The notes under the pieces were generated by a model that saw only the letters and a program-made list of their open reading frames with translations, was not told where the DNA came from and searched no databases. From Archangium primigenium (GTDB lineage Bacteria > Myxococcota > Myxococcia > Myxococcales > Myxococcaceae): a stretch of 64,000 nt of DNA. This document shows positions 1 to 64,000 of the stretch, piece after piece; within the stretch, counting starts at the first letter, position 1; each line of letters starts with the position of its first letter. Location: positions 1,736,001 to 1,800,000 of the forward strand of contig NZ_JADWYI010000001.1 of the NCBI RefSeq assembly GCF_016904885.1, written 5' to 3'. Both the position numbers and the translations under genes were made by a program.

Positions 1-256
1 TGCACTGGTGCTCATCGCGAGCGCCGGGAAGCGACGGCCACTAGGAGGAAGGGGCTTGCCTCTTCCGCGCCCGTGAGTCCGAAGACCTACCTGGGATCCG
101 TGCCGCCACGTGGCACGGCTTCGAACCGAGGCTTCCGAGGGGAGGCGGCGGATGCGCGGTCCCGCTGCGTCCCGTTCCCCGGGGCGTGTCCTCCGTCGCA
201 TCCTCCGTCCGCTCCTCGCCGAGGCCCCAACGCCCGAGGGGGCGAGGAGCAGCTGG

Positions 257-1633
257 ATGATGAAGGACATGAGGAAGTCGGGAGTGCTGGGCTGGATGCC
301 GTGGGCCGTGGGTGCGGCGTTGATGAGCCTGCTGGCCTCGGGCTGCGCACCGGAGTGCGAGACCGCGTACGACTGCGCGCAGAAGAACGGGCCGCTGTCC
401 GGCCAGCGCTACGTCTGCGAGGCCGAGCAGTGCGTGGTGCGTGACATCACCCCGCCCGAGCCCGTGCCGGACGCGGGGACGCCGGACTCGGGAACCCCGG
501 ATTCGGGGACGCCGGACTCCGGAACCCCGGATTCCGGAACGCCCGACTCGGGCACGCCGGACGCCGGACCGCCGGAGGTCGTGCTCCCGGCGCCGGATCC
601 CGCGCCGGACACGGGGGTCGACTGCGCCCAGGCGCCGCATGACACGAAGCTCGGCACGCTGAGGCTGGAGGCGGGCTTCTCCGCCACCGAGTCCGCGCCG
701 CTGCCCGCGGGCATTGGCGCCGTCGTCGCCCTGACGGACTCGGCCACGCCCGCCGTGTACGGCCTCAACGGGGCGGACGCGAGCCTCTACGCGCTCGGCA
801 CCTGGCCCGCGCTCGCCTCGAGCACCACCCTGCTCGTGTCGGTCATCTCCCCGGAGGACAAGGGGAAGACCACGTACCTGGGCGGCTACATCGCCAGCGA
901 TGGCCAGCGGCTGATGACGGGCTATACGCGGCCAGACGTCTCGGGCGCCGTGGCGCTGCATGACACCCTCCGGGCGGGCTCCGCCTCGTTCTTCTCCGCC
1001 CGGGGCAACTACTCCGCCGTGGGCACGAAGGACGTGTTCCTCATCAACGGCTTCGGGCTGGAGGGCTCGGGGTTCGACGACGCCATCGGCGTCTACGGGT
1101 TCACGACGGGCGAGGTGACCTTCCGGGGCTGGAAGCTGGCCACGTTCCCGGCCAACGCCGAGTACAGCGGCTACAACGCCCGGACGAGCACGGACATCGC
1201 CGTGTTCGGCTACGCCCAGGGCACGCCCACCTCGGACAACCCCTACGCCACCAGCAACTTCCTGCACGCGGTGGCCCCGTCCACCTGGCGCGCGGCGGTC
1301 GACTCGCTCGGGACGCTGGACCTGAGCCGGACGAACACGCCCCTGGTCTACAAGGCGCTGGACGTGCTCGACGTGTCGGGCTTCGGCGAGGGCGTGGCCA
1401 TCCGCCGCGGCTTCTACGATGGCGCGGACTACTCCTCGCTCACCCGCTCCCTGGTCTACCTGCCCCTGTCGGCCTCGGGCGAGAGCGCCTCGTGGGGCGC
1501 GTCGAGGAAGGTGCTCACCGCCTCCGACACGTGCACCCGCGTGCTCCTCCAGGCCCCGCTGGCGGGAGACCTGCTCGTGGGCGTGTCCGACAAGAACGGC
1601 CGCAGGCTCGTGCGCCTGCACGCGACGCCATGA
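257..1633 (+). CDS. Lipoprotein with DSGTP repeat spacer, function unknown
   Basis: A 458-residue secreted lipoprotein. The reading frame is open from position 110, but the ATG at 257 was chosen because GAGGAG lies at 244-249 and the next residues form a signal peptide ending in a lipobox (LLASGC). A short Cys-rich stretch follows (CAPECETAYDC), then a Pro/Asp/Ser/Gly repeat spacer, then about 330 residues rich in Gly, Ser, Thr and Tyr that look like a beta-propeller or other all-beta surface domain. No known family was recognised. The stop overlaps the start of the next lipoprotein gene (ATGA), so the two are probably co-translated. Role at the outer membrane is inferred only from the lipobox. 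Confidence 0.8.
   Translation: MMKDMRKSGVLGWMPWAVGAALMSLLASGCAPECETAYDCAQKNGPLSGQRYVCEAEQCVVRDITPPEPVPDAGTPDSGTPDSGTPDSGTPDSGTPDSGTPDAGPPEVVLPAPDPAPDTGVDCAQAPHDTKLGTLRLEAGFSATESAPLPAGIGAVVALTDSATPAVYGLNGADASLYALGTWPALASSTTLLVSVISPEDKGKTTYLGGYIASDGQRLMTGYTRPDVSGAVALHDTLRAGSASFFSARGNYSAVGTKDVFLINGFGLEGSGFDDAIGVYGFTTGEVTFRGWKLATFPANAEYSGYNARTSTDIAVFGYAQGTPTSDNPYATSNFLHAVAPSTWRAAVDSLGTLDLSRTNTPLVYKALDVLDVSGFGEGVAIRRGFYDGADYSSLTRSLVYLPLSASGESASWGASRKVLTASDTCTRVLLQAPLAGDLLVGVSDKNGRRLVRLHATP
470..574 (+). repeat. Seven tandem 15-bp coding repeats (DSGTP)
   Basis: Seven in-frame 15-base units encode DAGTP, then DSGTP five times, then DAGPP, forming the flexible linker of the first lipoprotein. Third-position changes (tcg/tcc, acg/acc, gac/gat) show that the units have drifted while the peptide is kept. 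Copy number could vary between strains by slippage. Confidence 0.9.
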
Positions 1634-2295
1634 GCCGCGCGCTTCGCTTCCTCTTCGCCTGGCTCCTGCCCGCCCTGCTCGTCGCGGGGTGTGGGGCGCC
1701 GGAGTCCGAGTCCGAGCCCCGGGTGTGTGACACCGATCGGAACCCCTTCGCGGGCCGGGTCGTGTCCTTCACGCCCGGGGACGCGGCCGGCTTCGGGCAG
1801 GACCGCTTCCCGGACATCGTGCTCGGCCCTCCCCGAGGGGGCGGCGCCGTCATGGGCTCCTTGGACGTGCTGTCGCTCGGGCGGCGCGGGGAGATCGTCC
1901 TCGAGCTGACCTCGCTGGCCATCGTGGACGGGCCGGGCGTGGACCTGCTCGTCTTCGAGAACCCCTTCGGCAGCTTCGTGGAGACGGGCCTCGTCGCGGT
2001 GAGCGAGGACGGCCAGACGTGGCACGAGTTTCCCTGCGCGCTCACGGATCGCGCCGGGGGCTACCCGGGGTGTGCGGGCGTCAAGCCGGTGTTCTCCTCG
2101 CCGGACTCGGGCGTGAGCGCCACGGATCCGGCGGTGGCGGGCGGCGATGGCTTCGACCTGGCCACCCTGGGCGTCCCGCGGGCGCGCTTCGTGCGCATCC
2201 GCGACAGCGGGGCCAACTACTACAGCGGCGCGTCTGGGGGCTTCGACCTGGATGCGATCGCCGTGGTGCATGGCGAGCCCCTCTGCACGGAGTGA
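1630..2295 (+). CDS. Small cell-surface lipoprotein, function unknown
   Basis: A 221-residue lipoprotein starting at the ATG that overlaps the previous stop codon (ATGA). The signal peptide has a hydrophobic core and the lipobox LLVAGC. The mature part has motifs such as VLGPPRGGG, a central 'DLLVFENPFG' strand-rich stretch and a late 'RFVRIRDSG...GFDLDAIAVVHG' segment. This layout is typical of discoidin/jelly-roll-like surface domains often annotated only as cell surface protein in myxobacteria. Two Cys residues in the middle (CALTDRAGGYPGC) could form a disulfide. It is probably an operon partner of the preceding lipoprotein. The fold is an inference. Confidence 0.8.
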   Translation: MSRALRFLFAWLLPALLVAGCGAPESESEPRVCDTDRNPFAGRVVSFTPGDAAGFGQDRFPDIVLGPPRGGGAVMGSLDVLSLGRRGEIVLELTSLAIVDGPGVDLLVFENPFGSFVETGLVAVSEDGQTWHEFPCALTDRAGGYPGCAGVKPVFSSPDSGVSATDPAVAGGDGFDLATLGVPRARFVRIRDSGANYYSGASGGFDLDAIAVVHGEPLCTE

Positions 2296-2307
2296 GGACG
2301 CCCTGAG

Positions 2308-2337
2308 CTGGCGGCCAGTCTTTTCCTTGGCCGCCAG
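2308..2337 (+). terminator. Hairpin after the lipoprotein pair
   Basis: A perfect 10-bp inverted repeat (CTGGCGGCCA / TGGCCGCCAG) with a T-rich 10-base loop starts 13 bases after the stop codon of the second lipoprotein. There is no clean T run after it, so it may end transcription only weakly or act as an RNA 3' end stabiliser. Confidence 0.5.
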
Positions 2338-2460
2338 GCTGTCTTCCGCTCGCGCGTGGGTGCGTTTCCAGGACTTCCGGAGAACACGTGGAACTCGGGC
2401 GAGGATCGTTGGGGCCCCCCGAGAAATGCGGGCGGCGGGTCGTGTAGGCTGCGCGGCGCG

Positions 2461-4185
2461 ATGTGGCAGATCATCATCAACGGCCCCGGTTATTTCGACA
2501 CTTCCTACGATCTGCCCGAGGGCATCACGCACCTCGGACGAGCGGACGAGAACGACATCGTGCTGGGGGGCGACCTCGTGTCCCGGCGCCATGCCCGCCT
2601 GGTCGTGGAAGGCTACAAGCTGCGGGTCGAGGACCTGGGCAGCCGCAACGGCAGCCGCATCAACGGCGTGTCCTTCCAGGGCGGCACCCCGCTCAAGGTG
2701 GGCGACACGCTGTCGCTCGGGGAGAACACCCTGTCGGTGCGCCAGCCGCAGCAGCTGGAGAACGCCGCCACGGAGATGGTGGACCTGAGCGCCGGAGGCG
2801 TGCGCCGCTTCGGCCATGGGGATGACGTGGGGCCCTCCGTCATCCTCGCCAAGAACATCAAGAACGTGGACCTGCTGCGGGCGCTGGACAACATCGGTCC
2901 GTCCACCCAGGGCTCGAACGCGCTGGCCGCGCCCGTGCCGGCGGCGCCGGTGGCCGTGCCGGTGGCGCCGCTGGGCGCGCCGTCGCGGGGCATCTTCGAG
3001 ACGCTGCTCCTGCTCTTCCGCACCTCCGAGGCGCTCGCCACCGCGGACAACCTGACGGCCTTCCTCCAGGTCACCATGGACCGGGTGCTCGAGCGCATCG
3101 ACGCCACCACGGCGGTGGTGCTCCTGCGCCACTCGACGGGCGTGCTGGTGCCCGCGGCCGTGCGCCACCGCGGCAAGCTGGCCCAGGGCGAGGTGCCCGT
3201 CTCGGACGCCATCATCGACGAGGCGCTGCGCCAGGGCCGCGCGCTGCTGGTGGGGGACGTGAAGGATGATCGCCGCTTCGCCAGCCGCGAGAGCGTCATC
3301 CTCTACGGGGTGGGCCGGGTGCTCTGCATCCCCGTGGGCCAGGAGCCGCACTTCACCGGCGTGCTCTACGTCAACGCCCCGGCGCGCAGCGACACCGAGC
3401 TGGAGGTGATGCTCGATGCGTGCACCGCCGTGGCGCACCTGGTGGCCGCCGGCGTGCAGAAGTTCTCCAAGCCGCCCGCGCCGGCGCCCACGCCCGCCGG
3501 GCCCGCGCCCCTGCGCGTGCACCTGGAGCGCTTCCACGCCCCGGACGTGGCCGAGCGGCGCGTGGGCGAGCTGCAGCGCGCCGCGCAGAAGCTGCCCGGC
3601 CTGGAGGAGCGCACCGTCAGCGTGCTGCACGTGGAGCTCGCCAGCTTCGGCGCCATGAGCGCCCGGCTCGGGGCCACGCGCACCTCGGCGCTGCTCAATG
3701 ACTTCCACACGCGCCTGGGCGGGCTCGTCTTCAGCTTCGAGGGCACGCTGGAGGGCTTCTTCGGCGACTGCCTGCGCGCCGTCTTCGGGGCGCTGCAGGC
3801 CAAGACGGACGACGCGGTGCGCGCGGTGCGTGCCGCGCTCGCCCTGCGCGCCGACTGGGAGCGCTACGTGGCGCGGCTGCCCGTGGAGGAGCGCTTCGGG
3901 CTGCGCATGGGCATCAACACCACCAAGGCCCTGGTGGGCATGGTGGGCCCCGACTCCCGCCCCTGCTTCTCCGCGGTGGGCGAGGGCATCACCCTGGCCT
4001 CGCGCCTGGCCACCACCGCCACCCCGGGCCAGCTGCTCGTCACCGGCAAGACGCTCGCGGTGATCGGCGCCCGCTTCGACGTGATGCCCCTGGGCGAGCG
4101 CCTGCTGCCCCCGCGCGACAAGGTCGCCGCCTTCGAGGTCATCGACGAGGACGTGCCCCAGCTCACCAATCCCGGGGTGAGGTGA
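2461..4185 (+). CDS. FHA-GAF-class III nucleotidyl cyclase-like protein
   Basis: A 574-residue cytoplasmic signalling protein. The ATG at 2461 was chosen because the FHA domain begins immediately after it. Residues about 20-90 carry FHA signatures (LGRADENDIVL, SRRHARL, DLGSRNGSRING), which bind phosphothreonine peptides. Residues about 175-335 look like a GAF sensor. Residues about 380-560 resemble a class III adenylate/guanylate cyclase (FFGDCLRAVFG, RMGINTTKALVG, GQLLVTGKT). The first metal-binding Asp position reads HVEL instead of the usual -ADI-, and the later Asn/Asp segment reads GEGITLASR, so catalysis may be altered or lost. The neighbouring Ser/Thr kinase could supply the FHA ligand, which is an inference. 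Confidence 0.85.
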   Translation: MWQIIINGPGYFDTSYDLPEGITHLGRADENDIVLGGDLVSRRHARLVVEGYKLRVEDLGSRNGSRINGVSFQGGTPLKVGDTLSLGENTLSVRQPQQLENAATEMVDLSAGGVRRFGHGDDVGPSVILAKNIKNVDLLRALDNIGPSTQGSNALAAPVPAAPVAVPVAPLGAPSRGIFETLLLLFRTSEALATADNLTAFLQVTMDRVLERIDATTAVVLLRHSTGVLVPAAVRHRGKLAQGEVPVSDAIIDEALRQGRALLVGDVKDDRRFASRESVILYGVGRVLCIPVGQEPHFTGVLYVNAPARSDTELEVMLDACTAVAHLVAAGVQKFSKPPAPAPTPAGPAPLRVHLERFHAPDVAERRVGELQRAAQKLPGLEERTVSVLHVELASFGAMSARLGATRTSALLNDFHTRLGGLVFSFEGTLEGFFGDCLRAVFGALQAKTDDAVRAVRAALALRADWERYVARLPVEERFGLRMGINTTKALVGMVGPDSRPCFSAVGEGITLASRLATTATPGQLLVTGKTLAVIGARFDVMPLGERLLPPRDKVAAFEVIDEDVPQLTNPGVR

Positions 4186-4310
4186 GGTGGGTGGGTGTAG
4201 GGGAGTTCGGGGGAGGGTGGGCAAGAGGGGTGGAAGACTCGCGCTGGCCCCCCATTCAATGAGAACATGGGAGTCCCCCCGCTCGTGAGCCCGAGAAGCC
4301 CACCCCCGGC

Positions 4311-6938
4311 ATGAATCCGTCGTCCTCGAATGCACGACTGCGTCCGTTCCGGCCCGTGCCGTTCGGTCGCTACACGCTGCTGACCCAACTGGCCACGGGT
4401 GGCATGGGGGAGATCTTCCTCGCCCGCCTGGAGGGGATGCAGGGCTTCGAGAAGCTGTGCGTCATCAAGAAGATCCTCCCGCAGCTGGCGGCGGACCCCG
4501 AGTTCGTCGAGCGCTTCGTGGGCGAGGCGCGCACGCTGGTGAAGCTGTCGCACGGCTCCATCGCGCAGGTGCTGGACATGGGCCTGCAAGAGGGCGAGGC
4601 CTTCATGGCCCTCGAGTACGTGGACGGCAAGGACCTGCGCAAGGTGGCGGCGCGGGCGCGCGACAAGCAGCGCACCCTGCCCCTGTCCTTCGTGCTCTTC
4701 GTGATGGGCCGGGTGCTGGACGCGCTCGCCTACGCGCACCGCAAGAAGGGGGATGACGAGGGGGAGCTCAACCTCGTGCACCGGGACATCTCGCCGCAGA
4801 ACATCCTCATCTCCTACGAGGGGGAGGTGAAGGTCATCGACTTCGGCCTGGCCAAGAGCCGGCTGAGCGCGGCCAAGACGAACCCGAGCATCATCCTCGG
4901 CAAGTTCCTCTACATGTCGCCCGAGCAGGCGCGGCACCTGCCGGTGGACCGCAGGAGCGACCTGTACGCCGTGGGGCTGTGCCTCTACGAGATGCTGTCG
5001 GGCCAGAACCCCTTCGACCTGTTGCCGCCCGGCGAGATGATGTCGGCGGTGGCGCACCCGAACATCGCGCCGCTCGCGCAGGTGGCGCCCGGGGTGCCCG
5101 CGGCGGTGTCCGACCTGGTGATGAAGGCGCTGGCGGTGGACCCGACCCAGCGCTTCCAGAACGCCGAGGAGCTGCGCGGCCGGCTCAACGCCTGCCTGCT
5201 GGCGCACGACGCCGACTCGGGGCCGGAGGACATCGGCCGGTTCATGCACGAGCTGTTCTCCTCGGAGTACATGGCCGAGCGGCGGCTCCTGGTGATGCTG
5301 CGCGAGGTGGGCCGCGCGCCCGAGCCGGAGCCCGAGGTGATCGGCATGCCGGAGGGGGCGCCGCCCCGGCCCATGGCCTCGCTGCCGCCCAAGACGATCC
5401 GTCTGGATGGGCCCGTGGAGGCGCTGTCCTTCAAGCCCACGCCGCGCACGCGCGAGGGCGGCGTGGCGGGCAACGATCAGGAGACGCGGCCCGGGGTGAT
5501 GGTGGACGAGCCCACCCGGCCCGGGGTGATGATGGACGAGCCCACCCGGCCCGCCGTCGCCCTGGAGTCGCTCGACGAGACGCGGCGCGAGCCGGCGCCG
5601 GAGCCGCCACCGCCTCCACCACCAGCACCGGCGTATGGCATGGGCCCCGCGCCCACGAGCCACCCGACCCTCGAGGCCCCCCGGGTGCCCCAGGCCCTGC
5701 TCGACGAGGAGGAGCCCGACGCGCCCCCGCCCATCGAGAACACGCCGAACTGGGCGGTGCCCCTGCCACCGGAGGAGGATCCGCGGTACGCGGAGGCCGC
5801 GTCGGAGTCGGAGGAGGAGTCGGCGGAGGAGGAACTCGGCGAGCCCATCGTCGGCACGCTGGACCTGAGCGAGAGCGACGTCCTGGAGGACACGCGGCCG
5901 CGTGCCCAGATGCCGCGTCCGCCGTCCGGCAAGGTGCGGGCGGTGCCGTCCTCGGACGTCTACCACCAGGACACGCAGCCCCGGGTGGTGCTGGACGCCT
6001 CGCTCATGCGCGAGGGCGAGCAGGACGACGTGCCCGCGGCCCAGCGGCCCCGCTCCGGGAGCACGAAGATTCCCCGGCGCCGCGTGACGGCGACGGGCCT
6101 GCCCGCGGTGGCGCCCCGCGCGCCCGCCGCGCCGCCGCGGCTCATGGCCTCGCCCCCCGCGGCCGTCGACGACGACGTCACCTCCGAGGACGCGAACAAG
6201 TCCCTCACGCCCCCCTCCGTGCCCGCCGCGCGGGTGCCCGCGCCGCCGCGCCGCTCGCGGGTGGGCTTGTGGGTGGGCGTCGCCGTGCTGGGCTTCGGCA
6301 CGGGCGTGGGCGCCTGGTGGCTCTGGCAGCAGGGGATGTTCGCGCCCGCCGGGCCTCCCCCGTCGGCCCCGCCCGCCGTCGTCGCGCGGGCGCCCGTGCC
6401 CGAGGTGCCCGCGCCCACCGAGCTCGAGCCCGCCGAGCTCGAGCCCGCCGAACCCCCCTCCGACCTGGCCGCCGCGCCCGGGCTCGACGCGCCCGATGCC
6501 TCGACGGCCGGGGCCCCCGAGCCGCGGCCCATCCCCAGCGCCTCGGCGATCGCCGCGGCGGCCGCCGCCGATGCGGGCGTGGTGGCGGACGCGGGGAGCC
6601 TCGCGGCCGCGCCGGCCCCGCTGGAGGAGGATGACATGCTCGCGCCGCTGGCCGCCGCGCCTCGCGCCCAGGCCTCGGCGTCGGCGGCCCCCAAGTCCGT
6701 GCGCAAGCCGCCGCGCTCCAACAAGCAGGGCACCCTGCAGAAGGAATGGGCGCGCACGCGGGGCCTCTACCTCAAGCTCACCCAGGACGCGGGGTGCGAG
6801 AACTTCGGGATGTTGTGCACGCGCTACCGCAGCCTCGAGTCCGAGGTGCAACAGGCGGCCGACAGCGAGGACGAGGATCTCGTGCGGGAAGTGCGGGCGC
6901 TGCAGCGCGACCTGAGCAACAAGAGGAACGGCTCCTGA
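4311..6938 (+). CDS. Membrane-anchored Ser/Thr protein kinase
   Basis: An 875-residue PknB-type kinase. The kinase domain spans roughly residues 20-290, with a Gly loop (ATGGMGE), the VIKK lysine, catalytic HRDISPQN near residue 159 and DFGLAKS near 178, followed by the activation-segment SPEQAR. A long low-complexity region rich in Pro, Glu and Ala then carries repeated TRPGV/DEPTRP motifs. A single membrane helix lies at about 648-672. The last 100 residues form a charged extracytoplasmic or coiled-coil tail. Kinases with HRD-I-SPQN are very common in myxobacteria. Substrates are unknown; the adjacent FHA protein is a candidate partner. Confidence 0.9.
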   Translation: MNPSSSNARLRPFRPVPFGRYTLLTQLATGGMGEIFLARLEGMQGFEKLCVIKKILPQLAADPEFVERFVGEARTLVKLSHGSIAQVLDMGLQEGEAFMALEYVDGKDLRKVAARARDKQRTLPLSFVLFVMGRVLDALAYAHRKKGDDEGELNLVHRDISPQNILISYEGEVKVIDFGLAKSRLSAAKTNPSIILGKFLYMSPEQARHLPVDRRSDLYAVGLCLYEMLSGQNPFDLLPPGEMMSAVAHPNIAPLAQVAPGVPAAVSDLVMKALAVDPTQRFQNAEELRGRLNACLLAHDADSGPEDIGRFMHELFSSEYMAERRLLVMLREVGRAPEPEPEVIGMPEGAPPRPMASLPPKTIRLDGPVEALSFKPTPRTREGGVAGNDQETRPGVMVDEPTRPGVMMDEPTRPAVALESLDETRREPAPEPPPPPPPAPAYGMGPAPTSHPTLEAPRVPQALLDEEEPDAPPPIENTPNWAVPLPPEEDPRYAEAASESEEESAEEELGEPIVGTLDLSESDVLEDTRPRAQMPRPPSGKVRAVPSSDVYHQDTQPRVVLDASLMREGEQDDVPAAQRPRSGSTKIPRRRVTATGLPAVAPRAPAAPPRLMASPPAAVDDDVTSEDANKSLTPPSVPAARVPAPPRRSRVGLWVGVAVLGFGTGVGAWWLWQQGMFAPAGPPPSAPPAVVARAPVPEVPAPTELEPAELEPAEPPSDLAAAPGLDAPDASTAGAPEPRPIPSASAIAAAAAADAGVVADAGSLAAAPAPLEEDDMLAPLAAAPRAQASASAAPKSVRKPPRSNKQGTLQKEWARTRGLYLKLTQDAGCENFGMLCTRYRSLESEVQQAADSEDEDLVREVRALQRDLSNKRNGS

Positions 6939-7732
6939 GCGAGCTGCTGGAGCTCTGCGGCCTGAGCGCCGGTTACGGTGCCTCGCCCGTGCTCCAGGAC
7001 GTGGACTGGCGGGTGCGCGCCGGGGAGCTGTGGGCGGTGCTCGGCCCCAACGGCGCGGGCAAGAGCACCCTCCTGCGCGCGGTGTTGGGGCTCGGGCCCT
7101 GGACGCGGGGCGAGGTGCGGCTGTCGGGCCAGGCCCGCGCGGCGTGGGAGTCCCGGGCGCTCGCCCGGCGCGTGGCGTGGGTGCCGCAGGACTTCGAGCC
7201 CGCGGAGGGCTTCAGCGGCCTGGAGCTGGTGTTGATGGGACGGGGTCCGCACCTGGGCCTGTGGGGCCTCACCTCGGCGGCGGACGAGGCCCTGGCGCAC
7301 GCGGCCCTGGACGAGCTGGGGGTGGGCGCGCTCGCGCACCGCGCCTGCGAGGCCATGTCGGGCGGCGAGCGGCGCATGGTGCTGCTGGCGCGCGCGCTGG
7401 TGCAGCGACCGGAGCTGCTCTTGTTGGACGAGCCCACGGCCTTTCTCGACGTGGCCCACCAGGTGGGCGCGCTCGAGCGGGTCCGGGCGCGGGTGGACAT
7501 GGGGCTGGGCGCCATCGCCGTGCTCCACGACGTCAACCTCGCGGCGGCCTTCGCCACCCACGTGTTGCTGCTCGGTCAGGGGCGCGCGCAGGCCGCGGGG
7601 CCCGCGCCGGAGGTCCTCCAGCGCGAGCGCCTCGAGCACCTGTACGGCGTGCCCATGGACGTGGCCGTGACGGACTCGGGCGCGCGCCTGTTCGCGCCCC
7701 GGGCCCGTCGGCCGGCCCTCACTCCGTCTTGA
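6935..7732 (+). CDS. FecCD-type ABC transporter ATP-binding protein (orphan)
   Basis: About 265 residues of an ABC ATPase of the siderophore/heme/vitamin B12 importer type: Walker A GPNGAGKST, Q-loop WVPQDFEP, signature MSGGERR, Walker B LLLLDEPTAFLD and switch His in LHDVN. No ATG, GTG or TTG lies in frame between the kinase stop and the first conserved strand (LCGLSAGYG). The best start is CTG at 6935, overlapping the kinase stop as CTGA, with GAGG at 6923-6926 as ribosome binding site. An upstream ATG at 6746 would overlap the kinase by nearly 200 bases. No permease or binding protein is adjacent, so the substrate cannot be stated. Confidence 0.85.
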   Translation: MSELLELCGLSAGYGASPVLQDVDWRVRAGELWAVLGPNGAGKSTLLRAVLGLGPWTRGEVRLSGQARAAWESRALARRVAWVPQDFEPAEGFSGLELVLMGRGPHLGLWGLTSAADEALAHAALDELGVGALAHRACEAMSGGERRMVLLARALVQRPELLLLDEPTAFLDVAHQVGALERVRARVDMGLGAIAVLHDVNLAAAFATHVLLLGQGRAQAAGPAPEVLQRERLEHLYGVPMDVAVTDSGARLFAPRARRPALTPS

Positions 7733-8102
7733 GCTGCTCCTCGGCCATCTGGCGCGAGGTGTCCGTGCCCGCGCCGACGCCGAAGGGCGCCGTGCCACGC
7801 TCACGCGGCATGGCCTGCGGCCGATCGATGGAGTAGGGCCCCTGCTGGGCGTTGGTCGTGCTGTCCGACGAGCCCTGCTCCGGCACGCGCGGCATCCACC
7901 CGCCGGTGCGCCCCGTGCCCGAGCCCCCCGAGCCGCCCATGCCCGGCCCCATGGGCTGGGACTCACTGGCCGCCGGGCTCTGGTACTTCTGCTTCAGGGG
8001 CTCGTAGGGCGGGCCCGCCTGGTTCTCGGGCTGCTCCTTGCACCCGGCCAACAACGCGCCCCCCAGTCCCACCGCCACCACCCACGTCAGTCCGCGTCTC
8101 AT
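7719..8102 (-). CDS. Small lipoprotein, function unknown
   Basis: A 127-residue lipoprotein on the minus strand. The ATG at 8102 has a GAGGAG ribosome binding site and is followed by the lipobox LLAGCK. The mature part is disordered and rich in Gly, Ser, Pro and Gln (GMGGSGGSGTG), with no recognised domain. Its 3' end overlaps the convergent ABC ATPase gene by 14 bases. It is divergent from the chloride channel gene across a 218-base gap that should hold both promoters. Confidence 0.7.
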   Translation of the reverse strand: MRRGLTWVVAVGLGGALLAGCKEQPENQAGPPYEPLKQKYQSPAASESQPMGPGMGGSGGSGTGRTGGWMPRVPEQGSSDSTTNAQQGPYSIDRPQAMPRERGTAPFGVGAGTDTSRQMAEEQLKTE

Positions 8103-8320
8103 GCCCTGACTCCTCTCGAAAAGATTCCACACCTGTCATGGAAGGTAGGTGCGCGCCGGAGCCCAGGCCGCCACGCCACGGGGGCTCGCCTGGCCGCTCG
8201 GGCGGTGTGTCGGGCACTGTCGGGCGAGTGTCCACCGACGGAAGTCCAGGAGGGCCCGGGGCTTCCCTTCCGCGGGGGAGTTGAGACCGTTGGAGCATCA
8301 ATCAACGTGCATGTGGGCCC

Positions 8321-10168
8321 ATGGATTCGACCCGGGAGCGGGAGTGGTGGGGAGCGAGGGGGTTGGCGGTGCTGGAGCGGCTGCGGCTGCCGGGGCCGTC
8401 GGTGCTGCCGGTGGCGGGGGCCGTGGTGGGGCTCTACAGCGGCCTGGTGGCGGGGCTGTTCGTCCACCTCATCGGGCTGGTGAGCGGGCTGGCGCTGGGG
8501 TTTCCCCGGGTGATGGAGGCGCTGAGGCCCCACTCGGCCACGCGTGGCCAGTGGGGCCAGGCCTTGGCGGGCGCGCGCTGGGAGCCCGGGCTCTTGTGGG
8601 TGGGGGTGCCGCTGGGGGTGGGGGCGCTGGTGCTCGCGCGGGGGCTGCGCGGCCGCGCGGGCGGGGACGACCTCCGGCGGCGCCTGCGGGTGCTGGGCCT
8701 GCTCGTGCTCGGGGCCCTGGCGCTCTACTACCCGCTGGTGGCCCTGGCGGCGGCCAACACCGTGTTGGGGCCGCTGCACGACGGGGGTCGGGACATGGAG
8801 CGGCTGCGGCCCTGGCTGGTGCCGCTCTTGCCCATGGTGGGGGGCCTGGTGGTGGGCCACGTGTTGAGGGATCGGCCGCGGATGCTCGGCCACGGGCTGC
8901 CCGAGGTGGTTCAGGCGGTGGAGCACGAGCGGCACCTGCCGGGCCGGGACGGGGTGCTCAAGCTCGTGGCGAGCGCGCTCACCATTGGCACGGGGGGCTC
9001 GGCGGGCCGCGAGGGTCCGCTCGTGTTCGGAGGGGCCGCGTTCGGCTCGGCGGTGGGCCGCACGCTGGGCTTCTCCCGGCGGGAGTTGTCCATCCTGCTG
9101 GCCAGTGGGGCGGGGGCGGGCCTCGCCGCGTCCTTCAACGCGCCCATCGCGGGGGCGCTCTTCGCCCTGGAGATCATCCTGCGCGAGTTCCACCTGCGCG
9201 TCTTGTCGCCCATCATCCTCGCGAGCGTCACCGCCACGCTGGTGGGCCGGGGGGTCATGGGGGGCGCGCCCCGGGTGCTGCCGGGGGCCTACAGCCTGGT
9301 GAGCGCCTGGGAGATCCTCCTCTACGGGGCGCTGGGCCTGGGCCTGGGCCTGCTCGCGTATGCCTTCCTCCGGCTGCTGCACGGGGTGGAGGGCTTCTTC
9401 CAGGGGCGGGGGCCGGGGCGGCTGAGCGGATGGGTGGGGGCGCGGCCCCTGGCGGCGCGCGCGGCCTGTGGGGGGCTCGTGGTGGGGGGCCTCGCGCTCG
9501 TGCACCCGGCGGTGTGGGGCACCGGGCACGAGGCCATCAACGCCGCCGCGGCGCGGGGCCTGTCGCTGGGGCTGTTGACGGCGGGCTGCGCGCTCAAGCT
9601 GGTGGCCACGACCATCACCCTGGGCTCGGGAGGCTCGGGGGGCACGTTCTTCCCCATGACGGTGATGGGGGCCCTGGCGGGCGGGGCCTTCGGCGAGGTG
9701 CTGCACGCGCTCTGGCCCGGGGCCACGGCGCCCAGCGGGGCCTACGCCCTGGTGGGCATGGGCGGCGCGGTGGCGGCGCTCACGCGCGGGCCCCTCACGG
9801 GCCTGATGATGGTGTACGAGCTGAGCGGCGACTACGCCATCATCCTGCCGCTGATGGTGACGTGCACGCTCGCCTCGGCGCTGTGCCATGCGCTCGTGGA
9901 GCGGCGCGCGGCGGTGGAGCCCTCCCGGCTCCGGCGCCGGCCCATCGACTGCCTGGTGCGCTGGGGCGAGCCCGAGGCCGCCACGCTCCCGGGCGCGGAG
10001 GGGGCCCCCCTGCCGGTGCGCACGTGCGTGGTGGACGCGCTGGGCGTCATGGACATCCGGGGCGTGGACACGCTGCCCGTGCGGGACGGGGCGCGCCGGG
10101 GGCGGGTGACCCGGGAGGACCTGCGGCGCTTCCTCCAGGGGGGCCGCGCGGACTCAGGGCAGACGTGA
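8321..10168 (+). CDS. CLC-family chloride channel/transporter
   Basis: A 615-residue inner-membrane protein with about ten or more membrane helices and the CLC ion-pathway motifs GTGGSAGREGPLV (including the gating Glu) and LGSGGSGGTFFP. The helix after the first motif reads FALEIILREF. By comparison with E. coli ClcA, the position of the internal proton Glu appears to be Ile, which would suggest a channel rather than a proton antiporter; this alignment was done by eye. The last 80 residues (PVRTCVVDALGVMDIRG...VTREDLRRFL) look like a reduced CBS-like tail. It ends convergently with the glycosyltransferase gene, overlapping by 15 bases. Confidence 0.88.
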   Translation: MDSTREREWWGARGLAVLERLRLPGPSVLPVAGAVVGLYSGLVAGLFVHLIGLVSGLALGFPRVMEALRPHSATRGQWGQALAGARWEPGLLWVGVPLGVGALVLARGLRGRAGGDDLRRRLRVLGLLVLGALALYYPLVALAAANTVLGPLHDGGRDMERLRPWLVPLLPMVGGLVVGHVLRDRPRMLGHGLPEVVQAVEHERHLPGRDGVLKLVASALTIGTGGSAGREGPLVFGGAAFGSAVGRTLGFSRRELSILLASGAGAGLAASFNAPIAGALFALEIILREFHLRVLSPIILASVTATLVGRGVMGGAPRVLPGAYSLVSAWEILLYGALGLGLGLLAYAFLRLLHGVEGFFQGRGPGRLSGWVGARPLAARAACGGLVVGGLALVHPAVWGTGHEAINAAAARGLSLGLLTAGCALKLVATTITLGSGGSGGTFFPMTVMGALAGGAFGEVLHALWPGATAPSGAYALVGMGGAVAALTRGPLTGLMMVYELSGDYAIILPLMVTCTLASALCHALVERRAAVEPSRLRRRPIDCLVRWGEPEAATLPGAEGAPLPVRTCVVDALGVMDIRGVDTLPVRDGARRGRVTREDLRRFLQGGRADSGQT

Positions 10169-11659
10169 GCTCCAGCCGCGGTCCGGCGCGCACCGGTCAC
10201 CCAGGCGCACGAGGGCGAACGGGCCCTGGGTGGCCACCACCGTGCCCGCGCCGGACAGGCCCGTGGGGGTGATGACGTAGTTGTAGACGCCCGCGCCGCG
10301 CCCGGGCCCCTGGCCGGAGTAGAGCGGCACGTCCCGGTGGAAGTAGCTGTAGCCGCCGCTCCAGGCCACGTGCAGGCGCTCGAGCTTGAGGCCACACACG
10401 TCCGGCTGGTGGCCGGCGGCGATGAGCAGCCGGTTGACGGTGCCGAAGTCGTCCCAGGCGCTCGCCCGGGGCTTCTCGTGCTCGTACTGGCCGATGTCCC
10501 CGAAGGTGAGCCGTCCGGTGCGCGTGGCGGACAGGCCCGCGAGCACCCCGAGCCCGAGCGGCAGGGCGAGCCGCACCGGCGAGGGGGGCAGGGCGCCGCG
10601 GAGCACCTCCAGCCCCACCCCCGCGAGCGCCGCGAACACGGGCAGCACGGGCAAAAGGAAGCGCAGCTCCTTGTGGGGCTGCAGCGCGTGGAGCAGCCAG
10701 AAGGCGAGCGCGAGCAGGAAGAGCCCCGGGGCCCGCCGCGCCGCGAGCACGCCCAGGCCGAGCGTCACGAGGCACAGCGTGGGCCCCAGGGAGCGCGCGA
10801 GCACCACGTGGTAGTAGGCGAAGGGCGCGGTGCCCCAGTTGGACGCCATGCCGCGCACCAGGTTGAAGTCCAGGTAGACGCGGGCGGACTGGAACCAGTG
10901 GCCCCAGGTGAGCCGGTCCATCAGCCCCAGCACCCCGGCCCACACGACGAGCACCCCCAGGGCCTCCCCCGTCCGGCGCCACTCGCGCCGGGCGCCCAGC
11001 ACCCCGAGCAGCGCCACGCAGAAGACGCCGTTCTGCAGCCGCAGGAGCACCGCCACCCCCAAGAGCGACGCCCCCCCGAGCACCGCCCGGCGCGAGGCCC
11101 CCGGGCTCAGGGCCAGCGCGAGCCCGAGCACCACGGGCAGCGCCGAGGCGTTCTCGCTCAGGGCCCGGGGGGCGAAGTACACCGGCACCGACCCCAGCGC
11201 GAAGAGCGCCGCCCCCGCCGCGGCCGTCAGCGTGGACGCCCCATACCCCCGCGCCAGCCGCCAGGTGCCCCAGGCCGTTGCGGCCCCCATCAATCCGAAC
11301 ACACTCCGGGTGAGGCCCAGGTAGCCCCGGGGCTCGGGCAGCCCCAGCGCCCGGGACAGCTCGAAGCACGCGGCCACCAGCGCCGGCAGCACCCACGTCC
11401 GGGCGCCCTCGATGTACTCCCAGGCCCTCAGGCCGTAGCCGAAGACGAGCCGGTGGGCGGGCTCCAGGCTCTGGTACACCTCGTCCGGCCAGTACAGCCC
11501 GTCCTCGGACAGGGCCCAGCCCACCCGGAGCGCGGCGCCCACCCCCAGCACCACCCCGAGCAGCACGAGGCCGAGGCGCCGCTCCGTGGGGGACTCCACG
11601 GAGTCCTCCATGGGGGACTCCGGGGGGGGGGCGTCGGGATGGGGGAAGGAGGCAGGCAT
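10154..11659 (-). CDS. GT22-like mannosyltransferase, multi-spanning
   Basis: A 501-residue polytopic protein resembling the ALG9/PIG-B (GT22) family. It has an early loop WPDEVYQSLEPAH and GLRAWEYIEGARTW, and the family signature HKELRFLLP near the C-terminal third. Such enzymes use a polyprenyl-linked sugar and put the sugar on the outer side of the membrane. The start at 11659 gives a short Pro-rich leader; a second ATG at 11611 preceded by GGAG is an equally good start. The gene is divergent from hprK with only 51 bases between, so the promoters are close or overlapping. Acceptor and sugar are unknown; manC-type activity is encoded later in the window. Confidence 0.8.
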   Translation of the reverse strand: MPASFPHPDAPPPESPMEDSVESPTERRLGLVLLGVVLGVGAALRVGWALSEDGLYWPDEVYQSLEPAHRLVFGYGLRAWEYIEGARTWVLPALVAACFELSRALGLPEPRGYLGLTRSVFGLMGAATAWGTWRLARGYGASTLTAAAGAALFALGSVPVYFAPRALSENASALPVVLGLALALSPGASRRAVLGGASLLGVAVLLRLQNGVFCVALLGVLGARREWRRTGEALGVLVVWAGVLGLMDRLTWGHWFQSARVYLDFNLVRGMASNWGTAPFAYYHVVLARSLGPTLCLVTLGLGVLAARRAPGLFLLALAFWLLHALQPHKELRFLLPVLPVFAALAGVGLEVLRGALPPSPVRLALPLGLGVLAGLSATRTGRLTFGDIGQYEHEKPRASAWDDFGTVNRLLIAAGHQPDVCGLKLERLHVAWSGGYSYFHRDVPLYSGQGPGRGAGVYNYVITPTGLSGAGTVVATQGPFALVRLGDRCAPDRGWSSRLP

Positions 11660-11710
11660 GAAGGGTTCACCACGCAAAAGGCCCGTCGGGTGATATTCCA
11701 CGGGGGGCCG

Positions 11711-12669
<959 letters not shown>

Positions 12670-12673
<4 letters not shown>

Positions 12674-13536
12674 GCAACACCCCGGCCAAGCACATCGTCG
12701 TCATCACGGGCATGTCCGGCTCGGGCAAGTCCACCGCCATCCGCGCCCTGGAGGACGTGGGCTTCTTCTGCATCGACAACCTGCCCGTGCTGCTCTTGCC
12801 CAAGCTCACCGAACTCGCCGGCGGCGGCCAGTTCGAGCACCTGGCCATCGTGGTGGACGCGCGCGAGGGCATCTTCCTGCACGAGGCGCCGCGCATCCTC
12901 GATGACGTGCGCCGCGTGGGCCACCACGTGGAGGTGCTCTTCCTGGACGCGAGCGACGACAGCCTCATCCGCCGCTTCAGCGAGACGCGCCGCCGCCATC
13001 CGCTCGCGCCCCAGGGCACCGTGGCCGAGGGCCTGCACGCCGAGCGCCTGCGGCTCAAGGATCTGCGCGAGCTGGCCGACCAGGTCATCGACTCGTCGGT
13101 GCTCAACGTGCACGACTTGAAGCGCATGGTGCAGGGGCGCTTCAACCCCGAGCCCGCCAGCGGGCCCGCCCTGTCCGTCATGAGCTTCGGCTTCCGCCAC
13201 GGGGTGCCGCCCCAGGCGGACCTGGTGCTCGACGTGCGCTTCCTGCCCAACCCCTACTTCGTCCCCGAGCTCAAGGGGCTCACCGGCAAGGATCCGCGCG
13301 TGGCCGCCTACGTCATGGACCGCGAGGAGACCCAGCAGTTCATGGAGAAGGTGGTGGACCTCTGCCGCTTCCTCTTCCCGCGCTACCAGAAGGAGGGCAA
13401 GGCCTACCTCACCGTGGCGCTCGGGTGCACCGGCGGCAAACACCGCTCGGTCGCCATCGCCGAGTCCCTCAGCCAGCGGCTCGCCGGCGATCAGACGCGC
13501 GTGCAACTGTGGCACCGCGACGTCGAGAAGGAATGA
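12670..13536 (+). CDS. rapZ: RapZ/YvcJ-type RNase adapter nucleotide-binding protein
   Basis: A 288-residue P-loop protein starting at a GTG that overlaps the hprK stop (GTGA). It has ITGMSGSGKSTAIRALED, FCIDNLP and the C-terminal GCTGGKHRSVAIAE segment typical of RapZ. In E. coli RapZ binds small RNAs and UDP-GlcNAc and controls glucosamine-6-phosphate synthase; in other bacteria its target is less clear. Its place between hprK and PTS genes is a conserved proteobacterial arrangement. A strong hairpin follows about 15 bases after the stop. Confidence 0.93.
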
Positions 13537-13551
13537 CGCGCCGGGCCACGC

Positions 13552-13580
13552 CGGACGAGGGGCCCTCGCCCCCTCGTCCG
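13552..13580 (+). terminator. GC-rich hairpin after rapZ
   Basis: A perfect 11-bp inverted repeat (CGGACGAGGGG / CCCCTCGTCCG) with a 7-base loop lies just after rapZ. A weaker 6-bp hairpin (CCCGAG / CTCGGG, 13605-13622) follows. Neither has a T run, so factor-independent termination is uncertain. Together they suggest that hprK-rapZ and the PTS genes may be separate or attenuated units. The remainder of the gap before EIIA shows no clear promoter. Confidence 0.45.
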
Positions 13581-13792
13581 CCAGCCGACAGCCCGAGCGC
13601 GCCTCCCGAGTGAAATCTCGGGCGGAGACGGTCATTTGGCCTTACCTTCTTCTCAGGAGCCGATGGGGGAGCAGGTGGGTTGGGGTAGGGCGTCGGCTTG
13701 GATATCAGCGGAAACTTTCGTCCGGAGTTGCGCGTCGAACCGTTCAGGCGTAGTCAGGCAACCCCGGGGGGCTGCTTGAGTGAGAGGTGATC

Positions 13793-14245
13793 ATGGTCGG
13801 CCTCGTAGTGGCATCACACGGACGTCTGGCGGACGAGCTGGTGACGACTGCTGAGCAGATCGTGGGCAAATTGTCCGCGGTGGCTACCTGCAACATCGAA
13901 CCGGGCACCTCCCTGGAAGATCTCCGGGCGAAGATGCGCCGGGCGGTGACCGAGGTGGATCAGGGTGACGGCGTCATCGTCATGGCCGATCTCTTCGGCG
14001 GCACTCCCTGCAAGGAATCCCTGATGATGTGTTCGGAGCGCTGTCAGGGGCTGCTCGAGGTGCTCGCGGGCGTCAACCTGCCCATGCTGCTCAAGGCCAA
14101 CTCGCTGCGCTCGGAGCAGATGCCGCTCGCGGAGATGGCCGCGCAGCTCGCCTCCCATGGCCAGCGCAACATCACCTGCGCCTCGGCCCTGTTGAGGGAA
14201 GCCCAGCAGCGTCAGCAGCAGCAACAGAGCGCTCAGCGAACTTGA
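13793..14245 (+). CDS. PTS EIIA, mannose family
   Basis: About 150 residues. It accepts phosphate from HPr on His9 (VVASHGRLAD) and passes it to EIIB; MADLFGGTPC is the second family signature. A GTG at 13787 is in frame, but AGAGG at 13783-13787 is better placed as the ribosome binding site for the ATG at 13793. The C-terminal tail is a Gln run (REAQQRQQQQQSAQ), probably flexible. It is the first of six contiguous PTS genes on this strand. The 250-base gap upstream may contain its promoter, although none is obvious. Confidence 0.92.
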   Translation: MVGLVVASHGRLADELVTTAEQIVGKLSAVATCNIEPGTSLEDLRAKMRRAVTEVDQGDGVIVMADLFGGTPCKESLMMCSERCQGLLEVLAGVNLPMLLKANSLRSEQMPLAEMAAQLASHGQRNITCASALLREAQQRQQQQQSAQRT

Positions 14246-14278
14246 CGGGCCCCGCCGGGTGGGCGATTCGAGAGTGCT

Positions 14279-14764
14279 GTGATCACCCTGGTCCGTGTCG
14301 ACAATCGCCTCATCCATGGACAGGTCGTCGAGGCCTGGCTACCCCACCTGAAGGTGTCCCGGGTGGTCGTGGCCGACGATGAGGCGTCCGAGAGCCCCCT
14401 GGTCCGCGCCGCCATGGCGCTGGCCGTGCCGAGCGCCGTCGAGGTGCTGATCCTCCCGCTCGCCCAGGTGGACTTCCCGGCCCTCTCCCGCGATGCCCTC
14501 AAGACGCTCCTGTTGCTCCGGGACGTGGCCGCGGCGCCCTTCTGCCTGACCCACGGGCTCAAGCTCGAGCACCTGAACCTGGGCAACGTGCACTTCGCCA
14601 CGGGCCGGCGGCAGGTGTCCGCGTCCGTGTTCCTCACCGAGGCGGAGGTGCAGACGCTCACCCGGCTGGGCGAGGGCGGCACGCACGTGGAGGCTCGGGC
14701 GGTGCCCTCGGAGAAGCCGGTGGAATTGAGCGAGCTGCGCGAGCGCTGGGCCAGGGCGGGCTAG
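14279..14764 (+). CDS. PTS EIIB, mannose family
   Basis: A 161-residue cytoplasmic EIIB subunit with a GTG start. The phosphorylated His is in DNRLIHGQV (His13), the hallmark of the family, and it receives phosphate from EIIA. Length matches free-standing EIIB proteins. It sits 33 bases after EIIA and 3 bases before EIIC. No sugar-specific catabolic gene is nearby, so the transported sugar, if any, is unknown. Confidence 0.92.
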   Translation: MITLVRVDNRLIHGQVVEAWLPHLKVSRVVVADDEASESPLVRAAMALAVPSAVEVLILPLAQVDFPALSRDALKTLLLLRDVAAAPFCLTHGLKLEHLNLGNVHFATGRRQVSASVFLTEAEVQTLTRLGEGGTHVEARAVPSEKPVELSELRERWARAG

Positions 14765-14767
14765 GGC

Positions 14768-15523
14768 GTGGGCGTGGGCTGGACCCAGGTGGCGCTCGCC
14801 GGCATCTGGGGCGGCCTCGTGGCGGTGGAGCGCAAGGCCTTCCTCCAGGCCATGTTCTCCCGGCCGCTGGTGGCGGCCACCATCATGGGCGGCCTGCTCG
14901 ACGACGTTCAGGCGGGCCTGTTCGTGGGGCTGCTCCTGGAGCTGTTCCACCTGGGCGGCGCCAACCTGGGAGCCTCCCTGCCGGACCACGACACGCTGTC
15001 GGCCACGAGCGTCTCGGCGGCGGCGGCGGGCATGTCCAACGCGTGGTGGCTGTCCCAGGGCGGCGTGGGCGGCCTGCCCTCCTCCGAGCCCTTCTTCTGG
15101 TCCACCGCGGTGCTGCTCTTCATCGGCCTGGGCCGGGTGGGGCGCTGGGTGGATCGGCGGCTGGAGCGCTACGCGGCGCGGCTGGCCAAGAAGGCGCTCC
15201 TCCTGGCCGAGGCGGGCGAGCTCACGCGCGCCATGCGCCAGAACCTGTGGGGCGTGTGGCCGCACTTCGTCGTCTTCGGCGCCATCACCTCCGCGTGCGC
15301 GCTGGTGGGCTGGGGGCTCGGGCCCTGGGTGGCGCGCCTGCCCCTGCCCGTGCTGCGGGGGCTCGACTGGGCCTACCCCGCCATGGCCGCGGTCTGCGCC
15401 GCCATCGCCGCGCGCGGCAGCCACGCCAAGCGCGCCTCGTTCTATGCGCTGCTGGGCGCGGGCGCCGTGTGTCTGGCGGTGCTCCTGGTGGTGCTCCTGG
15501 CGGTGCTCAAGGAGCGTGCATGA
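14768..15523 (+). CDS. PTS EIIC, mannose family, membrane channel subunit
   Basis: A 251-residue membrane protein with a GTG start. It begins with the family-like segment GGLVAVERKAFLQAMFSRPLVAATIMG, followed by DVQAGLFVGLLLELF, and has several hydrophobic helices. With EIID it would form the transmembrane sugar path. The stop overlaps the ATG of EIID, indicating translational coupling. Some delta-proteobacterial relatives are thought to serve signalling more than bulk uptake, so transport should not be assumed. Confidence 0.9.
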   Translation: MGVGWTQVALAGIWGGLVAVERKAFLQAMFSRPLVAATIMGGLLDDVQAGLFVGLLLELFHLGGANLGASLPDHDTLSATSVSAAAAGMSNAWWLSQGGVGGLPSSEPFFWSTAVLLFIGLGRVGRWVDRRLERYAARLAKKALLLAEAGELTRAMRQNLWGVWPHFVVFGAITSACALVGWGLGPWVARLPLPVLRGLDWAYPAMAAVCAAIAARGSHAKRASFYALLGAGAVCLAVLLVVLLAVLKERA

Positions 15524-16284
15524 CGGCCCCGCCCGTGCTCTCCCGCGGCGTGCTGCTGCGCGTCTTCCTGCGCTCGCTCTTCCTGCAGGCCTCGTGGAAT
15601 CCCCAGGGCATGCAGAACCTGGGACTGGCCTACGCCATCTACCCGGCCCTGGAGCGGCTCTACCCGGAGAAGAAGGCCCTGGAGGAGGCGGTGCGCCGCC
15701 ACCTCGTCTTCTTCAACACCCACCCCTACGTGGCGGCGGCCATCGTGGGCGGCGTGCTCCACCACGAGCAGCGCGTGGCGCGCGGCGAGGAGTCCCCGGA
15801 CAAGGTCGTGGCCTTCAAGGCCGCGCTCATGGGCCCGCTGGCGGCCCTGGGGGATGGCTTCTTCTGGTTGTCACTCAAACCAGCCACCGGCGCGGTGAGC
15901 GCGGCGCTGGTGCCCTTGGTGGGCGTGTGGGCGGTGGGCCTCTTCCTCTTGCTCTACAACGGGGTGCACTTCACGCTCCGGGCGCGGCTCTACCTGCTGG
16001 GCCTGCTGCTCGGGGACCGGCTGGTGGAGGCGGTGGCGCGCGTCAACCTGCCGGGCCGGGGCGCGAAGCTGCGCATGGTGGGCGCGGCGTGCGCGGGCGG
16101 ACTCGCGGCCTGGCTGGCCGTCACCTTCGGCCTGCGCGCCGGGGGCTGGTTCACGCCGCTGCTATCCGTGGGCTGTCTGGCCCTCGGGGCGCTATCGTAC
16201 GTGCTGGTGGCGCGACGGGTGCCCAGCTACGTGGTGTTGTATGTCGCCGCGGTCCTGGCCTGTGGGGCCGGGGCCTTCTTGTAG
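15520..16284 (+). CDS. PTS EIID, mannose family
   Basis: A 254-residue membrane protein beginning at the ATG that overlaps the EIIC stop. Family features are the early FLQASWNPQGMQNLG segment and FFNTHPYVAAAIVGG, then GPLAALGDGFFW; the C-terminal third is made of hydrophobic helices. It partners with EIIC. HPr starts 26 bases downstream. Confidence 0.92.
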   Translation: MTAPPVLSRGVLLRVFLRSLFLQASWNPQGMQNLGLAYAIYPALERLYPEKKALEEAVRRHLVFFNTHPYVAAAIVGGVLHHEQRVARGEESPDKVVAFKAALMGPLAALGDGFFWLSLKPATGAVSAALVPLVGVWAVGLFLLLYNGVHFTLRARLYLLGLLLGDRLVEAVARVNLPGRGAKLRMVGAACAGGLAAWLAVTFGLRAGGWFTPLLSVGCLALGALSYVLVARRVPSYVVLYVAAVLACGAGAFL

Positions 16285-16310
16285 GACGACTCGGGAGAAC
16301 GGGACTGGCA

Positions 16311-16589
16311 ATGGCGAGCGTGGCCGAAGGGACATTCGAGATCGTCAACACCCTCGGGCTGCATGCCCGGGCGGCGGCGCAACTGGTGAAGGTGGCCAAC
16401 CGCTTCAAGAGCGACGTGTCGCTCGAGTGCGAGGGCCAGCGCGCCAACGCCAAGTCCATCATGGGCGTGTTGATGCTGGCGGCGGGCCTGGGCATGCAGG
16501 TGACGGTGACCTGCAAGGGCGACGACGCGGACGCCTGCCTCCTGGAGATCAAGAAGCTCATCGCCGACCGCTTCGGCGAGTCGAACTGA
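16311..16589 (+). CDS. Phosphocarrier protein HPr
   Basis: A 92-residue HPr. His18 (LGLHARAAAQLV) takes phosphate from EI. Ser49 in AKSIMGVLML is the equivalent of regulatory Ser46 in Gram-positive HPr, the target of HprK. The start codon at 16311 is preceded by GGGA. It lies between EIID and EI. Both phosphorylation sites are kept, so the hprK-HPr circuit should work as a switch. Confidence 0.96.
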   Translation: MASVAEGTFEIVNTLGLHARAAAQLVKVANRFKSDVSLECEGQRANAKSIMGVLMLAAGLGMQVTVTCKGDDADACLLEIKKLIADRFGESN

Positions 16590-16633
16590 CAGCCCCCCCA
16601 CGGCGGACCTCCGCCCCGCACGAAGAAGGACAC

Positions 16634-18397
16634 GTGAGCAGCCAGGCCTCCCCCACGTTGAGTCTCAAGGGCATCGGCGCCTCCCCGGGCGTGGCGGTGG
16701 GCCACGCCTACATCCTCGACCGCAAGCGCGTGCGCACGCCCAAGCTGCGTCTGGCCGAGGCGGAGGTCGACCCCGAGCGCCAGCGCATGCGCACGGCGCT
16801 GGACCAGTCCGACCTGCAGTTGTCGGACCTCAAGGATCAAATCTCCCGCACGGAAGGGCCCGAGCACGCCCTCATCCTCGAGGCGCACCGGCTCATGCTC
16901 CACGATCCCATGTTCGTGGACGAGGTGAACCGGCTCATCGTCGAGGACCGCATCAACGCCGAGTGGGCGGTGCGGCGGGTGGCGCGCAAGCTCAAGCACC
17001 TGTTCGACAACATCCCGGACGAGTACTTCCGCGAGCGCCGCTCGGACGTGGAGTACGTGGCGGACCGCGTGGTGCGCAACCTCCTGGGCCAGGTCGTGGA
17101 CGAGGAGGTGGCGCTGCCCGAGCACGCCGTGGTGGTGGCGCACGACCTGTCCCCCGCGGACGCGGCCATGCTCGTGCGCGGCGGCCAGGTGGCCGGCTTC
17201 GTCACGGACCTGGGCGGCCACACGAGCCACACGGCCATCGTGGCGCGCGCCCGCTCCACCCCGGCGGTGCTCGGCGCGGGGCGCGCCAGCGAGCAGATCT
17301 CTCCCGGGGACCTGGTCGCCCTGGACGGCACGCGCGGCATCATCCTGGTGAACCCCTCCGAGGAGCAGCTCGCGCTGTTCCAGGAGACCATGCGCCGGCA
17401 CCAGGAGAGCGAGACCCGGGCGCTCGCGGCCAAGGACTTGCCGGCCCAGAGCACCGACGGCTACCGCATCCGCCTGGTGGGCAACATCGAGTTCCCCGAG
17501 GAGCTGCCCTCGCTCCTGGCCCACGGCGCCGAGGGCATCGGCCTGTACCGCACCGAGTTCATGTTCCTCGACCGCAAGACGCCGCCGGGCGAGGACGAGC
17601 AGTACCGCGCCTACCGGCAGGTGCTCGAGGCCATGGACGGGCGGCCGGTGACCATCCGCACGCTGGACCTGGGCGGGGACAAGGTGCCGGGCAAGGGCCG
17701 CCACGAGAAGGAGCCCAACCCGGCCATGGGCCTTCGCGCCATCCGCTACTGCCTGGCCAACCGGGAGCTGTTCCGGGTGCAGCTGCGAGCCCTCTTGCGC
17801 GCGAGCGTGCACGGGCACCTGCGCGTCATGTTCCCGCTCATCAGCGGCATGAGCGAGCTGCGCGAGGCGCGCACCGAGCTGGAGGCGTGCCGCACGGAGC
17901 TGGGCCGCGCGGGCGTGCCGCTCGGCAAGCGCGTGCCGGTGGGCATCATGGTGGAGACGCCCAGCGCGGCGCTCATCGCGGACCGGCTCGCCCAGGAGGC
18001 CGACTTCTTCTCCATCGGGACGAACGATCTCATCCAGTACTCGCTCGCCATCGACCGGCAGAACCGCGAGGTCGCCTACCTCTACAAGCCCCTGCACCTG
18101 TCGGTGCTGCGCTCCTTGCGCAACATCGTCACGGCCGCCAAGGAGGCGCACATCCCCGTGTCCATGTGCGGGGAGATGGCGGGCGATCCCATCTACTCCC
18201 TGGTGCTGCTGGCGCTCGGCTTCGACGAGCTGTCCATGACGGCCGGTCAGATTCCCACGGTGAAGAACGTGCTGCGCCACTCCAGCCGCGAGGAGGCCCA
18301 GAAGCTGCTCACCCAGGCCATGGGGTTGACCACCGCCGAGGAGATCGAGCGCTTCATCCGCACCGAGATGGACAAGCGCTTCGCCTCGGAAGGCTGA
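16634..18397 (+). CDS. ptsI: PTS enzyme I (phosphoenolpyruvate-protein phosphotransferase)
   Basis: A 587-residue EI that transfers phosphate from PEP to HPr. The GTG start has GAAGGA upstream. Active His199 lies in GGHTSHTAIVA, the PEP-binding barrel has GLYRTEFMF, and the late Cys motif reads MCGEMAGD. Length is normal for EI. It is the last gene of the PTS block and ends convergently against a DUF47 gene, with a strong GC hairpin between. Confidence 0.96.
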   Translation: MSSQASPTLSLKGIGASPGVAVGHAYILDRKRVRTPKLRLAEAEVDPERQRMRTALDQSDLQLSDLKDQISRTEGPEHALILEAHRLMLHDPMFVDEVNRLIVEDRINAEWAVRRVARKLKHLFDNIPDEYFRERRSDVEYVADRVVRNLLGQVVDEEVALPEHAVVVAHDLSPADAAMLVRGGQVAGFVTDLGGHTSHTAIVARARSTPAVLGAGRASEQISPGDLVALDGTRGIILVNPSEEQLALFQETMRRHQESETRALAAKDLPAQSTDGYRIRLVGNIEFPEELPSLLAHGAEGIGLYRTEFMFLDRKTPPGEDEQYRAYRQVLEAMDGRPVTIRTLDLGGDKVPGKGRHEKEPNPAMGLRAIRYCLANRELFRVQLRALLRASVHGHLRVMFPLISGMSELREARTELEACRTELGRAGVPLGKRVPVGIMVETPSAALIADRLAQEADFFSIGTNDLIQYSLAIDRQNREVAYLYKPLHLSVLRSLRNIVTAAKEAHIPVSMCGEMAGDPIYSLVLLALGFDELSMTAGQIPTVKNVLRHSSREEAQKLLTQAMGLTTAEEIERFIRTEMDKRFASEG

Positions 18398-18415
18398 GAC
18401 GAGGGCCGAAGCGGG

Positions 18416-18441
18416 GGCGGGGGCCGAGCCGGGCCCCCGCC
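18416..18441. terminator. Bidirectional hairpin between convergent ptsI and DUF47
   Basis: A 10-bp perfect inverted repeat (GGCGGGGGCC / GGCCCCCGCC) with loop GAGCCG lies in the 46-base gap between the two convergent stop codons. There is no T run, but position and strength suggest a shared terminator. Confidence 0.5.
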
Positions 18442-18443
18442 GC

Positions 18444-19070
18444 TCAGGCGTTCTCCAGCACCACGCCCTCGATGATGTCCGCCACGTCCTGGCACTTGTC
18501 CGTGGCGGTCTCGAGCAGGTCGTAGATCTCCTTCCATTTGATGACGGTGAGGGGATCCACCCCGCTCTTGTAGAGCGCGCCGAGCCCCGCGCGCAGCGTC
18601 TCGTCCGCCAGCGCCTCCAGGCGGCGGATCTCCTTGCAGCCGGCGAGGATCTGCTCGGGCCGCTTGAGGCTGCGCAGCGTGCCCACGCCCTCGCGCACCT
18701 TCTCCGCGCACAGCACGAGCAGCCGCGCCAGCTCGGCCGCCTCGGGCAGGATGGACGGAATCTCGTAGAACTGCAGCCGCGCCGCCGCCGCGTGGGTGAA
18801 GTCCAGCACGTCGTCGATGCGCGAGAGCAGGTGGTGGATCTGCGTGCGATCGAACGGGGTGATGACCTGCTGGTGCAGCCGCTGGAAGGCCTGGTGGGTG
18901 ACGGTGTCGCCGCGGCGCTCCAAGTCCTTGAGCGCCTGGACCCGGGACTCCACGTCCCGGTAGTCCTGGAGCAGGGCGTGCAAGAGGCGCGTGCCCTCCA
19001 CGGTGACGGCGCACTGGGCGTCGAAGTCGTCGAAGAACGCATCCGCCCTGGGCATCAGTTTCTCGAGCAT
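18444..19070 (-). CDS. DUF47/PhoU-like phosphate accessory protein (stand-alone copy)
   Basis: A 208-residue all-helical protein of the DUF47 (PhoU-related, Pit accessory) family, starting at 19070 with GGGAGG upstream. It shares nearly its full length and both ends (MLEKLMP..., KWKEIYDLLETATDKCQDVADIIEGVVLE) with the DUF47 protein encoded at 21434-22060, so the two are recent paralogues. Family members modulate PiT phosphate transporters. Unlike its paralogue this copy has no transporter immediately downstream. An AT-rich upstream region carries a possible Pho box, which would make this the phosphate-starvation-controlled copy. Confidence 0.9.
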   Translation of the reverse strand: MLEKLMPRADAFFDDFDAQCAVTVEGTRLLHALLQDYRDVESRVQALKDLERRGDTVTHQAFQRLHQQVITPFDRTQIHHLLSRIDDVLDFTHAAAARLQFYEIPSILPEAAELARLLVLCAEKVREGVGTLRSLKRPEQILAGCKEIRRLEALADETLRAGLGALYKSGVDPLTVIKWKEIYDLLETATDKCQDVADIIEGVVLENA

Positions 19071-19123
19071 CCAACCTCCCTGCGACCGCGTCCGCCGCAT
19101 GTCACCCCGCGTGCGTTGCGGGG

Positions 19124-19141
19124 TTGTTACATGTTTGTGAC
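19124..19141 (-). promoter_or_regulatory. Possible Pho box (PhoB/PhoP operator)
   Basis: On the minus strand two 7-base direct repeats, GTCACAA and GTAACAA, are separated by 4 bases (ACAT), giving the 11-base period of Pho boxes. The site lies about 54 bases upstream of the stand-alone DUF47 start, in one of the few AT-rich patches of the window. A small GC hairpin (19105-19123) sits between it and the gene. The match to Pho-box architecture was made by eye. Confidence 0.45.
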
Positions 19142-19150
19142 GAAAAATAT

Positions 19151-19663
19151 CTAATCGTCTCGGGGCCTGGACGGCGGCGGGGGCGCGTCCTCCTCGGTGA
19201 GCTTCAGGCGCAGCCGCAGCCGCTGGACGAGGGGCTCCAGCCCCCGCAACCCCACCAGGGTGAACAGGGCGAGCAGCACCGTGAGCACGGCGGCCAGGAT
19301 GAACCCGAGCCCCGTGGCGAGCCCCACCGAGGCGGTGAGCCACAGGTTGGCCGCGGTGGTCAGCCCCCGGATGCGGCTGTCCTGCCGGAGGATGGCGCCA
19401 CCCCCGAGGAAGCTGATGCCCACGACGATCTGACTGGCGATGCGGCCGATGTCGGCGCGGATCTCCTCGGACTCCCCCCCGGCGAGTGGCACGGCGATGA
19501 AGATGCTGCACAGGGTGAAGAGGCAGGCCCCCAGACACACGAGCATGTGGGTGCGCAGGCCCGCCTGTTGTCCCCGGATCTCCCGCTCGAAGCCGAGGAC
19601 GAACCCCAGCCCGAACGCGACCAGCAGCCGCCCCACGATCATGCTGTCGTCGATGGGCGGCAT
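19151..19663 (-). CDS. MgtC/SapB-family membrane protein
   Basis: A 170-residue inner-membrane protein with four to five helices. It shows the family N-terminal pattern VGRLLVAFGLGFVLGFERE and the conserved FLGGGAILR...RGLTTAANLWLTASVGLATG. MgtC proteins are linked to magnesium limitation, phosphate homeostasis and inhibition of ATP synthase in pathogens. Its place among phosphate genes fits a phosphate or membrane-potential role. It starts 4 bases after the stop of the upstream lipoprotein gene, so the two are likely co-transcribed. Confidence 0.9.
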   Translation of the reverse strand: MPPIDDSMIVGRLLVAFGLGFVLGFEREIRGQQAGLRTHMLVCLGACLFTLCSIFIAVPLAGGESEEIRADIGRIASQIVVGISFLGGGAILRQDSRIRGLTTAANLWLTASVGLATGLGFILAAVLTVLLALFTLVGLRGLEPLVQRLRLRLKLTEEDAPPPPSRPRDD

Positions 19664-19667
19664 GTGG

Positions 19668-20261
19668 CTACTCCCCCAGTTCGATCTTGTCCTCGACGTC
19701 CTTGTCGTTGAGCTGGGGGCGGGGCAGGGTGTCGAGCGTGGCGCTCAAGAGCCGGAAGGTGGGGGCCACGTAGGGGGCGACCTCGGCGCCCAGCTCCCCG
19801 GTGTACTGCTCGGTGAGCTCCGTGTAGCGCTTGTCCTCGGAGGCCCAGCTGCCCGCGGCCTCGGCGCTCCACACCTCCTGGCCGTCCGAGCAGCGCAACA
19901 GCTGCGCCTTCACCGCCGCCTCCATGCCCTTGCCCTGGGGCTTCATGTCCGGCGACAGCCAGAGGATGCCCTCGGCGTCGTCCGTGCACAGGCCCCGGAA
20001 GGACGTGTCCGCGGGGTTGCCCACCAGGGCCAGGTTCGCCTTGGCGATGAAGTCGCGGTTCTGGTTGACGTAGCGGCGGGCCACCAGGCTCCACAGCTCG
20101 CCCACGGCCTGCTTGCCGTCGGGCAGCGGCTGGGTGACCACCACCAGCCGCTTGACCCGCGTCTTGTCCACGCTCTCGTAGTCGGGGCGGAGCTGGCTGC
20201 GCTTCACGGTGGCACAACCGGACAGCAGCGCGAGTCCCAGCACCAGCACGAGTCGTTTCAT
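19668..20261 (-). CDS. Lipoprotein, function unknown, in phosphate gene group
   Basis: A 197-residue lipoprotein. The ATG at 20261 begins a signal peptide with lipobox LLSGCA. The mature part starts VKRSQLRPDYESVDK and has a compact alpha/beta appearance, with VKRLVVVTQPLPDGKQ near the start and two Cys (LCTDDAEG, LLRCSDGQ). No function is known to me. It is followed directly by mgtC and preceded by PiT with a 145-base gap that includes a small GC hairpin (20391-20405). Confidence 0.78.
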   Translation of the reverse strand: MKRLVLVLGLALLSGCATVKRSQLRPDYESVDKTRVKRLVVVTQPLPDGKQAVGELWSLVARRYVNQNRDFIAKANLALVGNPADTSFRGLCTDDAEGILWLSPDMKPQGKGMEAAVKAQLLRCSDGQEVWSAEAAGSWASEDKRYTELTEQYTGELGAEVAPYVAPTFRLLSATLDTLPRPQLNDKDVEDKIELGE

Positions 20262-20406
20262 CTTCGGTGTCCCTCTCCCAGGCGTGGCTCCCGGCGTGGG
20301 AACGCACGGCCGGGGTTGTACACCACGCGCCCGGGGCGGGCGCACACTCCGGGAAGGGGATTCGCCCCGGAGGCCGAGTGGCTGACAGATGCCCGGAGCC
20401 CGGGCC

Positions 20407-21432
20407 TCAGCTCAAGGCCATGACGACCAGCCGGGACACGCCGTAGACGAGCACCGCCATGAGCGCCGCGGCGGGAATGGTGAACACCCACGCCCAGATG
20501 ATGCGGCCGGCCACGCCCCACTTCACCGCGCGCCAGCCCCGGGTGGAGCCCACGCCCACGATGGCCCCGGTGATGGTGTGCGTGGTGGACACGGGGATGC
20601 CCAGCTTGGCCAGCGCGATGATGGTGACGCCGCCGCCCGTCTCCGCCGCGAAGCCGCCAATGGGCGCGAGCTTCGTGAGGCTGTGGCCCATGGTCTTGAC
20701 GATCCGCCAGCCACCGAAGAACGTCCCCATCGCGATGGCCGCGTGGCACGAGAGGATCATCCACGTCGTGATCTCGAAGGGGCGGTCCTTCCAGATGGTG
20801 CCGTAGAGCACCACGGCGATGATGCCCATCACCTTCTGGGCGTCGTTGGTGCCGTGGCTGTAGGAGAAGATGGCCGAGGAGACGAGCTGCAGGCGGCGAA
20901 ACCACGTGTCCACCTTGAGCGGCGTCTGCCGGTGCACCGACCAGGTGCTCGCCAGCATCATCACCGTGCCCAGCGTCATGCCGATGAGCGGCGAGAGCAC
21001 GATGAAGGCGGCGATCTTCCCGATGCCCGAGCCCACCAGGCCATTGAAGCCGAGCACCGGCAGCGTCGCGCCGATCATCCCGCCCGCCAGCGCGTGGGAC
21101 GACGAGGACGGCAGGCCCCACCACCAGGTGAGCAGGTTCCAGGCGATGGCGCCCATGAGCGCCGAGAAGATGACGATGAGCACCGCCTCCGAGCCCTGGG
21201 CCCGCAGCATCTCGAAGTCGATGATGCCCTTGCCCATGGTGTTGGCCACCTTCACCCCACCGCCAAACGCCGCGATGAAGTTGAAGAAGGCCGCCCAGGC
21301 CACCGCCAGGTTGGGCGAGAGCACCCGGGTGCCCACGACGGTGGCGATCGAGTTGGCCGCGTCGTGAAAACCGTTGATGAAGTCAAATATCAGGGCGACC
21401 GCGACGATCAGGACGACAGCGGTGAGCAACAT
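20407..21432 (-). CDS. PiT-family low-affinity inorganic phosphate transporter
   Basis: A 341-residue membrane transporter with the internally duplicated PiT signatures: GFHDAANSIAT at the N-terminus and HGTNDAQKVMG in the middle, plus SSSHALAGGMIGA and STTHTITGAIVG. It symports phosphate (often as a metal-phosphate complex) with a cation. It starts 1 base after the stop of the upstream DUF47 gene, the classical accessory-transporter operon. Length is on the short side but complete. Confidence 0.95.
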   Translation of the reverse strand: MLLTAVVLIVAVALIFDFINGFHDAANSIATVVGTRVLSPNLAVAWAAFFNFIAAFGGGVKVANTMGKGIIDFEMLRAQGSEAVLIVIFSALMGAIAWNLLTWWWGLPSSSSHALAGGMIGATLPVLGFNGLVGSGIGKIAAFIVLSPLIGMTLGTVMMLASTWSVHRQTPLKVDTWFRRLQLVSSAIFSYSHGTNDAQKVMGIIAVVLYGTIWKDRPFEITTWMILSCHAAIAMGTFFGGWRIVKTMGHSLTKLAPIGGFAAETGGGVTIIALAKLGIPVSTTHTITGAIVGVGSTRGWRAVKWGVAGRIIWAWVFTIPAAALMAVLVYGVSRLVVMALS

Positions 21433-21433
21433 C

Positions 21434-22060
21434 TCAGGAGTGCTCCAGGACCACGCCTTCGATCACGTTGCCCACGTCCTGGCACTTGTCCGTGGCCATC
21501 TCGATGAGGTCGTAGATTTCCTTCCACTTGATGACCGTGAGCGGATCCACGCCGCTCTTGAACAGCCGGCCCAGGCCCGCGCGCAGGGCCTCGTCCGCCT
21601 CGGACTCCAGGCGCTTGATCTCCTTGACGCCCGCGAGGATCTGCTCGGGCTTCTTGATGAGCCGCAGCGCCGCCACCACCTCGCGCACCTTCTCGGTGCA
21701 CAGCACCAGCAGGCGCGCCAGCTCCGTGGCGTCCGGCAGGCTGCTCTCGATCTCGTAGTACTGCAGCCGCGCGGCCGCCGCGTTCGTCAGGTCCAGCACG
21801 TCGTCGATGCGCGACAACAGGCTGTGGATCTGCCCCCGGTCGAACGGGGTGATGAACTGCTGATGCAACCGGTTGAAGGCGGTGTGGGTGACCTCGTCAC
21901 CCCGGTGCTCCACGTCCTTGAGGGCCTGCACCCGGGTGGCCACGTCCTTGTAGTCGCTCAGGAGGGCGTGCAGCATGCGGGCGCCCTCCACGGTGACGGC
22001 GCACTGGGCGTCGAAGTCGTCGAAGAACTCGTCCGACTTGGGCATCAGCTTCTCGAGCAT
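21434..22060 (-). CDS. DUF47/PhoU-like Pit accessory protein
   Basis: A 208-residue helical DUF47 protein, first gene of a two-gene operon with PiT. The ATG at 22060 has AGGAGA upstream. It is highly similar to the stand-alone copy at 18444-19070, sharing FFDDFDAQCAVTVEG, RIDDVLD and KSGVDPLTVIKWKEIYDL. It probably controls PiT activity. The 175-base region upstream should hold the operon promoter; I see no Pho-box-like repeat there, unlike the paralogue. Confidence 0.92.
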   Translation of the reverse strand: MLEKLMPKSDEFFDDFDAQCAVTVEGARMLHALLSDYKDVATRVQALKDVEHRGDEVTHTAFNRLHQQFITPFDRGQIHSLLSRIDDVLDLTNAAAARLQYYEIESSLPDATELARLLVLCTEKVREVVAALRLIKKPEQILAGVKEIKRLESEADEALRAGLGRLFKSGVDPLTVIKWKEIYDLIEMATDKCQDVGNVIEGVVLEHS

Positions 22061-22235
22061 CGCACTTCTCCTGGTCCGGACTTCATCCCTCGCAGGCTCC
22101 ATCCGGCGCGGCAGGCTCCTACCTCAACCCGCGTGCGACCGCCAAATACGAAGATGCGAGGGGATGTAGGCTCGTGGGGGTGTGTGAACCCCTCATGGCC
22201 CGTCCGTTACGGGAGATGACGCCCGGCCTACACGC

Positions 22236-23762
22236 CTACACCTTGGCGATGAGGTCCATGTACTTCTTGAGCAGGTCGCTCAGGACGCCCCGGAAGGGCA
22301 CCGTGCCCGCCATGCCGTAGACCGGCGCCATGGTGCCCTTGTCGCTCGGGTGGGCGCGCACGTGGGCCACCGCCTCCTGGAGGTCCGCGAGGAAGCGCTC
22401 GGCCACGCCCGGCTGGGTATGCCGCAGGGTCACACACAGGTGCACGGCCGCGGGCCTGTGCAAGCCATTGAGATTCCAGCCCTTCGTGCCCAGCCGCTCC
22501 ATCACCTGGTAGATGTCCAGCTCCCGGGCCCCGAAGGCGATGACGAACAGCGGGTCGCCCAGCACGTACAACTCGGGAATGGCGCGGATGCCCCGCTTGA
22601 TGACGTCCGCGGTGGCGAGGATGCGCCGGGTGGCGTCCAGGTAGCCCGCCTCGCCGGTGGACAGGAGCGAGGCCCACGCCGCCGCGATGAGCGCGCCGGG
22701 CCGGCTGCCCGCGAAGCCAGGCGAGAAGTAGATGCCGCCGGACCACTCGGTGGAGGTGAAATACTGGTGGGAGCGCAGCGCCTGGCCCCGGTAGAGCACC
22801 ACCGACGTGCCCTTGGCCGCGTAGCCGAACTTGTGCGTGTCCGCGGACATGGAGGTGACTCCCGGCAGGCGGAAGTCGAAGGGCGGCACGGGGTAGCCCA
22901 GCCGACGCGCCCACGGCAGCACGAAGCCGCCCAGGCACGCGTCCGTGTGGAAGCCGATGCCGCGCTCGCGCGCCAGCTCGGACAGGGCCTCGATGGGGTC
23001 GATGACGCCGTGGGGGAAGGAGGGCGCCGAGCCGATGACCACGATGGTGTTGCGCGTGAGGGCCTTGCGCGTGGCGTCCACGTCGGCGCGGTAGTCCGGC
23101 CCCACGGGCACGCGGATCATCCGGATGCCGAAGTAGTGCGCGGCCTTCTCGAAGGCGGGGTGGGCGCTCGCGGGCGCCACCATCTCCGGCTGGGTGATGC
23201 CCCGCTCCTCGCGCGCCTGGTCCCGGTACGTCTTCATGGCCAGGAGGATGCTCTCCGTGCCGCCCGAGGACAGCGAGCCGCACACGTGCTCCCGGGGCGC
23301 CTTGCCCGCGTTGGCCTCGGCGGCGCCGAGCATGTCCGCCGTCATGGCCACCACCTCGGCCTCGAACTTGGTGGCGCTCGGCCAGAGGTCCGCGTGCAAG
23401 GGGTTGCTCTGCGAGTTGCGCGCGTAGACCTCGTTGAGGAAGCCGATGTGCTCGGCGTCCCCGTGGTACACGGCGCCCGAGACGTAGCCCTCCTGCCAGC
23501 GCGCGTGCTCGTGGGCCTCCATCACGCCCAGCTCCCGCAGCACCTCCGCGCGGGGCAGCCCCTGGGCGGGCAGCGTCGTGTGGGTGGGCACCTGGTCGCG
23601 GTAGGGCTTGAGGTCCTTCTCCAGCCCCGCGAGCATCGCGTCCGTCTCCTTCTCCAGCCGCTCGCGCAGCACGGGCACGCGCTTGAGGTAGCGCTCGGCG
23701 ACGGAGATCCAACGGGGCGGCACGTGCCGCAGCAGGGAGTTTTCCAGATCGGGCAGGTCCAT
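22236..23762 (-). CDS. PLP-dependent lyase, sphingosine-1-phosphate-lyase-like
   Basis: A 508-residue type II PLP enzyme. PLP Lys311 lies in [13 protein letters not shown], and [20 protein letters not shown] is a segment shared with sphingosine-1-phosphate lyases more than with typical glutamate decarboxylases. The N-terminus includes the substrate-site-like YVSGAVYHG and [10 protein letters not shown]. The reaction would be cleavage of a phosphorylated long-chain base to a fatty aldehyde and phosphoethanolamine, or a decarboxylation. No N-terminal membrane anchor is seen. It starts 14 bases after the stop of the FGGY kinase gene, which could supply a phosphorylated substrate; that pairing is inferred. 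Confidence 0.88.
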
Positions 23763-23776
23763 GGAGGGGCCTCGGT

Positions 23777-25360
23777 TCAGGCGCTCCGCGGGCGGTTGAG
23801 CCGCGCGAAGAGGGCCTTGTTGTGCGTGTGGAAGTGGAGGAATTCGCCGAAGAGCTCGTCGTAGAGGGCGCGGGTGCGGGGGTTGGGCTCGAAGGTCTCC
23901 CGGATGGGCGCGAGCGCGGGGATTTCCTCCACGGAGAGCCGGCCGAGCGCCACCGCCGCCTGGAAGGCCGCGCCCCGGGCATTGGCCAGCACGGGCTCGT
24001 CCACCTGCTCGATGCGCCGGTCGAGCACGTCCGCCTGAATCTGGCACCACAGCCGCGAGCGCGCGCCCCCGCCGATGATGCGCAGCGAGTCCAGCCGACG
24101 GCCGGTGAACTTCTCCACGTGGCCGAAGAGCCAGCGCGTGTTGTTCGCCACGCCCTCCATCACCGCGCGCACCAGGTGGCCCCGGGTCGTGCTCAGCGAC
24201 TGGTTGACGAAGCCGCCGCGCAGGGTGGGGTCGTCCACGGGGCTGCGCTCGCCGTTGAGCCAGGGCAGGAAGAGCAGCCGGTCGCTCCCGGCGGCCACCT
24301 GGCTCGCTTCGCGCTCGAGCAGGGGAAAGCGCTCGGCTTCCGGCAGGGTGCACTCGGGGCCGAAGAGGACACGGTCCTTGAGGGTGGTGAGGCAGATGCC
24401 GGCGGACTCCTGCTCGTTGGTGAGCAGGTAGCGGCCGGGGAGCGCGGCGGGCAGGCTGCCCATCTGGTGGAGCACGTCCGTCTTCTTGTAGGGCACGTGA
24501 CAGCCGATCCACGACGAGGTGCCCACGCACAGGTGGGGCTCGTGGTCGCGCACGGCGCCCGAGCCCACGGCGGCGGCGAGGATGTCCGGTGCGCCGGAGA
24601 TGACCTGCACGGCCTCGCTCAGGCCGAGCGCCCGGGCGGCCTCGGGCACGAGGGGTCCGAGCACGGAGGCGGCGGGGACGAGGTCGGGCAGCTTCTCGCG
24701 CGGCAGGCCAGCCAGGCGCAGGAGTCGGTCATCGTAGGCGACGCGCGCGAGGTCCCGGTTGTCCGTCACCCAGTGCAGGGTGATGGTGTCGTGCGAGGAG
24801 ACGAAGCGGCCACTCAGCCGGTGGTTGAGCCAGTCCTTGGGCTCGAGGAACTTGTAGGTGGCGCGGTAGACGTCCGGGAGCGCCTCCTGGAGGTAGAGGA
24901 TGTGGCCGATCGGATCCTTGCCGGAGAGGGTGGGGGCGCCGCCGGAGATGCGCACCCAGGTGAGCAGCCGGTGGAGGGCATACCCCTCGACGGAGGGGAA
25001 ACCGCCGACGCGGCGCCGCACGTGGGCGCGCCCCCGCGAGTCCATCCAGATGAGGGCGGGGGTGAGGGGCGCGCCGCGCTCGTCGACGGCGACGGTGCCG
25101 GACCATTGGGCGCTGGTGTTGAGGGCGATGATGTCGCGCGCGGCCACGGCGCCCGAGTCCAGGAGGCGGCGAGCGGCGCGGACGATGGCGGCCCACCAGG
25201 CCTCGGGGTCCTGCTCTGCGCCGCCCTCGGGGAGGAGCTTCAGGTCGAGCGGCTCCACCGTGCCACCGAGGATGTGGCCGCGCAGGTCCACGGCGGCCAG
25301 CTTCACGGCCGAGGTCCCGAGATCGATGGCCAGGATGGACGCGTTGCCGGAGGGGGTCAC
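23777..25360 (-). CDS. FGGY-family carbohydrate kinase (xylulokinase-like)
   Basis: About 527 residues. The N-terminal ATPase motif reads [18 protein letters not shown], the catalytic Asp region is near IWMDSRG, and the C-terminal domain carries [20 protein letters not shown] and [16 protein letters not shown]. Substrate is unclear: it is FGGY-like but not an obvious glycerol kinase or canonical xylulokinase. The frame continues to an ATG at 25408, but that would overlap the divergent ureD start; GTG at 25360 fits the family N-terminus. It is likely co-transcribed with the PLP lyase. Confidence 0.85.
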
Positions 25361-25391
25361 CCGGGTAATGTAGCGAACGGGAGAGCCGACG

Positions 25392-26258
25392 ATGAACGCG
25401 AGCCTCATGATTCAGCGGGAGCACACCTTTCCGGCAATGCCCTCCTCGCCTCGACGTGAAGGCAGCGCGCGGCTCGTGTTCGAGCGGGTGGGTCCGCGCA
25501 CGGTGGTGCGCACCGCGCTCGCGCACAGCCCGCTGCGGCTGCTCACCCCACGCAACCACGGCCACGCGGCCTGGGTGTACACGAGCTCGCTCGGCGGCGG
25601 CCTCGTGAATGGAGACCAACTCCACCTGGACATCGAGGTCGCGCCCGGGGCCTCGGCGCTCCTGTCGAGCCAGGGCTCCACGCGCGTCTACCGCTCGCCC
25701 CGGGGCTGCCAGAGTGAAGTCGTCGCCCGCGTGGGCGAGGGCGGTCTGCTCGCGCTCGTGCCGGATCCCACCGTGTGCTTCGCGGGCGCCCACTTCACCC
25801 AGCGCCAGGACATCCAGCTCGCCCCGGGTGCCTCGCTCGTGTTGATGGACGTGGTGAACGCGGGCCGCAGCGCCAATGGCGAGCGCTGGGCCTTCACCCA
25901 CTTCTCCTCCGCGCTCCGGGTCCACCAGGAGGGCCGCGCCCTGTTCGACGAGCGCTGGCTGCTGGATCCCGCCCACGGTGCCCTGCCCGAGCGCCTGGGC
26001 CGCTTCGACGCCCTCGCCACGGTGCTCCTGGTGGGGCCCGCCTTCGCCGAGGCCCGCGAGGCCCTGGCCATTCAGGTGGGCAAGCTGCCCGTCATTCCCC
26101 GCGCGGGTCTCATCTGCTCGACGAGCCCGCTCGGCACCGAGGGTCTGGTGCTCCGCGCCGCCGCCACCTCCGCCGAGACCCTGCTGCGCTCGGCGCGCGA
26201 ATGGTTGGGGTTCCTCGCATCGCTCCTGGGGGACGATCCCTGGGCCCGTCGGGCGTGA
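25392..26258 (+). CDS. ureD: Urease accessory protein UreD
   Basis: A 288-residue nickel-insertion chaperone that forms a complex with UreF and UreG on apo-urease. The ATG at 25392 has GGGAG upstream; later in-frame ATGs at 25407 and 25437 lack such sites. Family features include the early RLLTPRNHG...VYTSSLGGGLVNGDQ and STRVYRSPRG. It is the first gene of the urease operon and is divergent from the FGGY kinase with only about 30 bases between. Confidence 0.93.
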   Translation: MNASLMIQREHTFPAMPSSPRREGSARLVFERVGPRTVVRTALAHSPLRLLTPRNHGHAAWVYTSSLGGGLVNGDQLHLDIEVAPGASALLSSQGSTRVYRSPRGCQSEVVARVGEGGLLALVPDPTVCFAGAHFTQRQDIQLAPGASLVLMDVVNAGRSANGERWAFTHFSSALRVHQEGRALFDERWLLDPAHGALPERLGRFDALATVLLVGPAFAEAREALAIQVGKLPVIPRAGLICSTSPLGTEGLVLRAAATSAETLLRSAREWLGFLASLLGDDPWARRA

Positions 26259-26329
26259 GTCCGCGTCTCCCTGGCTGGGATTGACGCGTCGCGGTAGCGT
26301 GACGCCTCGGGATTGCTTCCGAGGGCCGC

Positions 26330-28806
<2,477 letters not shown>

Positions 28807-28820
28807 GAGGCCCGCGCGCC

Positions 28821-29483
28821 ATGGGCTCCATGTGGAGGGTGTTGCAGCTCGCGGATTCGGGCTTTCCCACCGGGGGCTTCGCGCACTCGGGAGGGCTGGA
28901 GGCGGCGGTGCAGCACGGCGAGGTGCGGGGCCGTGAGGGCCTGGAGCGCTTCGCGCGGGAGCTGCTCTGGCAGGTGGGGCGGGGCGGCCTGCCCTTGCTC
29001 GGGGCGGCGCACCGCGAGCCCGAGCGGCTGGGCGAGTGGGACGCGCGCCTGGAGGCGTTCCTCACCAACCACGTGGCCAACCGCGCGAGCCGCACCCAGG
29101 GCCGGGCCTTCCTGGACACGTGCGCGCGCATCTTCCCCGAGCCGGTGGGCCCCGTGCGTCAGGCCGCGCGCGACGCGGGCCTGCGCTACCACCACGCGCC
29201 CGTGTTCGGCGCCGTGCTGCGGGTGCTGGACGTGGAGCGGCTCGACGCCCAGCGGCTCCTGTTGTCCCTGTCGCTCCGGGGCGCGCTGTCGGCGGCGGTG
29301 CGCATGGGAATCGTCGGCACGCACGAGTCCCATCAGCTCCAGCACGCCTGTTCGCCCCTGCTGGACGAAGTGCTCGCGGCGTGCGCCGACCTGGGCCCGG
29401 ACGCGCTCGCGCAGACCTCCCCCTTGCTGGACCTGCTCGGGTCCACGCACGACCGGCTCTACTCCCGACTTTTTCTCTCTTGA
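28821..29483 (+). CDS. ureF: Urease accessory protein UreF
   Basis: A 220-residue all-helical accessory protein. It opens with LQLADSGFPTGGFAHSGGLE, which is diagnostic for UreF, and includes ANRASRTQGRAF. AGGAGG lies 10 bases before the ATG at 28821; a second ATG at 28830 is in frame. UreF acts as GTPase regulator for UreG in the UreDFG complex. It starts 14 bases after ureC and ends 8 bases before ureG. Confidence 0.93.
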   Translation: MGSMWRVLQLADSGFPTGGFAHSGGLEAAVQHGEVRGREGLERFARELLWQVGRGGLPLLGAAHREPERLGEWDARLEAFLTNHVANRASRTQGRAFLDTCARIFPEPVGPVRQAARDAGLRYHHAPVFGAVLRVLDVERLDAQRLLLSLSLRGALSAAVRMGIVGTHESHQLQHACSPLLDEVLAACADLGPDALAQTSPLLDLLGSTHDRLYSRLFLS

Positions 29484-29491
29484 GGTGAACC

Positions 29492-30232
29492 ATGCACGAT
29501 GACCACCGCGGCCATGACCATGGCCATGACGATTCCGACCACACCCACGAGGAGTGGGAACACCCGGGGCACTTCCACGAGCGGGACAAGCCCCACCGCG
29601 CGGACTTCGCCCAGCGCTCCTTCACCATCGGCATTGGCGGCCCGGTGGGCAGCGGCAAGACGGCGCTGGTGCTGGCGCTGTGCAAGGCGCTGCGCGACAC
29701 CTACCGGCTGGGCGTGGTGACCAACGACATCTTCACCAAGGAGGACGCCGAGTTCCTCGTGCGCAACCAGGCCCTGTCGCCCGAGCGCATCAAGGCGGTG
29801 GAGACGGGCGGCTGCCCCCACGCGGCCATCCGCGAGGACATCAGCCACAACCTCCTGGCGCTCGAGGAGCTGATGGAGGAGCTCAAGCCGGAGCTGCTCA
29901 TCGTGGAGAGCGGCGGCGACAACCTGGCGGCCCAGTACAGCCGGGAACTGGCCGACTACACCGTCTACGTCATCGACGTGGCGGGCGGGGACAAGGTGCC
30001 GCGCAAGGGCGGGCCGGGCATCACCCAGTCCGACCTGCTCATCATCAACAAGACGGACCTGGCGCCGCACGTGGGCGCGGACCTGTCGGTGATGGATCGC
30101 GATGCCAGGAAGATGCGGGGCGACGGTCCCTTCGTCTTCACCCAGGTGACCAAGGGCGTGGGACTCCAGGAGGTCATCGACCACCTGGTGTCGGCGTGGC
30201 GCAAGGCGACGGGCCCCGCGTCCCGCACCTGA
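29492..30232 (+). CDS. ureG: Urease accessory GTPase UreG with His-rich N-terminus
   Basis: A 246-residue GTPase that drives nickel insertion. P-loop [28 protein letters not shown] (Cys-Pro-His nickel site), ESGGDNL and NKTDLAP are all present. The first 35 residues contain 11 His (for example [10 protein letters not shown] and HTHEEWEH), an extension able to bind or store nickel. No ureE is found in the operon, so this tail may take over UreE's nickel-delivery role, which is an inference. Confidence 0.96.
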
Positions 30233-30257
30233 GCGTCGCCACCGTGAGGCACCGGGC

Positions 30258-30283
30258 GGGCCGGAGCGCGAGGGCTCCGGCCC
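30258..30283. terminator. Hairpin between convergent ureG and RND genes
   Basis: A perfect 10-bp stem (GGGCCGGAGC / GCTCCGGCCC) with a 6-base loop lies in the 69-base gap between convergent genes. It could serve as terminator for both strands although no T run follows. Confidence 0.55.
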
Positions 30284-30301
30284 ACTCCCGGCGCCCGGGA
30301 C

Positions 30302-32941
30302 TCAGGCGGCGTGGCCGGGCTTGTCGCCCGAGGCGGGCGGCGTCTGGCTGCCCGTGCCCCCGGAGTTGCGCGCGCGCCGATCCCACAGCACCTGCATCAC
30401 CGCGGCGAGCACCGTGAAGGACACGATGAGCGTGGTGATGAGGCCGATGCACGCCACCATGCCCATGGACTTGAGGCCGTTGTGGCTCGCCACCAGCAGC
30501 GCGGCGAAGCCCGAGGCCGTGGTCAGCGTGGAGGTGGCCACGGCCGCGCCCACGCTGCGCAGCGCCACCATGGGGGATGTGCCCTCCAGGTAGCGGTGAA
30601 GCAGGTAGAGGCCGTGACTCACGCCGAAGCCCAGCAAGATGGGCAAGATGATGATGTTCATGAAGTTCAGGTGGAGATCCGCCAGCGTCATGATGCCGAG
30701 CATCACGGCCAGGCCCACCGTGAGCGGGATGACCGAGGCGAGCGCGAGCGTCACGCTGCGGAAGTCCAGGAAGTGCATGAACAAGATCCAGATGGTGACG
30801 AGCCCCACGGCCCACTTGCCGTCGGACAGCACGATGCGCGCGAGCCGCGCGAACAGGGGCGCGGCGCCCGCGGCCCGGTGGATCTCCGCCGGGGCGATGA
30901 CCTGGCCCGACGCGTCCTTGAGCTCCGGGGTGGGAATGGCGCTCGTCTGGTCCGCGAAGTCGAGCATCTTCTTGCCGTCCCACAGGTCCACCGCCGGGTA
31001 GATGAAGGTGAGGTAGCCGTGGTTCTCCGGCTTGCTCTCCGGCAGGTGCTTGAACTGCGCGGCGTAGTTGGCCGGCACGCCGTTCACGTCGAAGGGCCGC
31101 GCCTCGAGCATCTTCATGAACAGGGCCGCCTTGTCCTGGGCCTCGGGCGGCAGCGAATTGACGTCCACGTCCGCCAGCTCCTCCTTCCACTCCTGGAGGA
31201 TCTTCGCGTTGGCCGCGGCCGTCTCCGGCGGAGGCACGAAGGTGTAGATGCTCACCACCTGATCGATGGTGGGGTACTTCTTCGGGTTCTGGGTCAGCTC
31301 GTCGTAGATGGCGCGCGCCTCCGGCAGCGTCTTGGAGTACACGGCGATGGGATCGCTGGAGATGTTGAAGCGCTGGCTGATCTCGTCCTGGAGCTTCACC
31401 GAGGGCTGGCCCTCGGGGATGAGCGCGCGGCTGTTGTAGTTGAAGCGGATGCCGCCCTTGATGCGCTCGGCGAAGGTGGCGGGCCGGTCGGTGGGGATGT
31501 CCTGGTCCGTCCAGTTCACGCAGCACAGGCACAGGAGCACCGTCACCACCGTGCCGATGCCGAGCACGAGGCCCGGCTTGGGCACGCGCACCTCCTGGCC
31601 CGTGGCGTTGCGCACCGGCGGGGGCTTCATCTCGCCGATGAGCTTGCGCGGCCAGGCGGGATTCACGCGGCCCAGCAGGGACAGCAGCGCGGGGCTCCAG
31701 GCGAACAGCAGCACGCCGATGATGAAGGTGCCCACGCCGGACAGGAAGCCGAACTGGCTGAAGCCGCGGAACTCGCTGCGCATGAGCACGAAGAACGAGC
31801 CGGACGTCACCACCGCGGCCACGAGCGCCGGGCGGCCCGCGTTCACCACCGCGTCGCGGATGGCCTCGTCGTAGGGCTTGCCCGCGCCCAGCTCCAGCCG
31901 CGTGCGGAAGACGAAGTGGATGCCGTAGTCGATGCCGAAGCCCATCAACAAGCCACCGAGGATGCTGGTGATCATGTTGAGCTCGCCCACCGTCACGTAG
32001 GTGAAGCCCATGGTGATGATGGTGCCAATCACCGTGCCCGTCACCACGATGATGGTGGGCACCCACTTGCGGAAGGCCAGGATGGTGATGAGGAAGATGG
32101 CGCCGAGCGCCAGCAGCGTCACCGGCTGCAGCGACTCCTCGATGGCGTAGGAGTCATCCACCGACGTCTTGTACGAGCCGGTGAAGCCGTAGGCCACGGT
32201 CTGCTTGTCGCCCATGAGCTGGTAGTCCTCCACCAGCTTCACCCCGTCGGAGTCGGGCGTCGTGGGGTAGGCGGCGAGCTGCTGGCGCAGCCCGTCGATG
32301 TACTCCTTCGTCAGGCCGATCTGGTTGGAGTCCCACATCGGCTTGATGAGCATGAGCACCATCTTCTTGTCGTTCGAGATGTTGTAGTCATCCCGGATGC
32401 TCTTCTTGCCGACGCTGCTGTACTTGTTGACGAGATCGTCCATCTCCAGCTTCACCGGCTCGGTCTTCTGAATCTCGATGAAGAAGGGGTTGTTGCGGCG
32501 CAGCTGATCCTTGAGCCACGCCATGATGCGGCGCTTGCCCTCGGTCAGGTCCTCCGTCTTGATGAAGAGGGCCATGTTCTGCTGGATGAACTCCACCGGC
32601 AGCTTCCACGTCACCGAGCGCACGTTCTTCGTGTCGGCCTTGAGCTGGGCGCCGAGGTTGTCGGCCACCTTCTTGAGCGTGGCCTCGTCATCCCCGCGCA
32701 GCGCGAGCATGAGGTGGCCGCTGCCGCCCACCATGTCGATGATGCGCTTGACCTCCTTCACCTCGGGCAAGTCCTGAGAGATGAGGTCGAGCTGATTGGA
32801 GTTGATGGTGAGCTTCGTGGTCCCCCACAGGCACACGCCAAAGAGCGCGAGAATCACCAGGAGGACGAGCCCGGGACGACGGACCATGAGGTTCGCGTAG
32901 GCCAGGGCGAAGCGCGGGGGCTTGTGGGTCGGGTCACTCAT
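30302..32941 (-). CDS. RND/MMPL-family lipid transporter (HpnN-like)
   Basis: An 879-residue inner-membrane RND protein. A helix at residues about 22-42 is followed by a large periplasmic loop, then a helical bundle containing MGFGIDYGIHFVFRTRLELG, a second loop and a second bundle with GFGVSHGLYLLHRYLEG. This two-fold layout without an obvious AcrB drug site is that of MMPL/HpnN proteins that move lipids or hopanoids to the outer membrane. The upstream gene encodes a MlaC-like binding protein, matching the HpnM-HpnN pair of hopanoid clusters. No hopanoid synthesis gene is in the window. Confidence 0.88.
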   Translation of the reverse strand: MSDPTHKPPRFALAYANLMVRRPGLVLLVILALFGVCLWGTTKLTINSNQLDLISQDLPEVKEVKRIIDMVGGSGHLMLALRGDDEATLKKVADNLGAQLKADTKNVRSVTWKLPVEFIQQNMALFIKTEDLTEGKRRIMAWLKDQLRRNNPFFIEIQKTEPVKLEMDDLVNKYSSVGKKSIRDDYNISNDKKMVLMLIKPMWDSNQIGLTKEYIDGLRQQLAAYPTTPDSDGVKLVEDYQLMGDKQTVAYGFTGSYKTSVDDSYAIEESLQPVTLLALGAIFLITILAFRKWVPTIIVVTGTVIGTIITMGFTYVTVGELNMITSILGGLLMGFGIDYGIHFVFRTRLELGAGKPYDEAIRDAVVNAGRPALVAAVVTSGSFFVLMRSEFRGFSQFGFLSGVGTFIIGVLLFAWSPALLSLLGRVNPAWPRKLIGEMKPPPVRNATGQEVRVPKPGLVLGIGTVVTVLLCLCCVNWTDQDIPTDRPATFAERIKGGIRFNYNSRALIPEGQPSVKLQDEISQRFNISSDPIAVYSKTLPEARAIYDELTQNPKKYPTIDQVVSIYTFVPPPETAAANAKILQEWKEELADVDVNSLPPEAQDKAALFMKMLEARPFDVNGVPANYAAQFKHLPESKPENHGYLTFIYPAVDLWDGKKMLDFADQTSAIPTPELKDASGQVIAPAEIHRAAGAAPLFARLARIVLSDGKWAVGLVTIWILFMHFLDFRSVTLALASVIPLTVGLAVMLGIMTLADLHLNFMNIIILPILLGFGVSHGLYLLHRYLEGTSPMVALRSVGAAVATSTLTTASGFAALLVASHNGLKSMGMVACIGLITTLIVSFTVLAAVMQVLWDRRARNSGGTGSQTPPASGDKPGHAA

Positions 32942-33041
32942 GCGCGGCGGACCCTATCGGAGAACCGCCCCCATCAGAAGCAAGGAAGAAGGCCAGAAAT
33001 GCCCGTCCGCCCGGCCTCCGGCCCGCTCCCAGAAGGGCCAT

Positions 33042-33070
33042 GGGACCCCGGGAATAAGTCCCGGAGTCCC
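33042..33070. other. Hairpin between mlaC-like and RND genes
   Basis: A 12-bp stem with one mismatch (GGGACCCCGGGA / TCCCGGAGTCCC, loop ATAAG) sits in the 140-base gap between the two minus-strand genes. The T run lies on the plus-strand side (33075-33079), so for the genes present it is not a canonical terminator. It could reduce read-through into, or stabilise, part of the transcript. Confidence 0.4.
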
Positions 33071-33081
33071 CGTGCTTTTTC

Positions 33082-33663
33082 CTACTTCTTGGAAAGCTCG
33101 GCGTCCTTCTTGCGCATCAGGTCGAGCAGGTGATCCCAGCCGCCCTGCTTGAGGATGGGGCGCACCTGATCATCCCGGATGCCGGTGAGCATGGAGTCGC
33201 CGAGCACCGACACGTCCAGCACCTTCCAGCCGCCGCCCTCCTTCACCACCGAGTACTGCAGCTTCATCTCCTGCTTCTTCATGGGGTGGTTGATGACGAC
33301 CGTGGACTTCACGTTCGCCTTGTCCCCCTCCACCGCGGGCTCCGTGTAGGTGATGGATTCCAGGTTCTTGAAGTTGTCGCGCACCTTGGGGAAGGCGATC
33401 TTCGAGAACAGGCTGTGGAACAGCTGGGTGAACTCCTTGCGCTGGGCGTCGGTGCCCTTGGCCCAGTCCTCGCCGAGCAGGAAGCGGCCCTGCTCGTCGT
33501 TGGCGAGCTGCTTGAGCGCCAGGTCGTCCTTGCTGTAGCGCACCGACTGCACCACGGTCTTCACGGGCTTGGTCGCCGCCTCGTTGGCGGCGGGGGCGGC
33601 GACGGCCGGCAGGGACAGGGCGAGGGTGGCCAGCAGGGACAAAGTGCGGAGTCGAGCGTGCAT
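33082..33663 (-). CDS. MlaC/Ttg2D-family periplasmic lipid-binding protein (HpnM-like)
   Basis: A 193-residue exported protein with a cleavable signal peptide (LSLLATLALSLPAVAAPA). The body matches the MlaC fold pattern: a helical start, LGEDWAKGTDAQRKEFTQLFHSLFSK, then strands ending KLQYSVVKEGGGWKVLDVSVLGDSML. These proteins carry a phospholipid or other lipid across the periplasm. It precedes the RND transporter on the same strand, as HpnM precedes HpnN. It is divergent from metK across a 255-base gap. Confidence 0.9.
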   Translation of the reverse strand: MHARLRTLSLLATLALSLPAVAAPAANEAATKPVKTVVQSVRYSKDDLALKQLANDEQGRFLLGEDWAKGTDAQRKEFTQLFHSLFSKIAFPKVRDNFKNLESITYTEPAVEGDKANVKSTVVINHPMKKQEMKLQYSVVKEGGGWKVLDVSVLGDSMLTGIRDDQVRPILKQGGWDHLLDLMRKKDAELSKK

Positions 33664-33840
33664 GCGTTTCCTTCCTGGGTAAGAGACGGCCTCTGCCTAG
33701 TCCAGGGTGGAACGCGCCGGCGCGGACGAAATTCAGTCACTGTCGGCCAGCTACACCCGCCCGGGACTGCCTCGCGCGAAAGGGCCAGGCCGCCCGCCCG
33801 CCCAGGGGCGAAGCCGGATTCTCAAAGGGGTCTCAAGGGT

Positions 33841-33869
33841 TTGACCTCGGGGAACCATGTGTTTAGTGT
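33841..33869 (+). promoter_or_regulatory. Candidate sigma-70-type promoter of metK
   Basis: TTGACC at 33841-33846 and TAGTGT at 33864-33869 are separated by 17 bases and lie about 50 bases before the metK start, in a stretch richer in A and T than its surroundings. The -10 match is only partial. I see no SAM riboswitch fold in the pyrimidine-rich leader that follows. Confidence 0.45.
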
Positions 33870-33918
33870 GCCCCGTTTTTCTCGTTTTCTCCCCGCTCTT
33901 CACCCCCTTTAGAGCCCC

Positions 33919-35109
33919 ATGCCGACCGACTACCTGTTCACCTCCGAATCCGTTACCGAAGGCCACCCGGACAAGATCGCCGATCAGATCTCCGACGGGG
34001 TGCTGGACGCCATCCTCTCCAAGGACCCCCAGGGCCGCGTGGCCGTGGAGACCCTGGTGAAGACGGGTCTGGCCATCGTCGCTGGTGAGGTGACCACCAA
34101 TTGTTACGTCGACATCCCGAAGATCGTGCGCAGCACCATCTGCCGCATCGGGTACACCGACAGCTCCATGGGCTATGACGGCAACACCTGCGGCGTCATG
34201 GTGGCCATCGAGGGCCAGAGCCAGGACATCGCGCGCGGCGTGGACAACAAGAAGGAGCAGGGCGCGGGCGACCAGGGGATGATGTTCGGCTTCGCCTGCG
34301 ACGAGACGCCGGAGTTCATGCCGGCCCCCATCCACTACGCCCACGCGCTCACCAAGCGCCTGTCCGACGTGCGCCGCAAGACGCACGACTGGCTGCGCCC
34401 GGACGGCAAGAGCCAGGTCACCGTGGAGTACAAGGCCGGCCGCCCGGTGCGCATCGACGCCGTCGTGGTGTCCACGCAGCACTCCGACGACGTGTCCAAC
34501 AAGAAGATCCACGAGGCCATCCGCGAGGACGTCATCGCGAAGGCGCTGCCCAAGAAGCTCATCGACAACAAGACGAAGATCTACATCAACCCCACGGGCC
34601 GCTTCGTCATCGGTGGCCCCATGGGCGACTCGGGCGTCACGGGCCGCAAGATCATCGTGGACACCTACGGCGGCATGGGCCGTCACGGTGGCGGCGCGTT
34701 CAGCGGCAAGGACCCCTCCAAGGTGGACCGCTCGGCCGCGTACATGGGCCGCTACATCGCCAAGAACGTGGTGGCCGCGGGCCTCGCGCGCCGCTGCGAG
34801 GTGCAGGTCTCCTACGCCATCGGCGTGGCCGAGCCCGTGAGCGTGCTGGTGGAGACCTTCGGCACCTCCACCGTGCCCGAGGAGAAGATCCAGGCCGCCA
34901 TCCGCCAGGTCTTCGGCCTCAAGCCGCGCGAGATCACCGAGCACCTGGACCTGCTGCGGCCCATCTACCAGAAGACCGCCGCCTACGGTCACTTCGGGCG
35001 CGCCGAGAAGGAGTTCACCTGGGAGCGCACCGACAAGAAGGACCAGCTGCGCGAGGTCGTGGGCGCGCCCGCGTCCACCCCCAGCAGCCGCCTCAAGGCC
35101 GCCGTCTGA
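33919..35109 (+). CDS. metK: S-adenosylmethionine synthetase
   Basis: A 396-residue enzyme making S-adenosylmethionine from methionine and ATP. Signatures are [20 protein letters not shown], the GAGDQG motif ([10 protein letters not shown]), [16 protein letters not shown] and the GGGAF loop ([14 protein letters not shown]). Length and residues are typical and complete. Single-gene unit with its own promoter and a strong terminator. Confidence 0.98.
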
Positions 35110-35140
35110 GCCCTCGCCGCTGAGTCGCGGCGGAGGAACC

Positions 35141-35179
35141 CGCGCGTGGGACCCCCTCGGTCCCGCGCGCGTTTTTTTT
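35141..35179 (+). terminator. Rho-independent terminator of metK
   Basis: A 13-bp stem (CGCGCGTGGGACC / GGTCCCGCGCGCG, one G-T wobble) with a 5-base loop is followed immediately by eight T residues (35172-35179). It is the clearest intrinsic terminator in the window and ends 15 bases before the next start codon. Confidence 0.92.
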
Positions 35180-35194
35180 GCTACAACCCCCCGC

Positions 35195-37063
35195 ATGCCC
35201 GTTCTTGGACTCTCGGTCGTGAGCACGCTCTGGCTCGCCGCGGTGGAGGCACCCGTCACCTCGGTCACGGTCTACGGCGACCAGGCCCGGGTGGTGCGCA
35301 CGGCGAAGGTGACCCTGTCGGGCACGCAGCGCGTGGAGCTGCCGAGGCTCTACGGCCAGGTGGAGCCCGACAGTCTCCGCGTGGAGGCACGGGGCGCCGA
35401 GGTGACGCGCGTGGAGGTGCGCCCGGTGACGTCCGAGCCGCTGCCCGGCAGCGAGGCCCGTCGGCTCATCACCGAGTTGGAGCGCCTGGATGACCGGCTC
35501 GCCCAGGTGCGCGCCGAGCACGCGGCCCACACCGCCGCGCTCGCCCACGTGTGGCGGCTCCAGCCCCAGGGCGCGCGGGGGTCCTCGGAGAGCGGCGAGG
35601 CCTCCGCGACCCGGTCGCCGCCTCGCCTGGATGCGGCGGGGTGGAAGGCGGCGGCGGACTTCGTGGCGGAGCGCGCCTCGCGCCTGCAGGCGAAGGTGCG
35701 CGAGCTCGCCCAGCGCGAGAGCGCGCTGGAGCGCGAGCAGACGGCCCTGGTCCAGGAGGCCCGACGTCTGGGCGGCGCGCCGCAGCAGCGGGGCCTGGAG
35801 GTGCTGCCCACGGTGACGGGGCAGGGCGCCGCCACCCTCACGCTCACCTATGTCACGCGGGGCGCGCGCTGGGTGCCCACCTACGAGCTGCGCCTGGAGC
35901 CGGAGAGCAGTCGGGTGGAGGTGGCGTTCGCCGGGCGCGTGAGCCAGGACTCGGGGGAGGACTGGGAGGACGCGGCGCTCACGCTGAGCACGGCGCTGCC
36001 CTCGCGCATCACCCGCGTGCCCGAGCCCACCACGTGGAAGATCGGCCAGCTCGAGCGCTTCATCCCCACGGCGCCGACCGTGCCGGACGCGTGGCGCGCG
36101 CCGCCCCCTCCGCCTCCGCCCTCGCCCCGGCGGCCCGACGAGGACGAGCGCCTGCGCGGCCGTCTGCTGGCGCTCTCGGCGGGCGGCGCTTCCCGTCCCC
36201 TGGCGCCCGAGGAGCGCCTGGTCGAGGAGAGCCTGGACGAGGAGGAAGTGGCGGCGGGCATGCCCATGCCGGCCCCCTCCGTGGAGGCGCGCAACTACGA
36301 AGCACTGGCCGAACTGGCGCCAGGGGCCAACAAGGGCTCTTTCAGGGGCGCGCCCCCTGACGTGGGCGCCACGGCCGTGGGGCTGTCGCCGCCCGCCGCG
36401 TGGCGTCCGCCCCCCGTGGCGCCGAACTCGCCCGCGGCGCTGGCCGGCGGGTATGCCCTGACGTTCCCGGCGCAGCGGCGCGAGACGGTGCGCAGCGGCG
36501 GGGGCGAGCGGCGCGTGCCGCTGCTCACCGAGAGCTGGCCGGTGCAGCTCCAGCGGGACGTGTACCCGGCGCTCACGCCCACGGCGTTCCTGGTGGCGCA
36601 GCTGCGCAGCCCCTCCAAGCAGGTGCTGCCGGGCGGCGAGGCGCAGCTGTTCGTGGGGGCGGATCCCGCGGGGCAGGCGAAGCTGTCGGTGGTGGCGCCC
36701 GGCGAGCCCTTCACCCTGCCCTTGGGCGTGGACCCGGCGGTGCGCCCGGTGCGCAACGTGCGCGTGGTGTCCAAGGAGAAGGGCTTCCTCGGCAAGAAGG
36801 ACGTCACCGACTACCTCGTGACGCTCGAGGTGGCCAACCCCTACCCGGTGCCGCTCGCCCTGGTGCTGCATGACCAGTGGCCCCTGTCGCGCAGCCAGGA
36901 CGTGGAGGTGGAGCTGGTGCGCACCGAGCCCTCCGCCGAGCAGGACAAGGACAAGGGCACCCTCGTGTGGCGCCTGACGGTGCCGCCCTCGGCGAAGACG
37001 AGCGTGTCCTTCCACTACACCGTGCGCCTCCCCAAGGGCTGGCGCCTGACGCAGTCGCCCTGA
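35195..37063 (+). CDS. DUF4139/DUF4140 mucoidy-inhibitor-like protein (copy 1)
   Basis: A 622-residue exported protein with an N-terminal hydrophobic segment. The DUF4140-like start (VTSVTVYGDQARVVRTAKVTLSGTQ) is followed by a coiled-coil of about 100 residues and then a large beta-rich DUF4139 domain (ARWVPTYELRLEPESSRVEVAFAGRVSQDSGEDWEDAALTLSTA). A Pro-rich insert splits the latter. Similar proteins are annotated as mucoidy inhibitor A; the biochemical role is unknown. It is followed 12 bases later by a paralogue. Confidence 0.88.
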   Translation: MPVLGLSVVSTLWLAAVEAPVTSVTVYGDQARVVRTAKVTLSGTQRVELPRLYGQVEPDSLRVEARGAEVTRVEVRPVTSEPLPGSEARRLITELERLDDRLAQVRAEHAAHTAALAHVWRLQPQGARGSSESGEASATRSPPRLDAAGWKAAADFVAERASRLQAKVRELAQRESALEREQTALVQEARRLGGAPQQRGLEVLPTVTGQGAATLTLTYVTRGARWVPTYELRLEPESSRVEVAFAGRVSQDSGEDWEDAALTLSTALPSRITRVPEPTTWKIGQLERFIPTAPTVPDAWRAPPPPPPPSPRRPDEDERLRGRLLALSAGGASRPLAPEERLVEESLDEEEVAAGMPMPAPSVEARNYEALAELAPGANKGSFRGAPPDVGATAVGLSPPAAWRPPPVAPNSPAALAGGYALTFPAQRRETVRSGGGERRVPLLTESWPVQLQRDVYPALTPTAFLVAQLRSPSKQVLPGGEAQLFVGADPAGQAKLSVVAPGEPFTLPLGVDPAVRPVRNVRVVSKEKGFLGKKDVTDYLVTLEVANPYPVPLALVLHDQWPLSRSQDVEVELVRTEPSAEQDKDKGTLVWRLTVPPSAKTSVSFHYTVRLPKGWRLTQSP

Positions 37064-37075
37064 AGGACGCCACGC

Positions 37076-38641
37076 ATGCACTCCCTGCCCTTGATGATGT
37101 TGGCGCTCGTGGCCCCCACGAAGATCTCCTCCGTGGTCGTCTACCCGGACCGGGCCCTCGTCACGCGTGTGGAGACCGTGGCTTGTGCCCCGGGCGCGCT
37201 CGCCGTGTTCGAGTCGGTGCCGCCCGCGGCGGACCCCACGAGCTTCCGCGCCCGCTCGGAGGAGGCCACCGTGGAGAGCCTGGTGGCCGAGGAGCGCTCG
37301 CGCGAGGCGGCCTTTGGCGCGCGCAGCGAGGCCGTGCGGGTGAAGCGCGAGGCGCTCGAGCGCGAGCTGGCCGAGTTGATGGACGCGCGCGCGCGGGCCA
37401 ATGCCCAGCTCCAGTTGAGCGAGAAGCTCTCGGACGTGGCCGTGGAGCGCGTGACGCGCGAGCTCACCGAGTCCCGTCCGGACGCCCGGGCCTGGACGAC
37501 GGCCCTCGACGCCGCGCTGGACCTGCGCCTGCGCGCCGTGGCGGACCTGTCCTCGCGCGAGGCCCGTGTGCGCGAGGTGCAGCGCGAGCTGAGCGCGCTG
37601 CGCGAGCAGGCGGCCTTCCTCGCGGCCTCGGCGGCGTGGAAGGAGCGGCGGGTGGAGGTGCGCATCGCGTGCACCGCCGAGGGCCGGGCGCGCGTGGAGC
37701 TGCAATACATGGTGGGCGGCGCGGGCTGGACACCGGCCTATGAGGCGCGGGCCGACGAAGCCCACGGCCACGTGGAGCTGAGCACCTTCGCCTCCGTGCG
37801 CCAGTCCACCGGCGAGGAGTGGAGTGGCGTGCGCCTGGCGCTGTCCACCGCGCGGCCCCGGGCCAATGCCACGCCGCCCGAGCTCCAGCCGCTGACGCTG
37901 AGCGCCTACGAGCAGGCCGCCCAGCGCAAGGTGCTGGTGCGCCGCGAGGAGCGCGTGGAGCATGCCCAGGCGGCGGGGGCCTCCGGGGCGCGCGGCGCGG
38001 ACGGGCTGACCGCCGTCTCCCAGGGCGTGTCCGTGCAGCTGCTCGTGCCCGAAGTGGCCCAGGTGCCCGGCGACGGGAGCGACGTGCGGCTGCGCGTGGC
38101 GCGCACGACGCTGCCCACCACCTTCGTCTGGCGCACCGTGCCCAAGCTGCGCCCGCTGGTGTTCCGCGTGGCCCGGCTCGTCAATGGCGCGCCCTTTCCC
38201 CTGCTGCCCGGCAAGGTGGACCTCTTCCGGGGCGCGGGCTTCATCGGGCAGGAGGCGCTGGAGCAGGTGCCCCAGGGCGCGCCCTTCCAGCTCACCTTCG
38301 GCCTGGAGGAGTCCCTGCGCGTGGAGCGTGTGGTGGTGCGCGAGGTCGCGCGGGACCAGGGCCTGTTCAACTCGCGGCGCCGCTTCCACTACGCCTACCG
38401 CTTCAACCTGGGCAACCACCTGCCGCGCGCCGAGGAGCTGGAGCTGGTGGAGCCCATCCCCGTCTCCGAGCTGGAGGACGTCACCGCCTCCCTGGGCGAG
38501 AAGACCAGCGGCGGCCACGAACTCAACGCGGTGGATGGCCTCATCACCTGGAAGGTGAAGCTCCAGCCGGCGGAGACGCGCGCCATCGACCTCGCCTTCC
38601 ACGTGGACGTGCCGTCCAGCTACGACATGGACGGCCTGTAG
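37076..38641 (+). CDS. DUF4139 mucoidy-inhibitor-like protein (copy 2)
   Basis: A 521-residue relative of the preceding protein: N-terminal TKISSVVVYPDRALVTRVETV, a central coiled-coil (residues about 75-185), and a beta-rich C-terminal domain with GWTPAYEARADEAHGHVELSTFASVRQSTGEEWSGVRLALSTA. It lacks the long Pro-rich insert of copy 1. It probably arose by tandem duplication and the two may form a hetero-oligomer. It ends 4 bases before the stop of the convergent AgmX-like gene. Confidence 0.88.
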   Translation: MHSLPLMMLALVAPTKISSVVVYPDRALVTRVETVACAPGALAVFESVPPAADPTSFRARSEEATVESLVAEERSREAAFGARSEAVRVKREALERELAELMDARARANAQLQLSEKLSDVAVERVTRELTESRPDARAWTTALDAALDLRLRAVADLSSREARVREVQRELSALREQAAFLAASAAWKERRVEVRIACTAEGRARVELQYMVGGAGWTPAYEARADEAHGHVELSTFASVRQSTGEEWSGVRLALSTARPRANATPPELQPLTLSAYEQAAQRKVLVRREERVEHAQAAGASGARGADGLTAVSQGVSVQLLVPEVAQVPGDGSDVRLRVARTTLPTTFVWRTVPKLRPLVFRVARLVNGAPFPLLPGKVDLFRGAGFIGQEALEQVPQGAPFQLTFGLEESLRVERVVVREVARDQGLFNSRRRFHYAYRFNLGNHLPRAEELELVEPIPVSELEDVTASLGEKTSGGHELNAVDGLITWKVKLQPAETRAIDLAFHVDVPSSYDMDGL

Positions 38642-38645
38642 GCGG

Positions 38646-39209
38646 TCAGCGGCCCAGCGCGAAGTCGACGAATACCTCCACGTCCGACGTCAGCCCCACG
38701 TCGGAGAACTCCCAGGCGAGCAGGCGCTGGCGCACGCAGTCCGACAGCTCGCGTGGCAGCCGCTGCGCCGAGGACAGCACCGCCGCGCGCGTGGCGCCCG
38801 TCTGCGCCACCTGGATGCGCGCGCCCACCGTGGGCGGCACGCCCGGGGGCAGGGGACAGGCCCTCAAGTCCGGTGCCCGCGCCTCCATGGCCCGGCGCAG
38901 CAGCGCGCGCTGGGAGGACAGCACGGGGGCGGGCGGGGGCGCGGGCTTGCGCGCCACGGGCTTCTTCTTCACCGGGGCCGGCCGGGCCACCACCACCGGC
39001 GCGGGCGGAGGCTCGGGCGGCGCGACGACGGCGACGGGCTCGGGCGGGGACGGCCACCACCAGAGCAGCAGGAGCAGCAGCAGCCCCGCGGCGAGCGCCC
39101 ACCGCCGCTTGCGCGAGGGCCGGGAGGACACGACGAGACGTCTCGGACGCCGCTGTCCGCGGACCGGTGGACCCGGTCCCGCCCGTCGTGCCACGGCCCG
39201 GGTCCTCAT
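38646..39209 (-). CDS. AgmX/PglI-type TonB-like protein, last gene of the MotAB/FliFG-like operon
   Basis: A 187-residue protein with a short cytoplasmic basic N-terminus, one membrane helix (ALAAGLLLLLLLWWW), a Pro/Ala/Lys-rich periplasmic linker and a C-terminal domain (GARIQVAQTGATRAAVLSSAQRLP...DCVRQRLLAWEF) of the kind at the end of AgmX/PglI proteins of gliding machines. Such proteins are thought to couple inner-membrane motors to the outer envelope. It overlaps the upstream gene as ATGA. The frame extends upstream to 39299, but 39209 is the coupled start. Confidence 0.75.
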   Translation of the reverse strand: MRTRAVARRAGPGPPVRGQRRPRRLVVSSRPSRKRRWALAAGLLLLLLLWWWPSPPEPVAVVAPPEPPPAPVVVARPAPVKKKPVARKPAPPPAPVLSSQRALLRRAMEARAPDLRACPLPPGVPPTVGARIQVAQTGATRAAVLSSAQRLPRELSDCVRQRLLAWEFSDVGLTSDVEVFVDFALGR

Positions 39210-40321
39210 CGCTGGGATTCGGGCAGGCTCAGCAGGCGCGCCCAACTCGTGGCGAAGCCTCCCGCGTAGCCGTCCCAGTCCTTGCCCACCGCCTCGCACA
39301 GGTCCCGCCGCGTGGCGAGGCCCGACTGGTGGCGGTTGAGGGCCTCGGCGAAGGGATCGTAGTACGCGATGGACGACGGGCTCGCCGCATCGAGTCCCTT
39401 GCGCGGGAAGCCCGAGAGGGCCGCGCAGCGCTCACGCATCTGCGCGTAGGTCTCGTTCTCCGGCGTGGAGATGAAGAGGAAGCGCGTCTGCGAGCGCGGC
39501 AGGTTCCACGCACCGCTGGCGGTGTTGAGCCAGCGCGTGGCCTCGTGGCCGCCACCGAACCAGCTCGCCGTCTCCGCGCTGCCCGCGCCGCAGTCGGACG
39601 CGCCGTAGCGCACCGGGCGGGCGCCATGGTCGAGCGTGATGACGAGCAGGGCGCTCGCCGGCTGGGTGAAGGGCCAGCCCTGGCTGGGGGTGCTGCCGTC
39701 GGCGGGTTGAACCAGGGCCTGGCTCAACCGGCCGCCAAGCTGCCCCAGGGCCTGCGTGCTGCACACCGCGGGGATGGTGGCGCCGTTGGCGTTGGCGGCC
39801 TTCTCCAAGGCGAGCTGAATCTCGGGGCTGGACAGCTCCTTGCCCGGCGCGGCCCAGTACAGCCGGGGCTCGTAGAGCGAGCCGATGGCCGTCATGCGCA
39901 CGTCGAAGCCCTTGGCCGCGAGCTGCTGGGTCATGCGCTGGACAAGAGAGGCGTACGTGTCCGCCATGTTGGCCGTGCCCCGATCGACGCGCACGAGCCA
40001 GAGCACGTTCGTGCCGCGATCTCCGTTCTGGCCACTGCCCGGGAAGGTCGAGGACGGAGGTGGACCCGCGTCCGGCATCCCGCCGTCGTTGCCGCCACCA
40101 CCGCCCCCTCCTCCTCCATCGCCACCGCCGCCGTTCCAGCCGCCATCCCAGGAGAGGCCGCCATCGGGCAGCGGAATGGGAATGCCGCCGCCGCCGCCAT
40201 CCATCGAGGGCGTGGGCGTCGAGGCATCATCGCCGCCTCCGTCCTTCACCATGTCGGGCGGCTCGATGATGCAACCCGTGACGACCGTACTCGCGACGAT
40301 GATCCAGCTCAGAGCGCGCAC
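39206..40321 (-). CDS. Gly-rich lipoprotein with vWA-like domain, operon member
   Basis: A 371-residue lipoprotein with a GTG start and lipobox VVTGCI. A disordered linker very rich in Gly and Asp (with runs of up to nine Gly) covers residues about 25-95. The remaining domain begins TNVLWLVRVDRGTANMADTYASLVQRM and looks like a von Willebrand A-type or caspase-like alpha/beta fold, resembling surface lipoproteins of myxobacteria. It starts 11 bases after the FliF/FliG-like gene. A possible role is a peptidoglycan or outer-membrane anchor of the complex. Confidence 0.7.
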   Translation of the reverse strand: MRALSWIIVASTVVTGCIIEPPDMVKDGGGDDASTPTPSMDGGGGGIPIPLPDGGLSWDGGWNGGGGDGGGGGGGGGNDGGMPDAGPPPSSTFPGSGQNGDRGTNVLWLVRVDRGTANMADTYASLVQRMTQQLAAKGFDVRMTAIGSLYEPRLYWAAPGKELSSPEIQLALEKAANANGATIPAVCSTQALGQLGGRLSQALVQPADGSTPSQGWPFTQPASALLVITLDHGARPVRYGASDCGAGSAETASWFGGGHEATRWLNTASGAWNLPRSQTRFLFISTPENETYAQMRERCAALSGFPRKGLDAASPSSIAYYDPFAEALNRHQSGLATRRDLCEAVGKDWDGYAGGFATSWARLLSLPESQR

Positions 40322-40332
40322 GCGGCTCCCCC

Positions 40333-42045
40333 TCAGTTGGTACGCCCGGCGCGCGTACCGTTTGGACTCAAGCTCAATCCTCGGCGGAGCATCTCATCCT
40401 TCACGCAGGTAAGCAGCTCCCTTCGCGCGCCAGTGAACTCCTCTGGACGTCCACCACCCCGCATTCCCAGTTCTTCCCGGAGCTCGCGCTGGAGGGACGT
40501 GGGGCACGCGGCCAACAGTTGCTCGCGCAAGGAGCCCTCGGCGCCGTTCAAGTAGTGAACGATTTGAGCGGACGGCAGCCGCAGCATCGCCGCGCCCAGC
40601 ACCTCCACGGGGGTGCCCAGCAGCGCCGACTCCGTCAGCAGGGACGAGGCCAGACGCTCCGAGCCCTCCTGCCGCAGCCGCTCGAGGAGCCGGTCCTGAT
40701 CCGCCATGGACAGGGTATCGAGCACCTCGCCCAGCACGCGCTCGAGCTGGGACTGGCCGCCGGTGGTCTCGGCCAGTTGGGTGCGCAGCTCGTCGGCCAC
40801 CGCCTGGGCGTAGCGGATGCTCACCTCGGGCTGACGCGCCAGGCCGAGCGCCAGCTCGCGGCGCTGCGCGGACGTGAACGTCTGGATGGCCACCGCGCGC
40901 AGGCCAGCCGGGGCGAAGCGCAGCGCCACCTCGCGCGAGCCCGAGGACAGCGCCTGGCACGCGGCGGCGAAGCGCTCGGGCCGCACGGCCTCGAGGAAGG
41001 CGAAGGCCTGCTCCACGGAGCTGTCCGCCTGGGCGAGCCGCGCGGCGATGGCCCGGCCCTCCAGGTCGTACAGCGCCGCGGCGCGCGCGCCCGCGTCCAC
41101 GGCGGGCACCCGGCCCAGCTCGGCGGCCAGGCCCGTCAGGGACGCGGTGAGGGCGGGGTCTCCGCGCAGGTCCTCCAGGAGGAACTCGCCCATCTCCCGG
41201 GTCCACAGGGCCACCTGCCGGGACTCTCCCCGGGCCAGGGCCTCGCGCACCACGCCGTTGCGCACCGAGCGCTCCTCGCGCAGGGTCCGCTCCAGGCGCC
41301 GCGCCCGCACGGCCGGGTAGTCCGGCGCGGGGGTGGGGGGCAGGGGCGCGGGCTCCAGGGCGGGCAGGGGCTCGGGGGCGTACTCCAGGCCCGGCGGAGG
41401 CGAGGCCGCGCGGCGCGTGGCCACCACCAGCAGCACGCCCAGCACCAGCACCGTCAGCGCGAGCAGCGCCGCCACCGCGAGCAGCGGCGCGGCCTCCAGC
41501 AGCCGCTCCTCGGCGCGCTCGCGCACGGACGGCACGGGCCTGGCCTCGGACTCGGGTGAGCCCGGGAGCGGCGGCGTGGCGGTGGGGGGGGACGGCTTGG
41601 GCTCGCGCGGCTGGGCCTCCAGGTGCGGGGCGTTGCGCGGCGGGAAGGCCACCGTCTCCACCTCCACGCCGGGCTGCGGCCCCACCGTCTTGAGCCGCTG
41701 CGCCACCAGGTCCTTGAGGCGGGTGCGGAAGGGCCCGGGCAACTGGCTGTCCACCAGCACGCGCGCGGACACCGAGCGCACGGTGGGCAGGGCCGCGCCG
41801 CCCGAGAGTGTCTCGAAGCCCGGGGGCGCGCCGGCGAGGGCCTCGTCCTCCACCCGGGCCTCCACGGCCACGAGCACGCACTGCTCGGGACAGAGCGTGC
41901 GCAACAGGTCGGAGACCTCGGCGCGCGCGCGCTCCTCGGCTTCGGCGCGCAGACGGCCCTGGGGCGTGGTGGCCGCGGCGCGCGCGGCGCCCGCTCCCAG
42001 CAGGGTGCAGAGAAGGAGGAGGAGATGTCGTGACTGGCGATTCAT
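40333..42045 (-). CDS. FliF-C/FliG chimera: rotor-like protein of a non-flagellar MotAB system
   Basis: A 570-residue protein. A signal peptide (1-23) leads a periplasmic domain (about 30-136) like the last extracellular domain of FliF (VRSVSARVLVDSQLPGPFRTRLKDLVAQRLKTVG). A membrane helix at about 185-209 is followed by a Pro-rich stretch, then by VVREALARGESRQVALWTREMGEF, like the FliF C-terminal peptide that binds FliG. Residues about 290-556 are FliG-like, ending in a FliG_C-type helix bundle (QIVHYLNGAEGSLREQLLAA...LREELGMRGGGRPEEF). At the torque-helix positions Glu524-Glu525 stand where FliG has Asp288-Asp289, and Arg533 where it has Arg297; Ser517 replaces Arg281. The EHPQ motif of FliG is missing. 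It follows motB by 3 bases. Confidence 0.75.
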   Translation of the reverse strand: MNRQSRHLLLLLCTLLGAGAARAAATTPQGRLRAEAEERARAEVSDLLRTLCPEQCVLVAVEARVEDEALAGAPPGFETLSGGAALPTVRSVSARVLVDSQLPGPFRTRLKDLVAQRLKTVGPQPGVEVETVAFPPRNAPHLEAQPREPKPSPPTATPPLPGSPESEARPVPSVRERAEERLLEAAPLLAVAALLALTVLVLGVLLVVATRRAASPPPGLEYAPEPLPALEPAPLPPTPAPDYPAVRARRLERTLREERSVRNGVVREALARGESRQVALWTREMGEFLLEDLRGDPALTASLTGLAAELGRVPAVDAGARAAALYDLEGRAIAARLAQADSSVEQAFAFLEAVRPERFAAACQALSSGSREVALRFAPAGLRAVAIQTFTSAQRRELALGLARQPEVSIRYAQAVADELRTQLAETTGGQSQLERVLGEVLDTLSMADQDRLLERLRQEGSERLASSLLTESALLGTPVEVLGAAMLRLPSAQIVHYLNGAEGSLREQLLAACPTSLQRELREELGMRGGGRPEEFTGARRELLTCVKDEMLRRGLSLSPNGTRAGRTN

Positions 42046-42048
42046 GGA

Positions 42049-42678
42049 CTATTCCACCCGGATGACGACCCGGCGGTTGGCGGCGCGCTGTTCCTCGGGA
42101 GGGCCCTGGACGTCCACGCGGCGGGTATCGGCGAAGCCGCGCACGGACATCCGCTCGCGGCCCACGCCGCTCTGCTCCAGAGCGGCGCGCACGTTGATGG
42201 CGCGCTGGGAGGACAGCTCCCAGTTGGAGGCGAAACGGGAAGTGCGGATGGGCACGTCATCGGTGTAGCCCTCGATGACGAGCCCCCGGCGCGGCAGCGT
42301 CTGCAGCATGCGCGCGATGGGGGTGATGGCCTGGGCGCCCTCGGCGCGGAGGTCCGCCGAGCCGGAGTCGAACAGGAGCGCGTCCTTGAACTCGATGACG
42401 AGCCCGTCCTGCTCCTGGCGCGTGAGCACCTTCTTCTCCAGCCCCTCCTGGGTGATGAAGGTGTCCACCTTCTCCTTGAGCTCCTCGAGCGGCGTGGCCT
42501 CGCCGGTGAGGGAGGCGGCCATGCGCTCGAACTGGGCCGTCTTGGGCGGGGACACGGCGAGCAGCAGCACGAAGAAGCCGATGAGCAGCGTGAGCAGGTC
42601 CGCGTAGCTGATGAGCCACAGCTCGTCGTCCTGACCGCCGCCGTGCAGGAGCGCCTGCAGGTCCGGATCCTCCCTCAC
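42049..42678 (-). CDS. MotB-like stator subunit
   Basis: A 209-residue stator protein. GTG start overlaps the motA stop (GTGA). One membrane helix (WLISYADLLTLLIGFFVLLLA) holds the proton-binding Asp27, the counterpart of MotB Asp32. A plug/linker segment and a C-terminal OmpA-like peptidoglycan-binding domain follow (LLFDSGSADLRAEG...IEGYTDDVPI...NRRVVIRVE). It is shorter than E. coli MotB, mostly in the linker. The OmpA domain separates it from ExbD/AglS-type gliding motor proteins, which lack one. Confidence 0.9.
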   Translation of the reverse strand: MREDPDLQALLHGGGQDDELWLISYADLLTLLIGFFVLLLAVSPPKTAQFERMAASLTGEATPLEELKEKVDTFITQEGLEKKVLTRQEQDGLVIEFKDALLFDSGSADLRAEGAQAITPIARMLQTLPRRGLVIEGYTDDVPIRTSRFASNWELSSQRAINVRAALEQSGVGRERMSVRGFADTRRVDVQGPPEEQRAANRRVVIRVE

Positions 42679-43475
42679 GGCTCGGCCCCGGTGCCGGTGG
42701 CCACCTCGGGCACGGCGCTGGTGGCGCCAGCGGGCGCGGTGGCGGACAGCTCGAAGAGCTTGCGCACGTCGGCGAGCGGCTTGTCCTCGCGCACCAGCAC
42801 GAGCGCGCGGGTGATGAGCCGGGCCTCCTCCACCGCCACCGTCATGTGCGAGTGGATGACGCGGCCGAGCGGCTGGTAGACGGCGTTGGCGAGGATGAGG
42901 CCGTAGAGCGTACAGAGCAGCGCGAGCGCCATGGACGGGCCGAGCTGGTCGAAGCGCGACAGGTCCTTGAGCAGCGCGATGAGGCCGAGCACCGTGCCGA
43001 CCAGGCCCGTGGCGGGCGCCACGCGCGAGAGCGTGCCCAGCACGTCCTCGGCGCGCTTCATGCCGCTCACCATGCAGAAGAGCGAGGTGCTGGCGGTGCT
43101 CTCGATGTCCTCGCTGGAGTACTGGCGCACCACGAGCGGCCCGAGCTGGCGCAGCACGTCATGGCGCGCCGCGCTCGCGATCTCCAGGGCGCGGGCGGGG
43201 CGGCGCTGGCGCACCTCGGCGGCGAACTGGGTGAGCGACTCGTAGAGCTCCGCGCGCGAGCGGGCCGCGGAGAAGCGCAGCGCCCGGGCCACCGCCCGCG
43301 CCGCCCCCGCCAGCTCGCTGAACTTGTAGGAGGCCACCGTCATGCACAGCGGCGCGCAGCCGAGCAGCACGAGCGAGGGCACGTGGATGACGCCGCTGAA
43401 GCCACTGGTGTGGCCCTGGGTGAGCGTGTAGGCCAGGGTCAGGGCGAGCCCCAGGAGTCCGACGATGAAGTGCAT
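42675..43475 (-). CDS. MotA-like stator subunit
   Basis: A 266-residue membrane protein with two N-terminal helices (1-22 and about 30-51), a large cytoplasmic loop with many basic residues ending in RPARALE, and two C-terminal helices. The channel prolines are visible in VAPATGLVGTVLGLIALL and GPSMALALLCTLYGLILAN. The loop charges are the surface that touches FliG in flagellar motors. It starts 5 bases after the upstream stop and overlaps motB. Confidence 0.9.
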   Translation of the reverse strand: MHFIVGLLGLALTLAYTLTQGHTSGFSGVIHVPSLVLLGCAPLCMTVASYKFSELAGAARAVARALRFSAARSRAELYESLTQFAAEVRQRRPARALEIASAARHDVLRQLGPLVVRQYSSEDIESTASTSLFCMVSGMKRAEDVLGTLSRVAPATGLVGTVLGLIALLKDLSRFDQLGPSMALALLCTLYGLILANAVYQPLGRVIHSHMTVAVEEARLITRALVLVREDKPLADVRKLFELSATAPAGATSAVPEVATGTGAEP

Positions 43476-43479
43476 GGGG

Positions 43480-44133
43480 CTATTCCTCTCCTGCGGAGGC
43501 GGTGGCGCGGAGGGCCTCGGCCACGCCCGCGTCCTCGGGGTTGATGCTCAGGGCCTTCTCCCAGGCCTGGCGCGCGAGCTTCTGCTGGCCGAGCTTCATG
43601 TACAGCGAGCCCTTCATGGCCAGCAGCCGCGCGTCCTGGGGGTACTCCTTCTCCAGCGACACCAGCTCGATGAGGGCCAGCTCGTAGCGGCGCGCGGCGA
43701 ACATCTCCTTCACCCGCGCCACGCCGCCCAGGTAGCTGCGCGTGCGCGCCGCCTTGTTCGCGTCGATGAGGGGCGCCGCGTCCTTCTCGCCGGCCTTGGC
43801 CTGGGCGCCGACCACGGCCTCCGCCAGCATCTCCTCGTCCGCGGACGTCAGCATCTCCACGGGGCCGCCGGCCACGAGCGGCAGGCGCACCTCGTAGCCG
43901 CCGGTGGCCTCGGGCAGCTCCATCTCCCAGACGCGCCCGTTCTCCGCCATGCGCAGGATGTACTTCTGCGGCGGCGGGAGCGGCGGCTTGGCCTTGCTCG
44001 CCCCGGGCGTGCTGCTGGGCGCGGCCGTGCGCCGCATCTCGTCGGGCACCACCAGCACCTTGGACGTGGCCGTGGTCTCGCACGCGGGCAGCGCCGCGAC
44101 GAGCAACAATCCCCAGAAGCGCGCGCTCACCAT
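43480..44133 (-). CDS. TPR lipoprotein, operon member
   Basis: A 217-residue lipoprotein (lipobox LPACE) with a beta-rich first half (KYILRMAENGRVWEMELPEATGGYEVRLPLVAGG) and a C-terminal pair of TPR-like helices (RYELALIELVSLEKEYPQDARLLAMKGSLYMKLGQQKLARQAWEKALSINPED). TPRs mediate assembly of envelope complexes, and lipoproteins of this sort often stabilise secretins or barrels. The ATG at 44133 overlaps the upstream gene by 7 bases. Confidence 0.75.
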   Translation of the reverse strand: MVSARFWGLLLVAALPACETTATSKVLVVPDEMRRTAAPSSTPGASKAKPPLPPPQKYILRMAENGRVWEMELPEATGGYEVRLPLVAGGPVEMLTSADEEMLAEAVVGAQAKAGEKDAAPLIDANKAARTRSYLGGVARVKEMFAARRYELALIELVSLEKEYPQDARLLAMKGSLYMKLGQQKLARQAWEKALSINPEDAGVAEALRATASAGEE

Positions 44134-45281
44134 GTGAATCCCATTCCCAGCTGCGGGGTCAGCCCGCCGATCGTGTAGGTGCTGTCCGTGCTGCTCGCGA
44201 AGGGCACCAGGATGCCGAGGCTCGCCTGGAGGGAGATCCGGTGCGCCATCACGCACTCGGCCTGGGCGTTGAACAGGGGCGAGTTGCCCTGCACGCCCGT
44301 GAGGAGCATGCCCACCGAGCCGCCGCCAAAGCAGTTGATGCTGTAGACGTTCTCCCGGTTGAGCCGCGAGAGCAGCGTGGCCGAGAGGATGCCGCCCACC
44401 AGGCGCGAGGGGTTGATGATGCCCGCCACCGTGCCGCCCAGCCGCCAGGTGCGCTCCTCGCCGAAGGCCTCGGTGAAGCGGTAGGCCGTGTAGGGCGCCC
44501 AGACGGAGCCCTCGGGGTGGCCCTCGGTGGGGATGATCATCGCGCCCAGGTGCAGCGCGTGGTTGAAGTGGGGCCGCGCGTCGATGCGGTCCTGCAAATC
44601 CTTGAGCCGCGCCTCCCGGCTCTGCACCTTGTCCGCCGAGCGGTAGAGCAGCGCCGTGTGCGGGTGCACCCGGTAGCCCTCGGCGAAGAAGACGGAGGCG
44701 TCCTCGGCGCGCACCAGCTCCACGTCGAAGGCGAGCGCGTTGGGCGCGGTGTGCAGGGTGAGGCTCGCGTTGAGCACCACCTGGGTGTTGTACTTCTTCA
44801 TCAACTGCAGCAGGTCCTCGCGGCGCGAGATGCCCCGGCGCACCACCCACGCCCCGTCCTCCACCTGGGCGTGCGTGGCGTAGCACTCGTAGCAGCGCAC
44901 CACGCGCACGTTGGCCGCGCGGTAGATGGCCGCGATGAGCCGCGCCTCGATGATGCTCGCGAACTCGGGGTTCATGTTGTCCGAGACGCGCACGCGCTCG
45001 AGCAGGATGGGTGAGACGCGGTTGGCGCCCAGCCGCGCGATGTCCGCGGCGAACTCGTCGAGGATCTCCTCCAGCACGTCGTTGGCGTCCACCTCGGCGC
45101 CCGGGCGCACCAGCCGGCCCTCGCGCGTCTCCAGGCGCGTGGGGGACCGGGGCCTGGCGTAGATGCTGGCGCCCGCGGGGACTTCATTGTCCGCGGGCGG
45201 GCTCGCCGCGGGAGGGGATTGGGCCCCCGCGGCCAGGGCCCAGAAGAGCCCGGCGAGGAGGACGACGGCTTCACGGCGCAT
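44127..45281 (-). CDS. FlgO/CsgG-like domain fused to an outer-membrane beta-barrel
   Basis: A 384-residue exported protein with signal peptide. Residues about 65-230 contain an alpha/beta domain (IIEARLIAAIYRAANVRVVRC, NTQVVLNASLTLHTAPNALAFDVELVRAEDASVFFAEG) reminiscent of FlgO and CsgG-like outer-membrane proteins. The C-terminal 140 residues alternate strands (LGGTVAGIINPSRLVGGILSATLLSR ... QLGMGFTW) and end in an aromatic residue, as outer-membrane barrels do. CYECY near residue 120 could form a disulfide. Assignment is by pattern and needs a profile search. The gene overlaps its neighbours on both sides. Confidence 0.6.
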   Translation of the reverse strand: MRREAVVLLAGLFWALAAGAQSPPAASPPADNEVPAGASIYARPRSPTRLETREGRLVRPGAEVDANDVLEEILDEFAADIARLGANRVSPILLERVRVSDNMNPEFASIIEARLIAAIYRAANVRVVRCYECYATHAQVEDGAWVVRRGISRREDLLQLMKKYNTQVVLNASLTLHTAPNALAFDVELVRAEDASVFFAEGYRVHPHTALLYRSADKVQSREARLKDLQDRIDARPHFNHALHLGAMIIPTEGHPEGSVWAPYTAYRFTEAFGEERTWRLGGTVAGIINPSRLVGGILSATLLSRLNRENVYSINCFGGGSVGMLLTGVQGNSPLFNAQAECVMAHRISLQASLGILVPFASSTDSTYTIGGLTPQLGMGFTW

Positions 45282-46977
45282 GCGGAACCTCCGTCTTCGC
45301 GGGCGCGGAGACAGGGGGAGGAGAAGAAGGGCCGCGCGGGAACCACGCGCGCGAGGTGCCATCCGCCAGCGGCAGGGCGAGCAGCGAGTAGGGCTCCGGC
45401 CACGCCACGGAGAAGTCGGGCGGCGGCAGCATGCCCGGGGGCGCGCCCACGGCCACCTGGCCCACCGCCACGAAGGCCCGCGCGCGCTTGCCCTTGGCCG
45501 CCGCCTGGGGCGCGCGATCCTCGAGCGCCGCGAACAGGGGCGGGAAGACCTTGTCATGGCGCGAGTGCACACCCTGGCGCATCGCCTCCAACTGGGTGGC
45601 GAGCACCGGGCGCCAGCGCGCCTCGGTCAGGTCCGCGCTCGTGGTCACCACGGACTGCGCGAGCGCCAGGACGATGCGATCCACCTCGTCCAGATCCTTC
45701 GTCGCGGCGCGGTCCTGCCGGCGCAGGGTGAGCAGTCGCTCGATGGCGCGCGTGAAGCCCGCCGCGTCGCCCGCGGCGAGCGCCACCTCGGCGCGCAGCG
45801 TGTGGCCTCGTGCCCGGCCCGGGGTCCCCGGCTCCTTGAGCAGCCGCTCGGCCACGTCCAGCGCCAGCCGGGTGTTGCCCTGCTCCAGCGCGAGTCCGCC
45901 CAGCGTGGCCAGCCGCCGACCGAGCCCCGCCGCGGGCCCCAGGTCCCGCAGCAGCGCGAGCGACTCGGGCCCCAGGCCGCCGCGCGTCAGCGAGGCCAGG
46001 GCGAGGCCGCGCAGGGCCTCGGCGATGGGGTCCTGCGCGCCCGCGAGCGCGGGGAAGACGGCGGCCCAGCCCTGGGCCAGGGTCTCGCGGTGGCCGAGCG
46101 CCTGGTGGGCCAGGGCCCGTCGGTAGAAGATCTCGCGCCGGGGGGCCACCTCCGCCGGGGGCGTGTCGGCGCCGGGCCAGGCGGCCTCGGACGCCGTGAG
46201 CGCGAGCACGTCCTCCCAGCGGCCCTCCTGGGCCAGCCACGCCGCCGCCTGGACGACGAGCGGCAGGCGGTACGCGGCGAGCGCGGGCTCGCGGGCGAGG
46301 CGCTCGAAGTGCGAGGGCGGCAGCAGGCCGAGCGCCAGCCGCAGCATGTCATCCAAGGGCCGGTCCTCGGGCGCCAGGGCGGCGGGGTCGAACGCGCGCG
46401 CCACCTCCCGGGCCGCGTCCGCCTGGCCGAGCACGAGCAGCCGCGCCGCCTGGTGGTGACTCAGCCGCGCCCACGCCTCGTCCTCCAGGGTCTCCCGGAG
46501 AGCCGTCCGGAGCTGGGGCGAGAGCAGGCTCAACTCGTCGGCGGCGGGCACGGGCTGGCCGCAGGACGAGGGCTTGAGCCGGAACTCCAGCCGCTCGTGG
46601 TTCCAGCGCTCGTCCTCCAGGGGCCAGCGCAGGGCCTGATCCTGGGGCAGGGGGGCGGCGCGCCGGAAGAAGTCCGGGGCCAGCACGTCCCGCCACAGCG
46701 TGGGCGCGCTGGTCGCGGCCGCCCCGAGCCGTCCCCTACGGGCCTGCTCCAGGCGCAGCAGCGTCCGGGGGCCGAACAGCGCCTCGGTGGCGGGCGTGGG
46801 TGCCAGCGGCTCGCAGTTGAGGAAGTGCACCAGGTCGACGTAGAGCCGACGCCGCTCTCCCTGCTCGGCGTCCGCGAGGGGCTCGGCGAGCTGTACCACC
46901 AGGGCGTTCAGGTCCCGTGCCCAGAAGGGGCCGGCGTAGGGGTTGGCGGACAGGAGCCCCGCCAGCAGCGCGCCCAT
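45271..46977 (-). CDS. Helical-repeat (TPR-like) protein, GltC-like by position
   Basis: A 568-residue protein with little or no signal peptide (SANPYAGPFWARDLNALVVQL start after a short hydrophobic stretch). It consists mostly of Ala/Leu-rich helix pairs typical of degenerate TPR/SEL1 repeats (ERLAREPALAAYRLPLVVQAAAWLAQEGRWEDVLAL and similar). The start overlaps the upstream stop as TGATG. Its place after a lipoprotein and a small barrel recalls the gltK-gltB-gltA-gltC group of gliding myxobacteria. Similarity there is positional and compositional only. Confidence 0.65.
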   Translation of the reverse strand: MGALLAGLLSANPYAGPFWARDLNALVVQLAEPLADAEQGERRRLYVDLVHFLNCEPLAPTPATEALFGPRTLLRLEQARRGRLGAAATSAPTLWRDVLAPDFFRRAAPLPQDQALRWPLEDERWNHERLEFRLKPSSCGQPVPAADELSLLSPQLRTALRETLEDEAWARLSHHQAARLLVLGQADAAREVARAFDPAALAPEDRPLDDMLRLALGLLPPSHFERLAREPALAAYRLPLVVQAAAWLAQEGRWEDVLALTASEAAWPGADTPPAEVAPRREIFYRRALAHQALGHRETLAQGWAAVFPALAGAQDPIAEALRGLALASLTRGGLGPESLALLRDLGPAAGLGRRLATLGGLALEQGNTRLALDVAERLLKEPGTPGRARGHTLRAEVALAAGDAAGFTRAIERLLTLRRQDRAATKDLDEVDRIVLALAQSVVTTSADLTEARWRPVLATQLEAMRQGVHSRHDKVFPPLFAALEDRAPQAAAKGKRARAFVAVGQVAVGAPPGMLPPPDFSVAWPEPYSLLALPLADGTSRAWFPRGPSSPPPVSAPAKTEVPHAP

Positions 46978-47582
46978 CACAGCACCACCCCGAGCGTCAG
47001 CGTGGGCAGTACCCCGAGCGACAGCAGGCCCCGGCTGCGCGACTCGAAGCTGAGCACGAGCGGCACGTCGAGCTGGGCATGGAAGCGCGGGCCCATGCGC
47101 ATGAGTACGCCGGGGCCTCCCATGGGCGAGGGGCTCACGCCCCGATCGGTGAAGACGAAGCCCATGTGCCCGGCCAGCTGGAGGTCGAAGTGCACGAGCG
47201 TGCCCTCGCCGACGAGCGCCTTGCCGTAGCCGAGCGTCTGCCGCCACCCGGCGGCGAGCAGGGCCACGGGACGGTGGGCGTCGGGCACCAGGCCCGTGCG
47301 TTCGAACACCTCGGTGCCCGCCGCGCCCAGGCTCGACACGAAGAGGCCGAGCTTGAGCTCCACGCCTCCGGACTCCACCGGGTACCAGCTGGCCGAGGCC
47401 ATCAGGCCCGGGTTGCTGTAGTAGTCGCCGCGGGACAGGTAGCCCAGGCCCGCCGTGGTGAAGACGTGGTGGCGCTTGAGCAGCAGGCGCCGCTCTACTC
47501 GTGCCGGCTCGCCCTCGGTGCCGGGAATCGAGGCCGTGGGGTCCGCGGCCAGCAGGGCGGTGAGCACACCGGCGAACATCAT
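46977..47582 (-). CDS. Small outer-membrane beta-barrel, operon member
   Basis: A 201-residue protein with a short signal (MMFAGVLTALLAADP). Alternating strands follow (HHVFTTAGLGYLSRGDYYSNPGL, ELKLGLFVSSLGAAG, HFDLQLAGHMGFVFTDRG) to the end LLSLGVLPTLTLGVVL. Size and strand number fit an 8-strand barrel, as for GltA/GltB-type proteins. The start overlaps the stop of the upstream lipoprotein gene as ATGA. Confidence 0.7.
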   Translation of the reverse strand: MMFAGVLTALLAADPTASIPGTEGEPARVERRLLLKRHHVFTTAGLGYLSRGDYYSNPGLMASASWYPVESGGVELKLGLFVSSLGAAGTEVFERTGLVPDAHRPVALLAAGWRQTLGYGKALVGEGTLVHFDLQLAGHMGFVFTDRGVSPSPMGGPGVLMRMGPRFHAQLDVPLVLSFESRSRGLLSLGVLPTLTLGVVL

Positions 47583-48574
47583 GAGCCGCTCTCCGTCAGC
47601 ATGCACCCGGGCGTCTGGTTCCACACCCGCGGCTCCCCGTCCGGAGGCATGGGGTAGAGCCGCTCGCAATTCGCGCGGCACACCTCGAGCGTGTAGCGGA
47701 GGGTCTGGCTGGGGGGCTTCTGGGTCCGGGACACCGGGGCCGAGGGGACGGTGAGGGTCAGGCGGATGCGCGGGGGCTTCGTCGGCTCCACCTTCACCGC
47801 CTGCTTGCCGTACACGAAGTCGATGCCCGAGAGGACGGAGGGGGCCGCGCAGCCCTTGAACTCCCGCACCGACGCCAGCTCCTGGGACGTGAAGAGGGGA
47901 TAGCCGGCGTCGGGGGGCTGCTCGAGCTGGACGAGCGGCAACTGGTTCCGGGCGGCCTCCTCCAGGGCGGCGGTCAGGCGGGCATCGGTGCTGAAGGTCC
48001 AGAGGGCGGCGAAGTCGGCGCCCAGGCCCTGTTGGGCCTCCGGGGTCGCCAGGCTCCACAGCAGCGCGGGCCCCGTGCTCCAGGAGCGCATCGCGCCGAG
48101 CTGGGACTGGAGGATCGGGGGCAGCGGCAGGTTGACGTTGTTGAAGTAGAACATCACCGGCTTGACGCGGGCCGTGCCGTAGCGCTGCACCGCGGTGTTC
48201 ACCTCCGCGCCATGGGCATTGAGGTTCAACTGGCGGTTCGTGCTCTGCTGGCAGTTGGGCGACAGGTCCTGGGGGGACAGCTCCATGCCCGTGCGTCCCG
48301 AGGGCAGCAGCGCGGCGCGCAGGGTGTTGCGCAGGTGGTTGCGCACCCGGGTGCATTCGGTGGCGTCCGGGATGTTGAGATCGAAGATCAGCCCATAGAC
48401 GAGCGGCGCGTCCTGGGCGCCCAGCACCTGCTCGCGCTTGAGCTGCTCGAGCTCGGGCGGGTGGGGGTCCACGAAGTAGGACTCACACGCCGTCAGCCCC
48501 AAGAACCCGAGCGCCAGCACGCCGAGCACCCGACCGGGCGACCGGCGACATTCCTGCCACTCCGTGCGCGTCAC
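47579..48574 (-). CDS. Large lipoprotein, first gene of the MotAB/FliFG-like operon
   Basis: A 331-residue lipoprotein. The GTG at 48574 has GGGGGAG upstream; the signal peptide ends in lipobox LGLTACE. The mature protein begins SYFVDPHPPELEQLKREQVLG and is mixed alpha/beta, with several Cys (ECTRV, PNCQQ, KGCAAP, VCRANCERLYP, PGCM) that could form disulfides. No family was recognised; position suggests a GltK-like outer-membrane lipoprotein. The operon promoter should lie in the 208-base gap shared with the divergent htrA gene. Confidence 0.7.
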   Translation of the reverse strand: MTRTEWQECRRSPGRVLGVLALGFLGLTACESYFVDPHPPELEQLKREQVLGAQDAPLVYGLIFDLNIPDATECTRVRNHLRNTLRAALLPSGRTGMELSPQDLSPNCQQSTNRQLNLNAHGAEVNTAVQRYGTARVKPVMFYFNNVNLPLPPILQSQLGAMRSWSTGPALLWSLATPEAQQGLGADFAALWTFSTDARLTAALEEAARNQLPLVQLEQPPDAGYPLFTSQELASVREFKGCAAPSVLSGIDFVYGKQAVKVEPTKPPRIRLTLTVPSAPVSRTQKPPSQTLRYTLEVCRANCERLYPMPPDGEPRVWNQTPGCMLTESGS

Positions 48575-48782
48575 GTGAACGACCACTCCCCCGCTTTGCC
48601 TGCCGGCCTGGGCGGCATCTTTATAAGCGCAACCGGCGCACCCCTGTAAAGGCCCCCCTCGCCTCCGAGGGAAGGGGTCATGGTGGGGAGCCGAGCAGGC
48701 ATCCTCCCGCCCGCACCGACAGGGCCCGTGGTTGTCGCGCTCCTCGGGGTTCCCAATCTTGTTCCCGGAGGAGATCACCTTC

Positions 48783-50210
48783 ATGAAGCTCGCCCGCCTG
48801 TTGGTCTTGTCGCGTGTCGCCCTGTTGCCCGCCTTGATGTGGTCCGCACCGGGCGTGTGTGAGCCCCGACCTCCGGAGAAGTCGGAGGCCCTGTCCATCG
48901 CGAACCTGGTCGAGGCCGTGAAGGACTCCGTCGTCAACGTGGACGTCCAGGCCCGCGCGCCGTCGGCGGAAGGCTCCGGGGACTTCTTCGAGAAGTTCTT
49001 CGGCATGCCCAACGGCTCGGGGGGCTCGGGAGGGCTGGGGGACTCCGAGACGCGCCAGCGCATCCGGCAGGGCGAGGGGTCGGGTTTCATCATCGACGCC
49101 AACGGCCTCATCCTCACCAACAACCACGTGGTGGAGGACGCCATCGCCATCCGCATCCGCCTCAATGACGGGCGCCAGTTCGACGCCCGGGTGCTGGGGA
49201 GGGATCCGCTCACGGACCTGGCGCTGCTCAAGCTCCAGGGCGACGTGAAGAACCTGCCCGTGGCGCGGCTGGGAGACTCGGACGCCGTGCGTGTGGGCGA
49301 CACGGTGGTGGCCATCGGCAACCCGTTCGGTCTCACCTCCAGTGTCAGCGCGGGCATCCTCTCGGCCCGGGCCCGGGACATCCAGTCCGGCCCCTACGAC
49401 AACTTCCTGCAGACGGATGCCGCCATCAACCCGGGCAACTCGGGCGGCCCGCTCTTCAACGATCGGGGCGAGGTCATCGGCATCAACACCGCCATCGTGG
49501 GCGGCGGCTCGGGCATCGGCTTCGCGGTGCCCTCGAGCATGGCCCAGAAGCTCCTGCCCCAACTGCAGAAGGGGCAGATCCACCGCGGTTGGCTCGGGGT
49601 GGCGGTGCAGGATCTGACGCCGGAGCTGGCCCAGGCGCTGCGGGTGCCGATGACCCAGGGCGCCATCGTCACCGACGTGCAGCCGGGCACGCCGTCCGCG
49701 GACGCGGGCCTGCGGCGCGACGACATCCTCACGGCCATCGACGGCAAGCCCATCGAGTCCTCGCGGGCGCTCACCCGCGAGGTGGGCTTCCGCCAGCCCC
49801 AGGAGGCCCTGACCCTCACCGTCTACCGCGACGGCAAGTCCCGCCAGCTCAAGGCGAAGCTCGGCGAGCGGCCGGATCTGGAGGGCAACGCGTCCGCGCC
49901 GCCGCCCGAGGCGCGCGCGGCGGACTCCGGCCGGGAGCTGGGCCTGAGCCTGCGCGAGGCGGACCCGCGCCTCACCCCGGGCGTCAAGGGCGGGGCGCTG
50001 CTGGTGGACGTGGCGCCGGGCTCGCCCGCGGAGCGCGCGGGGCTCCAGCCGGGCATGACCATCGTCGAGGCGGGGGGCAAGCCGGTGCGCGGAGCGCAGG
50101 CGCTCACCCAACTGCTCAAGGGCCAGAAGCCGGGCGCCGTGGTGCTCTTGCGCGTGCAGGTGGGCAAGAGCCGCCTCTTGCGCGCGCTACCCATCCCCGC
50201 GGGGAGCTGA
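48783..50210 (+). CDS. HtrA/DegP-type periplasmic serine protease
   Basis: A 475-residue envelope protease/chaperone. The ATG at 48783 has GGAGGAG upstream and starts a signal peptide (LARLLVLSRVALLPALMWSAPGVC). The catalytic triad is His115 (TNNHVV), Asp145 (LTDLALLK) and Ser220 (PGNSGGPL). Two PDZ domains follow (RGWLGVAVQDLTPE...; LGLSLREADPRL...). It degrades or refolds damaged envelope proteins. It is divergent from the MotAB/FliFG-like operon, and its 3' end overlaps the convergent YchJ-like gene by 24 bases. Confidence 0.95.
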   Translation: MKLARLLVLSRVALLPALMWSAPGVCEPRPPEKSEALSIANLVEAVKDSVVNVDVQARAPSAEGSGDFFEKFFGMPNGSGGSGGLGDSETRQRIRQGEGSGFIIDANGLILTNNHVVEDAIAIRIRLNDGRQFDARVLGRDPLTDLALLKLQGDVKNLPVARLGDSDAVRVGDTVVAIGNPFGLTSSVSAGILSARARDIQSGPYDNFLQTDAAINPGNSGGPLFNDRGEVIGINTAIVGGGSGIGFAVPSSMAQKLLPQLQKGQIHRGWLGVAVQDLTPELAQALRVPMTQGAIVTDVQPGTPSADAGLRRDDILTAIDGKPIESSRALTREVGFRQPQEALTLTVYRDGKSRQLKAKLGERPDLEGNASAPPPEARAADSGRELGLSLREADPRLTPGVKGGALLVDVAPGSPAERAGLQPGMTIVEAGGKPVRGAQALTQLLKGQKPGAVVLLRVQVGKSRLLRALPIPAGS

Positions 50211-50678
50211 GGCGGCGAAGGTCTCCAGGGTCAGGGACTCGGGCGGCACGGACAGCGCCCGGGGCGTGGCGGACTCGCCGCGCAGGTAGCGCCAGCCGGT
50301 GCCATCATGTTGGAACTCCGAGCGCTCCACGAAGGACACGTCCCGTCCCGACTCGAACACCCGGGCATGGAAGAGCACCACCGCCGTGCCCCCGGGCTCC
50401 GCGAGTCGCCGGTCCAGGATGTGGAGCCGGGGGTATTTGAGGGCGGTGGCCCGGGCGCGCACCTCGCGCAGGAAGTCCGCCTCGGGCCGGGCGCGGTCCG
50501 GGTGCTCGGGGTGCAGGGTGCGCCAGAGGTAGGCCACCTCGCGCAGGGCGAAGGCGCTGTAGCGCGAGCGCATGAGGGCCTCGGCGTCGGGGGCTTCCGC
50601 CTCGCCGGCGTGGTAGCGGCCACAGCAGGCGCGGTAGCGCAGGCCGGAGGTGCAGGGACAGAGCGGGGCAGGGGGCAT
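50187..50678 (-). CDS. YchJ-family SEC-C/NTF2-like protein
   Basis: A 163-residue protein with an N-terminal SEC-C-like zinc motif (LCPCTSGLRYRACCGRYH) and an NTF2-like body (RSRYSAFALREVAYLWRTLHPE, VVLFHARVFESGRDVSFVERSEF), matching the YchJ (UPF0225) family. Function is not established. AGGA lies 10 bases before the ATG. It is divergent from uppP with 66 bases between. Confidence 0.9.
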   Translation of the reverse strand: MPPAPLCPCTSGLRYRACCGRYHAGEAEAPDAEALMRSRYSAFALREVAYLWRTLHPEHPDRARPEADFLREVRARATALKYPRLHILDRRLAEPGGTAVVLFHARVFESGRDVSFVERSEFQHDGTGWRYLRGESATPRALSVPPESLTLETFAASAPRGDG

Positions 50679-50744
50679 GGCGGGGTGTTCCTGGACGACA
50701 CGGCCGATGGAATGGCGCTTGCTGCCCCGCAGGCTAGCGCATAG

Positions 50745-51653
50745 ATGCCTGTGCACCGCATGAGTCTTCTCCAAGCCATCGTCCTCGGGCTCGTCCAGGG
50801 GCTGACCGAGTTCCTCCCCATCAGCTCCACCGCTCACCTGCGCATCGTCCCGGAGCTGTTCGGCTGGCCGGATCCCGGCGCGGCCTATTCGGCCGTCATC
50901 CAGTTGGGCACGGTGGCGGCGGTCATCCTCTACTTCCGCAAGGACCTCGTCGTGCTGGCCCGGGCCTTCTTCGAGGGCCTGCTCAAGCGCGCGCCCATGG
51001 CCACCGTGGAGTCGCGCCTCGCCTGGTTCGTGCTCGTGGGCACGCTGCCCATCGGCGTGTGCGGCCTGGCCTTCAAGAAGACCATCGAGACGTCGCTGCG
51101 CTCGCTCTACGTCATCTCCGGCAGCCTCATCGTCCTGGCCCTCATCCTCTTCATCGTCGAGCGGCTGGCCTCGCACAAGCGCACCCTGGCGGACATGACC
51201 TGGCGCGATGGCGTGCTCGTGGGCGTGTGGCAGGCGCTGGCGCTCATCCCGGGCTCCTCGCGCTCGGGCACCACCATCACCGGCGCCCTGTCCCTGGGGC
51301 TGCGGCGCGAGGATGCGGCGCGCTACTCCTTCCTCTTGTCCATTCCCGCCACGTCGCTCGCGGGCCTCTTCGAGCTCAAGCACCTCTTGGAGGCCACCGA
51401 GCGGCCCTCCACGGTGGCGCTCGTGGTGGGCACGGTGGTGGCGTTCGGCTCGGGCTGGGCCGCGATCGCGTGGCTCTTGAGCTATCTGCGCAAGCGCTCC
51501 ACGCTCGTCTTCGTCTTCTACCGCGTGGCCCTGGGCCTGCTGCTGCTCGGCCTCCTGCGCGCGGGCATCCTCCACCCCCAGTCGGGCCTGGAGAACACGG
51601 ACACCGCGTCCCGGCCCCTCCAGACGCCGGTGGAGCGGCAGCTCACGGAGTAG
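50745..51653 (+). CDS. uppP: Undecaprenyl-diphosphate phosphatase
   Basis: A 302-residue polytopic enzyme recycling the carrier lipid for peptidoglycan and polysaccharide synthesis. Catalytic motifs are QGLTEFLPISSTAHL and PGSSRSGTTITGAL. Seven or eight helices are visible. A second ATG at 50760 is an alternative start. The C-terminal 25 residues are a polar tail. It is followed 5 bases later by a Nudix gene. Confidence 0.96.
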   Translation: MPVHRMSLLQAIVLGLVQGLTEFLPISSTAHLRIVPELFGWPDPGAAYSAVIQLGTVAAVILYFRKDLVVLARAFFEGLLKRAPMATVESRLAWFVLVGTLPIGVCGLAFKKTIETSLRSLYVISGSLIVLALILFIVERLASHKRTLADMTWRDGVLVGVWQALALIPGSSRSGTTITGALSLGLRREDAARYSFLLSIPATSLAGLFELKHLLEATERPSTVALVVGTVVAFGSGWAAIAWLLSYLRKRSTLVFVFYRVALGLLLLGLLRAGILHPQSGLENTDTASRPLQTPVERQLTE

Positions 51654-51658
51654 CCCGC

Positions 51659-52246
51659 GTGCACCCGCTCTTCGACGCGCTCGAGACCCATCTGGCCACG
51701 CGGCCCGCCCAGGCGGTGGACCTGCCCGGACTCGTGCTGCGCGAGGCGGCGGTGCTGGTGCCCTTGCTGCTGCGCGACGAGCGGCCCCACGTGTTGTTCA
51801 CCAAGCGGCCCACCACGCTGCGCCACCACGCCGGGCAGTACTCGTTCCCGGGCGGCTCGCGGGACCCCGAGGACTCGACGCCCCTGCACACCGCGCTGCG
51901 CGAGACGCGCGAGGAGCTGGGCATCGACGTGACGGGCGTGCGGGTGCTCGGGGGGTTGGACGAGGTGCCCACGCTGGGCGGCTCGAACTTCCGCATCCGG
52001 CCCTTCGTGGGCGTGCTGCCCCGGGGCCTGGAGTTCAAGCCCAACCCGGCCGAGGTGGAGTTCATCATCGAGGTGCCCCTGGCGCACCTGCTGGCGCCCT
52101 CCGTCCACCGCACCGAGTCACGCCGGGCCGGGGGGCTCGTGTACGAGGTGGACTTCTTCACCTGGGAGACCCACGTCATCTGGGGCGCCACGGGCCGCAT
52201 CCTCCGGGACGTGGTGGGGCTGGCCCGCGAGCTGTCCCCTCCATGA
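51659..52246 (+). CDS. Nudix hydrolase, coenzyme A pyrophosphatase-like
   Basis: A 195-residue enzyme with a GTG start preceded by GGAG. The CoA-ase signature precedes and includes the Nudix box: HHAGQYSFPGGSRDPED then LRETREELGI. It cleaves CoA or other nucleotide diphosphates, giving 4'-phosphopantetheine. It lies between uppP and a histidine kinase gene, overlapping the latter as ATGA; this looks like compact packing rather than a shared pathway. Confidence 0.9.
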   Translation: MHPLFDALETHLATRPAQAVDLPGLVLREAAVLVPLLLRDERPHVLFTKRPTTLRHHAGQYSFPGGSRDPEDSTPLHTALRETREELGIDVTGVRVLGGLDEVPTLGGSNFRIRPFVGVLPRGLEFKPNPAEVEFIIEVPLAHLLAPSVHRTESRRAGGLVYEVDFFTWETHVIWGATGRILRDVVGLARELSPP

Positions 52247-54345
52247 GCAGGACCCTGGGGGCGTGGGGGCGGGCCCGGCGCGGGACGCTGCTGCGCGCCT
52301 GGCGCGAGCGGCTGGCCCGGCGAGAGGCGCGGGCGGAGGACCCGCCGGGGCTCGCGCCGCCCGTGCTGCTCGACGCCCTGCTGGACAGCATCCCCGTGGG
52401 GCTGTTCTTCATGGATCGCGCGCTGCGCTACGTGCGCGCCAACCGGGTGCTCGCGGACATGAATGGTGTCCCCCTGGAACAACTGCTCGGGCGCAGCTTG
52501 TGGGAGGTCGTCCCGCTGCTGGCCGACAGGCTCGCGCCGCTCTACCAGCGGGTGTTCGCCACGGGCGAGGCGCTGTTGGACCAGGAGATCAGCGGGGTCA
52601 CCGCCGCGGCGCCGGGCGAGCGGCGCCACTGGCGCGTCAGCTACTACCCGATCCGCGGGCCCACCGGCGAGGTGGCGCTCGTGGGCGGCGTGCTGATGGA
52701 CATCACGGACCTCAAGCGGGGACTGCTCGCGCTCGAGGCGCGCCAGGGGGAGCTGGCCGAGACGGGCCAGCGCCTGGAGGCCATCCTGGAGACGGCGGTG
52801 GATGGCATCTTCACCTGCGACGAGCGGGGCCGCATCCAGCGCGCCAATTCGGCCGCGGGCCGCATCTTCGGCTACGTGCCGGAGGCCCTGGTGGGGCGGG
52901 ACGTGCGGCGTCTGCTGGCGCGGCCCTACCGGCGCGAGCTCGTGCGCTTCTTCTTGTCCGAGGAGGAGCGGGGGCCCGGCCGCGAGTGGGAGGTGCGCGG
53001 GCGGCGCAAGGACGGCCGGCTCTTTCCCCTGGAGCTGTCGGTGGGCGAGGTGCGGCTGCCGACGGGGGGGCGGCTCTTCGTGGGCACCGTGCGCGACATC
53101 TCCGCGCGCCGGCGCTCCGAGCAGGCTCAGGCGCTCTTCGTGGAGACGGGCACGCTGCTGGCGCAGTCGCTGGATCTGCCCACCACCCTGAAGAACCTGG
53201 CCGAGGTGGTGGTCTCCCACCTGTCGGACTACTGCCTCGTGGACCTGATGCAGGCGGACGGAGTGCTGCGGCGGCATCAGGTGGCGGCGCGGGACGCGTC
53301 GCCGCGGGCCGCCCTGGAGGCCACCCTGTCCTGGACGATCACGCTGCGGGAGGGCAGTCCGGTGACCCGGGTGGTGCGGGGCCACGAGGCGGAGTTCTTC
53401 GCGCCCGTCACCCCCGCGTGGCTGGACGCGGTGGCCGAGCACCCCGCGCACCGGGCCCTGCTGGGCTCGTTGGAACTCCAGGCGGTGGCCATCCTTCCCC
53501 TCAAGGCCCGGGGTCATCTGCTGGGCCTCATGTCCATCGGCTGGACGCGGCTGCCGTCCGCGCGGCTGTCCGAGGAGCTGGAGATCGCCCAGGGCGTGGC
53601 GGACCGGGCGGCCATGGCGCTCGACAACGCCCGGCTGTACCAGGAGGCCCAGGACGCGGTGCGCATGCGCGAGGACGTGGTGGCCATCGTCAGCCACGAC
53701 CTGCGCAACCCCCTCAACGCCATCACCCTGTCCGCCTCGTCCTTGCTGCGGCGCGTCGACGTGGACGCGCGCACCCACCAGACCGCCCAGCGCATCTCCG
53801 CGGCCGCCGAGCGCGCCAGCCGGTTGATCCGCGACCTGCTCGACTTCACCCAGGCCCGCGTGGGGGGCATCCCCATCCAGCCCGCCGCCCTGGACTTCCA
53901 CGAGCATGTGCGGCGCGTGGTGGACGAGGTGCGCCTGGCCTGGCCCGGGCGCGTCATCCACGTGACCACCGAGGGGGAGGGCCAGGGCGCCTGGGACGAG
54001 GGGCGGCTGGCCCAGGTCATCACCAACCTGGTGGGTAACGCCCTGCAGCACAGCCCGACCGCCTCCGCCGTGACGGTGTCCGTCCAGGGCTCACCGGGGG
54101 GAGTGCGCCTGGACGTCCACAACGAGGGCCCACCCATCCTCGCCGAGGCGCTCCCCACCCTCTTCGAGCCCTACCGCCGGGGCACCGGGACAGGAGAGCG
54201 GGGAGGCAGCCTGGGGCTCGGTCTCTTCATTACCCGGCAGATCATCCACGGGCACGGGGGTTCCATCTCCGTTAATTCTCAACCGGGGGATGGGACGACC
54301 TTCGTCGTCCGGCTGCCCCGGCATCCAGGCGAACCCCTGGTGTAG
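52243..54345 (+). CDS. PAS-PAS-GAF sensor histidine kinase
   Basis: A 700-residue soluble sensor kinase. Two PAS domains (about 40-165, LLDSIPVGLFFMDRALRYVRANR; about 170-290, ILETAVDGIFTCDERGRIQRANSAAGRIFGY) are followed by a GAF domain (about 300-460), HisKA with His485 (IVSHDLRNPLNAITLS), and a HATPase domain (NLVGNALQHS, GGSLGLGLFITRQIIHGHGG). No membrane helix is seen, so the signal is cytoplasmic or diffusible. A receiver protein is encoded just downstream and is the likely partner. Confidence 0.93.
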   Translation: MSRTLGAWGRARRGTLLRAWRERLARREARAEDPPGLAPPVLLDALLDSIPVGLFFMDRALRYVRANRVLADMNGVPLEQLLGRSLWEVVPLLADRLAPLYQRVFATGEALLDQEISGVTAAAPGERRHWRVSYYPIRGPTGEVALVGGVLMDITDLKRGLLALEARQGELAETGQRLEAILETAVDGIFTCDERGRIQRANSAAGRIFGYVPEALVGRDVRRLLARPYRRELVRFFLSEEERGPGREWEVRGRRKDGRLFPLELSVGEVRLPTGGRLFVGTVRDISARRRSEQAQALFVETGTLLAQSLDLPTTLKNLAEVVVSHLSDYCLVDLMQADGVLRRHQVAARDASPRAALEATLSWTITLREGSPVTRVVRGHEAEFFAPVTPAWLDAVAEHPAHRALLGSLELQAVAILPLKARGHLLGLMSIGWTRLPSARLSEELEIAQGVADRAAMALDNARLYQEAQDAVRMREDVVAIVSHDLRNPLNAITLSASSLLRRVDVDARTHQTAQRISAAAERASRLIRDLLDFTQARVGGIPIQPAALDFHEHVRRVVDEVRLAWPGRVIHVTTEGEGQGAWDEGRLAQVITNLVGNALQHSPTASAVTVSVQGSPGGVRLDVHNEGPPILAEALPTLFEPYRRGTGTGERGGSLGLGLFITRQIIHGHGGSISVNSQPGDGTTFVVRLPRHPGEPLV

Positions 54346-54616
54346 ATCGTTGTCCTTGGAGTGTTGGAGAACGAGAATTTTATGACATCGCCCTCCATTC
54401 GGACGCGCGGGGTTGCCCTCCCCGAGACGTTCCCGGCCGGTACCGCGTGCTCGCTATTGCTCGCACCCGGCCACATCGTGGATGGTGCGGATGCCGTGCG
54501 TCGTCTCGACTTCGTCCTGAGCGCTCGTGCCTCGGAGGTTCGTTCCCTCCCGGCACGAGGAGCCCGCATCCGGGGGAATCGCGAGTCCACGTTCCGGTGT
54601 GGCTCGGAGCGCCCCC

Positions 54617-54988
54617 ATGGCCAGGATTCTCATCGTCGATGACGAAGTACACGTGGTCGGTGCTCTCCGCCGGTTGTTGCGGCGTGAAGGCTTCTCCATC
54701 GAGGTCGCCCTCGGTGGCGAGGAGGCCATCGAGAAGCTGGCGACCTTTCCAGCGGACGTCGTCATCTCCGACTTCCGCATGCGGGGCATGAACGGCCTGG
54801 AGCTGCTGGGTCAGGTGCTGCGCATCGCGCCCTCGACGGTGCGGGTGCTCATCTCCGGGCACGCGGACCTGTCCTCGGGCGGGCCCCAGGCCGGCATCAT
54901 CTCCCACTTCATCAGCAAGCCCTGGGACGATGATCGCCTCATCGCCGACGTGAGAGCGCTCCTGGGTGCCCAGGGCTCCCCGTCCTGA
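54617..54988 (+). CDS. Stand-alone response regulator receiver
   Basis: A 123-residue CheY-like receiver. Acidic pocket DDE (8-10), phospho-acceptor Asp52 (VVISDFRMRG), the Thr/Ser switch at VLISGHAD and the Lys in ISKPWDDD are all present. The sequence resembles receivers that precede HD-GYP domains (RpfG-type), but no output domain follows. The frame is open further upstream, but ATG 54617 directly precedes the domain. The 271-base gap from the kinase shows no gene or clear promoter. Confidence 0.9.
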   Translation: MARILIVDDEVHVVGALRRLLRREGFSIEVALGGEEAIEKLATFPADVVISDFRMRGMNGLELLGQVLRIAPSTVRVLISGHADLSSGGPQAGIISHFISKPWDDDRLIADVRALLGAQGSPS

Positions 54989-55060
54989 GGGACGCGAGGT
55001 CGGAAGTGAAGCCGGGCGGGCGGTGTTGGTGACGAGAACCCATCGGGAAGGATGCTCCGC

Positions 55061-55954
55061 ATGCCGTTGGCCGCCCCCTCTGTCGCGAGCGACCCGCCCG
55101 AGCCGCATGCCCTGCCTCCCGGCCCGGACGAGCCCGTGCTGCTCGAGGGCGTGCAGGGTGGACGCCAGCTGCTGACCTGGCCCGGCACCTGGGTGTTCGC
55201 GCTGACCGTGCTGCTCGGCCGCCACCTGTTCCTGGCCGCTCCGCTCCTGTTGCTGTTCGCGGCGGGGAGCTTCCTCGGTGTCTTCTACCTGCGGTACGCG
55301 GGGCGCTTCTGGCTCACCTGCGAGCGGCTGGTGTGGGCGCCGCGCGTGGGCGGGTCGGTGGAGGTGCCGCTCGCGTCCATCCCGTCCGGAGGCATCACCG
55401 CGCGGCCCGTGTGGGGCGAGGTGCGGGTGGAGGGCGCGCGGCGGCTCACGGTGCGTCATGCGGGCCTGGCGGGCCGCCTGGCGGCGCTGTTGGAACTGCA
55501 CCGGGACGCGCCCTTCCTGGGCACGGTGGATGGCACGTCCCAGGCGGGAGAGGTGTCCGTGCTGCCCGCGCGGCGGATGTCCGCGAAGGGGGCCGAGCAG
55601 GGGGTGGCCGTGCTGCGCCCCGGGTACGCCGCGTTCCTGCCGGAGCGCCGCCGGGGCGAGGTGTTCCGGGGACTGACGCATGCGCGGGTTCAGGCGCCCG
55701 AGGCCGAGGTATCCCTGGCGCTGCTGCTGGAGCACCTGCGGCTGCTGCCCGAGCCGCAATTCGATGCGTGCCTGCGCCGGGCCGTGTTCTCCACGGGAGG
55801 GGAGCTGTGGCCCGCGGCGGAGGTGGCCTCGGGCACGGCGATGGCGCCGGGGCGGGTGCGTCTCGTGGGCGCGCGCGGCGTGGGCATGGAGCTGCGGCCC
55901 GGTCCCGCCGAGGCCGAGGCCGCGCACCGCATCGTGCGCCAGTGGGTGATGTGA
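55061..55954 (+). CDS. Membrane protein with PH-like domain, function unknown
   Basis: About 297 residues. After a Pro-rich start, two close membrane helices (TWVFALTVLLGRHLFLAAPLLLLFAAGSFLG) are followed by a bacterial PH-like domain (FWLTCERLVWAPRVGGSVEVPLASIPSGGITARPVWGEVRVEG). A second soluble domain of unknown type makes up the rest. An ATG at 55052 is an alternative, but GGAAGGA is better placed for 55061. It stands alone and ends 9 bases from the convergent MBOAT gene. Confidence 0.75.
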   Translation: MPLAAPSVASDPPEPHALPPGPDEPVLLEGVQGGRQLLTWPGTWVFALTVLLGRHLFLAAPLLLLFAAGSFLGVFYLRYAGRFWLTCERLVWAPRVGGSVEVPLASIPSGGITARPVWGEVRVEGARRLTVRHAGLAGRLAALLELHRDAPFLGTVDGTSQAGEVSVLPARRMSAKGAEQGVAVLRPGYAAFLPERRRGEVFRGLTHARVQAPEAEVSLALLLEHLRLLPEPQFDACLRRAVFSTGGELWPAAEVASGTAMAPGRVRLVGARGVGMELRPGPAEAEAAHRIVRQWVM

Positions 55955-55963
55955 GCGGCGCGC

Positions 55964-57388
55964 CTAGAACTGGAAGTACACGTAGGGACGCGTTTCGACG
56001 GAGGCGAGGTGGCGCACCCCCAGGCCCACCGCCACGAGCACCACCGCGCGCACCGGCACCGGCATCCGCACGAAGAGCTCGCCCGCCTGGTGGAACCAGC
56101 GCAGGGGCGTCACGTGGCTCACCACCGCCACCGCCAGCATCACCCACACGAGCGTGCTCACGTTGGCCAGGCCCAGGCTGCCCTCCAGCATCCGCGCGTA
56201 CATCTCCCCGGCGTGGGCGAGCGTGGGCGAGCGGAAGACGACCCGCGTGAGCACCACCACGCTGAAGGTGGCCAGCATGCCGAAGCCCGCGCGCACCACC
56301 GCCGCCGGGCCGTGCTTGGGCGGCTTGCCCGTCATCCACCACCACACGCGGATGACGCACTCCATGGCGCCGTGGGACAGCCCCCAGATGGCGAAGCGCC
56401 AGTCCGCGCCGTGCCACAGGCCGCCCAGCCCCATCACCACCATCAGGTTGAAGAGCGCCCGGGGCCTGGACACCCGGTTGCCGCCCATGGGCCGGTACAG
56501 GTAGTCGCGCAGCCACGTGGACAGGCTGATGTGCCAGCGGCTCCAGAACTCGAAGAGGTTGGTCGCCAGGTAGGGCCGGTTGAAGTTCTCCTCGAACTTG
56601 AAGCCGAAGAGCGCCGCGGTGCCAATGGCGATGTCCGAGTACGCCGAGAAGTCGAAGTACAGCTCGAAGCTGTAGGCCACCGCCGCCACCAGGCACTCGG
56701 CCGAGGTGTACGCCTCGGGCGTGGCGAACACCGGATCCACCAGCCCGCTGCCCAGCACGTCCGCGATGACGAGCTTCTTGGCCAGGCCCACGGCGATCCG
56801 GTACAGCCCCTGGCCGCCCTGCTCGGTGGTCAGCGTGGGCACGTCCTCGAAGCGCTCGATGAGGTGCGAGGCGCGCACGATGGGGCCCGCCACCAGGTGC
56901 GGGAAGAAGAGCAGGTAGAGCAGGTGCTCGAAGTACGTGTGCTGACGGGAGATCTCCCGCCGGTAGTTGTCGATGACGTAGCTGAGCGCCTGGAAGGTGA
57001 AGAAGGACAGGCCCACGGGCAAGAGCAGCCCGAAGGGCTCCGCGCGCACGTGCACGCCCAGGGGCTCGAGCAGCACCCGGGCCGACTCGCGGAACAGGTC
57101 CGCGTACTTGAAGGTGCACAGCACGCCCAGCGTGCTGACGATGGAGACGACGAGCAGGGCGCGGCGCACGCCATCCGAGCGGTAGCGCCACATGCCCCGG
57201 ATGCACAGGTGGTTGACGCCCGTGGCCACCGCGAAGAGCAGCAGGGGCAGGGGCGTCCACATGCTGTAGAACAGCAGGCTCGCCCCCATCAGCACGCCCA
57301 GCCGCGGCCACTTGTGCTGGCTCACCGCCCAGTACAGGACGAAGGTGGCGGTGAGGAAGAACAGGAACTGGAGGCTGTGGAAGTACAC
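55964..57388 (-). CDS. MBOAT-family O-acyltransferase (AlgI-like)
   Basis: A 474-residue polytopic acyltransferase with a GTG start. MBOAT signatures are FWSRWHISLSTWLRDYLYRPMGG and the catalytic-His region GGLWHGADWRFAIWG. Such proteins bring acetyl groups across the membrane for O-acetylation of exopolysaccharide or peptidoglycan. The start codon follows the stop of the SGNH gene by 1 base, so the two are coupled and form the usual MBOAT-SGNH acylation pair. Confidence 0.93.
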   Translation of the reverse strand: MYFHSLQFLFFLTATFVLYWAVSQHKWPRLGVLMGASLLFYSMWTPLPLLLFAVATGVNHLCIRGMWRYRSDGVRRALLVVSIVSTLGVLCTFKYADLFRESARVLLEPLGVHVRAEPFGLLLPVGLSFFTFQALSYVIDNYRREISRQHTYFEHLLYLLFFPHLVAGPIVRASHLIERFEDVPTLTTEQGGQGLYRIAVGLAKKLVIADVLGSGLVDPVFATPEAYTSAECLVAAVAYSFELYFDFSAYSDIAIGTAALFGFKFEENFNRPYLATNLFEFWSRWHISLSTWLRDYLYRPMGGNRVSRPRALFNLMVVMGLGGLWHGADWRFAIWGLSHGAMECVIRVWWWMTGKPPKHGPAAVVRAGFGMLATFSVVVLTRVVFRSPTLAHAGEMYARMLEGSLGLANVSTLVWVMLAVAVVSHVTPLRWFHQAGELFVRMPVPVRAVVLVAVGLGVRHLASVETRPYVYFQF

Positions 57389-57389
57389 G

Positions 57390-60146
57390 TCAGCGGCCTT
57401 CCGAGGCGAGGGCGGGGGGCGGGTGCTGCTTGAAGGCCTCGTAGGCCGACTGGAGGTCCGCGAGCAGCAGGCCCGCCAGCCGCTGATAGCCCTCGGGTGT
57501 CAGGTGCGTGCCGTCCGCGTGGCCCAGGCCTTCCTTCTGCCAGCGCAGCATGGCGCGCTCGCCACCCATGGCGGCCCGGGCGGACCAGTACGCGCAGCCC
57601 TGCTCCCGCGCCACCTCGGGCAGCACCGTCACCACCGTGCCCAGGCTCGGGGTCTCCTCCCACGTGCCTTCCGCGCGCTGCTGTTGCCGGTCCGTGGTGC
57701 CCAGCACGAGGCACTCGGCGCCGCCCGCGTCGTGCTTGAGCCGGGCGATGAGGGCGCCGTAGTCCGCGCGCAGCGTGGCGGCGTCCAGCGTCGGCAGCGC
57801 GCTCTCGTTGGTGCCGTACCAGAAGACGAGCAGCTGGGGCTTGCGCGAGGACAGCTGCGCGGCGAGCGCCTGGGGCTCCAGGGTGGCCACGGTGGCGGCG
57901 GTGGCGCCCGGCAGGCCCACGGCGTCGTAGGTGACGCCGGGCCGCTCCAGGTCCAGCGCCGCGCCGAGCACCGTCACGGGGCCTCCCCCCGCGTTGGTCA
58001 CCGAGAGCAGGTGGGCGGGGCCCGGCACGGGGAAGGAGCGCACGCGCACCGTGGGCGTGGTGAAGGGCTCGGGCGGAGGCGGCTCGGGAGAGATGGCCGC
58101 GCCGTCCACCTTCACGTCCAGGCGGCCCGCGCCGGGTCCATCCAGCCAGTACAGGGACAAGCGCGCCGTGGGCGTGACGGCCGAGGCACAGCCCTCGCAG
58201 AAGCGGATGCGCCACTCGGCGCCCGGCGCCCCCACGGCGCGCACGCCGCTCAGGCCCCAGGCCTGGCCGGGCGAGGCCGTCTCCAGCGCGTCCTCCATCG
58301 TCCACTCGCCCAGCAGCTCGCGGGACACGCCCGAGGGGGTCAGCCGATCGGAGGCCCGGCCCGCGGCGACGAAGCCCCGGCCCGCGTCGCCCAGCCGCTG
58401 GCTCAGCGCGCCGCGCAGGGTGTCGGTGAAGTAGTGCGAGGCCGTGTGCGAGGCGCCCAGTTGGAGGATGCCCAGGCGCGTGGGCTCGCCCTTCTCCAGG
58501 GCGAGCATGCGCGTGAAGGTGGCGCTCAGCGCGCGGTCGGCGTCCCGCAGGCCCGGCGGGTCCACGAGCGCCACGCGGGGCGGCGCGCTCGCGGCATAGG
58601 CCCGCTGGAGCGACAGGTCGAAGAGGTGCCCGAGCAGGTTGGAGCCCTTGGCGCGCGGGTGGATGAGGTCCGCGTTGAGCATGCCGGCCGACAGCCACTG
58701 GATGGCCGAGCCCTCGTCGCCCATGGCGGTGAGCGCGTCCCAGTAGGCGCAGCCGCCCTCGCGCGCCACCTCGTGGAAGATGTCCGCCACGGCGCGCGAG
58801 CCCCGGCGCGGCACCAGCTCGCCGCCCAGCGTGCGCACCGCCGCGTCGATGGGGGACCAGACGAGGCACGCGGCATCCGGCACGGACTCGCGCACGCGCC
58901 GCACCAGCTCGCGCGCCTCCTCGCGGATCTCCTCGGGCTTCGTCCAGTCGCGCGACAGGCGGAAGGCCTCGTTGCCGCCGAACATGAGCACCACGAGCGC
59001 GGGCTTGCGCTGGCGCATCTGGGCGCGGAAGTAGGGCGCGTGCGCGCGCAGGAAGACGCCCGCGTACGCCCCCGGCAGGCCGAGCGTGTCGTACACCACG
59101 CCGGGCTGGCCGTTCTCCAGGGACACGCCGTGCAGCTCCACCTTGCCGCGCGTCCTGAGCGTCAGCGTCTGCAGGCCCTCGGGCAGCTTCACCCGGGCGG
59201 AGGCCACCTCGGCGGGCGTCCAGCGCATCTGCACGCGCTGCAGGGGCTTGCCGTCCGCGAGCAGCTGCAGCGAGCCGCCTCCGGGCTGGGCGAGGAAGAA
59301 GATCTCCGCGGTGCGCGCGTCCTCCACCGCGAAGCGCACCTCCTGCACGCTCGAGACGCCCGCGGCGAAGGCCACGCCGGAGAAGGGCAGGCGGTCGCGG
59401 GGCGGTGCCCGGTCGATGACGCGGATGAACTCCCACCCGGGCGAGGCCACGCCCGCGCGCACGCCCCGACCCGAGCGCGTGGGCCGGTCCACATAGAGGA
59501 AGCCCTTGCCGCCCGAGCCATGGCGCGCCTGCAGCCGCTCGCGCACCACGTCGGTGATGTGGTCCGAGGCGATGAGCGAGTCGCCCAGGTGCTCCACGCG
59601 CACGGGCGTGGTGCGGCGGCCCTCGTGCAGGGCCCGCAGTGCCTCGAAGAAGGGCGCGAGGCCATGCTCCTCGCAGCCCTGGGGCCCCATGCGCCGGCAC
59701 CCCAGGTCCACGTCCACCTGCCGGGCGCCCATCTTCTCACCCAGCGCCTCCAGCTTGAGGGCCGAGGCGAGCATCGGGCCCGAGAGGCCCGCGAGCCCCC
59801 GGGGATCCACGGGCGCCCCGGGGTCCGTCGCTCCCGCGGGCGTCCCCCCCGCATCGGGGCTCGGCGGCTCGACGACGGCCACGGCCTCCTCGGGCTCCTC
59901 GTCGGGCAGCTCTGGCACCTCGGGCGAGTGCGTGTCCGCGTCGGGCTCCACCCCCACCGACTTGCGGCTGGCGCTGGAGGTGGTGACGAGCGCGAGCAGC
60001 TGCGGCCCCACCGGTCCTCGGCCGAGGCTGGGGATGGGACGCAACGCCTCCGGAACCGGGGCGAGGGACAACCCCACCGCGAGCGCGAGCGACAGGGCGA
60101 GGGTCAACCCGACCGATGTGTGCTTGGACTCCAACGCGGTCGGCAT
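57390..60146 (-). CDS. Tandem SGNH/GDSL-hydrolase-fold protein (AlgX/AlgJ-like partner)
   Basis: A 918-residue exported or membrane-anchored protein. The ATG at 60146 starts a hydrophobic segment (VGLTLALSLALAVGLSLAP); an upstream in-frame TTG at 60173 is less likely. After a Pro/Asp/Glu linker come two SGNH domains. Domain 1 has LGDSLIASDH with Ser190, LMFGGNEAF and DLIHPRAKGS. Domain 2 has LGASHTASHY with Ser566, FWYGTNES and DGTHLTPEGYQ; its block I reads GAS where GDS is usual. The protein is expected to transfer acyl groups from the MBOAT to a surface glycan. The duplication is unusual. Confidence 0.88.
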   Translation of the reverse strand: MPTALESKHTSVGLTLALSLALAVGLSLAPVPEALRPIPSLGRGPVGPQLLALVTTSSASRKSVGVEPDADTHSPEVPELPDEEPEEAVAVVEPPSPDAGGTPAGATDPGAPVDPRGLAGLSGPMLASALKLEALGEKMGARQVDVDLGCRRMGPQGCEEHGLAPFFEALRALHEGRRTTPVRVEHLGDSLIASDHITDVVRERLQARHGSGGKGFLYVDRPTRSGRGVRAGVASPGWEFIRVIDRAPPRDRLPFSGVAFAAGVSSVQEVRFAVEDARTAEIFFLAQPGGGSLQLLADGKPLQRVQMRWTPAEVASARVKLPEGLQTLTLRTRGKVELHGVSLENGQPGVVYDTLGLPGAYAGVFLRAHAPYFRAQMRQRKPALVVLMFGGNEAFRLSRDWTKPEEIREEARELVRRVRESVPDAACLVWSPIDAAVRTLGGELVPRRGSRAVADIFHEVAREGGCAYWDALTAMGDEGSAIQWLSAGMLNADLIHPRAKGSNLLGHLFDLSLQRAYAASAPPRVALVDPPGLRDADRALSATFTRMLALEKGEPTRLGILQLGASHTASHYFTDTLRGALSQRLGDAGRGFVAAGRASDRLTPSGVSRELLGEWTMEDALETASPGQAWGLSGVRAVGAPGAEWRIRFCEGCASAVTPTARLSLYWLDGPGAGRLDVKVDGAAISPEPPPPEPFTTPTVRVRSFPVPGPAHLLSVTNAGGGPVTVLGAALDLERPGVTYDAVGLPGATAATVATLEPQALAAQLSSRKPQLLVFWYGTNESALPTLDAATLRADYGALIARLKHDAGGAECLVLGTTDRQQQRAEGTWEETPSLGTVVTVLPEVAREQGCAYWSARAAMGGERAMLRWQKEGLGHADGTHLTPEGYQRLAGLLLADLQSAYEAFKQHPPPALASEGR

Positions 60147-60253
60147 GAGACTGGCTTTTGAGCGCCGGGTCAAAACTCCGGCTCAAGGTCGTGGGGCATC
60201 CAGACGGACGAGCCCCTGGCGGGCGGCGGGCAAGCGGCTATGGTGCGCCGCCC

Positions 60254-61318
60254 ATGGCACTCCATCCCGTCATCATGGCCGGTGGCTCCGGCACCCGTTT
60301 CTGGCCCCTGTCGCGCAAGGCGCGCCCCAAGCAGTTCCTGCCCCTGGCCTCCAAGAGCCCGCTCATCACCGACACGGTGTCGCGCCTCAAGGGCCTGGCC
60401 TCGGTGAAGGACACGCTCGTGGTCTGTGGCCCGGTGCACGCGAAGCAGGCGATGCGCCTCGTCAAGGGCCTGCCCAAGGGCAACCTCCTGGTGGAGCCCG
60501 TGGCGCGCAACACCGCGCCGGCCATCGCGCTCGCGGCCCTCACGGTGGCCGCCCGCGACCCGGAGGGCATCCTGGTGGTGCTGCCCTCGGACCACCACGT
60601 GGCGGACACGAAGGGCTTCCGCCAGACGCTCGCCGAGGCGGCGCGCGTGGCCGCCGGGGGCCACCTGGTCACCCTGGGCATCAAGCCCCACCGCGCCGAG
60701 ACGGGCTACGGCTACATCCAGGTGGGCGAGGCGCTGCCGGACGGGGGCCGCCAGGTGAAGGCCTTCCGCGAGAAGCCGGATCCGGAGACGGCCCAGCGCT
60801 ACGTGACGTCGGGCGAGTACCTGTGGAACGCGGGCATCTTCGTCTTCCGCGCGGACGCCATCCTGGCGGCCTTCGCCGAGCACATGCCGGAGATGGGCAA
60901 GGGGCTCAAGGCGCTGCGTGAGGCGGTGGGCAAGCGCACCTGGGCGGGCGTGCTCAAGCGCGTCTTCCCGAAGCTGCCCTCGGTGTCCATCGACTATGGC
61001 GTCATGGAGAAGGCCAAGAACCTGGCGGTGCTGCCGGGCGACTTCGGCTGGTCCGACGTGGGCTCCTTCGCCGCGCTGCCCGAGGTGCGCCCGGCGGACG
61101 CCCACGGCAACGTCGTCTCCGGACCGGAGGCGGTGCTGGTGGACTGCAAGGGCTGCGTGGTCGTGGGGGACAAGCGGCCCCTGGCGCTCGTGGGCCTCAC
61201 GGACATGGTGGTGGTGGACTCGGGGGACGCGCTGCTCGTGGTCCCCAAGGACAAGAGCCAGGACGTGCGCAAGGTGGTGGAGGCGCTCAAGGCCCGCAAG
61301 CGCGAGAAGTTCCTGTAG
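60254..61318 (+). CDS. Mannose-1-phosphate guanylyltransferase
   Basis: A 354-residue enzyme making GDP-mannose from mannose-1-phosphate and GTP. Signatures: IMAGGSGTRFWPLSRKARPKQFL, VEPVARNTAPAIALA, LPSDHHV, KAFREKPDPE and YLWNAGIFVF. It lacks the C-terminal phosphomannose-isomerase domain of bifunctional AlgA/ManC. It is divergent from the SGNH gene (107-base gap). GDP-mannose would feed surface polysaccharide or glycosyltransferases such as that at 10.2-11.7 kb, which is an inference. Confidence 0.95.
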   Translation: MALHPVIMAGGSGTRFWPLSRKARPKQFLPLASKSPLITDTVSRLKGLASVKDTLVVCGPVHAKQAMRLVKGLPKGNLLVEPVARNTAPAIALAALTVAARDPEGILVVLPSDHHVADTKGFRQTLAEAARVAAGGHLVTLGIKPHRAETGYGYIQVGEALPDGGRQVKAFREKPDPETAQRYVTSGEYLWNAGIFVFRADAILAAFAEHMPEMGKGLKALREAVGKRTWAGVLKRVFPKLPSVSIDYGVMEKAKNLAVLPGDFGWSDVGSFAALPEVRPADAHGNVVSGPEAVLVDCKGCVVVGDKRPLALVGLTDMVVVDSGDALLVVPKDKSQDVRKVVEALKARKREKFL

Positions 61319-61341
61319 CCTTTCGAGCAGTCCGCGCACCC

Positions 61342-61370
61342 GCGCGCTTCCCGGCGTGCCTTCGTTTTTT
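61342..61370 (+). terminator. Terminator after the GDP-mannose synthesis gene
   Basis: A 6-bp stem (GCGCGC / GCGTGC, one G-T wobble) is followed after 5 bases by a run of six T. The short stem makes it moderate. Confidence 0.5.
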
Positions 61371-61537
61371 CAGGGCCGGATTTGTAGAAATGACGGGGCG
61401 GCTTCACCGGCGTTCCGCGCTTTCTCGCTTCGCCTCCACTTGCCGTGTCGAATAGCCCCCAGCGCAAGGGGTGCACGAAGGTTGCAGAGTTCCTCCGGCA
61501 CGCCGCCGTTCAGGCAGGCGTGGCTTCGGGGGCGGCG

Positions 61538-63355
61538 ATGGGTTGTGAACACTGTTTCACCGAGCATGAAGCGGGCGCCGGGTGCACCCGGGACGACTTC
61601 GCGGACGAGGCGCTGGCGGGCATGGGCTATGGCCCCCTGGTGCTCGCGCGCAAGCTCGGCACGGGTGCGCTGGCGAGCGTGTACCTCGCCGAGCACCGCG
61701 CGACGGGCGCCCACTTCGCGGTGAAGGTGCTGCACCCGCACCTGGCGCGGCTGCCCGCGGTGCTCCAGCGCTTCTACGCGGAAGGGCGCTCGCTGCAGCA
61801 GCACCTGGTGCACCCCAACGTGGCGCGCGTGCTCGACGTGCGCCAGGCGCCGAGCGGCCACCACTGCATGCTCATGGAGTACGTGGACGGCACCGCCCTG
61901 TCGCACCTGCCGCTGCCGCTGTCGCCCGCGGAGGGCGTGGCGCTGCTGCTGCAGGTGCTCGACGGCCTGGAGGCCGCGCACGCCCAGGGCATCATCCACC
62001 GGGACCTCAAGCCGGAGAACCTGGTGCTGTGCACGGACCGCGACGGGACGCGGCGCGTGAAGATCCTCGACTTCGGCATGGCGGGGCCGCTCTCGGCGGG
62101 CCTGTCCGACGCGGAAGTGGCCTCGGGCATGGTGGTGGGCAGCCCCGCCTACCTGGCGCCCGAGCTGTGGGTGCGCTCCGAGCCGGATGGCCGCGCCGAC
62201 CTGTACGCGCTCGCGGTGCTGGGCTACCGGTTGCTCACGGGGCGGCTGCCCTTTGGCGGCGGGGGCCGCATGGGCGAGATGCTGCTCGTGCACGAGCCGA
62301 CCGTGCCGATCGCCCCGCACCTCCTGGAGGAGCAGGTGCCGCCGGCGCTCTCCTCGGTGCTCTTGCAGGCCCTGTCGCTGCGTCCGGACGAGCGCTTCGC
62401 GAGCGCCCGGGCCCTGCGCGCCGCGCTGCAGGAGGCGCTGCGGCGGCCGGCGTTCGGGTGCATGGCGCCCATGGCCTTCCAGGTGCGGGTGGAGGACGCG
62501 CTCGGCCGGGGGCTGATGCCGGTGTTCGTCAACGACGTGAGCGCCGAGGGCCTGCGCATCGCGTGGGACGGGGCCCTGCCGCGCCTGGGCATGCGCCTGG
62601 ACGTGGAGCTGTCGCTCAATGGCTGGGTGCTCGCGTGCGCCGCGGACGTGGTGCGGCTGCTGCCCACGGAGGAGGCGCGCACCTGGGGCGGCCGTCAGGG
62701 CTTCATCCTGCACTTCTCCGAGCCGTCCGAGGACGTCCAGCGGCTCATCGCCCAGGCGCTCGCGCCGGCCCCGGTGGAGGCCGAGCCGGACACGGAGCTC
62801 GCGCAGTTGCTCGCGCGCGCCACGGCGTGCAGCCAGGATCCGTATTCGCTGCTGGCCATCCACCCGCATGCGGACTTCGCCGAGGTGCTGCGGCGCGTGG
62901 CCCAGGCCGAGCGGCGGCTGGAGCCCTTCCGCCAGCGCATCCTCCCGGAGACGCAGCGCCAGGCGCTCGAGGCCCTGCGCAACAAGCTGGAGCTGGCCCG
63001 GCGCACGCTGGGCGAGCCGGTGGCGCGGGCGCGCTTCGATGCGTCGCGGGGCAACTTCCGCGGGGTGGCGCAGTGCCTGGCCGCGGGGATGCCGCCCGCG
63101 TCGGTCAACCGCCTGCGCCAGGCCTTCCTCGCGGCGCGTCCCGAGGCGGAGGGCCGCGCGAGAGCGATCTTCGACAAGGGCATCCTCATGGAGGCGCAGA
63201 ACGCGCTGGACGGCGCGATGGAGCGCTACACGGAGGCGCTGCGGATGGACCCGCTCAACGTCTCGCTGCACCGCTACTACCACGCGCTGGCGCGGCGGCT
63301 GCGGCAGTCCAGCGTCCGACTGCCGGCCGTGCAGTCGCAGGCCGCGGCGCACTGA
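61538..63355 (+). CDS. Ser/Thr kinase-PilZ-TPR fusion protein
   Basis: About 605 residues. The frame is open from a GTG at 61445; ATG 61538 was chosen because it begins a Cys-containing lead (MGCEHCFTEHEAGAGC), perhaps a metal site. The kinase domain runs to about residue 300 (LGTGALASVYLAEH, FAVKVL, IIHRDLKPEN, LDFGMAG, LAPELW). A PilZ domain follows (about 310-405; NDVSAEGLRI gives the DxSxxG motif). No RxxxR motif is visible before it, so c-di-GMP binding is uncertain. The C-terminus is helical with one TPR (ILMEAQNALDGAMERYTEALRMDPLN). No membrane helix is seen. Confidence 0.88.
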   Translation: MGCEHCFTEHEAGAGCTRDDFADEALAGMGYGPLVLARKLGTGALASVYLAEHRATGAHFAVKVLHPHLARLPAVLQRFYAEGRSLQQHLVHPNVARVLDVRQAPSGHHCMLMEYVDGTALSHLPLPLSPAEGVALLLQVLDGLEAAHAQGIIHRDLKPENLVLCTDRDGTRRVKILDFGMAGPLSAGLSDAEVASGMVVGSPAYLAPELWVRSEPDGRADLYALAVLGYRLLTGRLPFGGGGRMGEMLLVHEPTVPIAPHLLEEQVPPALSSVLLQALSLRPDERFASARALRAALQEALRRPAFGCMAPMAFQVRVEDALGRGLMPVFVNDVSAEGLRIAWDGALPRLGMRLDVELSLNGWVLACAADVVRLLPTEEARTWGGRQGFILHFSEPSEDVQRLIAQALAPAPVEAEPDTELAQLLARATACSQDPYSLLAIHPHADFAEVLRRVAQAERRLEPFRQRILPETQRQALEALRNKLELARRTLGEPVARARFDASRGNFRGVAQCLAAGMPPASVNRLRQAFLAARPEAEGRARAIFDKGILMEAQNALDGAMERYTEALRMDPLNVSLHRYYHALARRLRQSSVRLPAVQSQAAAH

Positions 63356-63401
63356 GCCCCCATTCTGGACAGCCGGGGCGCGTGGGCGGTAGACGCGCGC
63401 C

Positions 63402-64000
63402 ATGGCCACTCGCGCCCATTTATGGGGTCCGCTCGCCCTGAGCCTGCTGGGCACGGGGTGCCTCGGACATCGGGGACTTTCCGTCCAGACCACGGACTCG
63501 GCGACGAGCGTCTGCCTGCGCACTCCCGCCTGTGTCACACGCGCCCCGGGCGAGGAGGCCCTCCTTCCGTGGCTGTCGCGCACGGCGGAGGCGGCCCGCA
63601 CGGCGACCGCGGTGATGCGCCTGTTGGACGCGGCGCAACTGGCACGTGTCCAGGAACTCGTGGTCCAGTGCGCGAAACGGGCGAGTGACGCGGTCGACCA
63701 GTCGGACGACGTACTGCGCGGACGAAGCCCGGACCGGGAGGAGTGCCAGCGGGTGGTGCGCCGGGAGAACGGGCGTGACGTGACGCGCGCCATGGACCTG
63801 GGAAACAAGAAGCACGCGGCGGCGATGGACTGCCTCCGCCAGCAACTCGGGAAGTACTTTCCCGAGCACTTCAGCCTGGAGCCGCGCTACCAGAAGGACC
63901 TGGACACGGGCCGCTGGACGCGGCTCGACCCCGAGCAGGTAAAGGAGTGGGTGTTGCTCGGGATGACGGGGCGGCTCGTGGGCTCGCTGGCGCCCGACGT
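63402..64000 (+). CDS. Lipoprotein cut by the window edge, possible nuclease toxin
   Basis: The frame opens at ATG 63402 and runs off the window (199 complete codons). A signal peptide with lipobox LLGTGC comes first, then a helical region (LLPWLSRTAEAARTATAVMRLLDAAQ), then CQRVVRRENGRDVTRAMDLGNKKHAAAMDCLRQQL, FSLEPRYQKDLDTGRW and GRLVGSLAPDV at the edge. From memory, the last part resembles myxobacterial lipoproteins whose C-terminus continues PDVVIH, a possible start of a PD-(D/E)xK-like nuclease core. Toxin function is therefore only a guess. Any immunity gene would be downstream, outside this window. Confidence 0.6.
   Translation, partial: MATRAHLWGPLALSLLGTGCLGHRGLSVQTTDSATSVCLRTPACVTRAPGEEALLPWLSRTAEAARTATAVMRLLDAAQLARVQELVVQCAKRASDAVDQSDDVLRGRSPDREECQRVVRRENGRDVTRAMDLGNKKHAAAMDCLRQQLGKYFPEHFSLEPRYQKDLDTGRWTRLDPEQVKEWVLLGMTGRLVGSLAPD

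Follow-up and report, generated by a model that had tools for sequence, protein, structure and literature searches.

The closest described systems are the flagellar motor core itself and several machines that resemble the locus in part. In the FliF–FliG fusion motors of Salmonella and E. coli laboratory mutants, the C-terminal end of FliF is joined to FliG, and these laboratory or deletion fusions belong to complete flagella; PMC10128058 uses the term. The AglRQS/Glt gliding machinery of Myxococcus combines a proton-driven motor with outer-membrane barrels and lipoproteins, and to our knowledge it has no FliG- or FliF-like rotor. Its Agl motor belongs to the TolQR class (PMC12505986, PMC13104615). 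GldLM of the Bacteroidota type IX secretion system (T9SS) is an ion-driven motor of the 5:2 type with lipoprotein and outer-membrane partners, and is described as non-homologous to MotAB (PMC13104615), while non-flagellar T3SS loci of the Myxo type are stated to be without FliG and MotAB (Abby and Rocha 2012, PMC3459982). In a 2025 survey of flagellar genes, 11% of non-motile species had rotor proteins but no filament, and the survey took no position on a further function of these rotor parts (PMC12199754); in a parallel survey of stators, flagellar-type MotAB is handled as a single flagellar clade (PMC12505986). The locus described here is a concrete, conserved case of a flagellar-type stator and rotor parts outside the flagellum, with dedicated partners. 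Searches of the openly licensed PMC literature turned up no account of a system of this kind.

The window, that is, the whole stretch of 64,000 nt that was analyzed, covers positions 1,736,001–1,800,000 (forward strand) of contig NZ_JADWYI010000001.1 of Archangium primigenium (GCF_016904885.1; Myxococcota; Myxococcia; Myxococcales; Myxococcaceae). The first-pass annotation had described ten minus-strand genes with overlaps or gaps of at most 11 bases, three of them for lipoproteins. Reading of the sequence bore this out: ten consecutive ORFs occupy positions 38646–48574 and are transcribed in the order g10 to g1, with overlaps of 1–11 bases and gaps of 3–11 bases between neighbors, and each of the three lipoproteins has a lipobox-like signal end (Table 1). 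GTG starts were read for g10, g4 (MotB) and g2. A promoter scan of the locus, which is uninformative for a GC-rich myxobacterium, found no sigma-70 site.

Table 1. Genes of the ten-gene locus, in order of transcription; positions are those of the window.
Gene	Position	Strand	Product and features
g10	47579..48574	-	Lipoprotein, 331 aa, lipobox LTAC; first gene; fast evolving; no Pfam/NCBIfam family
g9	46977..47582	-	Small outer-membrane beta-barrel, 201 aa; TIGR04565 25.3 bits, below cut-off
g8	45271..46977	-	568 aa; no family match
g7	44127..45281	-	Periplasmic LpoB-like domain and 8-strand outer-membrane beta-barrel (residues 234-384), from predicted structure
g6	43480..44133	-	TPR lipoprotein, 217 aa, lipobox LPAC; TPR_8 5e-6
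g5	42675..43475	-	MotA stator subunit, flagellar type; MotA_ExbB 1e-17
g4	42049..42678	-	MotB stator subunit with plug, proton-binding Asp and OmpA domain
g3	40333..42045	-	FliF/FliG-like chimera, 570 aa; FliG_C 1.7e-5
g2	39206..40321	-	Lipoprotein, 371 aa, lipobox VTGC; fast evolving
g1	38646..39209	-	TonB-like layout; NF033768 17.9 bits, below cut-off

The product of g3 had been called a FliF/FliG chimera, and a profile search for FliG similarity had been set beforehand as a possible refutation. Such similarity was found: the Pfam FliG_C match scores 25.5 bits against a cut-off of 23.3, and in HHalign profile-profile comparison the cytoplasmic part of the type I chimera, the type present at this locus, matched FliG 26–310 at 95.1% (E 3e-8), with the MotA control below 1%. 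The protein is laid out as a signal peptide, an RBM3-like domain (residues ~28–132), a TM helix (~174–211) and FliG-like domains (~237–559). In the predicted model, which is of moderate quality (pLDDT 66, pTM 0.32, built from five sequences), residues 237–559 match full-length FliG, all top PDB matches being FliG (Foldseek, VIA), and the FliG_C part superposes on FliG_C with 1.9 A over 89 residues (Z 13.3). We conclude that the cytoplasmic part of g3 is homologous to FliG. The periplasmic part is, as modeled, an RBM domain: residues 23–135 find their closest fold in FliF RBM3 rings (Z 10–10.8), and the fold also matches MamB/MamM domains (Z 9–10). Since profile comparison with FliF gave only 0.3%, the FliF half of the earlier claim stands for the type I chimera as a likeness of fold, a sequence link being seen in type II. 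Type II, one of two sister module types that we found (types II and III), has two MotBs and clear FliG/FliF homology; its protein matches FliG at 99.5% (E 1e-22; FliG_C 4e-21) and FliF RBM3 at 95.1% (YscJ_FliF_C 8e-4), and these sister proteins thereby bridge the type I chimera to both. In an ungapped alignment, E524 and E525 of g3 lie at the place of D288/D289 in the FliG torque helix, and this acidic pair is invariant in A1 and A2, while FliG K264 and R281 are replaced in g3 by N and S.

The stator genes agreed with the prediction of a MotA and of a MotB carrying an OmpA domain. The g4 product matches MotB_plug (1e-12) and OmpA (5e-18) in Pfam and keeps the equivalents of MotB D32, D197 and R217; the Asp that binds the ion, the plug and the domain that anchors MotB to peptidoglycan are all in place. 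The g5 product has PomA/MotP as its best NCBIfam match and keeps the equivalents of MotA P173 and P222; E98 is not strictly kept. In the tree, g5 falls with flagellar MotA, far from TolQ/ExbB. Type I MotA forms one clade (91/95); type I MotB was not recovered as a single clade, three distant rows having no settled position, and the root branches of the MotA/MotB tree are too long to place type I before or inside the flagellar clade.

In common with the flagellar motor core, the locus has a stator that bears a plug, an OmpA domain and the Asp; it also has FliG-like domains, an RBM3-like fold and a MotA that groups with the flagellar ones. Unlike that core, it joins its FliF- and FliG-like parts in a single chain that carries a signal peptide, is without RBM1, RBM2 and beta-collar (as is type I generally) and without FliM/FliN, export gate, rod, hook and filament, and has seven envelope partners absent from flagella. 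In contrast to the fusions in complete flagella, this one is natural, conserved and without a flagellum. With AglRQS/Glt the locus has in common a probable proton-driven motor, outer-membrane barrels and lipoproteins, and perhaps, in g1, a tail of the AgmX (GltJ) type, but the MotB_plug and OmpA domains and the position among flagellar stators set its motor apart from the TolQR class. Myxo-type T3SS is likewise a flagellum-derived module of Myxococcales; the ten-gene locus differs from it in having FliG-like and MotAB proteins and no export genes.

Among the envelope partners, g7 had been described as FlgO-like with a barrel. The barrel stood: in the predicted model it matches NspA (Z 16.9, rmsd 2.4 over 137), and an 8-strand outer-membrane barrel is a well-supported prediction for g7. 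The N-terminal part resembles LpoB (Foldseek, E 5e-4), and a kinship with FlgO is conjectural. Two TPR-like proteins had also been proposed, of which g6 was upheld by its TPR_8 match; g8, which gave no family match, is probably helical-repeat and periplasmic. The matches of g9 to the myxobacterial outer-membrane barrel TIGR04565 (cut-off 60) and of g1 to the AgmX/PglI tail NF033768 (cut-off 40) are weak. By its sequence, g1 has a cytoplasmic N end, one TM helix, a Pro-rich linker and a putative AgmX/PglI-type C-terminal domain.

Scattering of the genes among relatives, the second outcome that would have refuted the earlier reading, was not seen. Ten-gene synteny was found in six f1 loci and five intact f2 loci from two Myxococcales families, and within these families each intact related locus keeps all ten genes in synteny, g9 being kept in all intact loci and g8 in the f1 and f2 loci. 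Since this synteny recurs in independent genomes, a chance arrangement is ruled out. Other Myxococcota classes have the majority of these genes too, in a circularly permuted order. Cultured carriers include Archangium lansinium MIWBW and Cystobacter species belonging to that genus. All-against-all comparison of the flanks added no further conserved operon member, returning only antisense or generic ORFs.

It had been claimed that no export, rod, hook or filament gene is present, and none was recognized at the locus. The search for a flagellar gene set elsewhere in the genome, which is 98.6% complete, addressed the third refuting outcome and was equally negative: no true FliG was found, the only MotB_plug match is g4, and no Flg_bbr_C (rod/hook) match appeared at E <= 1. 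A displaced flagellum was rejected on these grounds. FlhA-type and FliMN_C homologues lie together at two T3SS loci; FliMN_C was found only there, and no FliM/FliN was found at the ten-gene locus. The locus was also rejected as part of a T3SS, tblastn finding none of its ten genes at the two T3SS loci.

FliG similarity, synteny and the absence of a flagellum from the genome support the earlier proposal of an envelope-spanning machine derived from the flagellar motor core, and we consider it probable that the ten genes encode one such ion-driven machine built round a flagellar-type core. A peptidoglycan-anchored MotA5:MotB2 stator would turn on proton flow and act on a ring of chimera subunits by pushing its FliG_C face. 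With RBM, TM helix and FliG joined in a single chain, such a ring would need neither FliM/FliN nor a separate MS ring. Torque might then run through the RBM ring and the lipoprotein, TPR and TonB-like parts (g6, g8, g2 and g1) and arrive at g7, g9 and g10, a station in the outer membrane where it would move or energize something at the cell surface. We infer rotation, ring formation and the final job, whether surface transport, envelope work or export; our guess ranks transport of a surface adhesin or polymer first and envelope maintenance second. The uses suggested in the first-pass annotation (surface transport, spore coat work, cell-wall remodelling) are likewise conjectures.

The machine could instead be Tol-Pal- or Ton-like, MotAB and the chimera acting as a force transducer that orders outer membrane, peptidoglycan and lipoproteins with no continuous rotation of a large ring. 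The peptidoglycan-binding MotB, TonB-like g1 and outer-membrane barrels fit this, as does the TPR lipoprotein g6, Tol-Pal having a TPR protein too. We regard it as unlikely, since both MotA and MotB lie among flagellar stators, a long way from TolQR/ExbBD, a FliG-type torque face would be superfluous, and the patchy distribution (carriers are 18 of 195 genomes) ill suits a housekeeping role. Less likely still, the motor might serve export, moving a secreted protein or polymer out by way of the g7/g9 barrels, much as type IX secretion is driven by GldLM. Variable cargo or exposure would fit the fast evolution of g2 and g10 (dN/dS 0.45–0.67), but 8-strand barrels have no usable pore, and the NCBIfam scan gave no ATPase, secretin or known T9SS family; at the ten-gene locus it returned no significant Gld/Por match, only weak, generic ones to GldA (E 0.016) and PorW (E 0.11).

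A MotAB–chimera complex could be real and its FliG-like ring serve as a clutch, anchor or sensor (for example of surface contact). No rod or shaft protein is recognizable at the locus, so torque leaving the ring has no visible carrier, and the charged torque face is partly altered; the invariant acidic pair and the retained stator residues make this reading improbable. Decay of a flagellum into a remnant is very improbable. MotAB and FliG/FliF are flagellar families and flagellated Myxococcota exist, but this gene set is kept from class to class, evolves under purifying selection (dN/dS 0.20–0.38 for the chimera, MotA and MotB), comes with outer-membrane partners that are absent from flagella and coexists with a separate true FliG in two genomes (G108 and G112). 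Zorya-type phage defence with a MotAB-like motor is hardly credible, the ZorB matches of g4 (8.8e-24) being expected for any MotB, while g5 matches no ZorA model, ZorC/D/E are absent and the locus encodes eight envelope proteins including outer-membrane barrels.

For the preferred reading, a conserved motor machine in a non-swimming soil bacterium suggests a rotary motor run for a job other than swimming. We see an even chance that Myxococcota hold a class of flagellum-independent rotary machines (types I–III), every type combining MotAB, a FliF/FliG-like rotor made as one chain and a dedicated station in the outer membrane; these would either have been exapted from the motor core of the flagellum or descend from a lineage that diverged before flagella gained their export apparatus. 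The MotB Asp and peptidoglycan residues are retained in all three module types. Beyond Myxococcota, a single scan of genome contigs with strict patterns returned only myxobacterial or deltaproteobacterial records.

Sequence reading revealed ten head-to-tail ORFs on the minus strand, transcribed from g10 to g1, and re-reading of the strand upheld the close packing described in the first-pass annotation: neighboring genes either overlap by 1-11 bases or are separated by 3-11 bases. Lipobox-like signal ends in g10, g6 and g2 account for the three lipoproteins reported there. Pfam detected MotA_ExbB, MotB_plug with OmpA, TPR and FliG_C, and NCBIfam ranked g4 (MotB) with MotD/MotB and g5 (MotA) with PomA/MotP; an AgmX/PglI match in g1 and a myxobacterial barrel match in g9 were below threshold. 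Of two TPR-like proteins proposed, one has a Pfam match, but the second, g8, found no family support in the Pfam and NCBIfam scans. For g7, modeling and fold comparison gave a periplasmic domain resembling LpoB, together with an outer-membrane barrel of 8 strands. An HtrA-type protease gene diverges from the operon; no match to it lies beside the operon at the other loci from the same genus, where uppP takes its place. The operon end is faced by two convergent, paralogue-like genes whose products (622 and 521 aa) look DUF4139-like by eye; they are not kept at relatives' loci.

Coordinates of the operon, its neighbors and related loci (L numbers denote loci in genomes of the phylum)
Feature	Location	Strand	Content
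Ten-gene operon	48574 to 38646	minus	g10 to g1
Protease gene	48732-50210	plus	trypsin-like/PDZ (HtrA-type)
Converging genes	35195-38641	plus	two paralogue-like genes
Type II modules	L085-L092, e.g. L085:7993-12318 (also L086, L088-L092)		FliF/FliG-like protein, TPR, MotA, two MotB in a row
Type III modules	L133-L138, L141, e.g. L134:5177-13515		FlgO/g7-like, TPR, MotA, MotB (209 aa), ~640-aa protein, large lipoprotein
T3SS-locus protein	L015:1222-2874 (own genome, contig C1, ~7.84 Mb)		550 aa
Other MotA/MotB pairs	L143:8354-9818, L144:8993-10523		another class, long branch

In the 570-residue product of g3, the proposed FliF/FliG-like chimera, FliG_C matched residues 454-550 (25.5 bits; curated cut-off 23.3). 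Five aligned orthologues were the input for an AlphaFold2 model (pLDDT 66), which showed an alpha-beta-beta-alpha-beta domain at 28-132, a single long transmembrane helix at 174-211 and an all-helical cytoplasmic part at 243-554. All 13 Foldseek PDB matches at E <= 0.001 were FliG. In VIA-align, residues 237-559 overlaid full-length FliG, their last 89 residues superposing on T. maritima FliG_C (1.9 A, Z 13.3), and the chimera also superposed on MotAB-bound FliG (8ucs, 2.1 A). Profile-profile comparison aligned FliG residues 26-310 with the cytoplasmic part (95.1%, E 3e-8; MotA control, <1%), so the FliG side of the claim holds. Along the torque helix, an ungapped alignment read by eye places E524/E525, invariant in both orthologue alignments (A1 and A2), at E. 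coli FliG D288/D289; by our own reading of the profile alignment, FliG K264 and R281 are replaced by N and S in the protein encoded here. The FliF side stood only in part: residues 23-135 superposed on FliF RBM3 rings (Z 10-10.8), but MamB/MamM domains came next (Z 9-10), which keeps the fold of the periplasmic part from being decisive by itself, and the domain lacks the beta-collar present in the flagellar FliF ring.

The best argument that the chimera really descends from FliF/FliG-like parts is a bridge provided by one type of sister module, type II. A phylum-wide FliG_C search recovered its 500-560-residue proteins, encoded alongside genes for TPR, MotA and two MotB proteins and with the same layout as the chimera of our locus (type I). 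They are clearly homologous to FliG (FliG_C 4e-21; HHalign 99.5%) and FliF RBM3 (HHalign 95.1%; YscJ_FliF_C 8e-4, just under cut-off). Genomes with type II modules may also possess a true flagellum, for example G137, which has a separate true FliG. MotB_plug searches revealed type III, in which FlgO/g7-like, TPR, MotA and MotB genes precede, in that order, a ~640-residue protein. Judged from sequence, this protein is a distant relative of the chimera (299 columns, 96.9%, E 1.6e-10), and the two cross-match directly by profile. Type III is widespread among Archangium-type genomes without type I, and Archangium lansinium carries both.

The stator retains equivalents of the ion-binding Asp32 and the peptidoglycan-binding Asp/Arg of MotB, and of MotA Pro173/Pro222. 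In maximum-likelihood trees both proteins fall with flagellar stators, distant from TolQR/ExbBD, and type I MotA forms one group (support 91/95). By published criteria (plug, OmpA-like domain; PMC12505986), the type I stator is flagellar-type (FIT). Another class of MotA/MotB pair, on a long branch, was seen at two loci.

No flagellar gene set emerged elsewhere in the genome (9.49 Mb, 98.6% complete): the chimera alone exceeded the FliG_C cut-off, g4 was the sole MotB_plug match, and profile search for Flg_bbr_C gave none. FlhA-type and FliMN_C matches grouped in two places, 2.80 Mb and 7.82-7.84 Mb. Both are T3SS loci of a kind known from Myxococcales and stated to lack FliG and MotAB (PMC3459982), and none of g1-g10 occurred in the three stretches examined at them. 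In contrast to that statement on FliG, a protein flanked by SctJ-like and SctL-like genes at one T3SS locus has weak FliG similarity (21.5 bits, below cut-off).

The core is flagellar-motor-like; the system as a whole is not a flagellum. Its parts list, homology, residues, co-conservation and the absence of a flagellum are shown by the analysis. We propose that peptidoglycan-anchored MotAB would drive a ring of chimera subunits that does without FliM/FliN and has no need of a distinct MS ring, with g7 and the lipoproteins forming the outer-membrane end. As to output, our guesses are surface transport, then envelope upkeep, then export. We found no description of such a system in the literature searched; it has been noted that rotor proteins occurring without filaments might serve some other function (PMC12199754). 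If true, the wider reading, and the novel part, is a class of flagellum-free rotary machines.

The chimera is present in 18 of 195 phylum genomes, among which a wider profile added solely type II/III cross-matches and one marginal match. Gene order is unchanged for all ten genes across five further genomes from this family and in 5/5 intact loci of a second family, where three truncated contigs are consistent. Other classes retain the core g7-g6-MotA-MotB-chimera-g2, with g1, g10 and g9 (and g8 where found) after it rather than before; the same gene set is thus circularly permuted, not scattered. In one genome (G164) only g7 to g1 are visible, on truncated contigs, and g8 was not detected at one locus (L053). 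No further conserved flanking gene was found around relatives' loci. MotAB and the chimera are under the strongest purifying selection (dN/dS 0.20-0.38) and lipoproteins g2 and g10 under the weakest (0.45-0.67), a pattern to be expected should the two lipoproteins face a partner that changes.
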